The notes under the pieces were generated by a model that was not told where the DNA came from, did not search any database, and saw nothing but the letters and a program-made list of their open reading frames with translations. A DNA stretch of 64,000 nucleotides, from contig NZ_CP058910.1 in the NCBI RefSeq assembly GCF_013415885.1, forward strand, positions 62,001-126,000, read 5' to 3'. This stretch comes from Halosimplex rubrum. Lineage in GTDB: Archaea > Halobacteriota > Halobacteria > Halobacteriales > Haloarculaceae. Both the position numbers and the translations under genes were made by a program. This document shows positions 1-64,000 of this stretch, piece after piece (positions within the stretch are counted from its first letter, which is position 1; each line of letters begins with the position of its first letter).

Positions 1-2
1 TC

Positions 3-557
3 GACCGGGCGCTACTCACCGACTTCGTCACCAGCGAGGAGGTGGAGGTGAACGGGCTGACGCCCGCGGAGGCGGTCACCGCCGGAGTGCCGTTCGTCGA
101 CTGGTTCGCGGCCGGCCTCGCCGTGACCGGTCTCGTGCTGGTCGCCGTCGCCGCGGCGTTCGTCGTCGCGCGCCGGCGCACCCGCCGCCGGGTCGCCCGC
201 GAGGGCGGCACGACCGCGACGTTCCGCGCCTGCGCCGTCTACGGTGCCGCCGTGACGGCGCTGGTCTCGTTCATCCCCGGCGCGGCGGTCGCGGGCGGCG
301 GCGCCGCGGCGTACCTGCACGGCGAGGACGGCTCCGGCCTGCGTATCGGCGCCGTGGCCGGACTGGTCGGCTGGACGCTGTCGGTCCCGCTGCTCGTGGC
401 CGTCGCGGGCGGGCTCCTCGCCGGCGCCGACGCGATCGGCCAGCTGGCCGGCGGCGCCGTCCTCGTCGGCGTTATCGTCGTCGCGGAACTGGTCGCACTG
501 GCTATCAACGCCGGGCTCGGCGGGCTCGGCGGCGTCATAGTCGAGCGGTTCGTCTGA
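3..557 (+). CDS. Haloarchaeal membrane protein, 5' end cut off by the window edge
   Basis: The reading frame is open to the left edge, so the true start lies outside the window; a GTG at 42 is the first in-frame start candidate but need not be used. The visible part has a short hydrophilic N-terminus, one hydrophobic helix followed by an Arg-rich patch (RRRTRRRVAR), then three or four further Gly/Ala/Val-rich helices, ending with a conserved-looking GLGGLGGVIVERF tail. The Gly-rich membrane layout resembles DUF5518-type haloarchaeal proteins (compare the gene at 25477), but the family assignment is an inference. No catalytic motif is visible and the function is unknown. Confidence 0.65.
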   Translation, partial: DRALLTDFVTSEEVEVNGLTPAEAVTAGVPFVDWFAAGLAVTGLVLVAVAAAFVVARRRTRRRVAREGGTTATFRACAVYGAAVTALVSFIPGAAVAGGGAAAYLHGEDGSGLRIGAVAGLVGWTLSVPLLVAVAGGLLAGADAIGQLAGGAVLVGVIVVAELVALAINAGLGGLGGVIVERFV

Positions 558-614
558 GGGCGTGCGCCCCGACGAAGGGGAGACGCGACGCTCGGCGAGT
601 TACGACCGAAAGGA

Positions 615-702
615 GACGTCCGAGCGGAGTCCAGCGCGAGCGGAGCGGGCGCTGGGCTCGTCGGTCGTGAACGAAGTGAACGTCCGAGCGGAGATTCGAA
701 CT
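615..702. repeat. 88-bp direct repeat, copy 1 (carries a copy of the tRNA-Arg 3' end)
   Basis: This 88-base block recurs at 830-917 with two mismatches and a constant offset of 215. Its last ~20 bases are identical to the 3' end of the minus-strand tRNA-Arg gene (acceptor strand and T-arm). It therefore looks like a duplicated tRNA end, the kind of junction left by integrases that use tRNA 3' ends as attachment sites, or a local segmental duplication. No integrase gene lies between the copies. Confidence 0.85.
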
Positions 703-759
703 GCCGATAGACGGTCGCTCCCGCCGGTCGCGCTGCGTCTATCGTGCTCGAATCTCCGC
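688..759. repeat. Imperfect inverted repeat built on the duplicated tRNA T-arm
   Basis: The T-arm sequence in copy 1 of the direct repeat (gcggagattcga, 688-699) is mirrored at 748-759. An inner pair, cgatagacg at 705-713 with cgtctatcg at 736-744, extends the pairing. The result is a long hairpin with a loop of about 22 bases. Nothing else is recognisable in the 558-895 gap, which holds no plausible gene. Confidence 0.7.
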
Positions 760-829
760 GGGACGGTCGCATTCCTCAGCGATGACGAGCACACGCTACG
801 CGGTGCTCGCCGAGTTGCTTCGGAGAGAA

Positions 830-917
830 GACGTCCGAGCGGAGTCCAGCGCGAGCGGAGCGAGCGCTGGGCTCGTCGGCCGTGAACGAAGTGAACGTCC
901 GAGCGGAGATTCGAACT
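830..917. repeat. 88-bp direct repeat, copy 2 (overlaps the real tRNA-Arg)
   Basis: Second copy of the block at 615-702. Its right end runs into the tRNA-Arg gene on the minus strand and stops inside the T-loop region, so the original is presumably this copy and 615-702 is the duplicate. Confidence 0.85.
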
Positions 918-968
918 CCGGTCCCTGGCTCCGCAAGCCAAGAGGATAGTCCACTACCCTACCCGGAC
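896..968 (-). tRNA. tRNA-Arg (anticodon GCG)
   Basis: The minus strand folds as a complete tRNA. The acceptor stem GTCCGGG pairs with CTCGGAC (one G-T), followed by discriminator G. There is a D-arm with GGGT/ATCC, an anticodon stem TTGGC/GCCAG closing the loop TTGCGGA with anticodon GCG, and a T-arm CGGAG/CTCCG with loop TTCGAAT. GCG reads the arginine codon CGC, a major codon in this GC-rich genome. CCA is not encoded and no intron is seen. The 3' end is duplicated at 681-702. Confidence 0.95.
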
Positions 969-1081
969 TCACTTCTACGTACCGCGGTTGATTGTAAAGG
1001 GGTTACGATCCGTCCGGGCAGTGTCAAAGGGTCGCTTGACCGTCGACAAGGCCCTTTATCGGAGCGCTCGTCCCTCGGGTC

Positions 1082-1750
1082 GTGAAGCGACGCACCCTCC
1101 TCCGCGGCCTCGGCGCCGCGGGCACGCTCGCCCTGACCGGCTGTCTGTCCGACGGATCGGGCGGAGAGCCGACCGACACGGATGGGCCCGCCGAAACCGA
1201 CGAGCCGACCGACACCGAGACGCCGCCCGGCGACCCCGCGAACACCGACCGGTCGGCGGCGACGCCGACCGACCGGACCGGCGATACGGTGACGGAACCC
1301 GACCCCGACGGAACCGACGGCCCGAGTGCCACCCCGAGCGACTCGCCGGGCGACACCGTGAGCGAGACGCCCGACAGCGAGCCGTCGGCCACGCCCAGCG
1401 GGGTCGCGGACTCCTCGCTCGACGTCACCGACAGCGGATGCGGGACCGAGACCGACGACGCGTCGGTCGATTTCGACGCGGACGGTGGGTCTCTCTCGGT
1501 CACCGGGACGATCTGGGGCGCCGACACCTGCCACACGGCCGTCCTGTCGGACGTGCGCCTCGACGGTGGGGCGCTCACCGTCGTCGTCGACTCGGAGTCC
1601 GACGCCGGCACGGACACTGCCTGTGGACAGTGCATCACGGAGATCGACTACGAGGCGACGGTGGAACTCGACGGCGCCCTCCCGCGAGAAGTGACCGTCG
1701 TCCACCGCCACGACGGCGAGGACACGCGCGTCACCTCGACAGCGCGATGA
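1082..1750 (+). CDS. Tat-exported lipoprotein with Thr/Pro/Asp-rich stalk, function unknown
   Basis: The GTG start at 1082 gives a 222-aa protein. It begins with a twin-arginine motif (RRTLLRG, residues 3-9) and a lipobox LTGC with the modified Cys at 21, so it should be exported folded by Tat and anchored by lipid outside the cell. Residues about 25-115 are a low-complexity Thr/Pro/Asp/Glu stalk. The C-terminal ~100 residues form a compact domain with scattered cysteines (GCGTE, CHTAV, CGQC) that could form disulfides or bind a metal. No family is recognised. Confidence 0.75.
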   Translation: MKRRTLLRGLGAAGTLALTGCLSDGSGGEPTDTDGPAETDEPTDTETPPGDPANTDRSAATPTDRTGDTVTEPDPDGTDGPSATPSDSPGDTVSETPDSEPSATPSGVADSSLDVTDSGCGTETDDASVDFDADGGSLSVTGTIWGADTCHTAVLSDVRLDGGALTVVVDSESDAGTDTACGQCITEIDYEATVELDGALPREVTVVHRHDGEDTRVTSTAR

Positions 1751-1908
1751 CCGCGCGCCGAGTAGGAGCGCCGCCGGAGACGACGGGCGTCGACAGCGCG
1801 CGCCACCGAACCGCTCACTGATTCGACCGTACCGAGCGGAGGCGACGAGTGCGCGAGGCTCGCGGGACACTGCGGACGACGAGAAGCGGAAAATCGTGTT
1901 CGGACGCG

Positions 1909-2085
1909 TTACGCAGGTGACCAACCGCATACCGAGCAGTCTGTGGCGGCCGAGTCGTGCAGTCCCCCGCAGTCGGGGCACTGCTTTTTGTTGTAGTTCT
2001 CTTCCCAGCCCGCCTCCTCGACGTCGTGTCCGCGGTCGGTCAGAAACTCGTCGAACATGTCGTCGGTGCTCGGTGCGGACGCCAT
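1909..2085 (-). CDS. Small zinc-ribbon protein (HVO_0416-like)
   Basis: A 58-aa protein with two CPxCG-type knuckles, Cys36/Cys39 (CPDCG) and Cys50/Cys53 (CSVCG), preceded by an acidic helix beginning MASAPSTDDMFDEFL. It matches the haloarchaeal HVO_0416 family of zinc-finger mini-proteins, whose role is undefined. I chose the ATG at 2085 over an in-frame ATG nine codons upstream because a TATA box (2109-2116 on the minus strand) sits 24-31 bases before it, which suits a leaderless transcript. It is divergent from the lipoprotein gene at 2255. Confidence 0.85.
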   Translation of the reverse strand: MASAPSTDDMFDEFLTDRGHDVEEAGWEENYNKKQCPDCGGLHDSAATDCSVCGWSPA

Positions 2086-2108
2086 ACGTGCTACGCTATA
2101 CCACACCA

Positions 2109-2116
2109 GCATATAG
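2109..2116 (-). promoter_or_regulatory. TATA box for the HVO_0416-like gene
   Basis: Minus-strand CTATATGC, 24-31 bases before the ATG at 2085, the spacing expected for leaderless haloarchaeal transcription. Confidence 0.5.
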
Positions 2117-2254
2117 GTCTATTGGTATGCGAAACCTTTGCACACCAACTCGGGGCCGAGGGGAGCGAACCGGCCCGTCGGAGCGGGTACGCGCCGGGAT
2201 TCGGCGACCGAACGAACCCAAGGACATATGCCACAGTTGTCCGATACACCGGCC

Positions 2255-3583
2255 ATGGCACGGAAACGGGCGAGTCGTCGTCGATTCCTGGCGACCGTGC
2301 TGGGCGCGTCGACGGTCGGACTGAGCGGGTGCGGGTCCGACGGCGACGCGACGACGACACCGGGGGACGCGGGCACAGAGACGCCGAGGAACACGCCGAC
2401 GCCGACCGCGGCTGCGACGCCGACCGACACACCGGAGCCGACCGACACGCCGACCCCGACCGACACGCAGACCCCGACCGACACGGCGGAGCCGACGGCC
2501 ACCGCGACCGCGACGCCGGGCGCGTCGTCGTTCGCGTCGTGGCCGACGTTCATGCGCAACGACGAACACTGGGGTCACCACTCGGAGGCGGCGGGCCCCC
2601 ACGAAAGCGTCACGGTCGACTGGCGGGCGGAGTTCGACCAGGACGCGGTGAACGCGACACCCGTGCTGGTCGACGGGACGCTGTACGTCGGCGCGGGCGG
2701 CTCCGGCGACGACGACGGCTCGTTCCACGCGCTGAACCCCGTGACCGGGGAGACGAAGTGGTCGAAGGACCTGGCTGCGCCGGTCACCAGCGCGGCGGCG
2801 ATCGACAGCGGGTTCGCCTACTTCGGGACGACCGACGGCGTGTTCTACGCCCTGAACACCGACGACGGCTCGGTGTTCTGGGAGTGGGACCTGGGGTCGA
2901 CGGAGGACTTCACGGCGCCCGTCGTCGTCGACCGGGGCATCTACGTCGGGTCGACTAGCAGCCGTCTCTACAAGTTCGACGCCCTCGACGGCGGTCTGGA
3001 GTGGAACCAGAACACCTACGGCGTTATCACGGCTCCGCCCGTCTACGTCGACGGGATGGTCTACGCCACGAGCGCGGACCACGAACTCTACGCGGTCACC
3101 GCCTCGGGAAGCCTCCAGTGGACGAAGGACCTCGGCGGGGCCGCCAACGGCGTCGCCCACCGGCGCCGGCGCCTGTTCGCCACCAGCGAGAACAACACGC
3201 TCACGCAGATCAACGTCCGCGGCAGCACCAGCTGGGAGACCTCCCGGGGCGAGGCGTTCGCGGCGACGCCGGCCGTCACCGAGGACCACGTCTTCGCCGG
3301 CACTCGCGACGGGACGCTGTTCGCCTTCGACGTCGGCGACGGCCGGGAACTGTGGCGAGTCACCGATCCGAGCGGCGGCGTCACCGCGCCGCCGGTCGTC
3401 GCCGACGGCACCGTCTACGTCGGCTCCCGCGACGGCAACGTCTACGCCGTCACCGCCGAGACCGGCGACCTGGAGTGGTCGTTCGCCACGAGCAACAACA
3501 TCGAGGATGCCGCGCCGGTCGTCGCCGGCGGTCGCGTCTACATCGGCAGCCAGGACGGCACCTTCTACGCGCTCGGCGAGTAG
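2255..3583 (+). CDS. Tat lipoprotein with PQQ-type beta-propeller
   Basis: The ATG at 2255 gives 442 aa opening with a twin-arginine signal (SRRRFLA, residues 7-13) and lipobox LSGC (Cys26); earlier in-frame starts would bury this signal. A Thr/Pro stalk spans about residues 35-95. The rest is a set of PQQ-like blades (repeats such as GTLYVGAGG, GVFYALNT, GTVYVGSRDGNVYAV) that should form a seven- or eight-bladed propeller on the cell surface. Such proteins act as binding scaffolds or quinoprotein-like enzymes; no quinone site is evident. One blade has the odd run VAHRRRRLF where a V-DGRLF pattern is expected, which may be a compensated pair of frameshifts. Confidence 0.85.
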   Translation: MARKRASRRRFLATVLGASTVGLSGCGSDGDATTTPGDAGTETPRNTPTPTAAATPTDTPEPTDTPTPTDTQTPTDTAEPTATATATPGASSFASWPTFMRNDEHWGHHSEAAGPHESVTVDWRAEFDQDAVNATPVLVDGTLYVGAGGSGDDDGSFHALNPVTGETKWSKDLAAPVTSAAAIDSGFAYFGTTDGVFYALNTDDGSVFWEWDLGSTEDFTAPVVVDRGIYVGSTSSRLYKFDALDGGLEWNQNTYGVITAPPVYVDGMVYATSADHELYAVTASGSLQWTKDLGGAANGVAHRRRRLFATSENNTLTQINVRGSTSWETSRGEAFAATPAVTEDHVFAGTRDGTLFAFDVGDGRELWRVTDPSGGVTAPPVVADGTVYVGSRDGNVYAVTAETGDLEWSFATSNNIEDAAPVVAGGRVYIGSQDGTFYALGE

Positions 3584-3633
3584 GCGGGCGACTCGTCGAG
3601 CCGTTCACGTCCGTACACGCCTGTTTTCGCCGG

Positions 3634-3981
3634 TCACCACGTCGCCGCCGCGAGCGTCGCCCCGAGCCAGACGGCCGCGAGCGCGCCGACCAGGTTGACC
3701 ACCGCGCTCGCCAGCGCGCGGCGGCGCTCGCCGGTCTCGAACAGCCGCACGGTCTCGAAGGCGAACGTCGAGAAGGTCGTGAACGCGCCGCAGAAGCCGG
3801 TCCCGAGCGCGAGCACCGCGGCGTCTCCCGCCGGCGCCGCCAGCATCGCCCCGAGCGCGAAGCTCCCGAGGACGTTCACCGCCAGCGTGTCGCCGGTGCG
3901 GGCGTCGATGCGCTCGCCGAGCAGGTGCCGGGAGAGCGCGCCCGCGACGCCGCCGAGGCCGACGAGGACGACCGGGTTCAC
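3634..3981 (-). CDS. crcB: Fluoride channel subunit CrcB/Fluc (second gene of pair)
   Basis: A 115-aa, four-helix membrane protein. It shows the Fluc signatures GGVAGALSRHLLG near the N-terminus, LAVNVLGSFALG (the Asn of the pore) and GFCGAFTTFSTFAFET (the Phe box and central Na+ site loop). Fluc channels export F- passively and work as antiparallel dimers; archaea often use two different subunits. The GTG start at 3981 overlaps the TGA of the upstream crcB gene (GTGA), which implies translational coupling and a heterodimer. Confidence 0.92.
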   Translation of the reverse strand: MNPVVLVGLGGVAGALSRHLLGERIDARTGDTLAVNVLGSFALGAMLAAPAGDAAVLALGTGFCGAFTTFSTFAFETVRLFETGERRRALASAVVNLVGALAAVWLGATLAAATW

Positions 3982-4394
3982 GACGCCCACCTCGCGACCC
4001 GGCGGCCGCAGAGGACGCCGGCGATGCCGAGCGCGTAGTTCGCCGCGACGTTGGCGACCGCCAGCGTCGGTCCGGCCGACCCCGCCAGGACCGGACCAGA
4101 CGATCCCGCCAGTCGCGTCGTCTCGACGGCGAACGTGCTGTATGTCGTAAACGAGGAGAGGAATCCGGTGGCGACGACCAGTCGCGTCTCCGCGCTGAGC
4201 GCGTCGGCGAAGTGACGTTCGTACAGGACGACACCGAGCGCGAAGCTGCCCAGGCCGTTGACCGCGAGCGTGGCCCAGGGGAACGCGCCCGGGAGCGCGA
4301 GCGCCACCACGTACCGCAGCGCCGCGCCCGCGAACCCGCCCACGGCGACGAGAACGAGCGGTTCCAGTCTGGTCAACGCGTGGTCGTCGGCCAT
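3978..4394 (-). CDS. crcB: Fluoride channel subunit CrcB/Fluc (first gene of pair)
   Basis: 138 aa, starting MADDHALTRLEP at the ATG 4394. Four hydrophobic helices carry GGFAGAALRYVV, WATLAVNGLGSFALG and GFLSSFTTYSTFAVET, the conserved Fluc elements. It has a slightly longer loop before the last helix than its partner. It overlaps the downstream subunit by four bases. No fluoride riboswitch (crcB motif) is recognisable in the short 4395-4545 gap that it shares with the divergent gene at 4546. Confidence 0.92.
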   Translation of the reverse strand: MADDHALTRLEPLVLVAVGGFAGAALRYVVALALPGAFPWATLAVNGLGSFALGVVLYERHFADALSAETRLVVATGFLSSFTTYSTFAVETTRLAGSSGPVLAGSAGPTLAVANVAANYALGIAGVLCGRRVARWAS

Positions 4395-4545
4395 GCGCCC
4401 GAACGGACCCACCGCTCCTACTCGTGTGTTTCCGTTCGACCCCGGCGGTCGGCTCCCCGTCGCCGCCGGCCGTAGAGATACCCGCCCGCTCCGCGGAAAA
4501 CCTTCGCACGAGCGTTTATCCCCGAGAACGCGGCCAGGACCGCCC

Positions 4546-4995
4546 ATGGAGCCACGAGCGCTCGCGGGAGACGAACGCGCCATCGAGGGACTGCCCATCA
4601 GACTCGTCATCGCCCTGGTCGTCGGGGTCGCCAGCCTGAGCGTGATGATGAACACGCTCGGGGGGATCCAGACGCTGGGCGTCACCGAACTCGACGTGAA
4701 ACCGACGCCGGAGGTGATCGACGAGGCCAGCACCGACGTCACCGTCGAGGTGGTCAGTCCGAACGGCGACCGCATCGCCAACGCGACCGTCGTCGCCTCC
4801 GGCGGCACCGCGACCCTCGGGTCGGTGACGACCGCGCGGACGGACGCCAACGGGACCGCGACGCTGTCGCTGTCGCCGTCGCTCGGCCCCAATCAGCGGG
4901 AAGGGACGATACGGTTCGACGTGAAACCGCCCGCGGGCGGGCAGTACGCCGACGAGCGCGGGAACACGGAGGTACTGGTGGTCGCGGACGGATAG
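4546..4995 (+). CDS. Membrane-anchored protein with carboxypeptidase-regulatory-like domain (DUF7382-type)
   Basis: 149 aa from the ATG at 4546. Residues 1-16 are charged, residues ~17-40 form one hydrophobic helix (IRLVIALVVGVASLSVMMN) like those of pilin-related haloarchaeal proteins, and the rest is an extracellular beta-sandwich (DVTVEVVSPNGD, ATVVASGG, TDANGTATLSLS) typical of carboxypeptidase-regulatory or transthyretin-like folds. I recall this arrangement as the haloarchaeal DUF7382 family; the number is from memory. The role is unknown, possibly a cell-surface or pilus-associated component. Confidence 0.7.
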   Translation: MEPRALAGDERAIEGLPIRLVIALVVGVASLSVMMNTLGGIQTLGVTELDVKPTPEVIDEASTDVTVEVVSPNGDRIANATVVASGGTATLGSVTTARTDANGTATLSLSPSLGPNQREGTIRFDVKPPAGGQYADERGNTEVLVVADG

Positions 4996-5011
4996 GGGTC
5001 GCCCGGTCGAC

Positions 5012-5758
5012 TCAGCGCCGGACCGCGTCGTCCCAGTCGATCCACTCCTGCTCCCAGCCGGTGCGACCCTCGGCGTTGCGACGGGCGAACTCGCGGTCCT
5101 CGCGTCGGGTGCGGTTGCGCTCGACGGTGTCGGCCTGTTCGCCCTCGACGAGCATCGGCCGGAAGGCGACGCCGCCGAGTCGCTCGGCGACCTCCCCGCC
5201 CTCGACGACCGCGAGGTGTTGCTCGCCGGTGCCGTGGGGCATGACCAGCCGGCCGCCCTCGGCGAGCTGGTCGACCAGCGCCGCGGGCGGGCTGACCGCC
5301 GCCGCCTCCAGCAGGATGCGGTCGAACGGCGCGTACTCCGGGAGGCCCTCGGCGCCGTCGCGGCGGTCGACGAGCACGCCGCCGTAGCCCGCCTCGGCGA
5401 GGTTCTCCCTCGCCTCGATCACCAGCCGACGGGTGATGTCGATGGCGTGGACGTGTTCGGCGCCGGCGAGTTCGGCGGCGACGGCGGCGGTGTAGCCGAC
5501 GCCCGCGCCGACGACGAGAGTGGAGTCGCCCTCGCGCACGTCGAGCGCTTCGAGCAGTCGCGCGACGGTGCTCGGGGCGAGGACGCGAGTCCCCAGCCGT
5601 TCGAACGGCCGGTCGGCGTAGGCGCCGCGGTCCTCCGCGACGAACGCCTCCCGGGGCACCTCGCGCATCGCGACGGAGAGCGCCTCGCTCCGGAGACAGC
5701 CCTTGCTCTCGTGTTCCAGGCTGTCGACCATGTCGTCGCGCAACACCGCGGGGTCCAT
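5012..5758 (-). CDS. Protein-L-isoaspartate methyltransferase paralogue
   Basis: 248 aa with a PCMT-type Rossmann methyltransferase fold. It has MREVPREAFV, the SAM motif LVVGAGVGYTAAVAAEL, an acidic AIDITRRLV motif II, and LPEYAPFDRILLEAAA followed by LVDQLAEGGRLVMP. Compared with the neighbour at 5849 the substrate loop differs: PCMTs have a GxxISAPHMVA-type stretch, replaced here by RVLAPSTVARL. A C-terminal extension of ~45 acidic/aromatic residues (GWEQEWIDWDD) is added. It may therefore repair isoaspartate in other contexts or methylate a different substrate. The two genes lie in tandem and probably arose by duplication. Confidence 0.82.
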   Translation of the reverse strand: MDPAVLRDDMVDSLEHESKGCLRSEALSVAMREVPREAFVAEDRGAYADRPFERLGTRVLAPSTVARLLEALDVREGDSTLVVGAGVGYTAAVAAELAGAEHVHAIDITRRLVIEARENLAEAGYGGVLVDRRDGAEGLPEYAPFDRILLEAAAVSPPAALVDQLAEGGRLVMPHGTGEQHLAVVEGGEVAERLGGVAFRPMLVEGEQADTVERNRTRREDREFARRNAEGRTGWEQEWIDWDDAVRR

Positions 5759-5848
5759 GCTCGCCCGTCCGCTCTCGACGGTAATGAATGACGCGGACCG
5801 ACCGCCGACCGGACCGCACCGAGCGGCGGCGTCCGGCGATCCGTCCGC

Positions 5849-6475
5849 TTACTGCAACTCGACGAAGCGGACGCCGCCGTGCTCCTCGCGCTCCAGCGAT
5901 CCGTCGGCGCGGCGGCGGGCGCGGACGAGCGTCTGGCGCCGACTACCGATCGGCGCGAGCAAGGAGCCGCCGGGACGGACCTGCTCGACGACGGGCTCGG
6001 GGAACTCGGGGGCGGCGCAGGTGAGATACGCGCGGTCGTAGGGGGCGTGCTCGGGCCAGCCCCCCTTGCCGTCGCCCGCCCGTACCGAGACCTCGCCGTA
6101 GCCCAGCCGGTCGAGTCGCTCGCGAGCCGCCTCGGCCAGCGAGTCGTGGTATTCGACGGAGAACACGTGTTCGGCGCCGACGAGTTCGGCGGTGACGGCG
6201 GCGTGGTAGCCACAGCCGGTGCCGACCTCCAGCACGTCGTCGCCGGGGGACGGGTCGAGCAGGTCGGTCATGATCGCGACCATGTGCGGGGCGCTGATGG
6301 TCTGGCCCTCGCCGATGGGCAGCGGCGTGTCGCGGTAGGCGCCCTCGCGGCGCTCGTCGGGAACGAACTCGTGGCGCGGCACGGCGGCCATCGCATCGCG
6401 GACGCGGTCGCCGCCGAACCGGCCGTCCTCGGCGAGGCGCTCGACTAACCGCTCGCGGGCGGCCGCGAAGTCCAC
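5849..6475 (-). CDS. pcm: Protein-L-isoaspartate O-methyltransferase
   Basis: 208 aa from a GTG at 6475. It uses S-adenosylmethionine to methylate L-isoaspartyl residues in aged proteins, starting their repair to aspartate in the cytosol. Visible motifs are VPRHEFVPDE, the family-defining GQTISAPHMVAIM loop, SAM motif I DDVLEVGTGCGYHAAV, motif II SVEYHDSLAE and the C-terminal GGSLLAPIG. The length is normal for the family. It lies one base downstream of the zinc-finger gene ending at 6477, so the two are co-transcribed. Confidence 0.95.
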   Translation of the reverse strand: MDFAAARERLVERLAEDGRFGGDRVRDAMAAVPRHEFVPDERREGAYRDTPLPIGEGQTISAPHMVAIMTDLLDPSPGDDVLEVGTGCGYHAAVTAELVGAEHVFSVEYHDSLAEAARERLDRLGYGEVSVRAGDGKGGWPEHAPYDRAYLTCAAPEFPEPVVEQVRPGGSLLAPIGSRRQTLVRARRRADGSLEREEHGGVRFVELQ

Positions 6476-6476
6476 G

Positions 6477-7130
6477 CTACCACGCCGACCAGGCCGACGA
6501 GGACTCGTCGCGGGCGTACAGCCGGTTGATGTCCTTCGCGAACGCGCTGTCGCCGTCGAAGTCGAGCTTGTCGTACTCGTATCCGACGGCGTCGTCGCGG
6601 ATGTGGATGCCCTCGACGGTGAACTCCTCGCCGCCGAGTTCGTCGGTCTCGCCGACGACGAACTCGTAGTCGCCGGGCACCTGGACGGTCATCGACTCCG
6701 TCTCGTCGTGCGTGCCGTCCTTGGGATGCAGGGTCAGGTTGACGCTGACGTTGCCGACCGCGCGGGTCCAGATGGTCCCGACCTCCTCGGCGGTCGTCTC
6801 CTCGACGCGCCGTTCGCCGTCGAGTTCGAGGCTGGTGATCCGGGCGGTCACGATCGCCTCCTCGGTGTCGAGGAGGAACTCCTCGCCGACGGCCAGTTGC
6901 TCGCCCTCGGGCACGTCGGCGGTCGCGGTGAAGGACTCGCCGTCCTGTGAGACGACCACGTCGCGTTCGTACTCGGTCGTCGACTCCAGTTGCTGCTTGT
7001 GGGTGTGGCCACAGTCGGTACAGCGGATCGTGGCGTGGCCGCCGCCGGTCGTGAGCACCTCGTGAACCGTCTCCAGCGAGGGCGAACACGACGGACAGGC
7101 GACGGCGACCCGCTCTGCGGACTCGGTCAT
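6477..7130 (-). CDS. HVO_0476-like zinc-finger protein
   Basis: 217 aa from the ATG at 7130. An N-terminal zinc ribbon (ACPSC near residue 11 and IRCTDCGHTH near 35) is followed by a beta-rich domain resembling the haloarchaeal HVO_0476 family, which is also found beside pcm in other haloarchaea. The body contains regularly spaced beta strands (FLLDTEEAIVTARITSLEL) and a C-terminal segment YEYDKLDFDGDSAFAKDINRLY. The function is unknown; the linkage to pcm suggests a role in protein quality control, but that is inference. Confidence 0.85.
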   Translation of the reverse strand: MTESAERVAVACPSCSPSLETVHEVLTTGGGHATIRCTDCGHTHKQQLESTTEYERDVVVSQDGESFTATADVPEGEQLAVGEEFLLDTEEAIVTARITSLELDGERRVEETTAEEVGTIWTRAVGNVSVNLTLHPKDGTHDETESMTVQVPGDYEFVVGETDELGGEEFTVEGIHIRDDAVGYEYDKLDFDGDSAFAKDINRLYARDESSSAWSAW

Positions 7131-7293
7131 ACCTCCGTGTTGCCCCCCAGCGCGTAAAAGTCCGCTGAGTCGGCTCCCAGCAGCCCCGTGTCCGGATCCA
7201 CCGTCGGCCCGGTCGAGGAAGGGAGCGTATTCGCCCTCGGCGATCCCGATACGGGGCGAATATTCACGGTGCCACGGATCGAACGAACGCGGC

Positions 7294-8295
7294 ATGGTAA
7301 CCGAATCGGGGGATCCGAGCGACGAGTGGCCGAGCGGGCTCGGGGACGGGGGACGACTGCAGCGACGCCGGGTCGGCGTCTTCCTCGGCGTCGCGTTCGG
7401 CGTCTCGTGGGCGACCGCCGCCGTCATCTACGCGTTGGGAGGTATCGGCGCCGGACCGACGCTGGCGCTCGGGATCCCGCTGTGGCTGGTCCTGCTCGCC
7501 GGCCCGTACATGTGGGGGCCGGCCGTCGCCCACCTGGCGACGCGGTGGCTCACCGACGAGGGATTCGACCGCGACGAGATGCTCCTGCGCGTGCGGACGC
7601 GCCCGCTCCCCTGGCTGCTGGGCTGGGTCGGCCCGCTGGTGCTGATCTTCGCCGGCGCGGCCCTGTACTTCCTCGTCTTTCCGGGTCGGTTCGGTGGGAT
7701 GGGGGCGGTCGCGGACCTGCTGGCGACGCTGGAGGAACAGACGGGACAGGCGATCCCGCTGTCGCCGACGGCGTTTCTCGCGGTGCAGATCGTCCAGGCG
7801 CTCGTGGCCGCGCCGCTGCTGAACGGCGTCGCCACCTTCGGCGAGGAGTTCGGGTGGCGCGGCTACCTGCTGCCGAAGCTCGCGCCGCTGGGCTGGCGGC
7901 GGGCGCTCCTCGTCCACGGTGTCGTCTGGGGCGTCTGGCACTGGCCGGTCATCGCGATGGGGCACAACTACGGGCTGGCCTACACCGCCGCGCCGTGGCT
8001 CGGCCTGGCCGCCATGACCGTCGCGACCGTCGGACTCGGCGTGTTCCTCGGCTGGGTCACGCTCCGGAGTGGGAGCGTCTTCCCCGCCGTCGTCGGCCAC
8101 GCGATGATAAACGGGAGCGCCGGTCTCGCGACGCTGTTCGCAACCGCCGTGCCGAACCGCGTGTTCGGCCCGACGCCCGTGGGCCTGATCGGCGTCGTCC
8201 CGTGGTTCGCCGTCGCCGTCGTCCTGTTCGTCCGGACCGACTGGCTCTATCCCGGCGAGTCGGGACGGGCGAACTCCGGGGCGGAAAGCGTCTGA
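7294..8295 (+). CDS. CPBP-family intramembrane glutamic protease
   Basis: 333 aa with about eight hydrophobic helices. The Abi/CPBP (CAAX-protease-like) motifs are intact: GEEFGWRGYL with the catalytic Glu pair at 184-185, LVHGVVWGVWHWP with His208 and His216, and VVGHAMINGSAGL near 263. These proteases cleave membrane or prenylated peptides and in other prokaryotes mature or inactivate small peptides. There is no linked peptide gene. The hairpin element at 8318 begins 23 bases after the stop. Confidence 0.92.
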   Translation: MVTESGDPSDEWPSGLGDGGRLQRRRVGVFLGVAFGVSWATAAVIYALGGIGAGPTLALGIPLWLVLLAGPYMWGPAVAHLATRWLTDEGFDRDEMLLRVRTRPLPWLLGWVGPLVLIFAGAALYFLVFPGRFGGMGAVADLLATLEEQTGQAIPLSPTAFLAVQIVQALVAAPLLNGVATFGEEFGWRGYLLPKLAPLGWRRALLVHGVVWGVWHWPVIAMGHNYGLAYTAAPWLGLAAMTVATVGLGVFLGWVTLRSGSVFPAVVGHAMINGSAGLATLFATAVPNRVFGPTPVGLIGVVPWFAVAVVLFVRTDWLYPGESGRANSGAESV

Positions 8296-8317
8296 AAGCG
8301 ATCCGCTCGACCGACGG

Positions 8318-8401
8318 TATCGTAGAATTTGAAAGACATCGCCCGGATGACCGCACGCGGTCGTGCGGTCGACCGTGCAAACGCTTTCAAATTCTCCGAT
8401 A
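8318..8401. repeat. Covarying palindromic element, family H copy 1
   Basis: An 84-base structure. The outer arms tatcgtagaatttgaaag (8318-8335) and ctttcaaattctccgata (8384-8401) pair at 17 of 18 positions. The 48-base interior contains a perfect hairpin, gaccgcacg (8349-8357) with cgtgcggtc (8362-8370). The copy at 53554-53635 has an interior of identical length with the same 22-base hairpin, but completely different outer arms that also pair. It lies between the CPBP protease and the lipoprotein gene. The rest of the 8296-8746 gap is pyrimidine-rich with no recognisable gene. Confidence 0.8.
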
Positions 8402-8716
8402 GTTCGATCGGTTCGCCGTCGGCGGAGACACGGTCCGGTGGCACTCCCGTCGAGGTGGACCGGTGCCGTGGTGTCGCCGCCGAACCGGCGGTCCGCGGCG
8501 GCGGCCGGTAGGTACAACGGCTGTTTGAGTCTCGCGAAGGGGTTTATGAAGGGGGGTCGTACGACAGCACGCCTTCCGAACCCACCCCTTCCCGCTGTCG
8601 GCCCTCCACTCGCATCCCGTCCCCGTCTTCGCCCGCGGCCCCCACCCGGACCCGACCCGACCCCGTCGATCGCCGACTGTCTCGATGGCTGCTCGCGACC
8701 GCATCGGTTCCTGATG

Positions 8717-8722
8717 TTTTAG
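8717..8722 (+). promoter_or_regulatory. TATA-like element for the FG-GAP lipoprotein
   Basis: TTTTAG lies 25-30 bases before the ATG at 8747, as expected for a leaderless transcript. A second TTTAT box at about 8541 has no gene at the matching distance. Confidence 0.35.
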
Positions 8723-8746
8723 TGACCGGAGCGCGACCGCCGAGGT

Positions 8747-10279
8747 ATGCGAGACCGCCGAGCCCTCCTCCGGCAGCTGGCTGCCGGGTCCGTCCTCCCG
8801 CTGGTCGGGTGCAGTCTCGGTCCCACCGAGGACGGAGTGGACGCCACGCCCGACGAACCGACCGCGAGCGACGCCCGAACCCCCTCCCGGACGCCGACCG
8901 CCACGCTCACGCCGACGATGCCGTCCGACACTCCGACGCCGACGCCCACCGCAACCCCGACGGCGACACCCACCGCAACCCCGACGCCGACGCCCACCGC
9001 AACCCCGACGCCGGAGCCGACGCCGACGCCACGGCTCGGCGAGCAGGTGGGGGAGTTCACCGGCGCCGACGCCGAGCAGTACGACGAGTTCGGGGCGGCG
9101 CTCGCGGCGGCCGACGACACCCTCCTCGTCGCGGCGCCGGGCGACGACACCTCCGCCTCCGAGTCGGCGGATGGGTCGGCGCTGGCGATCGGCTCGGCGT
9201 ACGTCTTCGAGCGCGCGGACGGCGCGTGGACCCAGCGAACGAGACTCGTCGCCGACGCCGCCGCGCTCCCGTTCGATTACCGGTTCGCCGCCGACGTCGC
9301 CTTCGACGGGACGACGGCGGTCGTCGGCGCGCTGGAACTGGTCGGTCCGCACAGGATCCCGAAGGGGGGAGCGTTCGTCTTCGAGACGGTCGACGGCGAG
9401 TGGGAGCGGACGGCGACGCTCCGGGCCGACCGGGCGGGCGAGGACATCTACGACGGGTTCGGGCAGTCGGTCGCGCTCGACGGCGACACCGTCCTCGTCG
9501 GCGCGAACTGGGCCGACGACGACGCCGACGAGACGCCCGGGGCGACGTACGTCTTCACCCGTGGGGGAGGTTCGGACGCGAGCGAGAGCGGCGACGGAGC
9601 GACGGACGCGGACCGGTCGGTCGAGTGGACCCAGAGCGCGCGCCTCGTCCCCGAGGATGCAGTCAACAACAGCGACGTGGGCCGGGCGGTCGCACTCGAA
9701 GGCGACACCGCAGTGCTCGGTGCCCCCAACTACCAGACCCCCGACGGCGACAATATCGGGAAGGCATACGCGTACGAACGGAGCGGCGGCGAGTGGACCC
9801 ATCGCGCGACGCTGACGCCGGCCGCCGACCACGACCACGAGGACTACGTCGGGAGTTCGGTCGCGCTCGACGGCGACCGGGTGCTGGTCGCCGCCTGGGG
9901 CGACGACGACCCGAACGGGTTCTACGCGGGGGCGGCGTACGTCTTCGAGCGGACTGACGGCGACTGGGAACTGGACGGGAAACTGGCCGCCGAGGACGGC
10001 GACCGGAAAGACGTGTTCGGCAGCGACGTGGCGCTGGCGGGCGATCACGCCCTGATCGGTGCCGAGCACGACCGCGCGGAGGCCGGGTCGGCGTACCTGT
10101 TCGACCGGTCCGAGGGCGAGTGGCGCCAGACGGCGAAACTCCTGCCGGACGACCACGACTCCTTCGACCTGTTCGGTACCTCTGTCGCGCTCTCGGGCTC
10201 CCAGGCCCTCGTCGGCGCCATCCACGAGGCGAGCGAGACGGCCGATCAGGTGGGTGCCGTGTCGGTCTTCTCGGTGTAG
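8747..10279 (+). CDS. Surface lipoprotein with FG-GAP-type repeats
   Basis: 510 aa. The N-terminus has paired arginines (RDRRALLRQ) and a lipobox LVGC (Cys22), so it is exported and lipid-anchored. Residues ~35-95 are an extreme Thr-Pro stalk (TPTPTATPT units). The remainder has seven similar blades of the form FG-SVALDGDTVLVGA followed by GAAYVFER-DGDW, characteristic of FG-GAP/integrin-alpha-like propellers, which usually bind ligands through metal-ion loops such as DDDPNG. Adhesion or substrate capture is a plausible role. The stalk repeats are encoded by near-identical DNA units and are prone to slippage. Confidence 0.88.
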   Translation: MRDRRALLRQLAAGSVLPLVGCSLGPTEDGVDATPDEPTASDARTPSRTPTATLTPTMPSDTPTPTPTATPTATPTATPTPTPTATPTPEPTPTPRLGEQVGEFTGADAEQYDEFGAALAAADDTLLVAAPGDDTSASESADGSALAIGSAYVFERADGAWTQRTRLVADAAALPFDYRFAADVAFDGTTAVVGALELVGPHRIPKGGAFVFETVDGEWERTATLRADRAGEDIYDGFGQSVALDGDTVLVGANWADDDADETPGATYVFTRGGGSDASESGDGATDADRSVEWTQSARLVPEDAVNNSDVGRAVALEGDTAVLGAPNYQTPDGDNIGKAYAYERSGGEWTHRATLTPAADHDHEDYVGSSVALDGDRVLVAAWGDDDPNGFYAGAAYVFERTDGDWELDGKLAAEDGDRKDVFGSDVALAGDHALIGAEHDRAEAGSAYLFDRSEGEWRQTAKLLPDDHDSFDLFGTSVALSGSQALVGAIHEASETADQVGAVSVFSV

Positions 10280-10280
10280 C

Positions 10281-10664
10281 TCAATCGCCCTCGATGTCGG
10301 CCGCCAGCCCGTCGAGGACGTACTCCGCGGTGGTCCGGGTCGTCGCCAGCGGCGTGTCGTGTACGTCGCAGATACGCAGGAGCGCGCTGATGTCCGGCTC
10401 GTGGGGCTGGGCGGTCAACGGGTCCCGGAGGAAGACGATCCCGTCGAGGCGGTCCTCGGCGACCTCGGCGGCGATCTGTGCGTCGCCGCCGATCGGTCCC
10501 GACTCCTTGCGTTCGACCGTCAGCCCCGTCTCCTCGGCGACTCGCTTGCCCGTCGTGCCGGTCCCGACCAGATCGAACGTCGAGAGCAGCGACTCGTAGC
10601 TCTCCGCGAGGTCGATCATCTCGGGCTTCTCGTCGTCGTGGGCGATGAGCGCCAGGCGCGTCAT
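10281..10664 (-). CDS. mgsA: Methylglyoxal synthase
   Basis: 127 aa. MgsA converts dihydroxyacetone phosphate to methylglyoxal and phosphate, a bypass of lower glycolysis. Conserved segments are LIAHDDEKPEM at the N-terminus, TGTTGKRV (phosphate binding), SGPIGGDAQIA and FLRDPLTAQPHEPDI with the catalytic Asp/His residues, then CDVHDTPLATT. The length fits a minimal single-domain enzyme. It is convergent with the lipoprotein gene, with only one base between the two stop codons. Confidence 0.95.
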   Translation of the reverse strand: MTRLALIAHDDEKPEMIDLAESYESLLSTFDLVGTGTTGKRVAEETGLTVERKESGPIGGDAQIAAEVAEDRLDGIVFLRDPLTAQPHEPDISALLRICDVHDTPLATTRTTAEYVLDGLAADIEGD

Positions 10665-10760
10665 ACCGACCGGTTCGCGCCCCGGGCGGTTAGGCCTGTC
10701 CCGCCGCTATCGACTCGGTCGAGTCGGACTCGGGTCGGCGGTCGGCTCGCTCCCGGCCGC

Positions 10761-11045
10761 TCACTCGGGGTCGACGGTGACGTGGCCGCCGCCGTCGATC
10801 GCGACCTCGTGGTCCTCGACCGCGAAGGTCAGCGACTCGTCCTCGCCGTCGCCGTCGAGCAGCGTCGCGATCTCGTCGAGGTCGACGTAGGACTCGGCGT
10901 CGTCTATCTCGTCGGGTTCGAGGTCCGTCGCGTCCGCCACGGCCGCCCGTACGGCCTCGTCGATCGGTCGTGGACTGACCCACCCGTCGCTCTCGTCCTC
11001 GCCCTCCCCTGGGGCGAGTACGTACAGATCCTCACTGGCTGGCAT
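10761..11045 (-). CDS. HalOD1 output-domain protein
   Basis: 94 aa. It shows the HalOD1 pattern of an N-terminal segment, an amphipathic helix (IDEAVRAAVADATDLEPDEID), a central SYVDLDEIATLLDG and paired strands LTFAVEDHEVAIDGGGHVTV. The domain is widespread in haloarchaea, often as stand-alone proteins or fused to sensors, and is thought to be a signalling output module; its partner is unknown. Two more HalOD1 proteins occur at 23197 and 49830. Confidence 0.8.
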   Translation of the reverse strand: MPASEDLYVLAPGEGEDESDGWVSPRPIDEAVRAAVADATDLEPDEIDDAESYVDLDEIATLLDGDGEDESLTFAVEDHEVAIDGGGHVTVDPE

Positions 11046-11516
11046 ACCCCGTACGTCACCGTAGCGGTATATAGTACTACGACTGCGATTTCAGGCTCTG
11101 AAAGAACTGCCCCGCCGCGTCCGGCGACTCAGAGCGAGGACGCGCCCGTCGTCGGGGGCGTTTCCCACGTCCCGCTTCGGGGATCCGCGCCGTCCGTACC
11201 GGGACTGGACGGCCCTCTCGCGGACCGAGGAGTCACGGGCGAACGGGAGGGTCCGAGAGAAATCGGGGAATACCCCGATACGCCGGTGTTGGAGGCGTCG
11301 TCCGGAAGTTGGATGTCAGAGGCACGGTCCGGTTGGCTCCCCCCAACACCGTTCGTACCATTCTCCACAGCCTCGATTAATCTTTCGGCATGGTAGAACA
11401 AGCACGGTTAAATGCCGGACGGCGCCGACCGCCGTCGGTCGACGGTCTCGGAGCGGCGGCGAACGCCGGACTGCCGCCGGGTTCGACCCGGGCCGCACCG
11501 GTGAGGTCGGCCGAGC
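11046..11516. other. Intergenic region with one doubtful reading frame
   Basis: 471 bases without a convincing gene. On the minus strand a TTG-initiated frame (11129-11401, 90 aa, beginning MFYHAERLIEAVENGTNGVG) is open, but the rest is Ser/Pro/Gly-rich without family likeness. A TTTAA box near 11410 would place transcription just inside it. It could encode a small hypothetical protein or be non-coding; I do not call it as a gene. Confidence 0.35.
11068..11073 (-). promoter_or_regulatory. TATA box for the HalOD1 gene at 11045
   Basis: A TATATA element 23-28 bases before the ATG at 11045, in a locally AT-rich stretch. Confidence 0.55.
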
Positions 11517-12005
11517 CTACTCGATGCCTTCGCGCTGATAGCTGCCGTCGTAGGTGTCGGCGTGGTTCGCCTCTGCGAGGACCAGCTGCGCGATCCGGGC
11601 GCCGGCTTCGAGTTCGACCGGGTGGTACACCTCCAGCAACCCCTCGCCGCGGCCCTCGTAGCCGGCGTCCCAGACGGCGGTGTCGAGCATGCAGGAGTTG
11701 CGCAGCAGCGACGACCGAGGGTAGAGGAAGCCGACGTGACCCTCCGGGATCCGGACGGTGTCGGCGTAGCCGGCGACGTAGCCGCCGGGGTCCAGCCGGT
11801 AGACCGCCGTCCCCTCGTCGCCGTCCCCGCCCTCGTCGGGGTCGAGTTCGCGGCGCTCGCCGACGGTCTTGCCGTCGGTCCCGATCCGGCCCGGCTCGAC
11901 CTGTTCGTAGACGGCGCCGAGCCGCAGGTCGACGCCGTTGGGCTGTACCTGCTCGTCGTCCACGTCGCCGAGGGCGTCGGCGACGAACCGCCCGCTCCTG
12001 AACAT
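11517..12005 (-). CDS. dut: dUTP diphosphatase (DCD/DUT family)
   Basis: 162 aa from the ATG at 12005 (MFRSGRFVADAL); longer starts add only a Pro/Arg-rich tail unlike the family. It belongs to the trimeric dCTP deaminase/dUTPase superfamily: QPNGVDLRLG near the N-terminus, HVGFLYPRSSLLRN (the phosphate-binding Ser-Ser pair) and TAVWDAGYEGRGEGLLEV (the nucleoside pocket). It should hydrolyse dUTP to dUMP to keep uracil out of DNA. Haloarchaeal members annotated as dut share this short form. Strict assignment between dUTPase and dCTP deaminase needs residue-level comparison. Confidence 0.85.
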   Translation of the reverse strand: MFRSGRFVADALGDVDDEQVQPNGVDLRLGAVYEQVEPGRIGTDGKTVGERRELDPDEGGDGDEGTAVYRLDPGGYVAGYADTVRIPEGHVGFLYPRSSLLRNSCMLDTAVWDAGYEGRGEGLLEVYHPVELEAGARIAQLVLAEANHADTYDGSYQREGIE

Positions 12006-12234
12006 ACCGGCCGTGGACTCCTCGCGCGCATAGCCGTTTCGCTCCGGGTGGCGCCCGCCGCCGGGCGGTCCCGACGGCCGGACCACGCGACCGAGCGATG
12101 TCGATACCGTTCACCGAAGCCGAACGCCCGACGGCGACGTTAGTCGTGATAGCGAACGACGATGGTCGAAATCGCAAGACGGCGAAGCCGTGACATCTGA
12201 CAACACTCGCGGCGACTCGCGGGTTTTATATCCG

Positions 12235-12240
12235 CTCGTG
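12235..12240 (+). promoter_or_regulatory. TATA box of the aconitase gene
   Basis: TTTATA, 18-23 bases before the ATG at 12258, preceded by a G-rich BRE-like triplet. A slightly close but plausible spacing for a leaderless or near-leaderless mRNA. Confidence 0.5.
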
Positions 12241-12257
12241 TGCCATTGTGGGACGTT

Positions 12258-14234
12258 ATGGGACAGACACTCACCGAAAAGATCCTCGACGACCACCTCG
12301 TCGAAGGCGAACTCGAGCCCGGCGAGGAGATCGGGATCGAGATCGATCAGGTCCTCACACAGGACACCACGGGAACGCTCGTCTGGCTGCAGTTCGACGC
12401 GCTCGATCTGGACAACGTCCAGACCGAGGTCGCCGCGCAGTACTGCGACCACCAGACGTACCAGTTCGACTTCAAGAACACGGACGACCACCGCTTCCTG
12501 CGTTCGGCGGCGGGTAAGTTCGGCGCGCACTTCTCGCGGCCGGGCAACGGTATCTGCCACAACGTCCACAAGGAGAACTTCGCCGCGCCGGGCAAGACGA
12601 TGCTCGGTTCGGACAGCCACACGCCGACCCCCGGCGGCATGGGCGAACTCGCCATCGGCGCCGGCGGCCTCGACGTCGCCGTCGCGATGGGCGGGGGCGC
12701 CTACTACATCGACATGCCGGAAGTCGTCAACGTCCGTCTGGAGGGCGAACTGCCCGAGTGGGCCACCGCCAAGGACGTCATCCTCGAGTTGCTCCGTCGC
12801 CTCTCGGTCAAGGGCGGCGTCGGCAAGATCTTCGAGTACACCGGCCCCGGCGTCGAGACCCTCTCCGTGCCCGAGCGCACGACCATCACGAACATGGGTA
12901 CCGAGCTCGGCGCCACCTCCTCGATCTTCCCGACCGACGAGAAGACCGAGGAGTACCTCGAAGCGGTCGGTCGCCCCGAGGACTACGAGGCGGTCGCGCC
13001 CGACGAGGACGCCGAGTACCACGACGAGATCGTGGTCGACCTCTCCGACCTGGAACCGCTCATCGCCGAGCCGTCGATGCCCGACAACGTCGTGCCCGTC
13101 AGCGAGGTCGAAGGCACCGACGTCGACCAGGTCATGGTCGGCTCCTGTACGAACGGCGCCTACGAGGACATCCTCCCGGCCGCGAAGATGCTGGAGGACC
13201 GCGAGATCAACAAGACGACCGAGATGATCGTCGCGCCCGGCTCCAAGCAGGCTTCGGAGATGCTGGCCCGCGAGGGCTGGACCGCGGAGATGATGGCCGC
13301 CGGCGTCAACTTCTCCGAGGCGACCTGCGGCGCGTGTATCGGCAACGGTCACGTGCCCGCCTCCGATTCGGTCTCGCTGCGCACCTTCAACCGCAACTTC
13401 GAGGGTCGCTCCGGTATCGAGGACGACTCCGTCTACCTCTGCTCGCCGGAGGTCGCCACGGCGGCCGCCCTCAAGGGCGAGATCGTCGACCCGCGAGACC
13501 TCGCCGACGAGATGGGCGATCTGGAGGACCCCGGCTTCGAGCTCGGCGACAACTACGTCGGCGTCAGCAGTTCCGACCTCATCACGCCCGACGAGGCCGT
13601 CGACGACGAGCTCATCAAGGGCCCCAACATCGGCGACGTGCCGCTGAAGGACCCGCTCCCGGCCGACCTGGCCGGCGACGTGCTGCTGAAGATGCCCGAC
13701 AACATCACGACCGACCACATCAGTCCCGCCAACGCGGACGTGCTGATGTACCGGTCGAACATCCCGAAGCTGTCGGAGTTCACGCTCACCCGCGTCGACG
13801 AGACGTTCCCCGAGCGCGCGCTCGAGAACGACGGCGGGCTCCTGCTCGCCGGTGAGAACTACGGTCAGGGCTCCTCCCGCGAGCACGCCGCGCTGTGTCC
13901 GATGTACCTCGGCATCGACGCCGTCCTCGCACAGAGCTTCGCCCGCATCCACAAGGCGAACCTCTTCAACTTCGGCATCGTGCCGCTGACGATCGACGAG
14001 GACACCTACGAGGACATCGATCAGGGCGACTCCGTCGAGATCGTCGACGACGTCGCCGAGGCCGTCCGCTCCGGTCAGGAGGAGTTCACCATCCGCGTCG
14101 ACGACGACTGGGAGGCCACCGCCAACCTCGACGCCTCCGAGCGCGAACGCGAGATCCTCGCCGACGGCGGCAAGCTCACGCACGTCAAACAGCAGTACGA
14201 GTCCGACGACGGCGCCGCGACCGCCGACGACTGA
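12258..14234 (+). CDS. acn: Aconitate hydratase
   Basis: 658 aa from the ATG at 12258 (MGQTLTEKILDDHL). It interconverts citrate and isocitrate in the TCA cycle through a 4Fe-4S cluster. Cluster ligands are visible in GSCTNGAYED and in TCGACIGNG. Substrate-binding segments GSDSHTPTPGGMG and ENYGQGSSREHAALCP (swivel domain) are intact. The order is that of archaeal/mitochondrial-type single-chain aconitases of ~650 aa. It is strongly biased to GC-ending codons, as expected of an abundant enzyme, and is monocistronic with its own promoter and terminator. Confidence 0.97.
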   Translation: MGQTLTEKILDDHLVEGELEPGEEIGIEIDQVLTQDTTGTLVWLQFDALDLDNVQTEVAAQYCDHQTYQFDFKNTDDHRFLRSAAGKFGAHFSRPGNGICHNVHKENFAAPGKTMLGSDSHTPTPGGMGELAIGAGGLDVAVAMGGGAYYIDMPEVVNVRLEGELPEWATAKDVILELLRRLSVKGGVGKIFEYTGPGVETLSVPERTTITNMGTELGATSSIFPTDEKTEEYLEAVGRPEDYEAVAPDEDAEYHDEIVVDLSDLEPLIAEPSMPDNVVPVSEVEGTDVDQVMVGSCTNGAYEDILPAAKMLEDREINKTTEMIVAPGSKQASEMLAREGWTAEMMAAGVNFSEATCGACIGNGHVPASDSVSLRTFNRNFEGRSGIEDDSVYLCSPEVATAAALKGEIVDPRDLADEMGDLEDPGFELGDNYVGVSSSDLITPDEAVDDELIKGPNIGDVPLKDPLPADLAGDVLLKMPDNITTDHISPANADVLMYRSNIPKLSEFTLTRVDETFPERALENDGGLLLAGENYGQGSSREHAALCPMYLGIDAVLAQSFARIHKANLFNFGIVPLTIDEDTYEDIDQGDSVEIVDDVAEAVRSGQEEFTIRVDDDWEATANLDASEREREILADGGKLTHVKQQYESDDGAATADD

Positions 14235-14254
14235 CCGGCTCGACACACCTCGAA

Positions 14255-14260
14255 TTTTTT
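14255..14260 (+). terminator. Oligo-T terminator after acn
   Basis: Six consecutive T residues 20 bases after the acn stop codon, a typical archaeal intrinsic terminator with no hairpin required. Confidence 0.5.
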
Positions 14261-14323
14261 CGCGCGCCGTCCGGCGAGCGGTGGCGCTGCTCAACCGTCG
14301 AACCGCGGAAACGGAAAGAGAGT

Positions 14324-14345
14324 GGGTGGGGTGGGGAGGGTGGGG
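14324..14345 (+). other. G-run cluster, potential G-quadruplex
   Basis: Five runs of three or four G separated by single bases (gggtggggtggggaggg and one more run) lie in the 307-base acn-rimI gap. Their spacing meets the usual four-tract G-quadruplex pattern. A short cacccatttcgggtg hairpin follows immediately. Nothing else is recognisable in this gap. Confidence 0.5.
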
Positions 14346-14541
14346 TGGCACCCATTTCGGGTGCGTTCCGTGCTGGGTGGGTGGCCGTTAAGAATTTTCC
14401 GGTCGTACCGGGGTCACGTGGTTTTTCGTGATGGACCGGTCGACGTCGGGTCGGCCACGTCCACCCCGCGTGCCGTCCCGTCCGTCCGGGATTCGCCCGC
14501 CGGCAGTAAACATTTGTAGGGTCACGACCTATCCCGCGACA

Positions 14542-15060
14542 GTGACGACCGTCCCAGCGGACGAGGAGTCGGGCTCGGACGTACACGTCCGCGAGGCCGA
14601 GCGGGCGGACCTGCTCGCCGTGTTCCACATCGAGCAGGAGGCGTTCCCCCAGCCGTGGCCCTTCTCGGCGTTCGAGCGGTTCCTCGACGAGCCGGGCTTT
14701 CTGGTCGCGCAGGTCCGCGACAACGCCGACTCCAGAGAGACGGCGACGGTCGGCGACGACGGCCGCGTCGTCGGCTACGTCGTCGCCGACGTGGTCCCCA
14801 ACCACGGCGAATCCCTGGGTCACATCAAGGACATCGCCGTCGCCGAGGAGTGTCGCGGCCGGGGCGTCGGCCGCCGACTGCTCCAGCAGGCACTGACGGT
14901 CCTCGCGACCGAGAACGTCGGCTCGGTGAAACTCGAGGTCCGCGAGTCCAACGAGACCGCCAAACGGCTCTACCGCGGGTTCGGCTTCGAACACCACGGG
15001 ACGCTCCCGCGGTACTACTCCAACGGCGAGGACGCCCTCGTGATGGTCCGGGAGTTCTGA
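14542..15060 (+). CDS. rimI: Ribosomal-protein-alanine N-acetyltransferase-like GNAT
   Basis: 172 aa from a GTG at 14542 (MTTVPADEESG). A GNAT fold: FHIEQEAFPQPWPFSAFERFL is the RimI-specific entry motif, GYVVADVVPNHGESLGHIKDI the central sheet, and EECRGRGVGRRLLQQAL the acetyl-CoA pyrophosphate loop. The end has RESNETAKRLYRGFGFE. RimI/Ard1-type enzymes acetylate protein N-termini, including ribosomal proteins in archaea. An alternative upstream start at 14428 would add ~38 Pro/Arg-rich residues and is rejected. Confidence 0.9.
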   Translation: MTTVPADEESGSDVHVREAERADLLAVFHIEQEAFPQPWPFSAFERFLDEPGFLVAQVRDNADSRETATVGDDGRVVGYVVADVVPNHGESLGHIKDIAVAEECRGRGVGRRLLQQALTVLATENVGSVKLEVRESNETAKRLYRGFGFEHHGTLPRYYSNGEDALVMVREF

Positions 15061-15078
15061 ACGGCGGGCGGCGCGGTG

Positions 15079-15363
15079 CTACTGTCCGTCGTCGTTCCGC
15101 AATTCCTCCGCGATCGCCTGCAGATCGGCTTTCCTGAAGCTGTCGCCGCTGCCCTCGCTCCCGCCGTCGAGCCCGTCGACCGCCGTGCGGATTGCGGTGC
15201 GCATCGCCGGTTTCGAGGGGCGACCGCCCGCGTCGACGTCTGCGTCGACGCCGTCGCAGATGGCCGCGAGCGCTTCTTTCGTGAACGAACTCGACACCTC
15301 GCGCTCGAACCGGCCGACCGAGACGCGGATCTCGTTGCGGAGCGCGTGGACTGTCGGTGACAT
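15079..15363 (-). CDS. Conserved-looking haloarchaeal protein, 94 aa, function unknown
   Basis: Starts at the ATG 15363 (MSPTVHALRNEIRVSVGRFE). It looks all-helical, with two similar short segments: SSFTKEALAAICDGVDAD near residue 30 and DSFRKADLQAIAEELRND at the C-terminus, each Phe-[TR]-K-x-x-L-x-A-I. This suggests a duplicated helix-turn-helix-like or HEAT-like unit separated by a Gly/Asp-rich linker. Upstream in-frame sequence overlaps the palindromic repeat region and is not part of the protein. It is convergent with rimI. Confidence 0.65.
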   Translation of the reverse strand: MSPTVHALRNEIRVSVGRFEREVSSSFTKEALAAICDGVDADVDAGGRPSKPAMRTAIRTAVDGLDGGSEGSGDSFRKADLQAIAEELRNDDGQ

Positions 15364-15498
15364 GCTTCCCCAGTCGTCGGGGTCCGTGGTGTCTGTTGCG
15401 GTCGATGGACTGGAGTTGGTGGCTCGTGTGTCATGACTTCCGACGGTAGAGCCGCGACCGCAACGAGGCGCGCAACCGCGACGGGACTCCCGACCGGA

Positions 15499-15612
15499 AA
15501 CAGCGTGAAATCCCCGACGCGTTCGACTCGGGAGGCTCGTTGCGCTCCTCGGTCGTTTCACTCCCTGCGGTGCTTACGTCGCCTGCCTTCGTCGAACGCG
15601 TCGCCCCTTTCA
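15499..15612 (-). repeat. Covarying palindromic element, family S copy 1 (minus orientation)
   Basis: A 114-base element. The terminal motif aacagcgtgaaatcccc (15499 on) is followed by a perfect 13-bp stem, cgacgcgttcgac (15515-15527) with gtcgaacgcgtcg (15591-15603), a ~63-base core, and a second end motif cgcccctttca. Compared with the copies at 15656 and 36190 the end motifs and core are conserved while the stem sequence changes and stays paired. It forms an inverted pair with the element at 15656, filling the 15364-15858 gap. Confidence 0.8.
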
Positions 15613-15655
15613 TTCCCATCCGCACAGACGGATCACCAGCCGAAACCGGTGGGAC

Positions 15656-15771
15656 TGAAAGGGGCCGACCGCTCGTCGCCGCCCCGACGAAGTAAGCACT
15701 GGAGCGAGCGTAGCGAGCGAAGTGCGCAACGAGTCGCGGCGGTACGAGCGGTCGGGGGCTTTCACGCTGTT
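15656..15771 (+). repeat. Covarying palindromic element, family S copy 2
   Basis: 116 bases from tgaaaggggc to ggggctttcacgctgtt. The variable stem is ccgaccgctcgt (15665-15676) with acgagcggtcgg (15744-15755), a perfect 12 bp, extended by cgccgc/gcggcg. The core contains gacgaagtaagcactggag and agtgcgcaacgagtcgc, shared with the other copies. It lies just before the 3' end of the MFS gene and faces the element at 15499. Confidence 0.8.
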
Positions 15772-15858
15772 TGCGGCGCCGATCGAGTCCGCTGTCGCGG
15801 TGACGGGCGCGCCGTTCCCCGTCTCAGAGTCGATTCAATTGCTACGTCAGACACGAAC

Positions 15859-17130
15859 TCACCACGCAGCGAGCGCGTCGCGGCCGTGGTTGTACGAGAG
15901 AATTCCCAGAAACGCGAACACGCCGGTGAAGGCGAAGGCGCCGCCGAGGAAAAAGACCCAGTCGATGCCGACGTTGCTCGTCATCCAGCCGCCGACCAGC
16001 GGCGCGAGGACGGAGCCGGGCCGCCACACGAGGTCGCGGACGCCGAAACTGGAGGCGACGCCCTTGCCCTTGCCCTCGTCGGCGAACAGCGCCATGCTTG
16101 CGGGCTCGCGGATGGAGTCGGCGACGCCGAGCAGGGCGTTCAACGCGACGAGCGGGAGGAACGCCGCCGAGAGCGTCCCGAGGAACGGGAAGGTCGCGGG
16201 GAGCGCGAGCGCCTCGCCGATGGCGGGGGTGAACGGGACGATCACGGCGACGGTGCCGTAGAAGAGGCCGCCGATGAAGACGAAGCGGGCGCGGCCGAAG
16301 CGGTCGGAGAGCCCCCCCATGTAGGGTTGGCAGAGCATGTTGGTGAACTTCTCGGCGGCGAGGATGACGGAGACGGCGGTCGCGGCCTCGAATCCGAGGC
16401 CGCCGCGGGCGGCCTCCAGCCCCGCGTAGATGGGGACCCAGGTCCGGACGAGCGTCACCGCGACGGCGTACTGGGCGCGGAAGCTCGTCATCGTCAGGAT
16501 GCGCTTGTTCAGCGCGAGATCGGTAAACGGGAAGCCGTGGACCCTGGTGTCGTCGGGCTCGACCCACAGCCAGACGACGACGAACGCCGCCGCGGCGATG
16601 ACCATCAGGAGGGCGAAGACCGCCTCGAAGCCGAAGCTGTCGTAGAGGATGCCGGCCGAGAAAGTGCCGCCGATGGCCGCGGCGAACCGCCAGGCGTTCG
16701 ACGTGCCGATGGTCGTCGCCCGCTCGGACTCCCTGGCCAGGTCGCCGACGAGCGCCAGCGCGATGAGCCCCGCCGCGGTCGCGGCGATGCCCTGGACCGC
16801 CCGGACGGCGATGAACTGCCAGCTCGTGCCGACGAACGCGAACCCGGCGTAGACGAACACGGAGAGGCCGAGGCCGCCGAGCAACACGGTGCGTTTGTCG
16901 TAGCGGTCGCCCGCCCACGAGATGGGGATAATACCGACCGCCTGGGCGAAGGTGAGTCCCGTAGCGAACAGGCCGAGCACGAACCCCTCGGCGCCGAGTT
17001 GGTTGATGAACGTCGGCAACAGCGTCAGGAGCGTCACCAGCCCGAACGAACTCGCGAAGCGCGTGAAGTAGAGCGCGCGCAACTGCTTCCCGGTGTCTGT
17101 CACTGCTCGGGCGTCTGCGATACGTGCCAA
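15859..17130 (-). CDS. MFS transporter
   Basis: 423 aa with 12 predicted helices in two six-helix halves. The MFS signature is visible in the loop after helix 2 (SWAGDRYDKRTVLLGG) and its second-half counterpart (PYMGGLSDRFGRARFVF). The family transports small solutes or drugs by proton or cation coupling; this sequence gives no substrate. The first helices (YFTRFASSFGLVTLL) resemble haloarchaeal MFS proteins of undefined specificity. It follows ileS on the same strand after a gap. Confidence 0.9.
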   Translation of the reverse strand: MARIADARAVTDTGKQLRALYFTRFASSFGLVTLLTLLPTFINQLGAEGFVLGLFATGLTFAQAVGIIPISWAGDRYDKRTVLLGGLGLSVFVYAGFAFVGTSWQFIAVRAVQGIAATAAGLIALALVGDLARESERATTIGTSNAWRFAAAIGGTFSAGILYDSFGFEAVFALLMVIAAAAFVVVWLWVEPDDTRVHGFPFTDLALNKRILTMTSFRAQYAVAVTLVRTWVPIYAGLEAARGGLGFEAATAVSVILAAEKFTNMLCQPYMGGLSDRFGRARFVFIGGLFYGTVAVIVPFTPAIGEALALPATFPFLGTLSAAFLPLVALNALLGVADSIREPASMALFADEGKGKGVASSFGVRDLVWRPGSVLAPLVGGWMTSNVGIDWVFFLGGAFAFTGVFAFLGILSYNHGRDALAAW

Positions 17131-17306
17131 AAGCGGTTACGATAGTCGAAGGATTCGCTTCGATCTGGCCGGTTACGGCACCGGTGGGCGACGACCGCCC
17201 GCCTCACTCGGTGATCTCCCACCCGAGTCGCTCGCGGACGCGGCGGTCGCCGGCGACGAGACCGCCGAGACCGAGCAGGACGAGGAACGCCGCCGGCGCG
17301 AGGCGG

Positions 17307-20300
17307 TCAGTCCGACGCTTCGGCTGCCGCCAGGGCCTCGATGGCGATCTCGACGTCGATCCCCTCGACCTCCCAGGTCTTGCGGTGGCCGTCGGCCACG
17401 TCGCCGACCTCGGTCGCGCGCACCTCGTCGGCGATCAGGTCGGCGTGGTCGGCCACGAGGTCGGCCACGCGGTCGTCCTGCACGTCGTACTCCAGCCGGA
17501 TGGACTCCTCCATGTCCAGGTCGAGTTCCTTGCGCATCTCCTGGACGCGGCGGACGACCTCGCGGGCGTAGCCCTCGCTCTCGATGTCCTCCGTCAGGGT
17601 GGTGTCGACGTAGACGACGCCCTCGCTATCCAGCGCATCGAACTCGGCGCCGGCGACGCCGTCGGGCGTGTGGCGGACGAACTCGACCATCTCCGCGTCG
17701 AGGTCGACGGGCTCCCCGAGCGCGTCGCCGACGGCCGATTCGAGCGCCTCGACGGTCGGCTCGCCGACGCGGGCGTCGTTGAGCGCGCCCATGACGCGGC
17801 CGGCGTCGTCGCCGAACGCCGGTCCCAAGAGGCTCATGTCGGCCTCGGCGGAGTAGGCGAGTTCGCCCCACTCGCCGTCGGGACCGACGACCTCGATGTC
17901 GCGGGCGTTGAGTCGGTCGGCCAGCAGTTCTGCGCGGCGTTCGACGGTGTCGGCCACGTCGGTCGCGTCGGCCTCGTCCGTGGGATCGGCGTCGACGACG
18001 ACGCGCTGGACCGGCCAGCGGAGTTTGCGCTCGGCCTGCTGGCGGGCGTTCGAGCCGGCCTCTTCGACGGCACGGACGACCTCGATATCCTGTTCCAGAC
18101 CCACGTCGCGGTACTCCTCGTCGGGTTCGGGCCAGTCGCACATGTGGACCGTCGGATGACCGGCGTCGCCGGTGAGCGAGCCGTAGACCTCCTCGGCGAC
18201 GAAGGGAGTGAACGGCGCGAACAGGGCGGCGACCTCCTCGAGGACGGTGTAGAGGGTAGCGTAGGCCGCCTGCTTGCTGGGCGAATCCGCCTCGTCCCAC
18301 ATCCGTTCGCGGACGACCTGGATGTAGAAGCGCGACACGTCCTCGACGACGAAGTCGATCAGCGCGTTGGCGGCGCGGTCGTTCTCGAAGTCGTCCATCG
18401 CGTCGGTCATCTCTGCCTCGACGGTCTGGAGCCGGGAGAGGACCCACTCGTCGACGAGTTCGAGGTCCTCGGCCGCGTCCGCCAGGGTGGTCTCCTCGGG
18501 GTCGAAGTCGTCGGCGCGCATATAGGGGAGCGGGAACCGGGCGACGTTCCAGAGGATGTTGAGCCGGCGCTGCATCTCCTGGGTCTCGTCCCACGAGAAG
18601 TTCATGTCTTCGCCCTGGGCGGTCACCGACAGGAGGAACAGGCGCATCGGGTCGACGCCGTACTCGTCGATGACCTCGTGGGGGTCGACGAGGATGCCCT
18701 TGGACTTGGACATGCCGCGGCCGTCCGGCATGTTGGCGTAGCCGTGCATGAGCACCTGCTTGTACGGAATCTCGCCGGTCGCGGCGGTGGACATGCCGAG
18801 CTGGGACCAGAACCACCCGCGGGTCTGGTCGTGGGCCTCCATGATGAGGTCTGCCGGCCACAGCTCGTCGAAACGGCTCTGGTCTTCGGGGTAGTTCAGC
18901 GTGCCCCACGTCGCGACCGAGGAGTCGAGCCACACGTCGAACACGTCCGGGACGCGCTCGTAGGTGACGCCGCCCTCGGTGATCGTCAGGTCGTCGACGG
19001 TGTCCTTGTGCAGGTCGACGCTCTCGGGGTCGATCTCCTGGTCGACGCGCTCGGCGAGTTCCTGCCGGTCGCCGACGACGATGGCCTGCTCCATCGTGCC
19101 GTCCCACTCGTCGCTCGGAATCCAGATGGGGATCGGGATGCCCCAGTAGCGCTGGCGGGAGACGTTCCAGTCCGGCGCGTCCTCGACGAAGTCGCGGAAG
19201 CGGTTGTCGCGGGCCCACTGGGGGTACCACTCGCTGTCCTCGATGTTTTCGAGCAGTTCGTCTTTGATGTCGGTGACCGTGATGAACCACTGGTCGGTGA
19301 CGATCTGGATGATCCCGGTGTCGCAGCGCCAGCAGTGGCCGTAGCTGTGAGACGTGGTCTCCTCGGCCAGCAGCGCGCCCGCCGCGTCGAGGTCGTCCAT
19401 GATCGCCCGGTCGGCGTCCTTGACGAACTCGCCGGCGTACGCACCGGCCGACTCGTCGTAGACGCCGTCGGCGCCGACCGGACAGAAGATGTCCAGCCCG
19501 AGTTCGGCCCCCCGCTCGAAGTCCTCCTCACCGTGGCCCGGCGCGGAGTGGACGAGGCCGGTGCCGTCGCCCTCGGTGTCGACGTACTCGCCGGTGTACA
19601 CTTCCAGCGCGCCCTCGCCGCCGGGCGCGTCGGGCACCTCCTCGCGGAGCGGGTGCTCGTAGCTCCATCCGACCAGGTCCTCGCCGGTCAGTTCCTCGAC
19701 GACCTCGTAGTCGTCGTAGCGGCCGGCCGAGAGGACGCTGTCGACCTTCGCCGCGGCGACGTAGAGCCGCTCGGTCTCGCCGTCGCGCTCGGCGTCGACG
19801 CCGACGTACTCGCCCTCGCCGTCGACGGCGACGAACGTGTTGGCGGGGATGGTCCACGGCGTCGTCGTCCAGATGACGAGACTCCCCTCGCGGTCGTCGA
19901 GGTCGAACTTGACGTAGATCGACGGGTCCTCGACATCCTCGTACTCGACCTCGTTGTTGGCGATGGCGGTCTCACAGCGCGGGCACTGGGAGATTGAGCG
20001 CTGGCCCTGCTCGACGAGGCCGCGCTCGTGGGCCTGCTCGAAGCCCCACCACGCCGCCTCCATGTACTCCGGCGAGACCGTCTTGTAGGGGTCGTCCCAG
20101 TCCATCCAGACGCCGAACGACTGGAAGTCGCTCTGGAGTCCTTCGAGCTGTTCGTCGGCGTAGGCCTTGCACTCCTCGATGAAGGCGTCCTCGCCGAACT
20201 CCTGGATGTCCTTCTTGTTCTCGAAGTCCAGGCGCTCCTCGACGCGGGTCTCGATGGGCAGACCGTGCATGTCGTAGCCCGGTCGGTCGGTCACGTCGTA

Positions 20301-20576
20301 CCCCTGCATGCGGAGATAGCGGATGTAGCAGTCCTTCAGGGTCTTGTTCCAGGTGGTGCCCATGTGGGCGGACCCGGAGGTGTAGGGGGGGCCGTCGACG
20401 AAGAAGTAGTCCTCGCCGTCGGCGCGGTGTTCCACTGTCTGCTCGTAGGCGTCGACGGCGTCCCAGTAGTCGAACACGCGGTCCTCGACCGCGTCGGGGT
20501 CGTACTGGTCGGGCACGTCCGCGAACCGCTCGTCGCGGGCCGCGGCGCCCTCTCCGTCGGCGTCGTCCGTGCTCAT
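17307..20576 (-). CDS. ileS: Isoleucyl-tRNA synthetase
   Basis: 1089 aa, class I synthetase charging tRNA-Ile. The HIGH-type motif appears as SGSAHMGTTWNK (HMGT at 71-74), and the KMSKS loop as GMSKSKGILVDP near residue 620. Between them lies the CP1 editing domain with VIWTTTPWTIPANTFVAV, which hydrolyses Val-tRNA. Zinc-ligand cysteines are seen at QCPRCETA and CWRCDTG. The C-terminal third holds the anticodon-binding helices and the archaeal/eukaryote-type tail. The acidic surface is typical of a halophile. Length and order are normal. Confidence 0.98.
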   Translation of the reverse strand: MSTDDADGEGAAARDERFADVPDQYDPDAVEDRVFDYWDAVDAYEQTVEHRADGEDYFFVDGPPYTSGSAHMGTTWNKTLKDCYIRYLRMQGYDVTDRPGYDMHGLPIETRVEERLDFENKKDIQEFGEDAFIEECKAYADEQLEGLQSDFQSFGVWMDWDDPYKTVSPEYMEAAWWGFEQAHERGLVEQGQRSISQCPRCETAIANNEVEYEDVEDPSIYVKFDLDDREGSLVIWTTTPWTIPANTFVAVDGEGEYVGVDAERDGETERLYVAAAKVDSVLSAGRYDDYEVVEELTGEDLVGWSYEHPLREEVPDAPGGEGALEVYTGEYVDTEGDGTGLVHSAPGHGEEDFERGAELGLDIFCPVGADGVYDESAGAYAGEFVKDADRAIMDDLDAAGALLAEETTSHSYGHCWRCDTGIIQIVTDQWFITVTDIKDELLENIEDSEWYPQWARDNRFRDFVEDAPDWNVSRQRYWGIPIPIWIPSDEWDGTMEQAIVVGDRQELAERVDQEIDPESVDLHKDTVDDLTITEGGVTYERVPDVFDVWLDSSVATWGTLNYPEDQSRFDELWPADLIMEAHDQTRGWFWSQLGMSTAATGEIPYKQVLMHGYANMPDGRGMSKSKGILVDPHEVIDEYGVDPMRLFLLSVTAQGEDMNFSWDETQEMQRRLNILWNVARFPLPYMRADDFDPEETTLADAAEDLELVDEWVLSRLQTVEAEMTDAMDDFENDRAANALIDFVVEDVSRFYIQVVRERMWDEADSPSKQAAYATLYTVLEEVAALFAPFTPFVAEEVYGSLTGDAGHPTVHMCDWPEPDEEYRDVGLEQDIEVVRAVEEAGSNARQQAERKLRWPVQRVVVDADPTDEADATDVADTVERRAELLADRLNARDIEVVGPDGEWGELAYSAEADMSLLGPAFGDDAGRVMGALNDARVGEPTVEALESAVGDALGEPVDLDAEMVEFVRHTPDGVAGAEFDALDSEGVVYVDTTLTEDIESEGYAREVVRRVQEMRKELDLDMEESIRLEYDVQDDRVADLVADHADLIADEVRATEVGDVADGHRKTWEVEGIDVEIAIEALAAAEASD

Positions 20577-20692
20577 ATCTCGATGGACCCGCCCGACGCT
20601 CTTGGAAACTTCGATTACGCGACCGCGGACACCGGCGGGGAAGCCCGAACCGATCCCGAGCGTATTTCACCGTCCTGCCCGTTCGGTGGCAC

Positions 20693-21976
20693 GTGCGTCT
20701 CGTCCAGATCACGATCCCGACGGGCAAGCGCGAGGCCGTCACGCGGGCGCTCGACGACGAGGACGTCGACTACATCGTCACGGACGAGACCAGCGGCCGG
20801 GAGTACGCCGCCGTCGCGTACGTCCCGCTGCCCACGAACGCCGTCGAGCCGGTGCTGGACACGCTCCGGACCGCCGGCATCGACGAGAGCACCTACACGG
20901 TCGTCCTCGACGCGGAGACGGTCGTCTCCGACGAGTTCGAGGAGCTCGAGGAGCGCTTCGCCGAGGAGGAGAACGGCGACCGCATCGCCCGCGAGGAGCT
21001 GGTCGCGGCCGCCAAGGACCTGCTGCTCTCGACGCCGGCGTACCTCCTGATGACGGTCGTCAGCGCGGTCATCGCGACCGCCGGCCTCCTGCTGAACTCC
21101 CCGGCGGTCATCGTCGGGTCGATGGTGATCGCGCCGCTGATCGGCCCGGCGATGGCCGCCAGCGTCGGGACGGTCGTCGTCGACGACGAGCTGTTCGCCC
21201 GCGGGGTCAAACTGCAGGCCGTCGGCCTCGTCGTCGCGGTCGCGAGCGCCGCCGCCTTCGCGTGGCTCGTCAAGACCGTCCACCTGATCCCCCCCTTCAC
21301 CGACGTGACCGCCATCCCGCAGGTCCGCAGCCGCCTCTACCCCGACTTCCTCTCGCTGGTCGTCGCGCTCGGCGCGGGCATCGCCGGCGCGGTCTCGCTG
21401 ACGGCGGGGATCTCCTCGGCGATCGTCGGCGTGATGATCGCCGTCGCGCTCATCCCGCCGGCGGCGACGGTGGGCATCGGTCTCGCGTGGGCCAAACCCG
21501 TCGTCTCGCTCGGGTCGGGCGTGCTCGTGCTGGTGAACCTCCTCTCGATCAACCTCGCCGCGCTGGTCGTCCTGCGCTACAGCGGGTACCGCCCGACCAA
21601 CTGGTTCCAACTGGAGGAGGCCCGCGGCGCCACCGTCCGACGGATCGGTATCCTCGTCGTCGCGATCGTCGCGCTGTCGGTGTTCCTCGGCGGCGTCACG
21701 TACGACTCGTTCCAGGGCGCCACGACCGAGGAACGGATCCAGGAGGCGACCAACGGCGCCCTCGACGAGTCCGGGACCTCCGCCGAGGTGCTCTCGATGG
21801 AGGTCAACCGCAGCGGCGGTCCGCTGCTGCGCCACCCCGTCGGGATCACGGTGACCGTCGGCGTCGACGACCACGACCACCCGGCGCTGGCCGAGCGGAT
21901 CGACCGCCGCGTCGAGCGGGCCATCGACCGAGAGGTCCGGACGCAGGTCCGGTACGTCGTCACCGACTCGGCCTGA
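20693..21976 (+). CDS. DUF389 (TIGR00341) membrane protein
   Basis: 427 aa from a GTG at 20693. Residues 1-~95 are a soluble alpha/beta domain (MRLVQITIPTGKREAV). A multi-helix membrane domain with the family hallmark SPAVIVGSMVIAPLIGPAM and GISSAIVGVMIAVALIPPAATVG follows. A soluble C-terminal tail (~85 residues) ends in VRYVVTDSA. The family is widespread and uncharacterised; transport is suspected. It is divergent from ileS with a shared 116-base promoter region. Confidence 0.9.
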   Translation: MRLVQITIPTGKREAVTRALDDEDVDYIVTDETSGREYAAVAYVPLPTNAVEPVLDTLRTAGIDESTYTVVLDAETVVSDEFEELEERFAEEENGDRIAREELVAAAKDLLLSTPAYLLMTVVSAVIATAGLLLNSPAVIVGSMVIAPLIGPAMAASVGTVVVDDELFARGVKLQAVGLVVAVASAAAFAWLVKTVHLIPPFTDVTAIPQVRSRLYPDFLSLVVALGAGIAGAVSLTAGISSAIVGVMIAVALIPPAATVGIGLAWAKPVVSLGSGVLVLVNLLSINLAALVVLRYSGYRPTNWFQLEEARGATVRRIGILVVAIVALSVFLGGVTYDSFQGATTEERIQEATNGALDESGTSAEVLSMEVNRSGGPLLRHPVGITVTVGVDDHDHPALAERIDRRVERAIDREVRTQVRYVVTDSA

Positions 21977-22112
21977 CAGCGGGTTGGCGACGGTGGGGGA
22001 CGAACGCCGGCGTCGCCCGTCCGACGCGCGTCAGACGCTCGATTTCGATCCTTCAAAGACGCGTTTGAGTTTACGTGGTTGGTATTTGAGCGGGGGTCGT
22101 TGGGACGAGTGC

Positions 22113-22868
22113 ATGAACTCACGACACACACTCGCCGGCGTGGCGGTCGTCGCCGCGCTGTTGGCGACGGCGGGCGTCGGCGCCGCGTTCGCGGCCGGTG
22201 GCTCGCCGGTCGAGGCACAGCAGTCCGCACAGGCGGACGGGAGCGACACGATCACCGTCGGCGCCTCCGGACAGGTCCAGGCCGAGGCCGACCGCGCGGT
22301 CGTCCGCGTCGGCGTCGTCGCGACGGGCGACGACATCGAGACGGTCCGGTCGCACCTGTCGACCAACGCCAGCTCGATGCGCTCGGCGCTGAACGAGATG
22401 GGCATCGAGGACGGCCAGATCCGGACGGCCCACTACGACATCTCGACGAACCGCCGCTACGGCGGCGGCCAGACCGACGAGCCGACGTACCAGGCGGTCC
22501 ACGCCTTCGCCATCACGACCGACGACCCCGACAGCGTCGGTCAGGTCGTCGACACCGCCGTGACCAACGGCGCCGACGAGGTCGACGGCATCGAGTTCAC
22601 CCTCTCGGCGGACAAGCGCGAGGACCTCCGTCAGGAGGCGCTCACCGAGGCGATGAACTCCGCGCGCGGCGAGGCCAGCACCATCGCCGCCGCCGAGGAC
22701 CTCTCGATCAACGGCGTCGACCGCGTCTCCACCACGGAGTACAGCGCCCGACCCTACGCCGTCGAGACGGCCGCGCTCTCCGCCGGCGGCGACGCCGGCA
22801 CCTCCATCGACAGCGGCCCGGTCAGCGTCAGCGCCTCCGTCACCGTCGTCTACGAGACGGGCAACTGA
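22113..22868 (+). CDS. SIMPL (DUF541) exported protein
   Basis: 251 aa from the ATG at 22113. It has a Sec-type signal (residues ~5-30, AVVAALLATAGVGAAFAAGG) and a SIMPL domain: ITVGASGQVQAEADRAVVRVGVV, RTAHYDIS, and the C-terminal PVSVSASVTVVYETGN. SIMPL proteins form periplasmic or extracellular oligomers; the bacterial relatives (BP26, YggE) are linked to oxidative stress, but the haloarchaeal role is unproven. The longer upstream frame is rejected because it hides the signal peptide. Confidence 0.9.
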   Translation: MNSRHTLAGVAVVAALLATAGVGAAFAAGGSPVEAQQSAQADGSDTITVGASGQVQAEADRAVVRVGVVATGDDIETVRSHLSTNASSMRSALNEMGIEDGQIRTAHYDISTNRRYGGGQTDEPTYQAVHAFAITTDDPDSVGQVVDTAVTNGADEVDGIEFTLSADKREDLRQEALTEAMNSARGEASTIAAAEDLSINGVDRVSTTEYSARPYAVETAALSAGGDAGTSIDSGPVSVSASVTVVYETGN

Positions 22869-22974
22869 CGCGGTCGGCCCTCACCGATCCCCCTCTGACA
22901 CCCACCGCCCGACGCCCCCTCGCTGATCCCACGGCCTCGGGCACCCATCCCACCCGCTGACGGTTCCGTTCTCC

Positions 22975-22997
22975 CGTCACCGGCCTCCCCGGTGACG
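22975..22997 (+). terminator. Perfect 9-bp stem-loop downstream of the SIMPL gene
   Basis: cgtcaccgg pairs with ccggtgacg around a five-base loop, 106 bases after the stop. It may mark transcript end or processing; there is no strong T-run after it, so a terminator role is tentative. The surrounding gap 22869-23196 turns AT-rich after ~23010 and holds no gene. Confidence 0.35.
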
Positions 22998-23166
22998 TTC
23001 GTTCACTCCGAAGAGGTTCTACATTAGCTCACATACCCGTTCTTCGCTCCCTCGATTCGCTCAGTACAGCGACTCTATCCGACAGTTATCCGTCAACAAC
23101 GAGTCACCATTGTGTTCTATCTACAGAGTTGATTAGGATTGGACAACTGAATGAAAAACGAGGGCG

Positions 23167-23174
23167 TTTTTATT
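23167..23174 (+). promoter_or_regulatory. TATA box of the HalOD1 gene at 23197
   Basis: TTTTTATT, centred 26 bases before the ATG at 23197, supports that start and a leaderless transcript. Confidence 0.6.
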
Positions 23175-23196
23175 GTCGAGTTGTTACCAGTTCGTA

Positions 23197-23493
23197 ATGC
23201 AGCCCTTACCACTATTGAACGAGAACAAACTCGATCTCATGGTGTCCTACTCACTCAGTAGTGGAGAGGAGATGAGTGTGGCCGTAGTAAACGCCTTCCA
23301 CGCGGCTAACGTCGATGTCTTCGAAAAACCGACACAGCTGAACGATTGGGTCAACGCTGACATGTTCAAGTCCGTCCAGTGGACCTCTGACCGCCCGCTG
23401 TATCTGAGTACACGGATCTGGGGCTATAGAGTCGTCATTACCTCCGAAGAGGTGCGAATCTACACCACCATGGATCTCAATCAGCGTCTGTGA
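23197..23493 (+). CDS. HalOD1-like output-domain protein
   Basis: 98 aa starting MQPLPLLNENKLD. The arrangement MVSYSLSSGEEMSVAVVNAFHAA, then LNDWVNADMFKSVQW, then LYLSTRIWGYRVVITSEEVRIY matches the HalOD1 layout (helix, middle motif, paired strands ending in G-Y-x-V-x-V). Codon use is much less GC-rich than neighbours, indicating recent acquisition or weak expression constraint. Its last 17 bases overlap the convergent zinc-ribbon gene at 23477. It is probably a signalling module with unknown partner. Confidence 0.7.
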   Translation: MQPLPLLNENKLDLMVSYSLSSGEEMSVAVVNAFHAANVDVFEKPTQLNDWVNADMFKSVQWTSDRPLYLSTRIWGYRVVITSEEVRIYTTMDLNQRL

Positions 23494-23707
23494 GTTGAAT
23501 CCGTTCTCTACTGTGGGTAATCGTCTTTGAGCTCGTAGACCGAGATTCGATTGTCTTGCCACATTCAGGACATTCGTAGTCGAGATAGGTGGGGTGGTCG
23601 TGAACAATCCAGTCCCCGTTAATACGATTGGTGTGGTCACAGTTTGGACAGTAGAGCGTTGCCTTGTGAGACGGCTGACGCTCGGCGTGGTTCTTGGAGG
23701 GAGTCAT
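23477..23707 (-). CDS. Small zinc-ribbon protein (DUF8106-like)
   Basis: 76 aa from the ATG at 23707; an alternative ATG at 23713 adds two residues. Cys pairs YCPNCDHTN and ECPECGKTI, 20-25 residues apart, frame NGDWIVHDHPTYLDY, a pattern I associate with the haloarchaeal DUF8106 family (name from memory). Such proteins are often next to transcriptional or signalling modules. It is convergent and overlapping with the HalOD1 gene, and equally low in GC. Confidence 0.65.
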   Translation of the reverse strand: MTPSKNHAERQPSHKATLYCPNCDHTNRINGDWIVHDHPTYLDYECPECGKTIESRSTSSKTITHSRERIQLTDAD

Positions 23708-23923
23708 TTTCATGCCTACGACCCAGATATGGATAAGGGCGTCCCTCTCTATCTCTGTACACAATCAGTGATGTCCCTCCACAAAAGACGAATTCACCAC
23801 CTTGGTTGGTCAAAGCGCGGTGCAAGATACGCACGCAGACGCAACGTTCAGTGCAGGGCATGAAGTTATCATTGCGACAGTGACCTCATCTATGCACCAG
23901 ATTTAAAACCATGACTGTGGAAC

Positions 23924-24139
23924 CTAGAGGTGACGTTTCGTCTTGGAGGGCCGAAGCGTCAGCGGGGACAAATTCAGAGCGGGAATTCGGCTGATATTTT
24001 CAGCCAATTCCTTTGTTCGACAACTCTTGTTGGAGAGAGCTGATTTTATCGATTCATTCGCAGACGCACTGAGGAGAAGAATCATCCGCGCCAGTCCCGA
24101 AAACAACGACCCAGCGAACAGTTCGATGGCACTTCTCAC
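23924..24139 (-). CDS. Doubtful small ORF in AT-richer gap
   Basis: From a GTG at 24139 a 71-residue frame begins with a hydrophobic helix (AIELFAGSLFSGLARMILLL) and a basic tail (RPSKTKRHL). It follows the GTPase gene on the same strand by 86 bases. No family is recognised. The 23708-24225 gap has AT-rich patches (e.g. atttaaaacc at 23902) and may be a decayed insertion; this frame could be a fragment. Confidence 0.25.
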   Translation of the reverse strand: MRSAIELFAGSLFSGLARMILLLSASANESIKSALSNKSCRTKELAENISRIPALNLSPLTLRPSKTKRHL

Positions 24140-24225
24140 GCCGATAACCGCGGCTGGCGGTCTGCGAACGCCGAGACCAGCGACGCGGTCCCGGCGGCGG
24201 GAACCCGCGACGGGTAGCTCCGCCG

Positions 24226-25278
24226 TCAGGACCCGTCGTAGGGCAGTTCCGGCTCGTAGTCGATCGCGGCGATGACCGCGTCGAGGACGCCTTCGACGTT
24301 CTCGTCCTCGGTGACGCTCATGTACAGGTCGGCCTCCACGTCCCGCGAGCGGTCGGCCTTGTTGCAGACCGTGAGGACGGGCACGTCGAAGCGGGCTTCG
24401 AGGTCGTCGCGAAGCGCCAGCTGCGTGTCGAGGGGGTAGCCACACTCCCCGCTGGCGTCGACGAGCACGAGCACGCCGTCGGCGAGGTGTTCGAGCGCGC
24501 TGGCGGCCTGGGACTCCACGTCGTTGCGCTCCTCGGGCGCTCGGTCGAGCAGGCCCGGCGTGTCGACGATCTGGTAGCGGATGTGGCCGTGGCTGGCGGG
24601 CGTCGCCCGCTCGCTGTTGGCGGCCAGGTCCGCCCCGTCGAAGTGGCCCACGCGGATTTCCGTCGTCGTGAACGGATACGAGGCGGTCTCGTTGCGGGCG
24701 TTGGTGACCGCGTTGACGAAGGTGGACTTGCCGACGTTGGGGTAGCCGGCGACGACGACGGTCGGCTCGTCGGGGCGGATGTCGGGCAGGGTCTTCAGGT
24801 CGTCGCGGGCGGCGCCGACCGCGGCGAGGTCGTCCTCGACCTCCTCGACCACGTCCGCGATGCGGGCGAACGCCTGCTTGCGGATCTTCGTCGCGGTGTC
24901 GATGTCGCTGCTGGCGAGGCGCTCGGCGTACTCGCGGCGGATGTCGGCGGTCTTGCGGCTCGCCCAGCCGACCTCCGAGAGGTGCTGGCGGACGGCGTCG
25001 ATGCCGCCGATATCGGGGGCGTCCTCGCCGGTGGTGTTCGACGCCATGATGGCGTCGGCGAGTTCGTAGTAAAACGGGTCGAGATCGTCGAAGTCGGGCC
25101 AGCCGGTGACGACGTTCTCCAGGTTGTCGGACGCGATATTCGAAGCGGTCTGGAGCATCGACTGCTGGGCGTCGAGGCCGTCCTTGGCCCGCCCCGCGCG
25201 TGCGGCCCGCGAGAACGCCTTGTCCACCAGCTCCTCGGCGGTCGGCGTCGTCTGCAGGTCCTCGAACGGTTGGCTCAT
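24226..25278 (-). CDS. NOG1-type GTPase
   Basis: 350 aa from the ATG at 25278. An N-terminal helical domain (~155 residues, QPFEDLQTTPTAEELVDKAF) precedes an Obg/NOG1 G domain: G1 VVAGYPNVGKSTFVNA, G2 YPFTT, G3 VDTPGLLDR, G4 TVCNKAD. The eukaryotic relative acts in 60S ribosome assembly; archaeal members are presumed ribosome-biogenesis GTPases. The length suits the archaeal form lacking the long eukaryotic C-terminus. Confidence 0.92.
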   Translation of the reverse strand: MSQPFEDLQTTPTAEELVDKAFSRAARAGRAKDGLDAQQSMLQTASNIASDNLENVVTGWPDFDDLDPFYYELADAIMASNTTGEDAPDIGGIDAVRQHLSEVGWASRKTADIRREYAERLASSDIDTATKIRKQAFARIADVVEEVEDDLAAVGAARDDLKTLPDIRPDEPTVVVAGYPNVGKSTFVNAVTNARNETASYPFTTTEIRVGHFDGADLAANSERATPASHGHIRYQIVDTPGLLDRAPEERNDVESQAASALEHLADGVLVLVDASGECGYPLDTQLALRDDLEARFDVPVLTVCNKADRSRDVEADLYMSVTEDENVEGVLDAVIAAIDYEPELPYDGS

Positions 25279-25476
25279 TGGGGCTCGATACACGGCCGGC
25301 GCGTAAAAGGCCGTTTACTCGCGGACGCCCGTGCGAGTCCGCCACAGCCCGCGAGCGGACCGACGCCGTCGGTCGCGGTCCGCGGTCGCCCTCGGTCGCG
25401 GTCCCGCGGTCGTTGTCGTCGCTCGCCCTGCGAACCCCGGCGGATCGCATATCAACGCCGGCCCCCTACCTCACCT

Positions 25477-25842
25477 ATGACCGACTGGAGCGCCGTCGTC
25501 TGGGGATTCGCAGCCGGTATCGTCGCGGGACTCGTCGCCTTCCTCGTCCCGGTGGTCGGCCACATCGGGGCCGGACTGATCGCGGGGTTCGTCGCCGGCT
25601 ACCTCGCCGGCGGCGGCCTCGGTAACGGGCTCTGGCACGGCCTCCTCGCCGGCGCCTTCGGCGGGCTCGTGCTCGTCCTCGTCACCGCCCCCATCGCCGG
25701 CCTGCTCGGCGGCGTCCTCGGCGGCCCCATCGGCGGCCTGTTCGGCGGGCTCAGCGTCGTCGTCGTCGGCCTCGTCATCGCGTTCGTCTTCGCCCTCGAC
25801 AGCGCCGTCGGCGGCGCCATCGGCGCGGTGCTGGCCGACTGA
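25477..25842 (+). CDS. DUF5518-type Gly-rich membrane protein
   Basis: 121 aa from the ATG at 25477. Almost entirely hydrophobic, with four helices punctuated by Gly motifs (GHIGAGLIAGFVAGYLAGGG, LLGGVLGGPIGGLFGG). This is the haloarchaeal DUF5518 architecture. No charged pore or catalytic residue is evident; the function is unknown. It is divergent from the GTPase gene. Confidence 0.8.
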   Translation: MTDWSAVVWGFAAGIVAGLVAFLVPVVGHIGAGLIAGFVAGYLAGGGLGNGLWHGLLAGAFGGLVLVLVTAPIAGLLGGVLGGPIGGLFGGLSVVVVGLVIAFVFALDSAVGGAIGAVLAD

Positions 25843-25890
25843 GCCGCCCGCGGAAGTCACCCTTTTGCCGATCCCGCCCCGAGGGTCGGC

Positions 25891-26205
25891 ATGGCCGAGA
25901 TCGACGCCGGCGAAGTCCTGCCCAACGAGCACGTCCAGAGCATGGCAGCCGCCGGCCGCGTCACCCAGATGCACCGCGGGCACAGGTACGCCGACGAGGG
26001 CGACACCTTCGAGATCGAGGGGACCACCTTCGAGGTGACCGACGTGACCCGCCGCACGCTCGGCGACCTCACCGACGAGGACGCCCAGCGGGAGGGGTCG
26101 GAGGACCTCGAAGCGTATCGGGAGCGACTGAACCGCGTCCACGACACCTTCGAGTGGGACGACGACAGCGAGGTCGTCCGCCATCGGTTCGAGCCGCGGG
26201 AGTAG
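25891..26205 (+). CDS. ASCH-domain-like protein
   Basis: 104 aa. The sequence AGRVTQMHRGHRYADEGDTFEIEGTTFEVTDVTRRTLGDLTDEDA fits an ASCH/PUA-like beta barrel that commonly binds RNA, with a following acidic helix (LEAYRERLNRVHDTFEWDDD). Haloarchaeal homologues are annotated as ASCH-domain proteins; the target is unknown. It starts 48 bases after the DUF5518 gene on the same strand, so the two may be co-transcribed. Confidence 0.8.
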   Translation: MAEIDAGEVLPNEHVQSMAAAGRVTQMHRGHRYADEGDTFEIEGTTFEVTDVTRRTLGDLTDEDAQREGSEDLEAYRERLNRVHDTFEWDDDSEVVRHRFEPRE

Positions 26206-26275
26206 TTTTCCGATCCCGGCACGCCGTCGATACGGAGTGGATCGGCGACACTCCTGCCGCGGGAACTACCGGCGA

Positions 26276-26298
26276 GAACAGCGTGAAAGCCCCGACCG
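26276..26298 (-). repeat. Solo end motif of family S palindrome
   Basis: gaacagcgtgaaagcccc plus cgaccg matches the terminal motif of the elements at 15499, 15656 and 36190, but no core or partner stem follows. Probably a decayed or partially deleted copy. Confidence 0.6.
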
Positions 26299-26400
26299 TG
26301 TCTGCGGCCGCGGCGGGTGTGTTCGCGGTGGAAACGGTCGCAGTATCGGTGCCGTCGGCTGTGCGGGTAGTCGATCGGTGAACGACCGCGTTCGCGACTC

Positions 26401-26688
26401 CTATCTCCGTTCGGCCAGTTCGTCGCGCAGGTCGTCGAGATCCATGTCCTTCATGGCGAGCAGGACGAGCAGGTGGTAGACGATGTCGGCGGACTCGTGG
26501 GCGATCTCCTCGCGGTCGTCGTCCTTGGCCGCCAGCAGCAACTCCGTGGTCTCCTCGCCGAGCTTCTCCAGCACGGCGTTCTCGCCCTTCTCGTGGGTGA
26601 ACAGCGAGGCGGTGTAGGAGTCGTCCGGTAGCTCGGCCTTCCGGTCCTCGATGACGGCGAACACCTCGTCGAGCACGTCGTCGGTCAT
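26401..26688 (-). CDS. hisE: Phosphoribosyl-ATP diphosphatase
   Basis: 95 aa, a MazG-like all-alpha pyrophosphatase for the second step of histidine synthesis. The metal-binding motif KLGEETTELLLAAK and the second acidic helix ESADIVYHLLVLLA are intact, with the N-terminal EVFAVIEDRKAELPDDSYTA also typical. HisI is not in the window, so this is the separate-gene form. Stand-alone location fits the scattered his genes of haloarchaea. Confidence 0.96.
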   Translation of the reverse strand: MTDDVLDEVFAVIEDRKAELPDDSYTASLFTHEKGENAVLEKLGEETTELLLAAKDDDREEIAHESADIVYHLLVLLAMKDMDLDDLRDELAERR

Positions 26689-26776
26689 TACCCGGGCTGT
26701 CGACGCGCTCCGGTAAGTCCCCTCGGGTTCGCGCTCGGGAGCGGTCGCGACTGACGACCGCGAGGCCGACGGCCGC

Positions 26777-27094
26777 TCACCGCCGGTCGCGCTCGGCGAG
26801 CCGGATCCGACGTTCTTCGAAGGCCTCGTCGTCGATCTCGCCGCGGGCGTAGCGCCGTTCGAGGGTCGTCATCGGGTCGACCCCGTCGGTCGCGTCGGCC
26901 GGTGCCGTCCCGACCGGGCCGTCGACCCGCGTCGCGAGCAGGTACACGGCGACGGCGAACAGCGCGACCGAGAGGACCACCCACAGCAGTCCCCAGGGGA
27001 TCCCGAGTCCCATCCAGCCGCCGGCTCCCATCGCTCCGCCGTTCGGCCCGTGGTGCGGTCCGTGCTGGAGCAGGTGTGTCGTCGTATCGATCAT
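26777..27094 (-). CDS. SHOCT-domain membrane protein
   Basis: 105 aa from the ATG at 27094. A His-rich N-terminus (HLLQHGPHHGPNGG) precedes one helix (IPWGLLWVVLSVALFAVAVYLL) and a C-terminal SHOCT motif, TTLERRYARGEIDDEAFEERR, a short oligomerisation or targeting segment. The His cluster may bind metal. Similar proteins are common near haloarchaeal membrane genes. Confidence 0.85.
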   Translation of the reverse strand: MIDTTTHLLQHGPHHGPNGGAMGAGGWMGLGIPWGLLWVVLSVALFAVAVYLLATRVDGPVGTAPADATDGVDPMTTLERRYARGEIDDEAFEERRIRLAERDRR

Positions 27095-27176
27095 CGTGTT
27101 ACCCTCGTGTGAACGGAGGCGCTCCGGAGATAAACCACCGGCCGGGATTGTCACAACCTGAGAACGGTGACGTGGT

Positions 27177-27216
27177 CCCGCTCGCTTATCCGAGGTCGCT
27201 CCCTGTGGTCGCGACC
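27177..27216. repeat. 40-bp direct repeat, duplicate of the pdxT 3' end
   Basis: Identical to 27304-27343, which encodes the last residues and stop of pdxT. The copy lies downstream of the gene. The 87 bases between are built of gctcgcttcgctcac/cttcgaggactccctt-type near-palindromes. Confidence 0.85.
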
Positions 27217-27303
27217 GCGCTGCTCACGGCTCGCTTCGCTCACCGTTCGCCCTTCGAGGACTCCCTTCGGTCGTCCTCGCCCTGCTCGCGGGTCGTTACA
27301 CTC

Positions 27304-27343
27304 CCCGCTCGCTTATCCGAGGTCGCTCCCTGTGGTCGCGACC
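27304..27343. repeat. 40-bp direct repeat overlapping the pdxT stop
   Basis: The genuine copy: it contains the TAA of pdxT (27313-27315) and the codons for its last nine or so residues. Its duplicate is at 27177-27216, offset by 127. Confidence 0.85.
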
Positions 27344-27924
27344 TCGCTCTGAAAAAACGCCAGGTCGTGAATCCGCGCGTCGTCGGTCAACTCCGGATGG
27401 AACGAAGTCGCCACCACGGGGCCGTCGCGGACGGCGACGGCGCGGCCGTCCCACTCGGCCAGCACCTCCACGTCGCCGACCGAATCGATGACGGGCGCGC
27501 GGATGAACACGGCGGGGAACGGCTCGTCGAGGCCCGTCACGTCCAGCGGCGCCTCGAAGCTGTCGGCCTGGCGGCCGAAGGCGTTGCGCTCGACGGTCAC
27601 GTCCACGAGGCCGAGCGAGTCCACGCGGTCGTCGTTGGGGTCGGTCGAGGCGACGATGAGGCCGGCACAGGTCGCCAACACGGGCTTGCCGTCGGCGACG
27701 TGGGCCTCGATTTCGGAGGCGATCCCCTCGCGGTGGAGGTGTCGGGAGATGGCCGTCGACTCGCCGCCCGGCAACAGGAGGATGTCGCAGTCGGGGACGA
27801 CGCCGGAGTGACGGATCTCGACGACTTCGGCCTCGTCGCCGTGGCTGGCGGCGGCTCGTCGGATGGCGTCGGCGTGTTCGCTCACGTCGCCCTGCACGGC
27901 GACGACGCCCGCCCTGATGGTCAT
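27313..27924 (-). CDS. pdxT: Pyridoxal 5'-phosphate synthase glutaminase subunit
   Basis: 203 aa. PdxT hydrolyses glutamine and channels ammonia to PdxS for vitamin B6 synthesis. Triad glutaminase motifs are GVVAVQGDVSEH, LLLPGGESTAISRHL, the nucleophile in PVLATCAGLIV, and the His/Glu pair in VVATSFHPELT. PdxS is not in the window. The final residues after FFQSEV coincide with the 40-bp repeat, so the C-terminal tail may have been replaced by repeat sequence. Confidence 0.96.
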   Translation of the reverse strand: MTIRAGVVAVQGDVSEHADAIRRAAASHGDEAEVVEIRHSGVVPDCDILLLPGGESTAISRHLHREGIASEIEAHVADGKPVLATCAGLIVASTDPNDDRVDSLGLVDVTVERNAFGRQADSFEAPLDVTGLDEPFPAVFIRAPVIDSVGDVEVLAEWDGRAVAVRDGPVVATSFHPELTDDARIHDLAFFQSEVATTGSDLG

Positions 27925-28017
27925 ACCACCTCTATCGAACGTGCGGCGAAAAACCTCTCGCTCTCCGCAGGCGTTGCGCGCTGGCGATTCAGGTCGGGGC
28001 CGGACGGCGCGCCCGAT

Positions 28018-28116
28018 TCAGTCGTCGGCCGACTCCTCGGCCGTCGGCTCTTCCTCTGTGTCCTCGCCCGGCGGGGCCGAGTAGAGCATCCCGCGGCTGG
28101 AACTGACTCGTGTCAT
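28018..28116 (-). CDS. Putative 32-residue acidic peptide upstream of pdxT
   Basis: An ATG at 28116 opens a 32-codon frame, MTRVSSSRGMLYSAPPGEDT, followed by a Glu-rich end EEEPTAEESADD and TGA. The codons are haloarchaeal in style (GAC, GAG, GCC) and the composition is halophilic. It lies 93 bases before pdxT on the same strand. No family is known to me; it may be a genuine small protein. It is too short for standard gene finders. Confidence 0.5.
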   Translation of the reverse strand: MTRVSSSRGMLYSAPPGEDTEEEPTAEESADD

Positions 28117-28282
28117 CGCCTGCCACTCCCAGATTCGCACTGATAACCGTACCCCTCAATGGCGTATGGTGTGTTAGACTACACCTAGAGAATATAAGGT
28201 CGCAATGGGGCGAGGGGCACAGCGCCGGTTCACCGGTCGGTAGGGCCAAACTGTTAGGGGTAGCGAGGCCGACAGTCGACCC

Positions 28283-29296
28283 ATGTCAGAGAGCCGGGAC
28301 CCGGTCGAGGCGCGCGCCGACGGCGAGCGCGACCTATACGAGGTGTCGACGTGGGAGCCGCGGTCACTGCTGGACAAGCTGTCGGTGTTCGTGTACGGGA
28401 CCGGCGTGTCGGCGCTGCGGCTGTTCGTCGTGGTGTTGGCGCTGGTCATCCTCGGTGCGCAGGTGGTCCTCGGCGGCCTCGGGGCGCTCGCGGACCCGAT
28501 CGTCGGGACCTTCACGCTGCTGTCGGCGGTGCCGGCGCTGGGCCTGGCGGCGTACGTCTGGTACGCCGACGTGACCAGCTCCGAGCCGCTGGAGCTGCTC
28601 GTCGGGACGTTCCTGCTGGGCGTGCTGTTCGCCGGCTTCGCAGGCGTGGTGAACACGGTCGTCAGCGTCTCGCTGGAGAGCCTGGGGCTGCTGTTCTGGG
28701 GCACCCAGATCCTCTACTTCTTCCTCGTCGTCGGGCCGGTCGAAGAGACCGTCAAGCTGTTGGCTGTCCGGCTGTACGCCTACCGCAAACCCGAGTTCGA
28801 CGCGGTCGTCGACGGCGCGGTCTACGGCGCGATGGCGGGGCTCGGCTTCGCGACCATCGAGAACGCCATCTACATCGCCGGCCAGACCGAGGGCATCGCC
28901 GACACCTTCAACCTCGTCGTGACCGGGACCGGCATCACGGCCGTCCGCGCACTCGCGGGGCCGGGCCACGTCATCTACTCCGCGTTCGCCGGCTACTACC
29001 TCGGCCTGGCGAAGTTCAACCGCGACCGGGCCGGCCCCATCGTCGTCAAGGGACTGCTGATCGCCACGCTCGTCCACGCGCTGTACAACACGCTGTCGGG
29101 CTTCCTCCCCGGCCTCGTCGCTGGCGTCACCGGGATCCCGTGGTTCGTCGCCTTCTTCGGGTTCATCATCCTCTACGACGGGATCTTCGGACTCCTGCTG
29201 ATCCGGAAGATCTCCCGGTACCGGAAAGCCTACCACGAGGCCACCGACGAGGCGCCGGACGGCGAGCGGGCCGACATGACGGAATTCGACGGCTGA
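28283..29296 (+). CDS. PrsW-family intramembrane metalloprotease
   Basis: 337 aa, about eight helices. The three PrsW metal/catalytic motifs are present: GPVEETVKLLAVR, FATIENAIYI and GPGHVIYSAFAGYYLG, plus VHALYNTLSG. In Bacillus PrsW cleaves an anti-sigma factor; archaeal substrates are unknown and no anti-sigma system exists here. Start at 28283 with a short polar N-terminus. Confidence 0.93.
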   Translation: MSESRDPVEARADGERDLYEVSTWEPRSLLDKLSVFVYGTGVSALRLFVVVLALVILGAQVVLGGLGALADPIVGTFTLLSAVPALGLAAYVWYADVTSSEPLELLVGTFLLGVLFAGFAGVVNTVVSVSLESLGLLFWGTQILYFFLVVGPVEETVKLLAVRLYAYRKPEFDAVVDGAVYGAMAGLGFATIENAIYIAGQTEGIADTFNLVVTGTGITAVRALAGPGHVIYSAFAGYYLGLAKFNRDRAGPIVVKGLLIATLVHALYNTLSGFLPGLVAGVTGIPWFVAFFGFIILYDGIFGLLLIRKISRYRKAYHEATDEAPDGERADMTEFDG

Positions 29297-29299
29297 GTG

Positions 29300-30577
29300 T
29301 CACTCGCCGTCGGTCGTCGAGCGGCGACGCCCCAGCAGATACCCGGTCCCCGCCAGAGCGGCCAGTGCGCCGCCGGCGCCGAATCCCGGACCGACGACGG
29401 GGACCGCGCCCCCGTCGTCGCGCTCTATCGCTTCGGCCTGTTTGTTCGCCCACGAGTCGTGGTGGCCCAGCGTGCCCAGGCGCACCCGGGAGCCGTCGCT
29501 CGACCCGTCGACACCGGCGTCCAGCGCGTACACGTGGCCGTCGCTGCCCCCGACGAAGAGCGTGCCGTCGACCACCGTCGGCCCTCCCCGTATTTTGTCG
29601 TCGATTCTGAACCGCCAGGCCTCCTCGCCGGTCTCCGCGTCGACCGCGTACACGTGTTCGTCGTAACTTCCGAAGAAGACGGTGTCGTCCGCCACCGTCG
29701 GCGCCGAGTTGACGCTCTCCCCGGTTTCGAAGCTCCACGCTTTCTCGCCGGTCTCCGCGTCGATCGCGTAGAGGCTGTCGTCGCTACTCCCGACGTAGAC
29801 GGTGCCGTCCGCGACCGTCGGCGACGAGAAGATCTCGTCCCCGGTGCCGTAGAACCACTCCGCTTCACCTGTCTCCGCGTCCACGGCGTGCAGGGCGGTA
29901 TTCTGACTCCCGATGAAGACGGTGCCGTCCGCGACCGTCGGCGACGAGGCCGTGGTTTCCCCGAGGGTCTCGAAGGTCCACAGCTCCTCGCCGGTCTCCG
30001 CGTCCAGGGCGTACAGTCTACCGTCATCGTTGCCGACGAACAGCCGCCCGTCGACCACCGTCGGGGACGAACTACCGGATCTGTCGCCCGTCTCGACCTC
30101 CCACTCCTCCTCGCCCGTCGCCGCGTCCAGGGCGACGACGCGCTCGTGGCTGTTCGCGGCGAAGACGGTGCCGTCCGCGACCGTCGGCGCCGAGTCGAAC
30201 GTCCACTCGACTTTGGTGCTCCACACCTCCTCGCCGGTCTCCGCGTCCAGCGCGGACACCTCGGCGTCGCCCGCTCCGACGAAGACGAGCCCACTGGCCA
30301 CCGTCGGAGTGGACTGGAGTACGTTCCCGATCTTGTTCTTCCACTCCTGTTCGCCGGTCGCCGCGTCGATGGCGTACAGCCAGCCGTCGCCGTCGGTGAC
30401 GAAGACGGTCCCGTCCACGATCGTCGGGCTCGTATAGATCGTGTCGCCGGTTTCGAAGTGCCAGACCAGTCGGTCGTCGGCCTGCTGCGCCGCGGCCGGC
30501 CGCCCCAGCGCGCCCGCCGCGGCCCCGGCGGCCGTCGTCTTCAGCAGGTGCCGGCGAGTGAGCGACGGTCCGGTCAC
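29300..30577 (-). CDS. Tat-exported PQQ-type beta-propeller with PGF-CTERM-like anchor
   Basis: 425 aa from a GTG at 30577. The Tat signal TRRHLLKTTAAGAAAGALG (residues ~7-25) is followed by eight near-identical blades (SPTVADGTVFVGS, LYAIDAETGEEAW). The C-terminus has PVVGPGFGAGGALAALAGTG, one helix, and basic GRRRS: a PGF-CTERM-like sorting signal, processed by archaeosortase ArtA in Haloferax with transfer to lipid. It should sit on the S-layer side. The blades are ~120-base DNA repeats of high identity, so copy number may vary between strains. It is convergent with prsW, three bases apart. Confidence 0.9.
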   Translation of the reverse strand: MTGPSLTRRHLLKTTAAGAAAGALGRPAAAQQADDRLVWHFETGDTIYTSPTIVDGTVFVTDGDGWLYAIDAATGEQEWKNKIGNVLQSTPTVASGLVFVGAGDAEVSALDAETGEEVWSTKVEWTFDSAPTVADGTVFAANSHERVVALDAATGEEEWEVETGDRSGSSSPTVVDGRLFVGNDDGRLYALDAETGEELWTFETLGETTASSPTVADGTVFIGSQNTALHAVDAETGEAEWFYGTGDEIFSSPTVADGTVYVGSSDDSLYAIDAETGEKAWSFETGESVNSAPTVADDTVFFGSYDEHVYAVDAETGEEAWRFRIDDKIRGGPTVVDGTLFVGGSDGHVYALDAGVDGSSDGSRVRLGTLGHHDSWANKQAEAIERDDGGAVPVVGPGFGAGGALAALAGTGYLLGRRRSTTDGE

Positions 30578-30817
30578 GCGTCGCTCCCCGTCCGGTCTCT
30601 CCGTATCTCGCGACTATCGACCGCACAAGTGTTGACACACATGTTGTCCTGTCTGTAACTCCTGGGAGTCGATCCACCGGGAGCACAGGGAAGCGCCGGT
30701 AATGAAATCTTCGACAGGCAGACACGAACACCGGTTCACGCGGCGCTTTTCGGGAGTTCGGTGGGACCACAACGGGTTCGAGGGGGCGGCTCGCCACGCT
30801 CGGGACGGGCCGCCCGG

Positions 30818-31528
30818 CTACCGGTACTCCCCGAGGGCCTCGCGCACGGCAGCCACGTCGGCGCCGGCCTCGGCGTCCCGGTCGGCCATCCCGAGCATCC
30901 GCTCGACGTACTTGGCGAACACGTCCACCTCGACGTGGACGCGGTCGCCGGGTTCCTTCGCCGAGAGCGTCGTCTCGTGGTAGGTCGTCGGGATGATCGC
31001 CACCGAGAACGTCCCGCCGGCGTCGTCGAGCGTAGCGACGGTCAGGCTGATCCCGTCCAGCGCGACCGACCCTTTCTCGACGACGTACTGTTCGAGTCCT
31101 GCGGGGAGTTCGAAGGTGTACGCCCAGTCACCGTCGGACGACGCGTCGCCCGACGAGGTCCCACTCGCTCCGCTCGCGGGACCCTCGCCCACCCGCTCGA
31201 TGTCGACGATCTCCGTGGTGCCGTCGACGTGGCCCTGGACGACGTGGCCGTCGAAGCGCTCGTCGGCGGCCAGCGCCCGTTCGAGGTTGACTTCCTGCCC
31301 CTCGCTCGCCGAGTCGAAGGTCGTCCGTTCGAGGGTCTCGGCGGCCAGGAACACCGAGAGCCACTCCCCGTCGGCGTGCTCCTCGACGGTGAGACACGCC
31401 CCGTCGACGCTGACGCTCTGGCCGCCCGTCAGGTCCTCGAACGTCGTCGCGATCCGGAGCCGCCGACCGGCGTCGCTGTCCTCTACCTCAACGATCTCGC
31501 CCGTCTCCTCGACGATACCGGTGAACAT
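30818..31528 (-). CDS. ribE: Riboflavin synthase (alpha-type)
   Basis: 236 aa from the ATG at 31528 (MFTGIVEETGEI). Two lumazine-binding barrels: MFTGIVEETG, SVDGACLTVEE in the first, and FDGHVVQGHVDGT, SVALDGISLTVATL in the second. It dismutates 6,7-dimethyl-8-ribityllumazine to riboflavin. Many archaea use the unrelated RibC-type enzyme, but haloarchaea have this bacterial-type form. An unusual ~20-residue Gly/Ser/Asp insert lies between VGEGPASG and DWAYTFELP inside the second barrel. Confidence 0.95.
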   Translation of the reverse strand: MFTGIVEETGEIVEVEDSDAGRRLRIATTFEDLTGGQSVSVDGACLTVEEHADGEWLSVFLAAETLERTTFDSASEGQEVNLERALAADERFDGHVVQGHVDGTTEIVDIERVGEGPASGASGTSSGDASSDGDWAYTFELPAGLEQYVVEKGSVALDGISLTVATLDDAGGTFSVAIIPTTYHETTLSAKEPGDRVHVEVDVFAKYVERMLGMADRDAEAGADVAAVREALGEYR

Positions 31529-31653
31529 ACCCGAGGCTTGGGACGATCGTCGCAAAAGAGTTACCGTTCCCGAATGTGTGATGTTCCACTCCGATTTCGC
31601 CTCGGGCGCTCGGAGACGGGGGGCTTTTGCCGGTCGGGGCGGTACCGGGGTGC

Positions 31654-31902
31654 ATGGCGCGGAGTATCCTCGGGATGGTCGGGCTGGGGACGACGCTGGT
31701 GTTCGCGATCCCGGTCGCGCTGCTGGGACTGGAGTTCCTGCTGGCCCGGGGCCAGACGACCGTCGGCGGGGGCCTGCTCGTCGTCGCCGCGCTGATGGTC
31801 GCCATCGAGGAGTACGTCACGACGCCGGACGACCTGGCCGGCGAGGCCGTCGACAAGACGGTCGGCGCGGTCGCGAAGTCGTCCGACGACGACGAGGAGT
31901 GA
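31654..31902 (+). CDS. Small two-helix membrane protein (DUF7533-like)
   Basis: 82 aa from the ATG at 31654 (MARSILGMVGLGTT). Two hydrophobic helices are joined by ARGQTT, then an acidic tail EEYVTTPDDLAGEAVDKTVG. I recall this as a haloarchaeal DUF7533 protein; the number is from memory. Function unknown. It is 49 bases before the Agl23-like gene on the same strand. Confidence 0.75.
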   Translation: MARSILGMVGLGTTLVFAIPVALLGLEFLLARGQTTVGGGLLVVAALMVAIEEYVTTPDDLAGEAVDKTVGAVAKSSDDDEE

Positions 31903-31951
31903 CCCGTTAGAGATCCAAGCGTTGAAATCGTGAGGGGGCGACACGGCGGAC

Positions 31952-33862
31952 ATGAGCCGCTCCGATCCCGAGTCCGACGCCGCCGGGTCCGGCGACACGG
32001 GGGAGTCCGCTGGACCCGAGACAGGCGTCGACGGTGACTCGGCCGACCCCGCCGACGAACCCACAGCGAGCGACCGAGACCCGCCGGACCCCACCGGATC
32101 GACCGGCCGGTTCGACGGCATCGACCGGACGACCCGCTGGGTCCTCGCCGTCGTCGCCGGCGGTCTGCTCGCTCGCCTCGCCCTCCTCGGCGCGCGCGTC
32201 GCCCACTACGACGAGGGGCGAGTGGCCTGGTGGTCGAGTTACTTCCTCGAGACCGGCCAGTTCGAGTACCGCTACATCATCCACGGCCCGCTCGTCCAGC
32301 ACGTCAACAAGTTCCTCTTCGACGCGCTGGGCGCCAACGACTTCACCATGCGGCTGTTCGTGGCGCTCGTCGGTGCCTTCCTCCCGCTCGCGGCGCTCCT
32401 GTTCCGCGAGCACCTCGACGGCGACGAGGTGATCGGGACCGCCTTCTTCCTCGCCTTTAGCCCGCTGCTGCTGTACTACTCCCGTTTCTTCCGGAGCACG
32501 CTGCTGGCCACGGCGTTCGCGTTCGTCGCCTTCGGTCTGCTCGTGCGCGCTTACGACGAGTACTCGGTGTGGTACGTCTACGGGGCCGTCGTCTTCGTCG
32601 CGCTGGCGTTCACCGCAAAGGAGAACGCCGCGGTGTACCTGCTCGTGTGGCTCGGCGCGAGCGCCCTGCTGCTCGACCAGGCGCTGTTCCGGACCGGCGG
32701 CGACCGCTCGGGCTTCGAGTGGGCGCGCGAGCGTCTCGACGCTCGCACCCGACCGCTCGGGGACTACGTCGCCGACTTCCTGTGGCACGGCGCGGTCGCG
32801 GTCGTCCTGTTCCTGGCGGTCACGCTGTACTTCTACGCCCCGCGGTCGCCGGGCACCGAGGCCGTCGGCTTCTGGCAGGCGGTCACCAACCCGACGCTGT
32901 TCCCCGATCTCTTCGACCGGACGCTCGACGACGTGGTCGAGGGGTACAGCTACTGGTTCGGCGGGACGACCGACGCCGGCTGCCGCAAGGAGAACGTCGT
33001 CGACGCCTACCTCTGCTTCCTCGGGCAGGAGGTCCACGCGATGGCCCAGTCGGCGCTGGCGCTCACCCTGATGGCCGTCGTCGGCTTCCTCGCCGAGCGG
33101 TGGGGTCGCGTCCGCTCGCGCGGCGTCGTCCTCTTCTGTGCCTACTGGGGCTTCGTCTCCGTCGTCGGCTACCCGCTCGGGACCGACATCGCCAACGCCT
33201 GGATCGCCGTCAACGCGCTCGTCCCGCTGGCGATCCCCGCCGGCGTCGGCATCGCGCTGGTCGTCGACCGCGCCCGCGACTCCGTCCACACCGGTTCGGT
33301 CAGGTTCGGCATCACCGCGTTCGCCCTCGTGTTGATCGCCGGCTACATGGCCGGCTCCGCGGGCTGGTTCGTCTACATGAACGACACCAGCGACGGGAAC
33401 GAACTCGTCCAGTACGCCCAGCCGGCCGACGACTTCCGCCCGTCGATGGCGGTGCTGGAGGACCACGCCGCCGACCACCAGGGTCCCGACGTGCTCTTCG
33501 TCGGAAACAGTTACGTCCGCAACACCCCGCGGGACGGCGGGATCGAACCACGCTGTTCCAGCATCAGCGAGACGCTCCCCTTACAGTGGTACGTCGACGC
33601 CTACGGCGCCACCGGCGACTGCATTCAGGACGAGGGAATCGCCGTTCAGCGACTCCAGGACGGCGATATCGATCCACTGGTCGTCATCGCGCCGAACTCC
33701 CTGGAAGAGGACCTGGCGCCCGGGCTGGAGGGGTACGACGCCGACACCTACCGTCTGCGGGTCTACGGCAGCGAGACGGTCTTCTTCAGCGACCGGACGC
33801 CCGACCAGTCGAGCGGGAACGCGAGCGCCGTCGAACCGCGGGCGCTCGCCGTCGGCAACTGA
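31952..33862 (+). CDS. Agl23-type multispanning glycosyltransferase-like protein
   Basis: 636 aa. After ~60 acidic, disordered residues come about ten helices with the GT-C style catalytic loop: ARVAHYDEGRVAWW (acidic DE after the first helix) and the FEYRYIIHGPLVQHVNKF loop (compare STT3/PMT enzymes). This is the TIGR03663 family, called flippase activity-associated protein Agl23, proposed to work in archaeal protein N-glycosylation. The C-terminal ~190 residues form a soluble extracellular domain (VLFVGNSYVRNTPRDGG). No other agl genes are nearby. Confidence 0.88.
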   Translation: MSRSDPESDAAGSGDTGESAGPETGVDGDSADPADEPTASDRDPPDPTGSTGRFDGIDRTTRWVLAVVAGGLLARLALLGARVAHYDEGRVAWWSSYFLETGQFEYRYIIHGPLVQHVNKFLFDALGANDFTMRLFVALVGAFLPLAALLFREHLDGDEVIGTAFFLAFSPLLLYYSRFFRSTLLATAFAFVAFGLLVRAYDEYSVWYVYGAVVFVALAFTAKENAAVYLLVWLGASALLLDQALFRTGGDRSGFEWARERLDARTRPLGDYVADFLWHGAVAVVLFLAVTLYFYAPRSPGTEAVGFWQAVTNPTLFPDLFDRTLDDVVEGYSYWFGGTTDAGCRKENVVDAYLCFLGQEVHAMAQSALALTLMAVVGFLAERWGRVRSRGVVLFCAYWGFVSVVGYPLGTDIANAWIAVNALVPLAIPAGVGIALVVDRARDSVHTGSVRFGITAFALVLIAGYMAGSAGWFVYMNDTSDGNELVQYAQPADDFRPSMAVLEDHAADHQGPDVLFVGNSYVRNTPRDGGIEPRCSSISETLPLQWYVDAYGATGDCIQDEGIAVQRLQDGDIDPLVVIAPNSLEEDLAPGLEGYDADTYRLRVYGSETVFFSDRTPDQSSGNASAVEPRALAVGN

Positions 33863-33874
33863 CCGGCTCCCCGA

Positions 33875-34780
33875 TCACCCCTCCTCGTCCTCCCGAAGGC
33901 CGCGCTCGCGCTCCCAGCCCCGGACCAGTGCCGTCAGCGTCTCGTTGGCCGGCACCGCCGCCTCGGCCCGGTCGACGACCGCGCCGTTGATCGCGTCGAC
34001 CTCCGTCCGCCCGCCGGCGTCGACGTCCTGCAGCATCGACGACCGGTTTGCGCTCGTCGCCGCCGCCACGCGCTCGACCGCCTCGACCGCGGCGTCGTCG
34101 GACAGGTCGATCCCCCGCTCGCGCGCGACGCGCGCGGCTTCCCTCGCCGCGCGGCGAGCCGGCTCGCCCGCCGGCCCGTCGACCAGCGCGCCGTTCTCGA
34201 CGCGCGCGAGCGCGGTCACCGCGTTGATCCCCGCGTTGACGGCCAGCTTCTCCCAGCACCGTCGGGGCATGTCGGCGGCGACGGTCGTCTCGACGCCGGC
34301 CGCGCGCATGGCCGGTCCCACGCGGTCGGCGACCGGCGACTCCCCACCGTCGGGCGGGCCCAGCGCCACCTCGCCGCGGCCGGTACACTCGACGGCGCCC
34401 GGTTCGGTCAGGCGCGCGCCGTAGGTGCAGGTGCCCGCGAGCACCGGCGCGTCGAGCGCCTCGGCCAGCACCGCCTCGTTGCCCAGCCCGTTCTGGACGG
34501 AGAGGACCGCGTCGAGGTCGGCGCCACCGAGCGCCTCGGCGGCGGCCGGCGTGTCGAAGGCCTTCACGGCGACGAGGGCCAGGTCGAACCGCTCGGCGGG
34601 TACCGTCGTCGTCGCCGCCGGCGCGACGCGCGCCGAGACCTCGCCGGCGATCCGGAGCCCCTCGGCGCGGACCCGCTCGACGTGGGGGTCGCGACCGACC
34701 AGCGTCACGTCGTGGGCGCGCGCGAGCAGTCCCCCGAGGAGGCTCCCGAGGCTACCGGCGCCGAAGACGAGGGCGCGCAC
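33875..34780 (-). CDS. panE: 2-dehydropantoate 2-reductase (ketopantoate reductase family)
   Basis: 301 aa from the GTG at 34780, eight bases after the stop of the rubredoxin-like gene, so the two share a transcript. The NADPH Rossmann motif VFGAGSLGSLLGGLLA is at the N-terminus. LALVAVKAFDT, the CWEKLAVNAGINAVTAL helix with the catalytic Lys, and the SSMLQDVDAGGRTEVDAINGAVV signature follow. It makes pantoate for coenzyme A. Length is normal. Confidence 0.92.
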   Translation of the reverse strand: MRALVFGAGSLGSLLGGLLARAHDVTLVGRDPHVERVRAEGLRIAGEVSARVAPAATTTVPAERFDLALVAVKAFDTPAAAEALGGADLDAVLSVQNGLGNEAVLAEALDAPVLAGTCTYGARLTEPGAVECTGRGEVALGPPDGGESPVADRVGPAMRAAGVETTVAADMPRRCWEKLAVNAGINAVTALARVENGALVDGPAGEPARRAAREAARVARERGIDLSDDAAVEAVERVAAATSANRSSMLQDVDAGGRTEVDAINGAVVDRAEAAVPANETLTALVRGWERERGLREDEEG

Positions 34781-34787
34781 GGCCGCC

Positions 34788-35081
34788 TCAGTCCTCGGCC
34801 CAGTAGTAGATGCTCTCGCGCTCGGCGCCGCAGGCGGGGCAGGTCTCGGGGATCTCCTCGATGTCGCCCATCTCACCGCAGTCCCAGCAGCGCCACATCA
34901 GCTCGGCCTCGCCGCTGTCGGCGGTGGTCGAGAGGTGTTGGCCCATGCCGGCGATCCCCTCCTCGGTCGTCACGTAGAAGCCGTGCTCGTCGAACCCGCG
35001 AACGGTCCCCAGTCGGTTCCCCTCGTCGTCGAAGACCGCCTGGCCGAATCCCAGATCGGTCTCTCTGTCTGGTTCGCTCAC
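34788..35081 (-). CDS. Rubredoxin-like protein (DUF7130-type)
   Basis: 97 aa from the GTG at 35081 (MSEPDRETDLGFGQAVF). The first half is a PRC-barrel-like beta segment (NRLGTVRGFDEHGFYVTTEEG). The second half is a rubredoxin-like iron knuckle, WRCWDCGEMGDIEEIPETCP then ACGAERESIYYW: two Cys pairs ~15 apart. It probably binds Fe or Zn and transfers electrons or acts as a scaffold. Alternative upstream starts give Arg/Ser-rich shadow sequence and are rejected. Confidence 0.85.
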   Translation of the reverse strand: MSEPDRETDLGFGQAVFDDEGNRLGTVRGFDEHGFYVTTEEGIAGMGQHLSTTADSGEAELMWRCWDCGEMGDIEEIPETCPACGAERESIYYWAED

Positions 35082-35211
35082 ACGTGAACCGACGCCCGAC
35101 CCGCGCATAAATGTGGGTGTCGACCTCGACGAGGGTACCCGGTTCGTTCCGCGAACCCGCCGTGCCGGCGGGGAGTCCCTCGCGGCCCTGGGGTCCGCCG
35201 CAGTCGCGCCG

Positions 35212-36063
35212 TCAGCCCGCCGCGGCGTCGAGGATCGCGCCGCGGTTGTCCACGTACGTCGAGTAGTGAGCGCCGTCGCCGAGGTAGAGGTCGGCGGCGG
35301 GGAGCAGGTCGCCGAACGTCCGCGCGAGGTCGGGACCGACCGTCGCGTCGGCACGACCGTGCCAGAGGTCAACCTCGTGGGGACAGCCGCGGGCGTCGAA
35401 CCCCCAGTCGTCGCCCACCAGCGGCAGGTCGTGGGCCGGCCCCCGGGAGCCGTTGCGGAACGCCTCGGCGCCGTCGGCGAACAGCGTCTCGCCCGCCGGG
35501 CCGTCGAAGACCGCTCGGTCCTCGGGCGGTGACCCGACTTTCAGCGCCGTGCGGAACTGCGGCCAGGCGTTGTCGGCCAGCCACGCCGAGGAGGCGAACG
35601 CCGCCTGGGAGAAGCCCGGCACGAACCGCGTCGCCGACAGCACCGCCTCGTTGAACGGGTCCGCTCGGTCCCGCGTCTCTGGCGGCGTCACCGTACTCAC
35701 CAGCGACACCCCCCGAACGCGCTCGGGCACCGCGTGGGCGCAGGCCATCGCGTGCGGGCCGCCGCCGGAGAAGCCCGTCACGCCGAAGCGGTCGACGCCC
35801 AGCGAGTCGGCCAGCGCGCACACGTCGGTCGGCCAGTCGAGCAGCCGGCGGTCGCGCTGGAACTCGGAGGCGCCGAAGCCCGGTCTATCGGGGGCGACGA
35901 GGCGGATCCCCCGTTCGGCGGCCGCGTCGTCGCACAGCGACCACATCAGCCGCGACCCGATGACGCCGTGGAAGGCGAAGACGGGCGTCCCCGCGGGGTC
36001 GCCGTACTCGGCGTAGGCGAGCGTTCGGCCGTCCGGAAGTTCCATCGTCGACGGCTCGTTCAT
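35212..36063 (-). CDS. Alpha/beta-fold hydrolase
   Basis: 283 aa. Canonical order: HGVIGSRLMW (oxyanion hole HG), LVAPDRPGFGASEF, nucleophile elbow VTGFSGGGPHAMA (Ser), acid DLWHGRADATVG and His GDGAHYSTYVD. The substrate is not predictable; the family includes esterases, haloperoxidases and C-C hydrolases. The cap region is ~75 residues. Normal length. Confidence 0.93.
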   Translation of the reverse strand: MNEPSTMELPDGRTLAYAEYGDPAGTPVFAFHGVIGSRLMWSLCDDAAAERGIRLVAPDRPGFGASEFQRDRRLLDWPTDVCALADSLGVDRFGVTGFSGGGPHAMACAHAVPERVRGVSLVSTVTPPETRDRADPFNEAVLSATRFVPGFSQAAFASSAWLADNAWPQFRTALKVGSPPEDRAVFDGPAGETLFADGAEAFRNGSRGPAHDLPLVGDDWGFDARGCPHEVDLWHGRADATVGPDLARTFGDLLPAADLYLGDGAHYSTYVDNRGAILDAAAG

Positions 36064-36160
36064 GTGTTCGTACCTACGTCTCTGCGCACAAACGGATGTC
36101 GCTCCGAGATGTACCGGTTGTTACTGCGAATCCCCCGACCGCGAACTCGACCACGGCCGT

Positions 36161-36180
36161 GAACAGCGTGAAAGCCCCCG
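36161..36180 (-). repeat. Extra end motif preceding family S copy 3
   Basis: gaacagcgtgaaagcccccg lies nine bases upstream of the 36190 element, in inverted orientation. It looks like the remaining end of a second, deleted element that once formed a pair like the one at 15499/15656. Confidence 0.6.
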
Positions 36181-36189
36181 CTCGCTCAA

Positions 36190-36303
36190 TGAAAGGGGCG
36201 ACCCGTTCGACGACGGCCGACGAAGCAAGCACTGGAACGAGCGGAGCGAGTGAAGCGCACAGCGAGTCGCCCGAGTCGAACGGGTCGGGGCTTTCACGCT
36301 GTT
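36190..36303 (+). repeat. Covarying palindromic element, family S copy 3
   Basis: 114 bases from tgaaaggggc to ggggctttcacgctgtt. Variable stem cgacccgttcgac (36199-36211) with gtcgaacgggtcg (36275-36287), perfect 13 bp. Core cgacgaagcaagcactgg and gcgcacagcgagtcgcc resembles the other copies. It occupies the 364-base gap between the hydrolase and serS, and ends 125 bases before the serS start. Confidence 0.8.
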
Positions 36304-36427
36304 CTGCGGTCCAGTTCGATCGGGCGTCGCAGTAGCGTGTGCCGTGTCGACTTCTCTCACATCCCCGATCGTCACGTATTCACATCGGACCGACACGCCT
36401 ACTTCCCTCCATCGAGAACCGCCGACC

Positions 36428-37810
36428 ATGCTAAGCAGGCAGTTCGTTCGGGAGAACCCCGAACGGGTCCGCGACGCCATCGAGCGCAAGGGCGTCACGG
36501 GCGTCGACCTGGACGAGATCCTCGAGATCGACGAGGAGTGGCGCGAACTCAAGTCCCGCGGCGACGGCCTCCGCCACGAGCGCAACGAGGTCTCCTCGAC
36601 CATCGGCGAACTCAAACAGGAGGGCAACGAGGAGGAAGCCCAGGAAGCCATCGAGCGCTCCCAGGAGCTCAAAGACGAACTGCAGGAGGTCGAGGACCGG
36701 GCGGACGAGCTGCAGGCGGAACTGGAGGAGCGCCTTCTGGAGATCCCGAACGTCCCCCACGACTCGGTCCCCACGGGCGAAGACGAGAGCGACAATATCG
36801 AGCGCTACCGCGAGGGGTTCGACGACCTGCGGGTCGACCCGGACGACGTGACCCCGCACTACGACCTGGGCGAGGACCTCGACGTCCTCGACTTCGAGCG
36901 CGGCGCGAAGGTGTCGGGCGGCGGCTTCCAGTTCGTCAAGGGCGACGGCGCGAAACTGGAGCGGGCGCTGATCCAGTTCTTCCTCGACGTCCACGAGGAG
37001 CAGGACTACGTCGAGGTCGCGCCGCCGATCCCCGTCAACTCGGCGTCGATGCGCGGGACCGGCCAGCTCCCCAAGTTCGCCGAGGACGCCTACCGCGTGG
37101 AAGCCCGCCAGGAGGACGACTACGACGACGACGACCTGTGGCTGCTCCCCACCGCCGAGGTACCGGTCACGAACATGTACCGCGACGAGATCCTGCTCGA
37201 CGACGACCTCCCGCTGAAGCACCAGGCCTTCTCCCCCAATTTCCGCCGCGAGGCCGGCGAGCACGGCACCGAGACGCGGGGCTACGTCCGCGTCCACCAG
37301 TTCAACAAGGTCGAACTCGTCAACTTCGTCCGCCCGGAGGAGAGCTACGACCGGCTGGAGGGGCTGCTCGGCGAAGCCGAGGAAGTCCTCCGGCGGCTCG
37401 GCCTTCCCTACCGGGTGCTGGACATGTGTACCGGCGACATGGGCTTCACCCAGGCCAAGAAGTACGACATCGAGGTGTGGGCGCCCGGCGACGACATGGA
37501 GGGCGGTCCCGACGTGGGCGGTCGCTGGCTCGAAGTATCGTCCGTCTCGAACTTCGAGGACTTCCAGGCCCGGCGTGCGGGCCTGCGGTATCGGCCCGAG
37601 CGCCACGAGTCGGCGGAGTACCTCCACACGCTCAACGGGAGCGGCGTGGCGGTCCCGCGAGTCATGGTCGCGATCATGGAGTACTACCAGAACGACGACG
37701 GCACCGTCACCGTCCCCGAGGCGCTACGGCCGTACATGAACGGCCAGGAACTCATCGAGGGCCACGAACCCGTCGGCGAGAGCGCCGTCGGGGCCGGCGA
37801 GAAGGAGTGA
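36428..37810 (+). CDS. serS: Seryl-tRNA synthetase
   Basis: 460 aa from the ATG at 36428 (MLSRQFVRENPERV). Class II enzyme of the common (bacterial/eukaryotic) type. The N-terminal ~110 residues form the antiparallel coiled coil that clasps the long variable arm of tRNA-Ser (EIDEEWRELKSRGDGLRHE onward). Motif 2 is FSPNFRREAGEHGTETRG with VRVHQFNKVE, and motif 3 is GSGVAVPRVMVAIMEYYQ. An acidic insert DDYDDDDLW is a halophilic feature. It also charges tRNA-Sec where present. Confidence 0.98.
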   Translation: MLSRQFVRENPERVRDAIERKGVTGVDLDEILEIDEEWRELKSRGDGLRHERNEVSSTIGELKQEGNEEEAQEAIERSQELKDELQEVEDRADELQAELEERLLEIPNVPHDSVPTGEDESDNIERYREGFDDLRVDPDDVTPHYDLGEDLDVLDFERGAKVSGGGFQFVKGDGAKLERALIQFFLDVHEEQDYVEVAPPIPVNSASMRGTGQLPKFAEDAYRVEARQEDDYDDDDLWLLPTAEVPVTNMYRDEILLDDDLPLKHQAFSPNFRREAGEHGTETRGYVRVHQFNKVELVNFVRPEESYDRLEGLLGEAEEVLRRLGLPYRVLDMCTGDMGFTQAKKYDIEVWAPGDDMEGGPDVGGRWLEVSSVSNFEDFQARRAGLRYRPERHESAEYLHTLNGSGVAVPRVMVAIMEYYQNDDGTVTVPEALRPYMNGQELIEGHEPVGESAVGAGEKE

Positions 37811-37849
37811 CCGAGGGACGCCAGGAGTCCGTGACACCGGACGTCGCGC

Positions 37850-38218
37850 TCAGTCGGTGTACGTTTCGATCCGCTCGATCCCGGCCTCGCACACCGAGAA
37901 CACGTCGACGAAGCCGGTGATCACCGAGTCGTCGGCGGCGAGCAGTCGCCCCTGGACGGCGACGCCCCCGTCGGCCTCGTCGTCGCCCTCTCGCCCGTCC
38001 CCATCGGTTCGACCCCCGAACACCGCTTCGACGCGGTGAGTAGTGTCGGTCTGCGGGCGCTCCTCGCGCATGAACTCGACGAAGCGGTCGCGACCGTCGA
38101 TGGTCCGGTCCGGCCGGTCGTGGACGAACCCCTCGGCCAGCAGGTCGGCCAGCCGGTCGTAGTCGGCCTCGTCGAGCACCCGGTAGTACGCCCGCGCCCG
38201 CTCGGCGCCGTCGGTCAT
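37850..38218 (-). CDS. SnoaL/NTF2-like small protein
   Basis: 122 aa. RAYYRVLDEADYDRLADLLAEGFVHDRP followed by GRDRFVEFMREERPQT is the classic NTF2-like cone entry, and FVDVFSVCEAGIERIETYTD the C-terminal strand. An acidic loop (GDGREGDDEADG) is inserted. Such proteins can be isomerases, binding domains or nothing catalytic; function undetermined. Confidence 0.85.
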   Translation of the reverse strand: MTDGAERARAYYRVLDEADYDRLADLLAEGFVHDRPDRTIDGRDRFVEFMREERPQTDTTHRVEAVFGGRTDGDGREGDDEADGGVAVQGRLLAADDSVITGFVDVFSVCEAGIERIETYTD

Positions 38219-38295
38219 GCCTGCGCTTGGCGAGGCTCCGAAAAGAACGCGGCGGTCGCGGGTTCGCCGGATCCGCCGGACCCGCGACCCGCCAC

Positions 38296-39720
38296 CTATC
38301 GCCCTGGAATGTCCCAGTTCGCCCGTTCGTCCTCGGCCTCGTCTTCGTCGTCGCCCTCGGTCGGGTCGGCCAGGTCGAGTTCCTCGACGGCCGCGTCGCC
38401 GTCTTCGCCTTCGGGGTCCGCAGCCGCCGCCTCCGGGTCGTCCGCCGAGTCGTCGCCGGCGGCGGGCGTGGTGTCCGCCGTCGCCCCCGCGGGTCCGTCC
38501 GTCGCACTCTCAGACCCGGCCTCGTCGGCGGCGTCGACGGCGTCCATGTCCATCTCCAGGTCGCCCTCGACGGTGTCGCCCTCGACGCTCGACTCCTCGG
38601 TGGCGGTGTCGTCGTCCGCTTCGTCGGCGGCGTCGACGGCGTCTAAGTCCATCTCCAGGTCGCCCTCGACGGTGTCGGGTTCGTCGGTCGGTTCGTAGTC
38701 GTCGGCCTCGCCGGCGACGGCGGCGTCCAGGTCGGCGTCGTCGACGGCCAGTCCGGTGTCGACGCCGCCGGCGTCGTCGGCCCGCCAGTCGTAGCCCTCC
38801 GCTTCCCCGTGGTCGACGACGACCGAGTCGCCGAGTTCGACGCCGTCGGCGGTCAGTCGGAAGGCGTCGGGTCCGGGCGGCTCGGAGAGGTCGGTGGCGG
38901 CGTCGAGCAGGCGCTGGGCGTCCTCGCGGTACTGCGCGCCCTGCTTGCCCCGGCCGCTGGCGAGCGCGTCGGCGGAGTCGGCCAGCCAGCTGGTCGCGTG
39001 GGCGAGCGTGTCGGCCTTCTCCTCGGTGCGGTCGACGACCGTCTCGAAGTCGGCGGTCTCGGCGAACCGCACGGCCGTGTCGAAGTGGTCGGCGGCGGCG
39101 GTGAACGCTGGTTCGGCCTCCTCGAACCCGCTGCGTGCGTCCATCCACTCGCGGTCCTCGTAGTCGGCCATCGCCGCCCGAAACGCCCGGCGACCCTCGG
39201 CGTAGTGGTCGTGGCCGACGCGGTAGCGCTCCAGCGCGGTGTCGTCGCCGCCGATACTTCCCACGGCCTCCTTGACGGGCGCCACGTCGAGCGGCGTCTC
39301 GAGGTCGTCGGCCGCCCGGGCGTACTCGACGGTGCCCCGGTGGTCGACGACGAAGACGGCCCGTCGGACGAGGCGCTCGCCGACCTCGTTCTCGGTGGCC
39401 ACGCCGTAGGCCTCCGCGGCTTCGCCCTCGCGGTCGCTCAACAGCGGGACGTGCAGCCCGTAGCGCTCGGCGAACGCCTCGTGGCTGTAGGTGCTGTCCG
39501 GCGAGACCCCGAACACCGACACGTCCTTCTGCATCGTGAACAGATCCAGATCGCCCAGGTCCGACTCCTGCATCGTGCAGGCGGGGTTGAAATCCGCCGG
39601 GTAGAACGCGAGGACGACGATCCCCTCCCCCAGGTACTCGTCGAGATCGACCCGTCGGCGCTCGCCGTCGACGTACGCCGGCAGGTCGACCGCTGGCGCC
39701 GCCACACCCTCCGAAAGCAT
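38296..39720 (-). CDS. Peroxiredoxin fused to a long acidic C-terminal region
   Basis: 474 aa from the ATG at 39720. Residues 1-~155 are an AhpC/TSA thioredoxin-fold peroxiredoxin; the peroxidatic site reads FYPADFNPACTMQESDL, where the canonical first Cys position (PxxxTxxC) is kept as NPACT, and VVDHRGTVEYAR is present. Residues ~160-300 form an all-helical domain (EDAQRLLDAATDLSEPP). The final ~170 residues are disordered and extremely acidic, with an internal repeat VEGDLEMDLDAVDAADEA / VEGDLEMDMDAVDAADEA. It probably reduces peroxides; the tail role is unknown. Confidence 0.82.
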   Translation of the reverse strand: MLSEGVAAPAVDLPAYVDGERRRVDLDEYLGEGIVVLAFYPADFNPACTMQESDLGDLDLFTMQKDVSVFGVSPDSTYSHEAFAERYGLHVPLLSDREGEAAEAYGVATENEVGERLVRRAVFVVDHRGTVEYARAADDLETPLDVAPVKEAVGSIGGDDTALERYRVGHDHYAEGRRAFRAAMADYEDREWMDARSGFEEAEPAFTAAADHFDTAVRFAETADFETVVDRTEEKADTLAHATSWLADSADALASGRGKQGAQYREDAQRLLDAATDLSEPPGPDAFRLTADGVELGDSVVVDHGEAEGYDWRADDAGGVDTGLAVDDADLDAAVAGEADDYEPTDEPDTVEGDLEMDLDAVDAADEADDDTATEESSVEGDTVEGDLEMDMDAVDAADEAGSESATDGPAGATADTTPAAGDDSADDPEAAAADPEGEDGDAAVEELDLADPTEGDDEDEAEDERANWDIPGR

Positions 39721-39742
39721 TGATACAGACAACTAAGTTATC

Positions 39743-39750
39743 GTATTTAG
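39743..39750 (-). promoter_or_regulatory. TATA box of the peroxiredoxin-fusion gene
   Basis: Minus-strand CTAAATAC, 23-30 bases before the ATG at 39720. It supports this ATG over an in-frame TTG at 39732. Confidence 0.5.
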
Positions 39751-39850
39751 ACCTTCCCAGCGTTTTCACGCGCTGTATACGCCGGATCGGCACGCGTTCG
39801 GGGCGGGTCCGCTCCGAGCGGCTTTTGTCACCGCGGGGAGTACCCCTGCC

Positions 39851-40426
39851 GTGGAGTTACACGTCCGCTACGAGGGCGACGACGACCCCGAGAAGTGCTC
39901 GGCCCGCCGGCTCGCGAAGTTCGACGACGCCGAGTTGCACCGCTCGACGCGGGCGACGCCGCCGGGGATCGTCCTCAACCCCTTCGCCGACCGGGCGCTC
40001 TCGCCCGCCGACCGCGAGGGGACGGGCGTCCTGCGGAGCGGAGCGACGCACGGCTCGGAAGACGAGCGCCGCTCGTCTTCCGGTGCGCGCCGCGACCGCC
40101 TCGTCGCGCTCGACTGCTCGTGGGAGACCGCCGAGCGCGAGGCCTTCGACCTGGAGGGCGTCCACCGCTCGCTGCCCTTCCTCGTCGCCGCCAATCCGGT
40201 CAACTATGGGACCGCCTTCCAGTTGAACACCGTCGAGGCGTTCGCCGGCGCCCTGTGCATCCTCGGCGAGCGCGAGCGGGCCGCGGAGATCCTCGACCGG
40301 TTCTCGTGGGGTCACACCTTCCTCGAACTCAACGAGGAACCCCTGCGCCGGTACGCCGACTGCACCGACTCGACGGAGGTACTCGCCGTGCAGGACGACT
40401 ACCTCGCCGACGAGGACGAGGCGTAG
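39851..40426 (+). CDS. tsr3: 16S rRNA aminocarboxypropyltransferase Tsr3
   Basis: 191 aa from a GTG at 39851. DUF367/Tsr3 transfers the aminocarboxypropyl group of SAM to a modified uridine in the small-subunit rRNA. Conserved: [58 protein letters not shown] region and the C-terminal [21 protein letters not shown] short Ser/Arg insert ([17 protein letters not shown]) differs from compact homologues. Confidence 0.93.
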
Positions 40427-40498
40427 AATCCGTCGAACCGGCCGTCCGGCGCCGCCGCTCGCGTGTAGCGGCGAGAACCCGGAGGACCGGGCGTCGGT

Positions 40499-41344
40499 TC
40501 AGTTCGACGCGGCGATCGGGCCCAGTACCGGCAGGCCGTAGCGCTCGCCCTGGTAGGCCTTGAAGACCAGCAACAGCCAGACGGCGAACGCGCCGAGGCC
40601 GACGAGGCCGTTCAGCGGCAACACCAGGAACGCGAAGATGTCGCCGACGACCGGTATCGCCGTGAGTATCCCCATGACGATGCCGACGGCGACCCACGCG
40701 GCGATGGCGACCGCGCCGAAGCCGATGCTCTGGATCGAGTGAAAGCGCACGAAGTCGTCCTCGTCGCCCTCGACCAGCAGCATGACGACCCCCGTCAGCG
40801 GCGCGAACAGGTACGCGATCGCCGCCGCGACGTTCGGCTCCAGGTCCGTCCCGCCCGCCGCGGGTCCGGTCATCTCGCCGCTCGGCTGCGTGCTCGCGGC
40901 TCGCCCGGCGGACTGTCCACCCGCCTGACCGCCCGTCCGTCCCCCGGATTGCCCGTCGGTCCGTCCGGTCCCGGCCTGTCCACCGGCCGACTGCCCGCCC
41001 GTGGACTGACCACCGGCCGACTGCCCGCCCGTGGACTGACCACCAGTCGACTGTCCGCCCGTGGACTGGCCACCGGCCGACTGCCCGCCCGTGGACTGAC
41101 CACCAGTCGACTGCCCGCCCGTGGACTGACCACCAGTCGACTGCCCGGACGCCTCCTCGGTCGAGTCGCCGTCGGGAGACGTTCCGTTCGCGGACTGTTC
41201 TCCCGTGGACTGACCGCCCGTGGACTGGTCCGCGACGGACTGTCCGCCGGTGGACTGGCCCTCGATCGACTCCCCGTCGGTCGGTTCCTCGACCTGACCG
41301 CTCTCGTCGGACTCGCCCGCTTCGGCGGACCCGTCGTCCGTCAT
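40499..41344 (-). CDS. DUF4870-domain membrane protein with STGGQ-repeat tail
   Basis: 281 aa. Residues 1-~165 are low complexity, mainly tandem S-[TA]-G-G-Q pentapeptides after an acidic start. The C-terminal ~115 residues hold a DUF4870 domain: AIAYLFAPLTGVVMLLVEGD, FHSIQSIGFGAVAIAAWVAV, and a final helix LGAFAVWLLLVFKAYQGERY. The Gln/Ser-rich N-terminus may be cytosolic, disordered and condensate- or contact-forming. The membrane part has unknown function. Confidence 0.88.
   Translation of the reverse strand: MTDDGSAEAGESDESGQVEEPTDGESIEGQSTGGQSVADQSTGGQSTGEQSANGTSPDGDSTEEASGQSTGGQSTGGQSTGGQSTGGQSAGGQSTGGQSTGGQSTGGQSAGGQSTGGQSAGGQAGTGRTDGQSGGRTGGQAGGQSAGRAASTQPSGEMTGPAAGGTDLEPNVAAAIAYLFAPLTGVVMLLVEGDEDDFVRFHSIQSIGFGAVAIAAWVAVGIVMGILTAIPVVGDIFAFLVLPLNGLVGLGAFAVWLLLVFKAYQGERYGLPVLGPIAASN
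40975..41145. repeat. 15-bp tandem repeat array coding STGGQ units
   Basis: About eleven units of 15 bases (e.g. tggactgaccaccag / ccgactgcccgcccg) in two alternating variants encoding S-T-G-G-Q and S-A-G-G-Q. Their near identity indicates recent slippage expansion, and length is likely polymorphic. Confidence 0.85.
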
Positions 41345-41760
41345 CGGTCCACCTCAGCGGCGCGCAGCCCCCGTCGATGCCCCGTTACCCTCGGTCGGTG
41401 GTTCCCAACCATGTCAGCACGGGCGAATGCCCCGCTTGTAATACTTTTCACTGTCGGATGATATTTGGAGGCTGCTCTCGGGGTCGTCCAGACGGAGTGA
41501 GCGCCCGGTTCGACGGCGGTACTCGACACTCGCGGCCGGTTCGAGAGCGAACCGCGCCAGCGCGAGGGGCAGCGGGGCGGCGTGGTCGATAGCGGACCCG
41601 TCCGGGCGTACGAGACCGTCTCGTCGAGCAAGCACCTCGCCGGCGCTCGGTCTCGGTCAACTCGTCGAGGCCGAGCGGCGGCCCCGCTCGCCGCGGGACC
41701 GCGCGGGGACGACCCGGACGCCAGGGCAACGCTTTACTCGGGCGGGGAGCACGGTTCGGC
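41345..41760. other. Intergenic region, no gene seen
   Basis: 416 bases between two divergent genes. An AT-rich patch (gtaatacttttcactg, near 41438) may carry a promoter for the minus-strand DUF4870 gene; CTTTACT at 41732-41738 lies 23-29 bases before the TrmB-family ATG at 41761 and is its likely TATA box. Frames in the remainder are short or Arg/Ser-rich. Confidence 0.45.
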
Positions 41761-42828
41761 ATGGAGACGGATCGACTCCGCGAGGCGCTGGAGCGCGCGG
41801 GCCTGACGGAGTACCAGTCGGCCGTGTACCTCGGACTGCTGGACCAGGGGACGGCGCCGGTCGTCGACGTGGCCGAGCGGGCCGGCGTGCCCACCTCGCA
41901 GGTGTACGACGTGGTGCGGACGCTGGAGGACCGCGGGTTCGTCGAGACCGTCGAGGGGGACCGCCTGCACGCCCGTGCGGACGAACCCGGCGACGTGCTC
42001 GACGAACTGCGCTCGACGGGGGAGCTGCTGGCCGACGCCGCCGACGAGATCGAGGACCGCTGGGAGCGGCCCGACCCCAGCGAACACCGCGTCAGCGTCG
42101 TCAAGCGCCGGCGGACCGTCGTCGAGAACGCCCGCGTCGCCATCGAGGACGCCGCGGTGTCCGTCGAGTTCGGCGGGAGCGCCGCGCAGTTCGCCGAACT
42201 CCGGCCCGCGCTGGCGGCCGCCGCCGAGCGCGGCGTCGTCGTCCACGCGTCGGTCAACGGCCCCATCTCCGACACCGACGTGTCCGCCGAGACGCTCGCC
42301 GACAGCCCCATCACCGAAGTCCGACACTCCCACTCGCCCGGCTCCTTCCTCACCGTCGTCGACCGCCGGCAGGGCTTCCTCTCGCCGAACGTCCACGCCG
42401 ACGAGGAGTACGGCGTCCAGGTCGGCGACGACCTGCTGACCTTCCTCTTTCACTGGTCGTTTCTCACCTGCGGGTGGGTCCCCGCAGAGCAGGTACACGT
42501 CGCCGAGCCCGACGAGACGGCCTACATCAGCATCGAGGAGTTCGTCCGCCACGCCGCCGTCTGCTGGAGCGAGGGCGCGACCGTCACCGTCGTCGTCCGC
42601 GGGCGCGACACCGACACCGGAGACCCCGTTCAGATCCGCGGCGAGTTGGTCGACATTCGCTTCGGCCCCGACAACGGTACCGTCGCCGACCCCTCCTACG
42701 ACGAACTCGGCGGCACCGTCTCTATCGTCCTCGATACCGTCGAAGGCGACGTCGAGGTCGGCGGCTGGGGCGCCGTCACCGAGGACGTAGAGGCCGAGGT
42801 CGTCCGCGTCGAAGGGGTCTCGGAGTAA
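41761..42828 (+). CDS. TrmB-family transcriptional regulator
   Basis: 355 aa. N-terminal winged HTH: LREALERAGLTEYQSAVYLGLLDQGT, then VAERAGVPTSQVYDVVRTLEDRGFV (recognition helix) fits TrmB. A ~250-residue C-terminal domain of TrmB_C type (FLFHWSFLTCGWVPAEQVHVAEPDETAYIS region) would bind sugar and release DNA. Archaeal TrmB proteins repress sugar-transport operons or activate gluconeogenesis. The neighbouring enolase-superfamily gene (42882, convergent) is a possible target. Confidence 0.9.
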   Translation: METDRLREALERAGLTEYQSAVYLGLLDQGTAPVVDVAERAGVPTSQVYDVVRTLEDRGFVETVEGDRLHARADEPGDVLDELRSTGELLADAADEIEDRWERPDPSEHRVSVVKRRRTVVENARVAIEDAAVSVEFGGSAAQFAELRPALAAAAERGVVVHASVNGPISDTDVSAETLADSPITEVRHSHSPGSFLTVVDRRQGFLSPNVHADEEYGVQVGDDLLTFLFHWSFLTCGWVPAEQVHVAEPDETAYISIEEFVRHAAVCWSEGATVTVVVRGRDTDTGDPVQIRGELVDIRFGPDNGTVADPSYDELGGTVSIVLDTVEGDVEVGGWGAVTEDVEAEVVRVEGVSE

Positions 42829-42881
42829 CCGGGCGAGCGGGCCGCCAGCGACCGTGCCCGCGGCTTCCCGCGCTCACGCCC

Positions 42882-43961
42882 TCACTCCCGCGACCACCGC
42901 AGCCCGACCGGCTCGGCGGGCGCGTCCAGCGGACTCGCCGGCACGTCCGCGTGCGGCTCGGGGCTGTGGTAGGCGCTGGGCGCGATGTCGTTCGGTCCAT
43001 CGGGGTAGAACGCCGACGCGACGGCGTGGAGGTGTTCGCGGCCGACGCCGAGTTCGTACTGGCCGCCGCCGTACAGCGCGATGTCGCGCTCCAGGCAGTA
43101 CTCGATCGTCTCCAGCAGGTCGGAAACGGTGCCGAACCGCGAGGGCTTGACGTTGAGCCACTCCGGCTCGATCGGCAGGGCCTCGACGCTTTCCACGTCG
43201 ACGACCGGGTAGTCCCAGGAGAGTCGGTCGGCCACGCCGTCGAGGATCGCCCGGGTCTCGTCGGTGAACTTCGCGTCTTCCAGCACGGCGTCGGGGAACG
43301 CCTCGGCGACCTGCCGGTAGCGCTCGGGGTCGGCGTCGGTGTCGACCTCGGTCCCCTCGTAGTAGCTCTTCAGGTCGAGGATGCGCACGCGGTCGGTCGC
43401 CGCCAGGTCGTCCATCAGCTCGGGCGTCCACGCGTCGGTCGGGTCGAGCTTGAACTCCATGTCGGGGTCGACGTCGAGCCACTCGTGGATCCGCTCGGCC
43501 GAGGGGTCGCCGCCGGTGTCGAGTCGCGTCGAGACGACGAACCGAACCGGGTCGTAGCTCCGGTCGAGCGCCGCGGCGAAGGTGGTGTCGGCCTGTCGCA
43601 GTGCCAGGTCCAGCGCCGCGCTCTCGACGGCCCACCGGCGGTAGTGGCGCGACACCTCGCGCTCGGGCGGCTCGGGGAACAGATCTACGTCGTCCAGCGC
43701 CGTCGAGAACCCGTCGAAGGTGTACTCCCCCGCGAACGCCCAGTCGAGAGCGCCGCGCTCGTGGGCGTCGCGCAGGCGATCGTGGTCCTCGGTGTCGTAG
43801 GCCACGCCCTCGCCGCGGCCGACCGCGCCGTCGGGGCCGCGCAGTTCGACGACGGTCGTCACGCGCGTGAACCCGGCGGAGGTGTCCATCTCGTGGCGGT
43901 CGAGGTCGAACCCCTCGACCGCGAGGGGCAGATCCGCGATCCGGTCGTATAGGTCGCTCAT
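42882..43961 (-). CDS. Enolase-superfamily enzyme (mandelate racemase-like), function unknown
   Basis: 359 aa. N-terminal capping domain (TTVVELRGPDGAVGRGEGVAYD) and a TIM-barrel with metal-binding acids seen in RILDLKSYYEGTEV and AVLEDAKF, the barrel end WLNVKPSRFGTVSDLLETIEYC, and GGGQYELGVGREHLHAVAS. The usual KxK and His-Asp catalytic pairs are not clear, so it may be a divergent dehydratase, racemase or non-catalytic member. It is common in haloarchaea. Proximity to TrmB and RraA-like genes hints at sugar-acid metabolism. Confidence 0.8.
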   Translation of the reverse strand: MSDLYDRIADLPLAVEGFDLDRHEMDTSAGFTRVTTVVELRGPDGAVGRGEGVAYDTEDHDRLRDAHERGALDWAFAGEYTFDGFSTALDDVDLFPEPPEREVSRHYRRWAVESAALDLALRQADTTFAAALDRSYDPVRFVVSTRLDTGGDPSAERIHEWLDVDPDMEFKLDPTDAWTPELMDDLAATDRVRILDLKSYYEGTEVDTDADPERYRQVAEAFPDAVLEDAKFTDETRAILDGVADRLSWDYPVVDVESVEALPIEPEWLNVKPSRFGTVSDLLETIEYCLERDIALYGGGQYELGVGREHLHAVASAFYPDGPNDIAPSAYHSPEPHADVPASPLDAPAEPVGLRWSRE

Positions 43962-44060
43962 ACCGCCCCTTCGGACGGAACCCGGTTAACCCTGGTTCAA
44001 CCGGCAGGGGGCCGCGACCGTCCGGACCCCGGTGGTCCGACCGGTCCGGAGAAGCAACGC

Positions 44061-44065
44061 TTAAA
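44061..44065 (+). promoter_or_regulatory. TATA box of rpl40e
   Basis: TTAAA centred ~26 bases before the ATG at 44089, consistent with a leaderless transcript. Confidence 0.5.
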
Positions 44066-44088
44066 CGCGGTGACGAGGAAGGGCGGGT

Positions 44089-44238
44089 ATGCCCAAGTTC
44101 GAACCCGCGGAACGACGCGAGCTCGAGAAGCAGATCTGCATGCGCTGCAACGCCCGCAACTCCGTCGAGGCCGAGAGCTGCCGCAAGTGCGGCTACAAGA
44201 ATCTCCGCCGCAAGAGCAAAGAGCGCCGCAACGCTTGA
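44089..44238 (+). CDS. rpl40e: Ribosomal protein L40e
   Basis: 49 aa, [15 protein letters not shown] onwards, with the L40e zinc site Cys17/Cys20 (ICMRC) and Cys31/Cys34 (CRKCG) and a basic tail [12 protein letters not shown]. It is a component of the archaeal/eukaryotic large subunit. Too short for default gene finders. The stop TGA (44236-44238) is also the first few bases of the adjacent insertion element, so the element inserted exactly at the end of this gene without truncating it. Confidence 0.95.
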
Positions 44239-44285
44239 CATCCTCCCCGCGCTGAAGCGCGAGGATTCCTCCGTTGGGGGTTCGG
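44239..44285 (-). ncRNA. RE region and probable 3' end of the TnpB guide RNA (reRNA/omega RNA)
   Basis: Between the tnpB stop and rpl40e the minus strand reads a hairpin gcgcttcagcgc inside the element's right end. By analogy with characterised IS200/IS605 elements the guide RNA spans the tnpB 3' end plus RE and takes its guide from the flanking DNA, here the antisense of rpl40e. Seen: hairpin and position. Inferred: transcription. Confidence 0.45.
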
Positions 44286-45559
<1,274 letters not shown>

Positions 45560-45563
<4 letters not shown>

Positions 45564-45940
45564 TCGTCGCCACCTTCCTGTTCAGCGATGTATCGTTCAA
45601 CAGCGTCTTTCGAGGTGCTTCCTGCTGTCCCGACATAGTAGGAACGAGTCCACTTCACGCGGTCGTCGTACCGCTGATTGTACTTCCGCGCCGAGATGCC
45701 CTTGACCCAGTTGACGATGAGTGAGGGGGCGTTCTTGGGTGGACTCCCGATGAATAGGTGTACGTGGTCAGGCATGACCTCGGACTCGGCCAGTTCGAGG
45801 TCTTTGTCCTCACAGATTTCCGCAAAGATGGTTTCGAGACGTTCCTTTGTCTTCCCCGTCAAGTGCGAACGCCGATATTTCGGCACGAACACTATGTGGT
45901 AGTAGAGTTCGTATTTCGCGTGACGGGTACTCTTTACCAT
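45560..45940 (-). CDS. tnpA: IS200-type Y1 transposase TnpA
   Basis: 126 aa. HUH motif PDHVHLFIG (His59, His61) and catalytic tyrosine in the [10 protein letters not shown] segment (Tyr101 or Tyr102). [11 protein letters not shown] and [17 protein letters not shown] are standard. It cuts and rejoins single-stranded DNA at hairpin-bearing ends during replication. Length and motifs suggest it is intact, so the element may still move. Confidence 0.95.
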
Positions 45941-46019
45941 CTATGTATACTATTGTGACCGAATGGCTTAACGATTGCGTTGGAACCCCGTCTATGCCGT
46001 AGTCGGTGGTTGAATACTA

Positions 46020-46090
46020 TTGGTTGGCTTCATCCCCGCGCTGAAGCGCGAGGCTTTCGCCTTGAATTTCCGTAACTCGGCCGTTCTCTC
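46020..46090. repeat. Second IS-end hairpin (left end, or solo remnant right end)
   Basis: The hairpin at 46030-46050 resembles the right end at 44250. The minus-strand reading frame before it, VTEIQGESLALQRGDEANQ, looks like the read-through peptide of a TnpB right end (compare [13 protein letters not shown] at 44240-44280). It is therefore either the LE hairpin of the intact element or the leftover RE of another, deleted copy. The 45941-46177 gap holds nothing else. Confidence 0.5.
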
Positions 46091-46177
46091 TTTCGCTCTC
46101 TCCCTCTCGCCGCGTCAGCGACGCCACCGTTTCCGGTGGGGCGCGTTCGTACGATCGCTCGTCGAGCGGCCGGACCG

Positions 46178-46789
46178 TCACTCGTCGGGGTACTTCGGTT
46201 CGCGGCGTTCGGCCCGTCCGAGCGCCCGCTCGACGACCGCGCGCACGTCGCCCTCGAAGACGTCGCCGTGGCCGCTGTACATGTGCTTCACGCTCTCCGG
46301 CAGCCGCTCCAGGAGGTCCTCGATCGATTCGATGAGCCGTTCGCGGGACTGGCCGGCCATGTCGGTGCGGCCGAAGCTGCCGTCGTCGAAGGCGCCGTCG
46401 TCGTGGACGACCACGTCGCCGGAAAAGAGCGAGGCGTCCGAGACCAGCGAGACGTGGTCGTCGGCGTGGCCCGGCGTGAAGACGACCTCGCAGGTCTCCT
46501 CGCCGACGGTCACGGTGTCGCCGTCGGCGAGTTCGTCGGTGCGTCGCGGGTGGTCGGCGTAGGCGTACACCTCGGCGTCGAAGGCGTCGAGGACGGCGTC
46601 CAGTTGCGAGACGTGGTCGCCGTGCTGGTGGGTGAGGACCACGCGGTCGAGGTCGTCGGTGTACTCGGCGATCACGTCGACGACGCCGCTCATCGCGCCC
46701 GCGTCGACCAGCGTCGGCGACTCGCCGAGCGCGAGGTAGGCGTTGCTCGTGAACGTCTCGGCGTCGGCGGTGACGTTGACGACTTCCAT
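46178..46789 (-). CDS. MBL-fold metallohydrolase
   Basis: 203 aa from the ATG at 46789 (MEVVNVTADAETFTS). Zinc ligands: LTHQHGDHV (His54, His56, Asp58, His59), TPGHADDHV, and SGDVVVHDDG. The final MYSGHGDVFEGD gives the last His. Glyoxalase-II-like in size; substrate unknown (thioesters, lactones or nucleotides). The upstream frame extension is Arg/Ala-rich shadow and rejected. Confidence 0.92.
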   Translation of the reverse strand: MEVVNVTADAETFTSNAYLALGESPTLVDAGAMSGVVDVIAEYTDDLDRVVLTHQHGDHVSQLDAVLDAFDAEVYAYADHPRRTDELADGDTVTVGEETCEVVFTPGHADDHVSLVSDASLFSGDVVVHDDGAFDDGSFGRTDMAGQSRERLIESIEDLLERLPESVKHMYSGHGDVFEGDVRAVVERALGRAERREPKYPDE

Positions 46790-46944
46790 GGTCGGTGTGT
46801 CGGTTGCCGTCCGCTTTAGTGTGGTGACGGACGAGGCGTCTCCGCTCGCCGCAGCCGCCCGCGGCGCTGCCGTTCTCGCCGCGGCTTCGACTCCCGAACC
46901 TCCGGAGAGGGTTTCGACCACCCACAGAGTCAAGCGGACGCCGC

Positions 46945-47730
46945 GTGCAAACGAGGCGCATGGGGCCCGAGTACGACTTCGACCTGGACGAGGAGCCGCG
47001 CACGCTCGACATCACAGATCTGGAACGCATCGAGCGGTACAAAGAGGCGGGCTACGGCGGCAGCGTCGCCGACGCGTTGTACAACGTCGGCGTCCGCCGG
47101 TTCGTCTTCGACCGGGACTTCTTCGGCGTCAACCGCGGCCAGACCCTCGCCGGGCGAGCGCTCCCGGTGAAACTGCACACCTACCCCAAGACCGACGAGG
47201 TCGAGGCGTACCTGGAGGAGAAGTGGGAGGAAGAGAACGACGGCGTCCACCCCCAGAAGGAACTGATGCGGACCGTCGAGGCGAAAGACGACGGGACGGT
47301 CCTCTGTTTCGACACGGGCGGGGACACCCAGCCGGCCCATTTCGGCGAGATGTCCTGCACGCTGGCGAAGGCCCACGGCGCCCGGGGGATGCTCTGTGCG
47401 GGGAACGTCCGCGACACCCGCTATATAAGCGAGATGGAGGAGTTCCCCGTCTACACGCGGGGGACGGTCCCGAACTGGCACGGCGGCTGGGAGATCATCG
47501 AGGTCGACCAGCCGATCCACGTCCCGGGCCACCTCTCCCATTACGTGACGATCCGGCCCGGCGACTTCGTGTTCGCCGACTTCGACGGCGCGCAGTTGAT
47601 CCCCCGCGAAGTCGTCGACGAAGTGCTCCTCCGCGTCGAGGCGATCCACGAGTCGGAACAGGAGGAACGCCGGCAGATCGAGGAGGGGATGCCAATCGAC
47701 GAGGTCTACGAGGAGTACGGCGTGCTCTGA
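46945..47730 (+). CDS. RraA/HMG-aldolase-family protein
   Basis: 261 aa (ATG 46945; a second ATG at 46960). RraA-like phosphohistidine-domain fold: QPAHFGEMSCTLAKAHGARGMLCAGNVRD region with the conserved G-x-x-x-G and R-D residues that bind metal/pyruvate in class II aldolases, then PVYTRGTVPNWHGGWEII and RPGDFVFADFDGAQLIPRE. Relatives include RNase E inhibitor RraA and HMG/CHA aldolases; annotation as demethylmenaquinone methyltransferase is historical. An aldolase role in sugar-acid breakdown is the best guess. Confidence 0.82.
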   Translation: MQTRRMGPEYDFDLDEEPRTLDITDLERIERYKEAGYGGSVADALYNVGVRRFVFDRDFFGVNRGQTLAGRALPVKLHTYPKTDEVEAYLEEKWEEENDGVHPQKELMRTVEAKDDGTVLCFDTGGDTQPAHFGEMSCTLAKAHGARGMLCAGNVRDTRYISEMEEFPVYTRGTVPNWHGGWEIIEVDQPIHVPGHLSHYVTIRPGDFVFADFDGAQLIPREVVDEVLLRVEAIHESEQEERRQIEEGMPIDEVYEEYGVL

Positions 47731-47825
47731 GCGCGGTCGCTCGACGGGTCGGGGGCTGCCGACCGCCGAACGCGACCGGGGAACGAAGCGGATGATTTTT
47801 GATGGAGAGTGTCGTGGGCTGTGGT

Positions 47826-48155
47826 ATGTCGACACAGAGCGCTCGCGACGGGGCGGCCGGGCGCGACGACGGCGGGCTCCCCGACGCCGTCCCCGTCTCG
47901 CTGGACCGGACGACGCGGCTCAGCTGGGAGCTGGGCGACCGCGTGACGAGCGGGGCCGACGCGACGCTGGCTGGCGAGTGGCGCTGTCACACGACACCGT
48001 GGGCGGTGGCCGTCTTCGACGTGACCGACCACACCGTCCTCGTCCGCGTCCGGACGCCGGTCGGCCGCGAACTGTTCTACGGCGCCGCCGACGCCGACCT
48101 GGCCGCGGCCCGCGACGCCCTCGCCGCGGCGCCAGACTGGGGTCGCCGGGACTGA
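47826..48155 (+). CDS. Uncharacterised haloarchaeal protein, 109 aa
   Basis: From the ATG at 47826 (MSTQSARDGAAGRDDGG). After a ~25-residue polar start the sequence LDRTTRLSWELGDRVTSGADATLAGEWRCHTTPWAVAVFDVTD suggests a small beta-barrel, ending in an Ala-rich helix DADLAAARDALAAAPDWG. No family recognised. It is 96 bases after the RraA-like gene on the same strand. Confidence 0.6.
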   Translation: MSTQSARDGAAGRDDGGLPDAVPVSLDRTTRLSWELGDRVTSGADATLAGEWRCHTTPWAVAVFDVTDHTVLVRVRTPVGRELFYGAADADLAAARDALAAAPDWGRRD

Positions 48156-48302
48156 TACCGCGCCGCGGTCGACACCTCACAGCGGCCGCGCCGTCGCCGG
48201 CCTGTCGGCGACCGCTCGGCGACGTTCCGGGCGGAATCTCGCCGACTGCGCGCCTGCGCACACCTGCCCAAATCTTTTCGCCGCTTCGGCCGATATCGGG
48301 GT

Positions 48303-49115
48303 ATGGAGTACGTCACGGCCGCAGGCGTCGACGTGCCGGCACTGGGATTCGGCACCGCCCGGATGGACGGCCACGAGGAGCGCCGCCGCGCCGTCTCGGC
48401 GGCGCTCGACGCGGGTTACCGGCACGTCGACACCGCCCAGATCTACGGGAGCGAGCCCGCGGTCGGCGAGGCCGTCCGCGAGTCGCCGGTCGACCGCGAG
48501 GAGCTGTTCGTCACGACGAAGCTCTCGCGGGACAACCGCGCGTACGACGACGCCGTCGCGTCGACCCGCGCGAGCCTCGACCGCCTCGACACCGACTACG
48601 TCGACTTGCTGCTCGTCCACTCGCCCAACGACGACGTGCCCCACGCCGAGACGCTGCGGGCGATGAACGACTGCCGGGACGACGGCCTCGTCCGCCACGT
48701 CGGCGTCTCGAACTTTTCGGTCGAACAGACCCGCGAGGCGATGGACGCCTCCGAGGCCCCGATCCTCACCAACCAGGTCGAGTACCACGTCCGGAAGCGC
48801 CGCGACGACCTCCTGCGCTTTTGCGTCGAGGAGGGCGTGATGCTGACCGCCTACAGCCCGCTCGACGTCGGCGGCCTCGCCGACGACGGCGCTCTCGCCG
48901 AGATCGGCGACCGCTACGGCAAGACCGCGAGTCAGGTCGCGCTCCGCTGGCTGGTCCAGCAGCCGATGGTCTCGGCGATCCCGATGTCCTCGAATCCCGA
49001 GCACGTCCGGGCGAACGTCGACGTCTTCGACTTCGAACTCACTGCCGACGAGATGGAACGACTGTTCGACCGGGGCGGCCCGATCGACGGGATCCGGTCG
49101 GCGCTCGGGCTGTAG
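48303..49115 (+). CDS. Aldo/keto reductase
   Basis: 270 aa. (alpha/beta)8 barrel with the AKR tetrad Asp43 and Tyr48 (RHVDTAQIYGSE), Lys73 (FVTTKL) and His106 (LLLVHSPND). NADPH site GVSNFSVEQ, QVEYH, AYSPLDVGG, and IPMSSNPEHV follow. Reduces aldehydes or ketones; substrate unknown. Length standard for prokaryotic AKR5-type enzymes. Confidence 0.95.
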   Translation: MEYVTAAGVDVPALGFGTARMDGHEERRRAVSAALDAGYRHVDTAQIYGSEPAVGEAVRESPVDREELFVTTKLSRDNRAYDDAVASTRASLDRLDTDYVDLLLVHSPNDDVPHAETLRAMNDCRDDGLVRHVGVSNFSVEQTREAMDASEAPILTNQVEYHVRKRRDDLLRFCVEEGVMLTAYSPLDVGGLADDGALAEIGDRYGKTASQVALRWLVQQPMVSAIPMSSNPEHVRANVDVFDFELTADEMERLFDRGGPIDGIRSALGL

Positions 49116-49187
49116 GCGAGCGCTCGCTCCCCCTCCCGAGCGGTCGCCGGCCGAACGATTATCGCGTCGGCAGCGCAACCGGGAGCC

Positions 49188-49664
49188 ATGGCCCGAGACC
49201 TCGACGACGTGGACCGGGGGATCCTCCACGCGCTGCAGGAGAACGCCAGGGAGGCGACGGCCGCCGAGATGGCGGACGCGGTGGGGGTCTCGGCCAGCAC
49301 GGTCAGGAACCGGATCGAGCGCCTGGAGTCGACCGGCGTGGTCCGGGGGTATCATCCCGACATCGACTACGAGCGGGCGGGCTTCCAGCTGCACGTCTTC
49401 GTCGTCTGTCGCGCGGCGCCCCCCGACCGGTCGTCGCTGGCCGCGGAGCTACTGGAGCTGTCGGGCGTCGTCCGGGTTCGCGAGCTGTTGACCGGGACCG
49501 AGAACCTCCACGTCGAGGCGGTCGCCGCGGACTCCGCCGCCGTCGACGACCTCCTCGCGGCGATCACCGGCCTGGGGATCGAGATCGTCAGCTCCGACAT
49601 CGTCAACACGACCCACGTCCAGCCGTTCGACCACTTCGGCGCCGACGCGGTCCCGGACGGCTGA
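49188..49664 (+). CDS. Lrp/AsnC-family transcriptional regulator
   Basis: 158 aa. HTH: LDDVDRGILHALQENAREATAAEMADAVGVSASTVRNRIERLE region, followed by GVVRGYHPDIDYERAGFQLHVFVVC and an AsnC ligand-binding domain (RVRELLTGTENLHVEAVA). These proteins form octamers that bind amino acids. 72 bases after the reductase gene; may control it or act globally. Confidence 0.92.
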   Translation: MARDLDDVDRGILHALQENAREATAAEMADAVGVSASTVRNRIERLESTGVVRGYHPDIDYERAGFQLHVFVVCRAAPPDRSSLAAELLELSGVVRVRELLTGTENLHVEAVAADSAAVDDLLAAITGLGIEIVSSDIVNTTHVQPFDHFGADAVPDG

Positions 49665-49829
49665 CGCCCACCGGTCGACGCGCGAACATGTCCGTGCGAC
49701 GGCCAGTCGATCCCACGGGTCAGACCGGGGAGGGAACTGCGAATTCCGCAGATATATCGCCGCTCCCTACAGAATCTTGCGTACGCACCGCCACGGTTAA
49801 GCCGGTCGCTGTCGGACGGTCGCACGGTG

Positions 49830-50117
49830 ATGGGTGATATGTTGAGCACCAAGGTAAGCACGGAGATCGCGGCGCGGGAAGGCGTCGACCCGCTGCAACT
49901 GGACGAGCCGCTCTACGACGTGATAGACGTCGGCGCGCTGGAACGGCTGGTCGAGACGGCCGGGCGACGGGGCGACGGGGAGTTCGAGGTCGAGTTCACG
50001 TACTACGGCTACGACGTGGCGGTCGACGGATCGGGCGAGGTTACCGTCACCGGCGGCCCGTCCGCCGCCGGCGACGCCGGCCGGGAATCGGCCGACCAGC
50101 CGGCCACCGGGCGATAG
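49830..50117 (+). CDS. HalOD1 output-domain protein
   Basis: 95 aa from ATG 49830 (alternatives: GTG 49827, ATG 49839). STKVSTEIAAREGVDPLQLDEPLYDVIDVGALERLVETA is a textbook HalOD1 start (helix, L-x-x-P-L-Y-D-V-I-D), followed by FEVEFTYYGYDVAVDGSGEVTV. Putative signalling output protein next to a histidine kinase (50187), with which it may interact. Confidence 0.88.
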   Translation: MGDMLSTKVSTEIAAREGVDPLQLDEPLYDVIDVGALERLVETAGRRGDGEFEVEFTYYGYDVAVDGSGEVTVTGGPSAAGDAGRESADQPATGR

Positions 50118-50186
50118 CCGCGAGCGCCTCGGTGGGTTGACCGCCGCGAGCGACTGCGCCGCCGTCGCGATGGGGGTGGCTCGGTG

Positions 50187-52949
50187 TCACGCGTCGGTCT
50201 CGACGCCGCGGATCTCGAAGCGCGCGCCGCCGGCCTCGCTCTCGACGATACCGACCGACCAGCCGTGGGCGTCGGCGATCTGTTCGACGATGGAGAGCCC
50301 GAAGCCGGTCCCCTCCGTCGCGGTCGAATAGCCGCTGGAGAACACGCGGTCGCGTTCGGCCTCGTCGATCCCCGGGCCGTCGTCGGCGACGAAGAAGCCC
50401 GACCCGTCGTCGAGTCGGCCGACCCGGACGGTCACGACCCCGGTCGAACCGTCGGTCGCCGGGTCGCCGGCCTCGGTCGCCTCGTCGGCGCGGGATCGGC
50501 CGCCGGTGGCCCCGTGCTCGACGGCGTCCTCGGGAGTTTGCGACCGAGGGCTCGTGGAACCGTGTTCCACGGCGTTCGCGAGCAGGTTCCCGAGCAGTTG
50601 CTGGAGGCGGCTCCGGTCGGCGCGGACGGCCGCGTCGGTCTCGATGACGAGGGTCGCCTCGGGGGTGCGGACGCTCCGCCAGCACGAGCGGGCGGCGTCG
50701 TCGAGGTCGACGGGCTCGATGTCGAGGACGGCCTTGCCCTCGCGGCCGAGCGTGAGCAGGTCCTCGATGAGCGCCTCCATGCGGTCGTGGGCGCGCTCGA
50801 CGGCGTCGAGGTGGTCGCTGTCGCACTCCTCGCGGACGAAATCGAGCCGTGCCGTCGCGACCTGCAGGGGGTTGCGCAGGTCGTGAGAGACGATGCTCGC
50901 GAACTCGTCGAGGCGCTCGTTCTGCCGTTCGAGCTCCCGGCGGTGGCGCCGGGACTCGTCCTCGCGGGCGGCCCGGTCGAGGGCGGCCTCGACGGTGCTG
51001 GCGAAGACGTGCGCCAGCGACACGTCCACCTCGTCGAAGTCGGCGGGGTCGGTCGAGCCGACGACTGCGACGCCGTACTCGCCCAGCGGCAGGACGATCT
51101 CGCTCGACAGCGGCGTGTCGGGGTTGTAGCGGTCCGGCTCGTCGGTCAAGTCCTCGCAGACGACGATGTCGCCGGTCTCGAAGGCTTCCCAGGCGAGGCT
51201 CCCCTCGCCGTCGAAAGCGGGCATCTCGCCGAACAGCGCGTCGGCCGCCTCAGTCTGGACGACCGGGCGGAGCCGCTCGCCCGCGTCGTCGGCCAGCCAG
51301 ACGCCGTTGACGTCGCGGCCGAGGACGGACCGGCCGATCTCGACGGCGTGTTCGGCGACGGTCTCGGGGTCCGGGGCGTCCATGAACCCCTCGGTCGCGT
51401 CCGTGAGCCCGGCGAGCGCGTCCTCGCGGCGCTTGCGCTCGGTGATATCCCGCGAGACGGCGAGATACCGGTCCGCACCGCGCAGGTCGACGCGGACCAG
51501 GTTGACCTCGACGGGGAACGTCGACCCGTCGGCCCGACGGTAGCGACCGTCGAACTTCCGCGACTCGCCGACGGCCATCCCGTCGAGCAGCGACCGCACG
51601 GCATCGGGGTCGGCCGTCTCGTCGACCTCCCAGACGGCCGTCCCGAGCAGGTCGTCCTCGTCGTAGCCCAGCGCGTCGCAGAGCCGCGGGTTCGCGTCGA
51701 CGATCCGCCCCTCGGGGTCGAGCACGTCGATCATGTCCGGGAAGTTGTCGACCAGCGCCTCCAGGCGGGCGCCGGTCGCTTCGAGCTCCCGCTCGCGGCG
51801 CTCGGTCACGTCGCGGCCGATGGCGACGATGCCGTCGAACTCGCCGTCGATCTCCAGGCGGGCCAGCCGGTAGTCGACGATCGCCCGCCCGTGGCCGGGG
51901 AACCGCGCCTCGACCTCGCCGCCGACCGCCTCGCGCTCGCCCTCGACCAGCGCCCGGAACGGGTCGGCGTCGGCCCCGGCCCGGATCTCCTCGGCGAGCG
52001 CGCTCTTCGTCCCCTCCAGTTCCTCCGAGGTCGCCCCCATGAACTCCGCGAGGTGGTCGTTGACGACGGCGAAGCGGCCGTCGGCGTCGTAGATGCACGC
52101 GGAGTTCGGCATCGCGTTCACCATGCTCCGGTAGCGTTCGAGCGTCTGTTCGCGCTCGCGGCGCTCGGTCACGTCGGTGATGAACCCCTCGATGCGGTCG
52201 ACGCCGCCACCGCCGCCGTCGGTAGTGATCGCCCGCCCGCGCTCCCACATCCACCGGGTCTCGCCGTCGGCGGTCCGGATCCGGTAGGTCACTTCGAAGG
52301 GGGCGCCCTCGCTCACCGCCGACTGGACCGACTCCCACATCTCCTCGCGGTCGTCCGGGTGGAGCACGTCCGTTCCCCAGTTCACGTCGCTCGACTCCAG
52401 CGTCGCGGCGGCGTAGCCGGTGATCTCGGCGCACTCGCCGGCGACGAACTCCATGGGCCACCCGGACTCGTTGCGACAGCGGTAGACGATCCCCGGGAGG
52501 TTGCTGATCAGCGTCTCCAGCCGGCGGTTGCGCTCCTCCAGCGCCCGCCGCGACCGGGCCGCCGAGACGGCGTTGTCGATCCGGTTGGCCAGCAGCGCGT
52601 ACTGGTCGGCCCCGGTCCCCTTCTGGAGGTAGTCCGTCACCCCCGCCGAGACGGCGTCGCTCGCCACCTCCTCGCTCCCCTTGCCCGTGTAGAGGATAAA
52701 GGGGAGGTCGGGGCGGTCGGCGCGAACCCGTTCGAGGAACTCGATCCCGTTCGTCCCGGGCATGTCGTAGTCGCTGACGACGCAGTCGACCCGCTCGCCC
52801 GCGAGCCGTTCCAGCCCCTCGTCCGGGTTGGTCGCCGTCACCACCTCGAACCGGTCGTCCTCGCGTTCGAGCGCCGACGCGACCAGCGCCGACAGGTCCG
52901 GGTCGTCGTCGACGTGCAGGACGCGGATCGTCGTCGGTGTCGCGCTCAT
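50187..52949 (-). CDS. Hybrid sensor histidine kinase: receiver, several PAS, GAF, kinase
   Basis: 920 aa from the ATG at 52949 (MSATPTTIRVLHVDDDPDL). Residues 1-~120 are a receiver with phospho-acceptor Asp60 (VVSDYDMPG) and conserved Lys (DYLQKG). Three PAS/PAC domains follow (~145-560), each with a linker like VTERREREQT, then a GAF domain (~560-670, PVVQTEAADALFGEMPAF). Kinase: H box SIVSHDLRNPLQ (His689), N box LLGNLLANAVEHG (Asn788), G boxes DDGPGIDEAERDRVFSSG and GTGFGLSIVEQI. No transmembrane segment, so a cytosolic sensor. Its partner regulator is not adjacent. Confidence 0.93.
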   Translation of the reverse strand: MSATPTTIRVLHVDDDPDLSALVASALEREDDRFEVVTATNPDEGLERLAGERVDCVVSDYDMPGTNGIEFLERVRADRPDLPFILYTGKGSEEVASDAVSAGVTDYLQKGTGADQYALLANRIDNAVSAARSRRALEERNRRLETLISNLPGIVYRCRNESGWPMEFVAGECAEITGYAAATLESSDVNWGTDVLHPDDREEMWESVQSAVSEGAPFEVTYRIRTADGETRWMWERGRAITTDGGGGGVDRIEGFITDVTERREREQTLERYRSMVNAMPNSACIYDADGRFAVVNDHLAEFMGATSEELEGTKSALAEEIRAGADADPFRALVEGEREAVGGEVEARFPGHGRAIVDYRLARLEIDGEFDGIVAIGRDVTERRERELEATGARLEALVDNFPDMIDVLDPEGRIVDANPRLCDALGYDEDDLLGTAVWEVDETADPDAVRSLLDGMAVGESRKFDGRYRRADGSTFPVEVNLVRVDLRGADRYLAVSRDITERKRREDALAGLTDATEGFMDAPDPETVAEHAVEIGRSVLGRDVNGVWLADDAGERLRPVVQTEAADALFGEMPAFDGEGSLAWEAFETGDIVVCEDLTDEPDRYNPDTPLSSEIVLPLGEYGVAVVGSTDPADFDEVDVSLAHVFASTVEAALDRAAREDESRRHRRELERQNERLDEFASIVSHDLRNPLQVATARLDFVREECDSDHLDAVERAHDRMEALIEDLLTLGREGKAVLDIEPVDLDDAARSCWRSVRTPEATLVIETDAAVRADRSRLQQLLGNLLANAVEHGSTSPRSQTPEDAVEHGATGGRSRADEATEAGDPATDGSTGVVTVRVGRLDDGSGFFVADDGPGIDEAERDRVFSSGYSTATEGTGFGLSIVEQIADAHGWSVGIVESEAGGARFEIRGVETDA

Positions 52950-53025
52950 GGCTGGCCAGTCTACCCGTTGTTGGCGGACATCGACCATAAGCCTGTGACT
53001 TTCTTTCAGGTCGCTCGCCGGTCGA

Positions 53026-53469
53026 TCACCCGTTGGCCTCGCTCGCTCCGTCGGCGGCGCCGTGAGCGCGCTCGACGGCCCCTCGGAGCCGCTCGCGCCC
53101 GGCGGCGCGGACGAGATGCGAGTCGCAGTCGCAGTCGGAGGCGCCGAACCCCGCGACGCGCTCGATGCCGTCCGCCCGGGCGAGCGTGCGACCGACCGCA
53201 CACTCCACGTCGGCGTCGGCCGTCCGGACGACCGCCTCGACGGCGGCGTCGGGGTGGCCCAGCAGGTAGTCGATGTGCCAGTGGCGGGCGTCGCGCTCGC
53301 CGGCGGCCAGCTCGCGGTGGCGCTCGACGCGGGCGAACCCGCCCGGCCCGAACGCGCTCCCGGTGTAAGCGTAGGCGCCCGCCGCGAACGCGACCTCGCC
53401 CAGCGCCCCCACCTCGATCGTCGCCGGCGTCGCCAGTTCGACGAGCAGCGTGTACGTCCCCTCGGTCAT
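53026..53469 (-). CDS. DUF123/GIY-YIG-like protein
   Basis: 147 aa. GTYTLLVELATPATIEVGALG, FAAGAYAYTGSAFGPGGFARV, HWHIDYLLGHPDAAVEAVV and the CDCDSHLV cysteine patch identify the archaeal DUF123 family, related to the GIY-YIG nuclease fold (here A-Y-A-Y-T-G). Often found alone or fused to DNA-repair proteins such as endonuclease III. Nuclease activity is not established. Confidence 0.88.
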   Translation of the reverse strand: MTEGTYTLLVELATPATIEVGALGEVAFAAGAYAYTGSAFGPGGFARVERHRELAAGERDARHWHIDYLLGHPDAAVEAVVRTADADVECAVGRTLARADGIERVAGFGASDCDCDSHLVRAAGRERLRGAVERAHGAADGASEANG

Positions 53470-53553
53470 CGCCGCCGGCTTGGGTCACCACCGGCAAGTG
53501 CCTGGCGGGTTCGGGCGAAGACACGGCTGCCGGGCCGACCTCGTCGCCGACTC

Positions 53554-53635
53554 ATACGGATTAGTGCAAGACATTCCGGGATCGACCGCACGCGGTCGTG
53601 CGGTCGACCCGGTAAACGCTTGCACTAATCCATAT
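53554..53635. repeat. Covarying palindromic element, family H copy 2
   Basis: Outer arms atacggattagtgcaag (53554-53570) and cttgcactaatccatat (53619-53635) pair at 16 of 17 positions. The 48-base interior contains the same 22-base hairpin as copy 1, between shared acat and aaacg flanks. Its last base is the first base of the regulator's TGA (53635-53637), so it is the 3' flank of that gene. The arms share no sequence with those of copy 1. Confidence 0.8.
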
Positions 53636-54333
53636 CAGACCGCCGGACCGACCTCGTCGAGGGCGGCGTCGGCGAGCTTCGCCTCCGCCCTCCGGAGGTG
53701 TTCGCCGGCGGTCTGGGCCGAACAGCCCAGCACGGCGGCCACGTCGGCGTGTGTCGCCTCCCGCGGGTGCTCGTAGTAGCCCAGCTCCGTCGCGACGACC
53801 AGCGCCTCGCGCTGGCGGTCGCTCAGCGACCCGTCGGCGGACTCGCTCGCGGCCGGCGTCGAGGAGATCTCGTCGATCCGGACGTCGATATCGTCGCCCC
53901 GGCGCTCGAAGGCGGTCTGGAGCGGCCCGGGGTCGCCGACGATAGTCGCGTGGATCGCCCCCTCACGGAACACCACGGGCGTCCGAACGATCAGCCCGCC
54001 CGATTCGAGCGCGCCGGCGAGGCACCCGAAGATCGGGACCGCCGACCGTTCGACGCGGAGGAGGACGCGAGGGGCCGCGCCGTCGGCGTCGTCGCCGGCT
54101 CCACCGGCTCCCTGGCCGGTCGTCTCACAGCGCTCGACCCCGGAGGTGTCGAGGGCGGCGTCGACCAGGGGCGCGGGGTCACCGTCCACGGCGAGGAGGA
54201 TCATCGCCTCGTCGGCGACGAGGTTCCAGTCGATCACGCGGGCGCGGTCGACGGCGGCCGCGTTCGCCAGCCGGTCGAACAGCGGCGGCGCCCGCGAGCC
54301 GTCAACGCTTGCGGTGACGCGGACGTGTTTCAC
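53635..54333 (-). CDS. Bat-type (bacterio-opsin activator) HTH regulator
   Basis: 232 aa from a GTG at 54333 (MKHVRVTASVDG). A ~170-residue N-terminal GAF-like domain of the bacterio-opsin-activator family (IVRTPVVFREGAIHATIVGD), then the HTH_10: LSDRQREALVVATELGYYEHPREATHADVAAVLGCSAQTAGEHL region, and a short end. The family regulates haloarchaeal stress or metabolic genes. It is divergent from the ABC exporter gene at 54421; a related regulator lies at 56518. Confidence 0.9.
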   Translation of the reverse strand: MKHVRVTASVDGSRAPPLFDRLANAAAVDRARVIDWNLVADEAMILLAVDGDPAPLVDAALDTSGVERCETTGQGAGGAGDDADGAAPRVLLRVERSAVPIFGCLAGALESGGLIVRTPVVFREGAIHATIVGDPGPLQTAFERRGDDIDVRIDEISSTPAASESADGSLSDRQREALVVATELGYYEHPREATHADVAAVLGCSAQTAGEHLRRAEAKLADAALDEVGPAV

Positions 54334-54420
54334 GGTCGGACCGTCCGGCCAGGGGGTAATAAATCCCGGTTCTATACCGCCCGGAACGCCCTCCCGGGGG
54401 GCGCCACACTGACGGAGTAC

Positions 54421-55569
54421 ATGTCCGACGAGACATCGCGACCGACGCGGCGACCGGACCGAGACGACGGCAGCGACCGCCCGCTCGCCGTCGATACCGA
54501 GGGACTGGCGCTCACCTACGCCGACGGGACCGAGGCGGTCGAGGACGTGACGCTGTCGGTCCCTTCGGGGGAGTGTTTCGGCTTCCTCGGGGCCAACGGC
54601 GCGGGGAAGACGACGACGATCAAGGTGCTCTCGACGCTGCTCGAACCGACCACCGGGCGCGTCCGGGTCGTCGGCCGCGACGTGACGGCCGAGCGCGCGA
54701 ACGTCCGAGCGTCGATCGGCTACATGGCCCAGGAGACCAGCGTCGACGAGGAGCTCACCGCCCGCGAGAACCTCGCGTTCGCCTGCGACGCCTACGGCGT
54801 CCCGACGGACGAGCGGACCGACCGCATCGCGGAGCTGCTGGACCTGGTCGACCTGGCCGACGTGGCCGACACGCCCGCCGGGAACTTCTCCGGCGGGATG
54901 AAAAAACGGCTGGACGCGGCGACGGCGCTGGTCCACGACCCCGAACTCGTCTTCCTCGACGAGCCGACGACCGGGCTGGACCCGACGGCCCGCGAGCGTC
55001 TGTGGGCGTACTTCCGGCGGATCAACGACCGGGGGACGACCGTCTTCCTCACCACGCAGTACCTCGAAGAGGCCGACCGGCTCTGCGACCGGGTCGCGGT
55101 CGTCCGGGACGGCCGCATCGTCGCCGACGACTCGCCCGAGCGGCTCAAGCGCCGCGTCGGCGGCGAGACGGTCGCGCTGGAGATCGATGGTGGCCCCGAC
55201 GCCGTCGAGTCGGCCGCGGCGGTCGTCCGCGAGTCGGCAGCGCTCGACGCCGCTGCGACCGGCGACGCGGGGCGGCCGTCCGACGCCGGACCGACAGTCG
55301 AGACGACCGACGACGCCGTCCGCGTCACGGCACGGGACGCCAGCGACCTGGGGCCGGACCTGCTGCTCGCGCTCCGCGACGCCGGCGTCGCCGTGACGGG
55401 CTTCGCCGTCGCGGAGCCGACGCTGGACGACGTGTTCTTCGCCGTCGCCGACGAGTCGGTCGACGACCTCTCGGAGCGCGAGACGGGACGATTCGACCGC
55501 GATCGCGGGACGGGCCAGTCCGGCGACGACGGCCCCGAGCCGACCGCCTCGACGGGGGTGGACGCGTGA
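54421..55569 (+). CDS. ABC-2 exporter ATP-binding protein (DrrA-like)
   Basis: 382 aa. Walker A GANGAGKTTT (57-66), Q-loop YMAQETSVD, signature FSGGMKKRLD, Walker B LVFLDEPTTGLDP and H-loop TTQYLEEAD are intact. The C-terminal ~90 residues (DASDLGPDLLLALRDAGVAV, TLDDVFFAV) form a DrrA-type domain. It powers export with the permease encoded next (GTGA overlap). The substrate is unknown; drugs or lipids are usual for this class. Confidence 0.95.
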   Translation: MSDETSRPTRRPDRDDGSDRPLAVDTEGLALTYADGTEAVEDVTLSVPSGECFGFLGANGAGKTTTIKVLSTLLEPTTGRVRVVGRDVTAERANVRASIGYMAQETSVDEELTARENLAFACDAYGVPTDERTDRIAELLDLVDLADVADTPAGNFSGGMKKRLDAATALVHDPELVFLDEPTTGLDPTARERLWAYFRRINDRGTTVFLTTQYLEEADRLCDRVAVVRDGRIVADDSPERLKRRVGGETVALEIDGGPDAVESAAAVVRESAALDAAATGDAGRPSDAGPTVETTDDAVRVTARDASDLGPDLLLALRDAGVAVTGFAVAEPTLDDVFFAVADESVDDLSERETGRFDRDRGTGQSGDDGPEPTASTGVDA

Positions 55570-56474
55570 GCCCGTCCGATGCGGCGGGGGCGGACGCTCC
55601 CGACGCCGCGGAGGCGGCGGCCAGCCGGTCGACGCGGACCGCGACAGGGACCGGGAACACGTTCCTCGGCGACGTGTGTGTCAACGCGAAGCGATGGACG
55701 CGGAAGGCGGTCCACAGCCCGACCGCCTTCCTGCTGGAGATCGTCGTCGCGACGCTCTCGCTGGTCCTCTTCACGGCGGTCTTCGGCGACGTGGGCGGTG
55801 CGGCGATCGAACGCGCCGGGTTCGCCGAGGTGGACTACGTCACCTACCTCTTCCCGGCGGTGCTCATGCAGGCGACGATGGGGTCGGCGTTCTCCTCGGG
55901 GATGGGGCTCGTGAGCGACCTGGAGAGCGGGATGTTCGAGAAGACCGTCGTGACGCCGATGTCGTGGACCGCCGTCTTCGCCGGGAAGGCCGTCGCCGAA
56001 CTCGCCCGCGTCGTCGTCCAGGTGCTGGTCGTGGTCGGTCTGGCCGTCGTGCTGGGCGCGCGCGTCGAGACCGGCGCCGTCGGCGTCGCGGGTGTCCTCG
56101 CGGTCTGTCTGCTCGTCGCCCTGCTGTTCATGGCCGTCTCGAACGTCGTCGGCCTGCTGGCTCGCGACGACGAGGTGGTCAACGCCGCCTCGATGCTGTT
56201 CATGTTCCCGCTGCTCTTCCTCTCGCCCGCGTTCGTCCCGCTCTCGGACGATATCGAGTTCGTCGCGACGTTCAACCCAATCACATACGGCGTCGACGCG
56301 GTCCGGGCGCTGGTCCTCGGGCGGGACGTGTCGACGGTGCTGTCGGTCTCGCGGTTCGGCGGGGTCGCCGACACGCTCGTGCCCGCGGTCGTCGTCCTGT
56401 CGGTGCTGAACCTCGTCGCCGGCGCGGTCGCGGTCGGACTGCTGGCGCGAGCGAGCAGCGCCGAGGCGGCCTGA
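55566..56474 (+). CDS. ABC-2 exporter permease (DrrB-like)
   Basis: 302 aa from a GTG at 55566 overlapping the upstream TGA. About six helices with the ABC-2 signature PLLFLSPAFVPLSDD, then ATFNPITYGVDAVRALVLG. The N-terminal ~35 residues are polar. It is the membrane half of the exporter. Confidence 0.93.
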   Translation: MSPSDAAGADAPDAAEAAASRSTRTATGTGNTFLGDVCVNAKRWTRKAVHSPTAFLLEIVVATLSLVLFTAVFGDVGGAAIERAGFAEVDYVTYLFPAVLMQATMGSAFSSGMGLVSDLESGMFEKTVVTPMSWTAVFAGKAVAELARVVVQVLVVVGLAVVLGARVETGAVGVAGVLAVCLLVALLFMAVSNVVGLLARDDEVVNAASMLFMFPLLFLSPAFVPLSDDIEFVATFNPITYGVDAVRALVLGRDVSTVLSVSRFGGVADTLVPAVVVLSVLNLVAGAVAVGLLARASSAEAA

Positions 56475-56517
56475 ACGGTCGAGTGCGGGGGTGGGGACGA
56501 CCCCCCGGGGGGCGAAC

Positions 56518-57192
56518 TCAGACCTCGGGCCCGAACTCGTCCATCGCGGCGTCGACGAGCTTCGACTCAGCGGCCTGGAGGTGGCGGCTCGCGGTCGAGG
56601 GCGCGCAGTCGAGAACGGCCGCCACGTCCGCGTGGGACGCCTCGCGCGGGCGCTCGTAGTACCCGAGGTCCTGCGCGACGGCGAGCGCCTCGCGCTGGCG
56701 GTCGCTCAACCGCGAGGCGGGGTGGTCGAGCGCGCCGCGGAACGCGCCGACCGCCTCGACGATCACGTCCATCGCCGCGGGCGCCGCCGCGAGCGCGGCC
56801 CGGAGCGCGTCGGCGTCCCCGACGACGCGAAACCGCATGTCGCCGTCGCGGTAGACGATCGGCTTGCGGACGACGAGCCCGGACTGGGCCCGCGCCTCGC
56901 GGACGGCGGCGAACATGGCGCTCGTCTTCGGCCGGAGTTCGACCAGCGCGTAGGTCCACGGCCCCCCGGCCGCCGAGAGCCTAACCGACTCGATCCCCTC
57001 CAGGTCCGGCGCGGCCGCGGCGAACGGTTCGGCGTCGCCGCGGACGGCGAACAGGACCGTCTCGACGGCGTCGGGCGTCGTATTCCACTCCAGCAGCTGC
57101 GTCTCGACGATCCCCGGCGCGTCGGCCAGCATCGTGTAAAACGCCGGCGCGCGCTCGCCGTCGACCGCCGCGGTGACCCGGAGACGTTTCAT
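56518..57192 (-). CDS. Bat-type HTH regulator, second copy beside the exporter
   Basis: 224 aa from the ATG at 57192 (MKRLRVTAAVDG). It closely resembles the regulator at 53635: SGLVVRKPIVYRDGDMRFRVVG in the sensor domain and LSDRQREALAVAQDLGYYERPREASHADVAAVL in the HTH_10. It is convergent with the permease gene. The duplicate pair flanking one exporter suggests a regulatory module duplicated with divergence of the sensor part. Confidence 0.9.
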   Translation of the reverse strand: MKRLRVTAAVDGERAPAFYTMLADAPGIVETQLLEWNTTPDAVETVLFAVRGDAEPFAAAAPDLEGIESVRLSAAGGPWTYALVELRPKTSAMFAAVREARAQSGLVVRKPIVYRDGDMRFRVVGDADALRAALAAAPAAMDVIVEAVGAFRGALDHPASRLSDRQREALAVAQDLGYYERPREASHADVAAVLDCAPSTASRHLQAAESKLVDAAMDEFGPEV

Positions 57193-57277
57193 CGTCGGTC
57201 GGTGCCGATGCTCGTAGTTAAACGTATGCCACATACTGCACCGAACGCCGACGGGTCCGGCGACCGACGGTCGAACC

Positions 57278-58018
57278 ATGACCGAGACGACGCGGACCGC
57301 GGGCGTCCTGACGACCGGTCGACCGCTCGACGACGACGGCCGAGTGAGCGAAGGACCGACGCTCGAACTCGACCGCGACGACCCGGCGGCGGCGCTTCTG
57401 GACGAGTCGCCGCGGGCGCTCGCCGCCAGCCCCGGCGCCGACCTCTGGGCGACGCTGCTCGAACGTCCCGGTGACGGCGAGACCGAGCGGCCGGTCCTCG
57501 CGCAGTGGCTCGGGGCCGACGCGCCGGCGCCGCCCGCTCATTACCATCCGAGCAGCGAGACCTTCGCGGTGGTCTCTGGGACGCTGACGGTCGCGGTGGC
57601 GGACGAGACCCGACGGCTCGGTCCCGGCGAGTCGGTGACGGTCGAAGCGGGCGTCGAACACGCGTTTCGCAACGAGACCGACGGGGTCGTCGCGTTCCGG
57701 GCGGAGCTGCCGTCGATGCGAACCGTCGCGTCGCTGTACACGGCGTGGGGGCTGGACACCGAGGCCGCCGTCGGCGACGGCGAGGCGGACGGCCAGCCGG
57801 ATCCGCTGGACGCGCTCGCACTCAGCGCGGACGCGTATCCCGACACCGTGACGACGGTCGCGCCCGTCGCAATCCAGCGGGCGCTGTGGGGGACGGTCGG
57901 TCGAGCGGCGCGCGCGCTCGGCCGCGGTATCGACGACCGCTACCTCGACGACGCGTTCTGGGAGCGACGCGTCGAGCAGCCCAGCGGCGCGAGCGAGCCC
58001 GAAGGGCACAACGAGTGA
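57278..58018 (+). CDS. Cupin-domain protein
   Basis: 246 aa. Cupin motif 1 is AHYHPSSETFAVVSGTLTV and motif 2 GVEHAFRNETDGVVAF, giving a double-stranded beta-helix with one His set. Residues ~1-80 and the final ~90 (a helical segment IQRALWGTVGRAARALGRG) are additional. It is divergent from the Bat-type regulator at 57192, sharing an 85-base promoter region, so that regulator may control it. Likely a ligand-binding or oxygenase protein. Confidence 0.85.
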   Translation: MTETTRTAGVLTTGRPLDDDGRVSEGPTLELDRDDPAAALLDESPRALAASPGADLWATLLERPGDGETERPVLAQWLGADAPAPPAHYHPSSETFAVVSGTLTVAVADETRRLGPGESVTVEAGVEHAFRNETDGVVAFRAELPSMRTVASLYTAWGLDTEAAVGDGEADGQPDPLDALALSADAYPDTVTTVAPVAIQRALWGTVGRAARALGRGIDDRYLDDAFWERRVEQPSGASEPEGHNE

Positions 58019-58043
58019 GGCGCCGGCGGAACCAGCGAAGCGC

Positions 58044-58148
58044 CTACCCGAGCGCGTACGCGAGCACGTAGACCACCGCGGAGCCGATCATCAGGAACAC
58101 CATGACGAGCGCCATGACCTGCTGGCGGTCCAGTTCGAGGGGGTTCAT
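58044..58148 (-). CDS. 34-residue single-helix membrane peptide
   Basis: ATG at 58148, stop TAG. The sequence MNPLELDRQQVMALVMVFLM is followed by IGSAVVYVLAYALG: a basic/polar start and one strongly hydrophobic helix. Peptides with this shape are conserved in haloarchaea but rarely annotated. It is convergent with the cupin gene, 25 bases apart. Too short for default gene finders; function unknown. Confidence 0.6.
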   Translation of the reverse strand: MNPLELDRQQVMALVMVFLMIGSAVVYVLAYALG

Positions 58149-58285
58149 ATCCGGTCGTTGTCGCCGTCACGGTTAGGGTTTTCGCGCCCGAGACGAGTGC
58201 GGTGCCGACGGTCGAAGCCGGTCGCGCGGCCCGAATCGGTCCGGCCGGTGACAACGTTCATTACTGACCCGTCCGAAACGACAGT

Positions 58286-58585
58286 ATGGACCGATCGAAC
58301 GGTCGCGAGCGACTCGCCTCGGTCGGCGGGACGCTGCTCGGCTACGGGCTGCTCGCGCTGGGCGTCGCGATGGTCGGCCTCACCGCGTACCAACTGCTGT
58401 TCGCCTCGGGGACGACGCTCGAAACGCCGGTCAGCGTCGGTCCGCGCGCCGGTGTCGGCCTGGCGTTCGGCGCCGCGGGGTATCTCCTGCTCAGGCAGAC
58501 ACTCGACGGGGACGCCGACTCGAACGAACCGACCGTCGAGCCCTCGGAGGCCCGCGCGGCCGACGCCTACGCGTTCGACACGTGA
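58286..58585 (+). CDS. Two-helix membrane protein, member of a local paralogue trio (A)
   Basis: 99 aa, MDRSNGRERLASVGGTLLGYGLLALGVAM start. Two helices separated by LFASGTTLETPVSVGPRAGVG and an acidic tail after LLLRQTLDGD. The pattern (R-L-x-S-x-G, G-x-x-L-x-x-x-L-L, then P-x-x-V-x-x-x-R-x-G) is shared with 58582 and 60837. Its TGA overlaps the next gene's GTG (GTGA). Confidence 0.7.
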   Translation: MDRSNGRERLASVGGTLLGYGLLALGVAMVGLTAYQLLFASGTTLETPVSVGPRAGVGLAFGAAGYLLLRQTLDGDADSNEPTVEPSEARAADAYAFDT

Positions 58586-58881
58586 CGGGCGGACCGGCCC
58601 GGGGTCGGCGGGTCGCCTCTCTCTGCTGGACGGTCGCCGGGCTCGTCCTGACGGTCGCCGGCGTCGCAGTGACGACCGAGACCGCGCTCAAACGACTACT
58701 GCTCGCCTCCGGGCGGTCGCTCGCGGTCCCGACGCCGAGCGCCTGGCACGGGGCCGTCGGCGCCGCTAGCGCCGTCGTCGGCTACGCGATCCTCTCGGCG
58801 GTTGGCGAGCGGGGCGGTCCCGATGCGGCCGCGGACGGCGGCGACGCGGCGCCGGGGGCAACACACGCCCGGGACGAGTAA
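58582..58881 (+). CDS. Two-helix membrane protein, paralogue trio (B)
   Basis: 99 aa from a GTG overlapping the previous stop, RRVASLCWTVAGLVLTVAGVAVTT then LLASGRSLAVPTPSAWHGAVG and a second helix. Its shape matches the upstream gene but the sequence has diverged. Translational coupling suggests a heteromeric pair. Confidence 0.65.
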   Translation: MTGGPARGRRVASLCWTVAGLVLTVAGVAVTTETALKRLLLASGRSLAVPTPSAWHGAVGAASAVVGYAILSAVGERGGPDAAADGGDAAPGATHARDE

Positions 58882-59016
58882 CTCGCCGGGCGTGGTGATC
58901 GGGTCGAGGTGCGACGGTCCAGTTTCGTCGGTCCGCGCCCGGCGAGGAACCGACGCGAGACGGGCGGAACCGGCCCACGGTGGCGGTTCCCAAACACGTT
59001 CGAACCCAAAAGGTCC

Positions 59017-59024
59017 TTTAGAGA
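59017..59024 (+). promoter_or_regulatory. TATA box of the tauE leader
   Basis: TTTAGAGA, 24-31 bases before the ATG at 59048. A leaderless transcript from it would begin at the first of two mini-ORFs rather than at tauE itself. Confidence 0.5.
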
Positions 59025-59047
59025 TTACTCGCAAGGTGCCGGCCACC

Positions 59048-59122
59048 ATGACCCGTTCACCGGCGGTCGACCGTCCCGCGAGCCAGATCCGCTTCAACCC
59101 GACAACCGGAGGCATCACCTGA
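59048..59122 (+). CDS. Mini-ORF 1 in the tauE leader, 24 aa
   Basis: MTRSPAVDRPASQIRFNPTT then GGIT and TGA. The start is placed at leaderless distance from a TATA box. Directly adjoins mini-ORF 2 (TGA then ATG with no gap). May be a regulatory leader peptide; peptide function is not evident. Confidence 0.45.
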   Translation: MTRSPAVDRPASQIRFNPTTGGIT

Positions 59123-59203
59123 ATGCGGGACCCGTTCGCCGGCTCGCCCGATCCGGTCGTCTCGGCGTCGAATCGCGCGGCTTCGCGGGGTGGCCTCGCG
59201 TGA
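59123..59203 (+). CDS. Mini-ORF 2 in the tauE leader, 26 aa
   Basis: MRDPFAGSPDPVVSASNRAA then SRGGLA and TGA at 59201-59203, overlapping the tauE GTG at 59200 (GTGA). The serial arrangement mini-ORF 1, 2, tauE makes re-initiation or coupling likely. The rest of the 58882-59199 gap is plain GC-rich sequence. Confidence 0.45.
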   Translation: MRDPFAGSPDPVVSASNRAASRGGLA

Positions 59204-60327
59204 GTTCCTCCTACAGCTCCGTCCAGAAGTCGTTTCTCAAGTACCAGCACGTCTTCGTGTTCGCGGCGCCCGTGGTCTTCGTCGCCGCCGTCCTCGCGTT
59301 CGCGCCGACCGACGGCGCCAGCGGGACGAGCTACTGGCTGGAGTACTGGTGGCTGTTCCCGGCGTTCCTGACCGGCGCGACGATCGTCAACACGGTCGGG
59401 ATCAGCGGTTCGGCGCTGTTCGTGCCGTTCCTGATCTTCATCTTCCCCCTGTTCGCCCAGCCGCTGTCGCCGCAGACGATCGTCAAGGTGGGGCTGATCA
59501 GCGAGGCGTTCGGCCTGTCGAGTTCGTCGGTCGCGTTCATCCAGTACGGGCTGGTCGACCGCCGGCTGGCGCTGACCATCGTCGGCGGCGCCGTCCCGTT
59601 CGTGATCGCCGGCGCCATCCTCTCGTTCGTCGTTCCGGAACCCGTCTTCCACGCCCTGCTCGGGCTGGCGCTGATCGCGGCCTCGATACTCCTGTTCAAG
59701 GCCGACCTCGACCACGAGGGGGCCGAGTCGGACGCCGACGGCGGTCAGGAGGTGGCGGCCGACGGCGGACACGGAGCCGCGGCCGACGGGACCGCCGAGC
59801 TGCCCGACGACGCCGGCAAGCTCGGTCCCGCCGGCGTGCGCACCGACGACGACGGCACCGTGACGCGGGTCGACCGCGACGGCGACGACTACACCTACAC
59901 CCGCGGCGGCTACCTCAGGCGGTTCGGCAACTACAGCATCGGCGGCACGTTCCAGGGACTGGCGGGCTTCGGCGCCGGCGAACTGGGCATCATCTCGATG
60001 CTCTCGACGAAGGTGCCCGTCCGCGTCGCCATCGGCACCAACCACATCATCGTCGCGGTGACGGCCGTGCTGGCCTCGCTCGTCCACGTCTTCGGCGGGA
60101 GCGTCCTCTCGGCGGTGGGCATCCACATCCCCGGCGTCCACGGCCTCTCGCTGGCCTCGACGCCGTGGAACATGGTCGTGTTCACCGTCCCCGCGACCGT
60201 GACCGGCGGCCAGATCGCCCCCTACGTCTCAAACGCCCTGGAGACCGACACGATCAAGACCTTCGTCGGCGGCCTGTTCGCCGTCATCGCCGTCGCGCTG
60301 TTCGGCATGGCGGTGGGGGGGATCTGA
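59200..60327 (+). CDS. TauE/SafE-family anion exporter
   Basis: 375 aa from a GTG at 59200. About eight helices in two related halves: FLTGATIVNTVGISGSALFVPFL and SIGGTFQGLAGFGAGELGIIS (the duplicated G-x-x-x-G motif), separated by a ~60-residue acidic soluble loop (GQEVAADGGHG, GDDYTYTRGG). The family exports sulfite, sulfoacetate or similar. Stop TGA overlaps the next ATG (TGATG), so the universal-stress-protein gene is co-translated. Confidence 0.88.
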   Translation: MSSSYSSVQKSFLKYQHVFVFAAPVVFVAAVLAFAPTDGASGTSYWLEYWWLFPAFLTGATIVNTVGISGSALFVPFLIFIFPLFAQPLSPQTIVKVGLISEAFGLSSSSVAFIQYGLVDRRLALTIVGGAVPFVIAGAILSFVVPEPVFHALLGLALIAASILLFKADLDHEGAESDADGGQEVAADGGHGAAADGTAELPDDAGKLGPAGVRTDDDGTVTRVDRDGDDYTYTRGGYLRRFGNYSIGGTFQGLAGFGAGELGIISMLSTKVPVRVAIGTNHIIVAVTAVLASLVHVFGGSVLSAVGIHIPGVHGLSLASTPWNMVVFTVPATVTGGQIAPYVSNALETDTIKTFVGGLFAVIAVALFGMAVGGI

Positions 60328-60761
60328 TGTACGACGATATCCTGCTGCCGACCGACGGCAGCGAGGCGACCACCGCCGCCGTCGACCACGCCGGAGGCCT
60401 GGCCGAGGTCCACGGCGCGACCGTCCACGTCCTCTCGGTGGTCGACACGCGCAACCGCTTCGAGAGCCCCTCCAGCGGCCTCGCCCCCGACGCCTGGCTC
60501 GCGTCCGAGCGCGAGCGGGCCCGCCAGGCCGTCGACGAGGCCGTCGAGACGCTCCCCGAAGACGTGCCCGCCGAGCGCGTCGTCGAAGAGGGCGTCCCGA
60601 AGTCCGCGATCCTGGGGTACGTCGAGGAGAACGGCCCCGATCTGGTCGTCATGGGCACCCACGGCCGCACCGGGCTCGACCACTACCTCATCGGCAGCGT
60701 CGCCGAGAACGTCGTCCGCGAGTCGCCCGTCCCCGTGACGACCGTCCGCGTCGACGGGTAG
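60327..60761 (+). CDS. Universal stress protein (UspA family)
   Basis: 144 aa. MYDDILLPTDGSEATTAAVDHA and the ATP-binding loop VMGTHGRTGLDHYLIGSVAENVVR define an ATP-binding Usp. Coupled to the TauE-type exporter; USPs are frequently paired with transporters in haloarchaea and may regulate them by nucleotide. Confidence 0.95.
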   Translation: MYDDILLPTDGSEATTAAVDHAGGLAEVHGATVHVLSVVDTRNRFESPSSGLAPDAWLASERERARQAVDEAVETLPEDVPAERVVEEGVPKSAILGYVEENGPDLVVMGTHGRTGLDHYLIGSVAENVVRESPVPVTTVRVDG

Positions 60762-60836
60762 CGACTCCCGCGGTCGGCGATGCACGACCGCCCCCCGTCA
60801 GTCGTTCGGCATCGATCGACGCGAGAGAAGGTTGAT

Positions 60837-61160
60837 ATGTCGAACGATCGAAGCGTCAGTATGGCATCTCGATCCCCGTCGAGCGGTCGACTCGTCTCGG
60901 CCGCGGGGACGGTCCTCGCGCTCGCGCTGCTCCTGGTGGGCGGCGCCGTGACAGCCGAGGTCGCCCTCGAACTCGTGATCGTCGATGGACCGGTGCTGGG
61001 GGATCCGGGCGTCGGTGTCCAGCGCGGGGCGGTCGGCCTCGTCGCCTTCCTCGCCGGCTGTCTCGTCCTCCGGAGCGTCGCCAGCCGGGACGCCTCCCCG
61101 CCCTCTGACGACGAGGACCAGGACTCCGACACGCCGAACAGGCTCGTCGGCGACTGGTAG
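60837..61160 (+). CDS. Two-helix membrane protein, paralogue trio (C)
   Basis: 107 aa from ATG 60837 (an ATG at 60861 is possible). SSGRLVSAAGTVLALALLLVGGAVTAEVALELV, then VLGDPGVGVQRGAVGLVAFLAGCLVLRSV and an acidic tail. It shares the layout of the 58286 and 58582 proteins, on the other side of the tauE-usp operon. Confidence 0.65.
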   Translation: MSNDRSVSMASRSPSSGRLVSAAGTVLALALLLVGGAVTAEVALELVIVDGPVLGDPGVGVQRGAVGLVAFLAGCLVLRSVASRDASPPSDDEDQDSDTPNRLVGDW

Positions 61161-61325
61161 CACCCCGATACTGCCGCCGCTCGCGTCGCCCGACCCGGAC
61201 GGCCGCCGGCTCACTACGTGACTCCGGTTCGCGGTCCCGCCTCCCCTTCGAAGTAGTTCTCCCTCGCCCGATCCGTCCGGTAGCGACCGCTATCCCGGCG
61301 ACGATCGGCCGGATCACCAACGCTT

Positions 61326-62798
<1,473 letters not shown>

Positions 62799-62825
62799 CG
62801 AGGCGCGAGCGGAGCGAGCGCCTCG
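62799..62825 (+). terminator. Stem-loop directly after the thiC stop
   Basis: cgaggcgc (62799-62806) pairs perfectly with gcgcctcg (62818-62825), beginning at the base after TAG. It may stabilise or end the transcript; no T-run follows immediately. Confidence 0.4.
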
Positions 62826-62971
62826 AAACAGCGAGCGGGGAGGAACGACCCGCGAGCAGCGTGAGCGGAGCGGAGCGAATCCCCCGCAGCAAACGCCCGA
62901 CCCGTTTCCCGGCGTGCTACGCACCTTTTTGCGCCTCCGGCCCCCCACTAGAGGTATGGTACCTACCCGCG

Positions 62972-63035
62972 CGCCGGAGGCCGAGACGACCGACGGACCC
63001 ACACGCCGGAGGCCGAGATGACCGACGGACCCACC
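62972..63035. repeat. 32-bp tandem duplication spanning the oxidoreductase start
   Basis: The unit cgccggaggccgagacgacc... (62972-63003) recurs at 63004-63035 with two differences, one of them ACG to ATG, which creates the present start codon. The 32-bp length shifts the frame relative to the upstream ATG at 62956. Confidence 0.8.
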
Positions 63036-64000
63036 CGCGACGCCTTCCTACCCGTCGCCGCCCAGCCGTCGGTCGACACCCTCGTGGCGTACGCACAGGA
63101 GGCCGAGGAGTTGGGCTACGACCGGGCCTGGATCCCCGAGACCTGGGGCCGGGACGCCGTGACGACGCTGACGGCCATCGCCGAGCGCACCGACTCGATC
63201 GGTATCGGCACCTCGATCGCCAACGTCTACTCCCGCTCGCCCGCGCTGATCGGCCAGACCGCCGCGACCCTGCAGGAGGTCTCCGAGGGCCGACTCCGCG
63301 TCGGTCTCGGCCCGAGCGGTCCCGCCGTCGTCGAGGGGTGGCACGGCGCCGACTACGACCGCCCGCTCCGGCGTACCCGCGAGACTATCGATATCGCCCG
63401 CCTCGTGCTCTCGGGCGAGCGCGTCGAGTACGACGGCGACATCTTCCAGCTCTCGGGACTGCGTCTACGCTGTGATCCACCGGATACGCTCCCGGGGATC
63501 GACGCCGCCGGGATGGGACCCAAATCCGTCGAGCTGGCGGGGCGGTTCGCAGACGGCTGGCACGCGCTCATGCTGACTCGGGAAGGACTGCGCGACCGGC
63601 TCGCGGACCTGAAACGGGGGGCGGACCTGGGCGACCGCTCGGTCTCGGACCTGCGCGTGACGCTCTCGCTGCCCTGCATCGCGCTGGACGACCGCGAGCG
63701 CGCCCGACAGTTGGCCCGCAACCACCTGGCGTTCTACGTCGGGGCGATGGGCACCTTCTATCGGGAGGCGCTCGAGCGACAGGGCTACGAAGACGAGGCC
63801 GTCGAGATAGCAAGCGAGTGGGCCAACGGCGACCACGAAGCGTCGATGGCGGCCGTCTCCGACGAACTGCTCGATGACCTGGGTATCGCCGGGACGCCCG
63901 CGGAGTGTCGCGAGCGCTACGCCGAGTGGGAAGCCATCGACGGCGTCGACGCCGTCTCCGTCTCCGTCCCCCGCGGCGCCGACCCCGACGAGATATCGGC
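63018..64000 (+). CDS. LLM-class F420/flavin-dependent oxidoreductase, 3' end cut off by window
   Basis: From the ATG at 63018 (MTDGPTRDAFLPVAAQPSV) open to the right edge, 327 codons visible. TIM-barrel luciferase-like: LGYDRAWIPETWGRDAVTTL, IGIGTSIANVYSRSPALIGQ, EVSEGRLRVGLGPSGPAVVEGW and GIDAAGMGPKSVELAGRFADGWH. It matches the haloarchaeal TIGR04024 (NP1902A) F420-dependent family. Substrate unknown. An upstream ATG (62956) is out of frame because of the 32-bp duplication. Confidence 0.85.
   Translation, partial: MTDGPTRDAFLPVAAQPSVDTLVAYAQEAEELGYDRAWIPETWGRDAVTTLTAIAERTDSIGIGTSIANVYSRSPALIGQTAATLQEVSEGRLRVGLGPSGPAVVEGWHGADYDRPLRRTRETIDIARLVLSGERVEYDGDIFQLSGLRLRCDPPDTLPGIDAAGMGPKSVELAGRFADGWHALMLTREGLRDRLADLKRGADLGDRSVSDLRVTLSLPCIALDDRERARQLARNHLAFYVGAMGTFYREALERQGYEDEAVEIASEWANGDHEASMAAVSDELLDDLGIAGTPAECRERYAEWEAIDGVDAVSVSVPRGADPDEIS

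What the first reader, a model, noticed from the sequence alone, without database searches (positions are those of the whole stretch)
8318..8401. Intergenic palindrome whose outer stem changes completely between copies yet stays paired (family H)
Copies at 8318-8401 and 53554-53635 share a 48-base interior with an identical 22-base hairpin and conserved acat...aaacg flanks. Their 17-18-base outer arms have unrelated sequence, but each pairs with its own partner. Such compensatory change over an entire stem is the classic mark of selection on folding, so this is a candidate structured RNA, or a palindromic mobile element of REP/PATE type whose arms copy or contact the local site. Two copies in 64 kb suggest many in the genome.
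Basis: partly seen in the sequence, partly recalled or inferred. Interest (0 to 1): 0.72.

Follow-up and report, generated by a model that had tools for sequence, protein, structure and literature searches.

The report
Haloarchaeal palindromic mini-transposon, probably IS630-driven
The two matching hairpins are copies of an 80-base gene-less jumping element found in most genera of this salt-loving archaeal family; their outer arms differ because they are the end-tags of two sub-families, probably read by different IS630-type transposases, rather than evidence for a structured RNA.

Summary
In detail: both hairpins are where stated, share a core, and have different outer arms that each pair with their own partner. 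The interpretation changes. The genome (a Halosimplex relative) holds 17 copies: 15 with 8318-type arms, 2 with 53554-type arms, so arms are sub-family specific, not locus specific. The element proper is 80 bp: 16-bp terminal inverted repeats (TIRs) tipped by TA around a conserved core, CGACCGCACG-N4-CGTGCGGTCG. It is mobile: 130 copies carry exact 3-bp target duplications (TGA or TCA), one interrupts a transposase gene whose relatives are intact, and both window loci are empty in sister species. Type-A copies are flanked by TA in CTAG-like sites. Elements with the same end rules are IS630-family: two identical copies in this genome end TA|TAGTA...TACTA|TA; others end TNA|TA(C/G)...|TNA. Best reading: a MITE moved in trans by IS630 transposases, like pneumococcal RUP; not a PATE, REP or proven RNA. 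Paired arm changes are what two binding sites for one transposase produce. Open: why the core outlasts arm changes, and why many haloarchaeal IS630 elements duplicate TNA when the family is described as TA-only.

The parts
8320..8399 (+). type-A copy of the 80-bp element, arms TCGTAGAATTTGAAAG / CTTTCAAATTCTCCGA
   Evidence: absent at the orthologous site in G093
8318..8319 (.). left TA, presumed 2-bp target duplication
   Evidence: 2-bp remainder at the empty site of G093, (there CG, not TA)
8400..8401 (.). right TA, presumed 2-bp target duplication
8320..8335 (+). left TIR arm, type A
8384..8399 (-). right TIR arm, type A
8349..8370 (+). conserved core hairpin GACCGCACG-CGGT-CGTGCGGTC
53555..53634 (+). 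type-B copy of the 80-bp element, arms TACGGATTAGTGCAAG / CTTGCACTAATCCATA
   Evidence: absent at the orthologous sites in G092 and G093
53552..53554 (.). left TCA, 3-bp target duplication
   Evidence: a single TCA at the empty sites of G092 and G093
53635..53637 (.). right TCA, 3-bp target duplication
53555..53570 (+). left TIR arm, type B
53619..53634 (-). right TIR arm, type B
53584..53605 (+). conserved core hairpin, identical to copy 1

Best explanation
[quoted passage not shown] Each copy is 80 bp of non-coding DNA: two 16-bp TIRs, normally beginning TA, short internal loops, and a strongly conserved central palindrome. A transposase of the IS630 (Tc1/mariner-like) family encoded elsewhere binds both TIRs, cuts the element out and inserts it at a new site, duplicating the target. 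The duplication is TA (CTAG-like sites) for TIRs starting TAGTAG, and TNA (CTNAG-like sites) for TIRs starting TACGG or TAGTG. Different arm sequences are TIR sub-families matched to different transposases, so the two arms of a copy change together. Shown: dispersed copies, TIRs, target duplications, empty sites, and IS630 elements with the same tip and duplication rules, including two identical copies in this genome. Inferred: that those IS630 proteins move this element, and that arm pairing reflects protein binding rather than folding. The role of the core is not established.
For: Copies: 17 loci in the genome; 78 of 146 family genomes, 19 of 22 genera. Target duplications: 20 of 20 Halomicrobium copies have exact TGA or TCA; 130 family-H copies have exact TGA/TGA or TCA/TCA. 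Empty sites: a copy in a transposase gene, with ungapped relatives once 80 bp plus one TGA are removed; the 53554 site has a single TCA in G092 and G093; the 8318 site is empty in G093. Partner: two identical 1,055-bp IS630 elements in this genome with TAGTA... ends and TA duplications in CTAG. IS630 elements with TNA duplications: L363, L381, L386, and L365 with perfect 18-bp TIRs, TCA/TCA and an intact transposase at 241 bits over a cut-off of 100; also L375, L376, L382, L387. Control: of 30 PF01609 (IS4/IS5-type) loci only 1 showed such ends, and there they belong to a MITE that the IS interrupts. Precedent: pneumococcal RUP with IS630-Spn1 (PMC2229807).
Against: TIR similarity between MITE and IS630 is moderate: by inspection 11 of 16 for type A, and for type B mainly the first 5 bases in the nearest case. 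No IS630 was found by PF13358 in some genomes rich in copies (e.g. G091, G095). At the 8318 empty site G093 reads CG where TA is expected (two transitions). Core conservation (column entropy 0.08-0.53 bits, against up to 1.7 in the arms) is not needed for TIR binding.
Confidence: 0.85

Rival explanations
1. A structured RNA (small RNA or cis-regulatory element) under selection for folding.
For: 35-pair stem with two-sided changes at 14 pairs, 0 of 500 shuffles as high; symmetric changes also in the core, e.g. A-T to C-G.
Against: Explained by TIR symmetry; 130 copies with target duplications at unrelated sites; window loci empty in relatives; no Rfam match above threshold. Perfect palindromes can also be restored by template switching, a mutational route to 'compensatory' change (general knowledge).
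Confidence: 0.05
2. PATE or other IS200/IS605-type element, or a REP moved by a RAYT, i.e. single-strand hairpin transposition.
For: Strong hairpin; haloarchaea carry many PATEs (PMC3119063).
Against: PATEs lack terminal inverted repeats and target duplications (PMC3119063); here both are present.
Confidence: 0.02
3. MITE moved by a DDE transposase of another family that duplicates 3 bp, such as the IS5/IS1031 group, with the IS630 resemblance coincidental.
For: TNA duplications are described for IS1031-type elements (general knowledge); IS630 TIRs match type-B arms mainly at the tip.
Against: 30 PF01609 loci gave no element of their own with such ends, whereas most intact IS630 loci did; type-A TIR and TA-in-CTAG duplication match the resident IS630.
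Confidence: 0.08

Closest known systems
RUP (repeat unit of pneumococcus), 107 bp, proposed to be mobilised by IS630-Spn1
   Same: Short non-coding repeat with TIRs tipped by TA, intergenic bias, insertion into transposase genes, proposed IS630 transposase (PMC2229807)
   Different: Archaeal, 80 bp, highly conserved central palindrome, two TIR classes with TA or TNA duplications; no sequence relation expected
Haloquadratum MITEs and small mobile repeats (SMR-A about 110 bp; SMR-B, one family 80 bp)
   Same: Short transposase-free haloarchaeal repeats with prominent inverted repeats (PMC3119063)
   Different: SMRs are reported without target duplications and without a related transposon; SMR-A targets palindromes of PATEs and IS605-type elements; here TA/TNA duplications and IS630-like ends
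PATEs (palindrome-associated transposable elements)
   Same: Haloarchaeal, palindrome-bearing, transposase-free
   Different: PATEs lack TIRs and target duplications and are tied to IS605-type transposons (PMC3119063)
ERIC and Correia/NEMIS elements
   Same: Palindromic non-coding mobile repeats with TIRs, target duplications and TA at the termini (PMC2229807)
   Different: Bacterial, other sequences, no TNA class described there

Membership tests
MITE (non-autonomous TIR element) | Short, non-coding, TIRs at both ends | tested here: met
   80 bp with 16-bp TIRs in 154 copies
MITE (non-autonomous TIR element) | Target-site duplication | tested here: met
   130 copies with exact TNA duplications; TA inferred for type A
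MITE (non-autonomous TIR element) | Empty sites in relatives | tested here: met
MITE (non-autonomous TIR element) | Mobilised in trans by a transposase | not testable with these tools
   needs a transposition assay
IS630-mobilised MITE | TIR tips shared with an IS630 element of the same genome | tested here: met
   type A: TAGTAG tip, 11 of 16 by inspection against L361/L372
IS630-mobilised MITE | Same target-duplication rule as the IS630 partner | tested here: met
   TA in CTAG for type A; TNA for type B as in L363, L365, L376, L381, L386
IS630-mobilised MITE | Close type-B TIR match to an IS630 in the same genome | tested here: inconclusive
   Halomicrobium IS630 shares TACGG and TNA only; no PF13358 match in G091 or G095
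PATE / IS200-IS605 | No TIR, no target duplication, near-terminal palindromes | tested here: not met
   TIRs and target duplications present
Structured RNA family in Rfam | Covariance-model match at the gathering score | tested here: not met
   only a tRNA in the window; sub-threshold miRNA hits
Structured RNA | Transcription of the element | not testable with these tools
   no expression data available

The most novel reading that the evidence does not exclude
The conserved core is itself the unit under selection: a DNA or RNA hairpin that keeps spreading by exchanging its end-tags, so that it can be carried by two IS630 groups with different target rules (TA-duplicating and TNA-duplicating), while the same end-tags also carry other cores and even a two-gene cargo. 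In this view the TNA-duplicating haloarchaeal IS630 group departs from the 'TA only' rule of the Tc1/mariner/IS630 family.
Probability: 0.3. Interest if true: 0.6.

Novelty: new member of a known kind. Interest (0 to 1): 0.42.

Why it matters
It explains a set of palindromic repeats scattered through most genera of one haloarchaeal family and gives them a likely mover. It shows that whole-stem compensatory change is not by itself proof of a structured RNA. It points to IS630-type elements with 3-bp TNA duplications, whereas IS630/Tc1/mariner transposition is described as exclusively into TA (PMC2170065). A search of the held papers for IS630, MITE and haloarchaea together found none.

Tried and rejected
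Arms copying the local site: rejected, arms are shared by copies at unrelated sites. PF01609 transposases as partner: 30 loci, none with its own matching ends. The wHTH-DUF7509 unit as autonomous partner: rejected, the same gene pair occurs in many haloarchaea without TIRs. Viruses and plasmids: no exact core match in viral contigs, no phage match for the A copy, no PLSDB plasmid match for the B copy. Intergenic bias: 28 of 133 junctions fall in a coding-like frame against 318 of 665 nearby control positions; a crude GC3 test, only indicative. Literature searches for the core string and for haloarchaeal IS630 MITEs gave nothing on point.

Full report
OBSERVATION. The two hairpins are present. 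The pattern AGACAT...AAACGCTT occurs at just these two places in the window and in none of 100 shuffles; the 22-base core is identical; both fold far better than shuffles (z -5.6 and -9.0). Exact limits are 8320-8399 flanked by TA, and 53555-53634 flanked by TCA.

COPIES. The window is part of a single-contig 4.48-Mb genome (G000). Its genus includes a genome whose contig length equals that of Halosimplex pelagicum R2 (G093). A covariance model built from 16 copies finds 17 loci in this genome. Fifteen have arms like TAGTAGAATTTGAAAG (type A, including 8318) and two have TACGGATTAGTGCAAG-like arms (type B, 53554 and C1:3912547). The arms are therefore tied to sub-family, not to locus. In the sampled species the arms differ but pair, while the core CGACCGCACG-N4-CGTGCGGTCG persists.

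COVARIATION. On 16 copies the structure has 90.9% paired cells and 14 pairs changed on both sides, against 5.0 in shuffles.

MOBILITY. Twenty of 20 copies fetched from two genomes of genus g8 (one of them, G059, has the contig lengths of Halomicrobium katesii DSM 19301) are flanked by exact 3-bp repeats, TGA or TCA, with unrelated sequence beyond. Over all fetched copies 130 have exact TGA or TCA repeats, with a preferred CTNAG-like site (flank counts). A copy in G059 splits a transposase gene; homologous genes in G001, G059 and G060 run through ungapped when 80 bp and one TGA are removed. The 53554 site reads a single TCA in G092 and G093. The 8318 site is empty in G093, with 2 bp (CG) in place of TA-80 bp-TA. 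Both window copies are thus insertions absent from relatives.

PARTNER. A scan for TIR pairs with TNA repeats turned up an IS630-type element (L277). Searching 21 genomes for PF13358 gave IS630 elements with the same end rules. This genome has two identical 1,055-bp copies ending TA|TAGTAACCGTTAGAA...TTCTAACAACTACTA|TA in CTAG sites, whose two overlapping frames both match the IS630 model over its cut-off. Others have TNA repeats: L363, L381, L386 in G059 (TGA; the protein scores 88.8, under the cut-off of 100), L365 (TCA, perfect 18-bp TIRs, intact 340-aa transposase at 241 bits), L376 (TGA, 114 bits), L375 (TTA), L382 and L387 (TCA). The repeat length follows the TIR start in both MITEs and most IS630 elements: TAGTAG goes with TA; TACGG, TACTG, TAGTG, TAGGG mostly with TNA. 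Exceptions are L383 and L390, which start TACTGA and were scored with TA. Of 30 PF01609 loci one scored, and there the ends are those of a MITE interrupted by the IS.

MODULES. In Halomicrobium the same TIR (TACGGAAAGTTGTAG) also bounds a 79-bp element with a different core, GTGAGCGTC...GACGCTCAC, and a closely similar TIR bounds a 1.1-kb unit carrying a winged-helix gene and a DUF7509 gene, with TCA repeats, at the same place in two species. That gene pair is common in haloarchaea without TIRs, so here it looks like captured cargo. Further short families with the same tip and TNA rule occur.

INTERPRETATION. The best reading is a MITE family moved by IS630-type transposases, as proposed for RUP and IS630-Spn1 in pneumococcus (PMC2229807). 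PATE membership fails because TIRs and target duplications are present (PMC3119063). Shown: copies, TIRs, duplications, empty sites, IS630 elements with matching tips and rules. Inferred: the actual transposase, and the reason for arm pairing. Unexplained: the core is the most conserved part although TIRs should suffice for transposition, and IS630-family elements are described as inserting exclusively at TA (PMC2170065) whereas many here show TNA.

LIMITS. Type-A duplications rest on flanks and one imperfect empty site. TIR matches to IS630 are partial. No expression or transposition data were available. ISfinder was not searchable, so whether TNA-type IS630 elements are already catalogued is unknown.

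Noticed in passing
L303:1498-2631 (G060) and L310 (G059:C2, near 2481): TIR- and TCA-bounded 1.1-kb unit with a winged-helix gene and a DUF7509 (PF24349) gene and no transposase; same position in two Halomicrobium species.
   Followed up: partly
L281-L309 (G059, G060): A second 79-bp MITE family with the same TIRs but a different core hairpin, also with TNA duplications.
   Followed up: partly
L363, L365, L375, L376, L381, L382, L386, L387: IS630-family elements flanked by 3-bp TNA repeats instead of the TA described for this family.
   Followed up: partly
L377:1353-2545 (G001): An IS630-type element with GAGTGGTC ends sits in the core loop of an H-type copy.
   Followed up: partly
L055:1501-1530 (G000:C1:4134304): Half copy of a type-A element: right arm and part of the core only.
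   Followed up: no
L003 (G000:C1:269154-269255): Copy with a short extra stretch between core and right arm.
   Followed up: no
L093, L149 (G001); L188, L199, L226, L255 (MAG QH_10_67_22): Other short repeats with TACTGCCGGCTGTAAC or TACGGTCGTGCGTAAC ends and TNA repeats, likely related MITE families.
   Followed up: no

Follow-up and report, generated by a model that had tools for sequence, protein, structure and literature searches.

What is the pair of facing palindromes at 15499–15771 of this Halosimplex rubrum DNA: two small elements or one, and a mobile or an RNA element? The window, that is, the whole 64,000-nucleotide stretch analysed, corresponds to C1:62001–126000 of the 4.48 Mb host genome. 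A sequence-only reading had placed two facing elements of 114 and 116 bases at 15499–15771 and a third copy at 36190. All three positions are correct, the units lying at 15499–15612 (minus strand), 15656–15771 (plus strand) and 36190–36303.

A composite element with two hairpin units

We found 15499–15771 to be a single composite element of 273 bp, in which two hairpin units face outward from a central hairpin. Both edges carry 17-bp terminal inverted repeats of the consensus AACAGCGTGAAAGCCCC; in the left one a T replaces G (...GAAATCCCC), its sole mismatch. A third hairpin, GCCCCTTTCATTCCC...GGGACTGAAAGGGGC (15603–15665), which the sequence-only reading had missed, sits between the two units. 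The locus had been described as an inverted pair of separate elements. The terminal repeats and the centre unite them into one element. The features of the window are:

15499–15771, no strand: complete two-unit element (273 bp), from pattern and BLAST searches; architecture matched elsewhere
15499–15515, plus: left terminal inverted repeat AACAGCGTGAAATCCCC, differing from the consensus at one position
15755–15771, minus: right terminal inverted repeat (GGGGCTTTCACGCTGTT on the plus strand)
15499–15612, minus: unit 1 hairpin, outward from the centre; covariance model 126.0 bits
15516–15527, no strand: unit 1 stem A, outer-side arm GACGCGTTCGAC; covariation
15591–15602, no strand: unit 1 stem A, centre-side arm GTCGAACGCGTC
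15603–15665, no strand: central hairpin, GCCCCTTTCATTCCCATCCG (15603–15622) with CGGTGGGACTGAAAGGGGC (15647–15665); fold z −5.4
15656–15771, plus: unit 2 hairpin, outward from the centre; covariance model 111.6 bits
15666–15676, no strand: unit 2 stem A, 5' arm CGACCGCTCGT
15744–15754, no strand: unit 2 stem A, 3' arm ACGAGCGGTCG
15704–15718, plus: inner hairpin of unit 2, GC-GA-GC-GTA-GC-GA-GC (tandem G.A mismatches, GNA loop)
26277–26293 (about C1:88278–88293), plus: solo terminal repeat, interpreted as what a deletion left behind; BLAST and pattern
36162–36178, plus: copy 3, left terminal repeat
36190–36303, plus: copy 3, unit 2 with right terminal repeat (36287–36303); covariance model 128.6 bits

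As had been proposed, the arms of all three window units are complementary and their stems copy-specific (GACGCGTTCGAC, 12 of 12 paired; CGACCGCTCGT, 11 of 11; GACCCGTTCGAC in copy 3, 12 of 12). Covariance-model E values of 1e-24 to 1e-28, calculated within the window, rule out chance for the three units; two of the three are seeds of that model, of which the BLAST search and the other species are independent. Folded as single-stranded DNA, unit 1, unit 2 and copy 3 gave z scores of −2.9, −2.8 and −3.2, and the central hairpin −5.4.

Copy 3 (36162–36303) lies upstream of a serS-like gene, between divergent genes, and is an element of the 15499–15771 type from which unit 1 and most of the centre have been deleted. 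It carries a further stem sequence, as first reported, and also the left terminal repeat, a correction to the original account. Across the host genome, complete two-unit copies came up in BLAST and pattern searches at C1 77499, 457856 and 764201, alongside one-unit copies at C1 98162, 150864, 419775 and 970914, a single diverged copy close to 2.05 Mb and terminal repeats standing alone; the reversed terminal-repeat pattern, used as a control, had zero matches there. The copies at G000:C1:457856–458176 and 764201–764472 match the architecture of 15499–15771, as do elements in other species. All well-preserved copies lie within the first 1 Mb of the 4.48 Mb, and two sites elsewhere, occupied in other species, have lost their elements.

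Distribution and fold of the unit

The terminal repeat is present in all eight Halosimplex genomes searched (the species include salinum, pelagicum, carlsbadense and aquaticum), with tens of matches that are mostly paired about 270 bp apart. Whole copies and deletion remnants both occur throughout the genus. A covariance model of the unit, built on 37 seeds, matched 97 of 116 genomes of the host's family, with 22 of 22 genera represented, and 187 of the 243 genomes of the order Halobacteriales at E ≤ 1e-5, leaving 56 without a match. The search of haloarchaeal genomes that the sequence-only reading had suggested therefore recovers loci well beyond those first seen, and the discrete family it described, whose ends and core are conserved and whose stems covary, extends far outside the host genome. 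In a phylum-wide draw of 196 genomes there were 27 that matched, all 27 from the Halobacteriales. Weak matches may include chance hits; the majority of those listed span the full unit and exceed 75 bits, and inspection by eye of loci from other families showed the unit with the same ends. Copy number is uneven, ranging from 0 to at least 31 matches per genome within one genus (g10). At the Halosimplex loci examined, the elements are intergenic, about 100 bp from both neighbouring genes, and flanked by ordinary intergenic DNA. The neighbouring genes and their orientations differ among loci, and some elements lie between divergent genes.

Each unit is a rod-like hairpin composed of a basal helix (TGAAAG/CTTTCA), a GGG/GGG internal loop, stem A, stem B and a core. 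Stem A comprises 11–13 bp of free sequence; the core is conserved and purine-rich, containing tandem G.A mismatches as well as a GNA loop. Among 99 ordinary-length units taken from Halosimplex loci and one MAG contig, the arms are perfect over 12 bp in 70. Stem A is paired in 98.9% of cells in Halosimplex, with both sides changed in 11 of 12 pairs, and its covariation score is 0.915 in a plain alignment compared with 0.236 when shuffled. For 142 units, mostly from other genera, 95.7% of cells are paired and 22 of 26 pairs covary, with a score of 0.669 versus 0.164 (shuffled) and at most 0.088 (slid partners), in an alignment that was fitted to the model and is hence biased towards it. What is conserved is the pairing of the stems, not their sequence. 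Because the stems vary between copies and are almost always paired, something depends on the folded strand. The basal helix is part of the unit itself, since it covaries in the directional type described below, where the opposite terminal repeat is unseen (51 of 51 paired at two positions, with A-T/G-C and C-G/G-C changes).

The inner hairpin follows the pattern XX-GA-YY-GNA-Y'Y'-GA-X'X', where X and Y are variable and N is any base. GA/GA and the GNA loop are present in 60 of 63 Halosimplex and 58 of 70 order-wide hairpins of that shape, as counted in a fixed-shape scan. The opposite strand would read TC/TC and TNC instead. Given that the motifs exist on one strand only, it is apparently the strand reading away from the centre that is under selection. 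A GNA loop with a sheared G.A pair is described as a very stable DNA minihairpin (PMC6479982).

Site history and the directional form

Element sites are shared among Halosimplex species (flanks mostly 75–95% identical), and stems at the same site mostly differ. Relative to their flanks, some elements have been inverted in place with stems kept (L002 versus L129, L112 versus L152), and in 3 of the 99 units (L149_u1, L172_u2, L173_u1) the core is inverted inside its own stem. L147_u2 and L156_u1, at non-orthologous sites in different species, are near-identical, with an identical 80-bp hairpin. Where an element has been lost, what stays behind is a solo terminal repeat or a backbone without units; at another site H. 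aquaticum (G006) has neither the element nor its repeat-rich flanks.

The two stems of one element differ more than shuffled partners do, with a mean Hamming distance of 7.00 of 12 versus 5.40±0.32 (7.29 versus 5.65±0.50 with one element per site). Stems with three or fewer differences occur in none of 48 elements, where 11.1 would be expected. The cores of paired units are also less alike (identity 0.689 versus 0.730±0.009), and stem distance in other genera goes in the same direction, with 290 of 5000 shuffles as high. Were the stems identical, unit 1 could pair with unit 2, or the element could be deleted as a long inverted repeat; the difference may therefore let each unit fold on itself and not with its inverted partner, or arise because elements with long perfect inverted repeats are lost.

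Several further observations concern the Halosimplex loci. Beyond the terminal repeats, arrays of degenerate GACCGC hexamers run in mirror image along the two flanks, and L002, L130, L137 and L175 have a second terminal repeat 45–63 bp further out. The orientation of the centre agrees with co-directional neighbour genes in 28 of 40 cases, a weak trend because orthologous sites are counted repeatedly. The units of L123, L126, L132, L143, L145, L161, L164 and L180 contain nested inserts at similar points, each consisting of two small hairpins with variable paired stems (TGTC..hairpin..GATGA..hairpin..GAACCACG); these are possibly the family that the earlier reader called H.

A directional element of about 265 nt has the unit as its 3' part in Halorubrum and several other genera; it reads GTGGCGCG, variable hairpin, GCGAGGGA, variable hairpin, GAGGCTGGGGAGGCGTGAGG, GGGCGGGACT(C/G)(A/G)AAGGGGC, unit, GGGGCTT. 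A scan of positions −45 to −15 found a TATA-like hexamer in 8 of 24 mutually different upstreams, about 16–25 nt before the module (bins −25 and −20), compared with 1.2% of 36-nt control windows, a contrast overstated by controls drawn from whole, mostly coding loci. The consensus of 37 directional sequences folds at −109 kcal/mol on this strand versus −89 on the other, with covariation terms of 55.7 and 50.4. At one Halorubrum site, carriers have 393–551 bp between fixed flank points, and non-carriers have 65–202 bp between the same points and no element; one further genome has unrelated coding sequence there. We set aside a tree of this site, whose resolution was poor and whose presence labels, based on loose patterns, misclassify.

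In L410 and L414 of Halorubrum, the 3' end of the unit (..CCGGGGCTTCGG..) is tandemly repeated after it with a spacing of about 50 bp. Four plasmid loci (L272–L275, about 3550–4110; Halobacterium sp. DL1, Halomarina, DL31 and Haloplanus) share a highly conserved, apparently non-coding region of about 600 nt upstream of an OB-fold DNA-binding protein gene, on the far side of which is an HNH or TFB gene. This region, possibly one that serves plasmid replication or specifies a large RNA, ends in a half-element, right after the GGGGCTTTCGAG of the unit. The association with the OB-fold protein region spans only half an element, and we set this region aside as a candidate for a general partner.

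Relatives and nature of the element

No transposase or related transposon ends were identified for the element, neither a transposase nor an RNA-binding protein emerged as co-distributed with it, and no terminal-repeat pair 1–3 kb apart, as a coding element between such repeats would show, was among the matches listed. Rfam models matched only tRNA in the window at gathering level; for elements of both types, one search gave none at E ≤ 1 and another gave two spurious microRNA models. A viral origin was discarded: among the matches listed, IMG/VR patterns gave only unrelated or coding sequences, and a phage collection gave none. A transcription terminator is ruled out because elements, copy 3 included, also occur between divergent genes. 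The target duplication that the sequence-only reading had proposed to look for did not emerge from the flank comparison (shared flank words 5.54 versus 5.38±0.12 shuffled); some transposons make none.

Bacterial ERIC, BOX and REP/BIME sequences are multi-copy intergenic palindromes that fold, BIMEs occurring as inverted pairs. They differ from the present element in sequence, size and host domain, and unlike them it has stems that vary freely with pairing kept, and paired units that avoid the same stem. REP is also treated as an intergenic repeat in PMC12306157. Integron attC sites offer a structural analogy only. The inverted terminal repeat of AAV combines an outer stem with inner palindromes and exists in two inverted orientations; this too is analogy only, and the element has no viral context.

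Like MITEs, the element is short, non-coding and bounded by terminal inverted repeats. Among described classes, the small mobile repeats (SMR) of Haloquadratum walsbyi come closest. They are depicted as short and non-coding; their mobilisation is called enigmatic, their terminal inverted repeats do not resemble those of known transposons, and they make no target duplication (PMC3119063). The present element is likewise a short, non-coding haloarchaeal repeat that has terminal inverted repeats and lacks a target duplication. By the published description, however, SMR come from one species and insert mostly in other mobile elements, and internal covarying hairpin units such as those found here do not figure in it (PMC3119063). 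Palindrome-associated transposable elements (PATE) and IS200-IS605 ends resemble the element in having palindromes near both ends, no transposase and no target duplication, and ssDNA folding is plausible for PATE and element alike; PATE are described without terminal inverted repeats, whereas the Halosimplex element has them and its units are mutually inverted (PMC3119063). The literature searched, which took in few subscription journals, did not contain the element, and the family is apparently undescribed.

'Mobile or RNA element', as the locus was originally characterized, is still the correct pair of alternatives. We favour, with some reserve, a non-autonomous dispersed intergenic element of the Halobacteriales, mobile or formerly mobile, in which a folded single strand is the part that functions. 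Copy number varies, presence is patchy and there is exchange among sites, all of which argues for dispersal, and the one-strand core motifs together with covarying helices indicate selection of the folded strand. A trans-acting protein or machinery would recognise this strand, as ssDNA or RNA, and would have spread the element between intergenic sites, each site later changing by compensatory mutation, ectopic gene conversion and inverted-repeat recombination. Since the Halosimplex sites are shared between species, no recent transposition is demonstrated there, and the TATA-like boxes of Halorubrum suit an RNA gene at least equally well. We think it rather unlikely that these are copies of a new structured non-coding RNA family with its own promoters, of which the Halorubrum form would be complete and the two-unit Halosimplex form a rearranged derivative. 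Covarying helices on one strand, the boxes and the better consensus fold on that strand are what such a family would show, and stem A has more G.U than A.C cells (17:3 in Halosimplex, 33:10 order-wide). However, 16 of 24 upstreams have no box, and the boxes could belong to promoters of divergent neighbour genes. The G.U excess is weakened as proof of RNA because 20 of the 33 order-wide cells fall in one column, without which the ratio is 13:10. Moreover, the two units of a two-unit element have opposite DNA strands as their folding strand, truncations and insertions are frequent among copies, gene neighbours and orientations vary, and GNA triloops are best known in DNA minihairpins, as stated in PMC6479982, which cites Yoshizawa 1997.

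A chromosomal DNA site that is bound as an extruded cruciform and serves the host, for instance in nucleoid organisation or fork processing, could account for the long-term retention of sites and terminal repeats between species while intergenic flanks diverged, and for the spacing of about 100 bp to both neighbouring genes. It is improbable given the genomes of the order that have no match, the many sites that are empty in some species, the wide variation of copy number within a genus, and losses that leave remnants with no obvious compensation. Even less credible is an unselected fold whose arms are kept identical by template switching during replication (quasi-palindrome correction). That process fits the mostly perfect arms and the in-place inversion of units, elements and cores, but leaves unexplained the one-strand core motifs, the fact that short interrupted helices (stem B, for example) covary, and the architecture conserved across the order.

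The preferred dispersed element is carried by more than three-quarters of the sampled genomes of the order, often in multiple copies, and would be a notable part of haloarchaeal intergenic DNA. Carriers include cultivable Haloarcula and Halorubrum species (putative identities), and the stems constitute a natural test for selection on pairing, strand and non-identity of adjacent hairpins. It is conceivable, though short of probable, that the sequences define a structured RNA (or ssDNA) element that carries promoters, occurs order-wide in multiple copies, and whose stems are hypervariable yet paired, the stems of paired units being selected not to match. If so, this would be a large nucleic-acid family of a kind new for archaea. 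The element offers a way into a mobilisation or RNA system of archaea.
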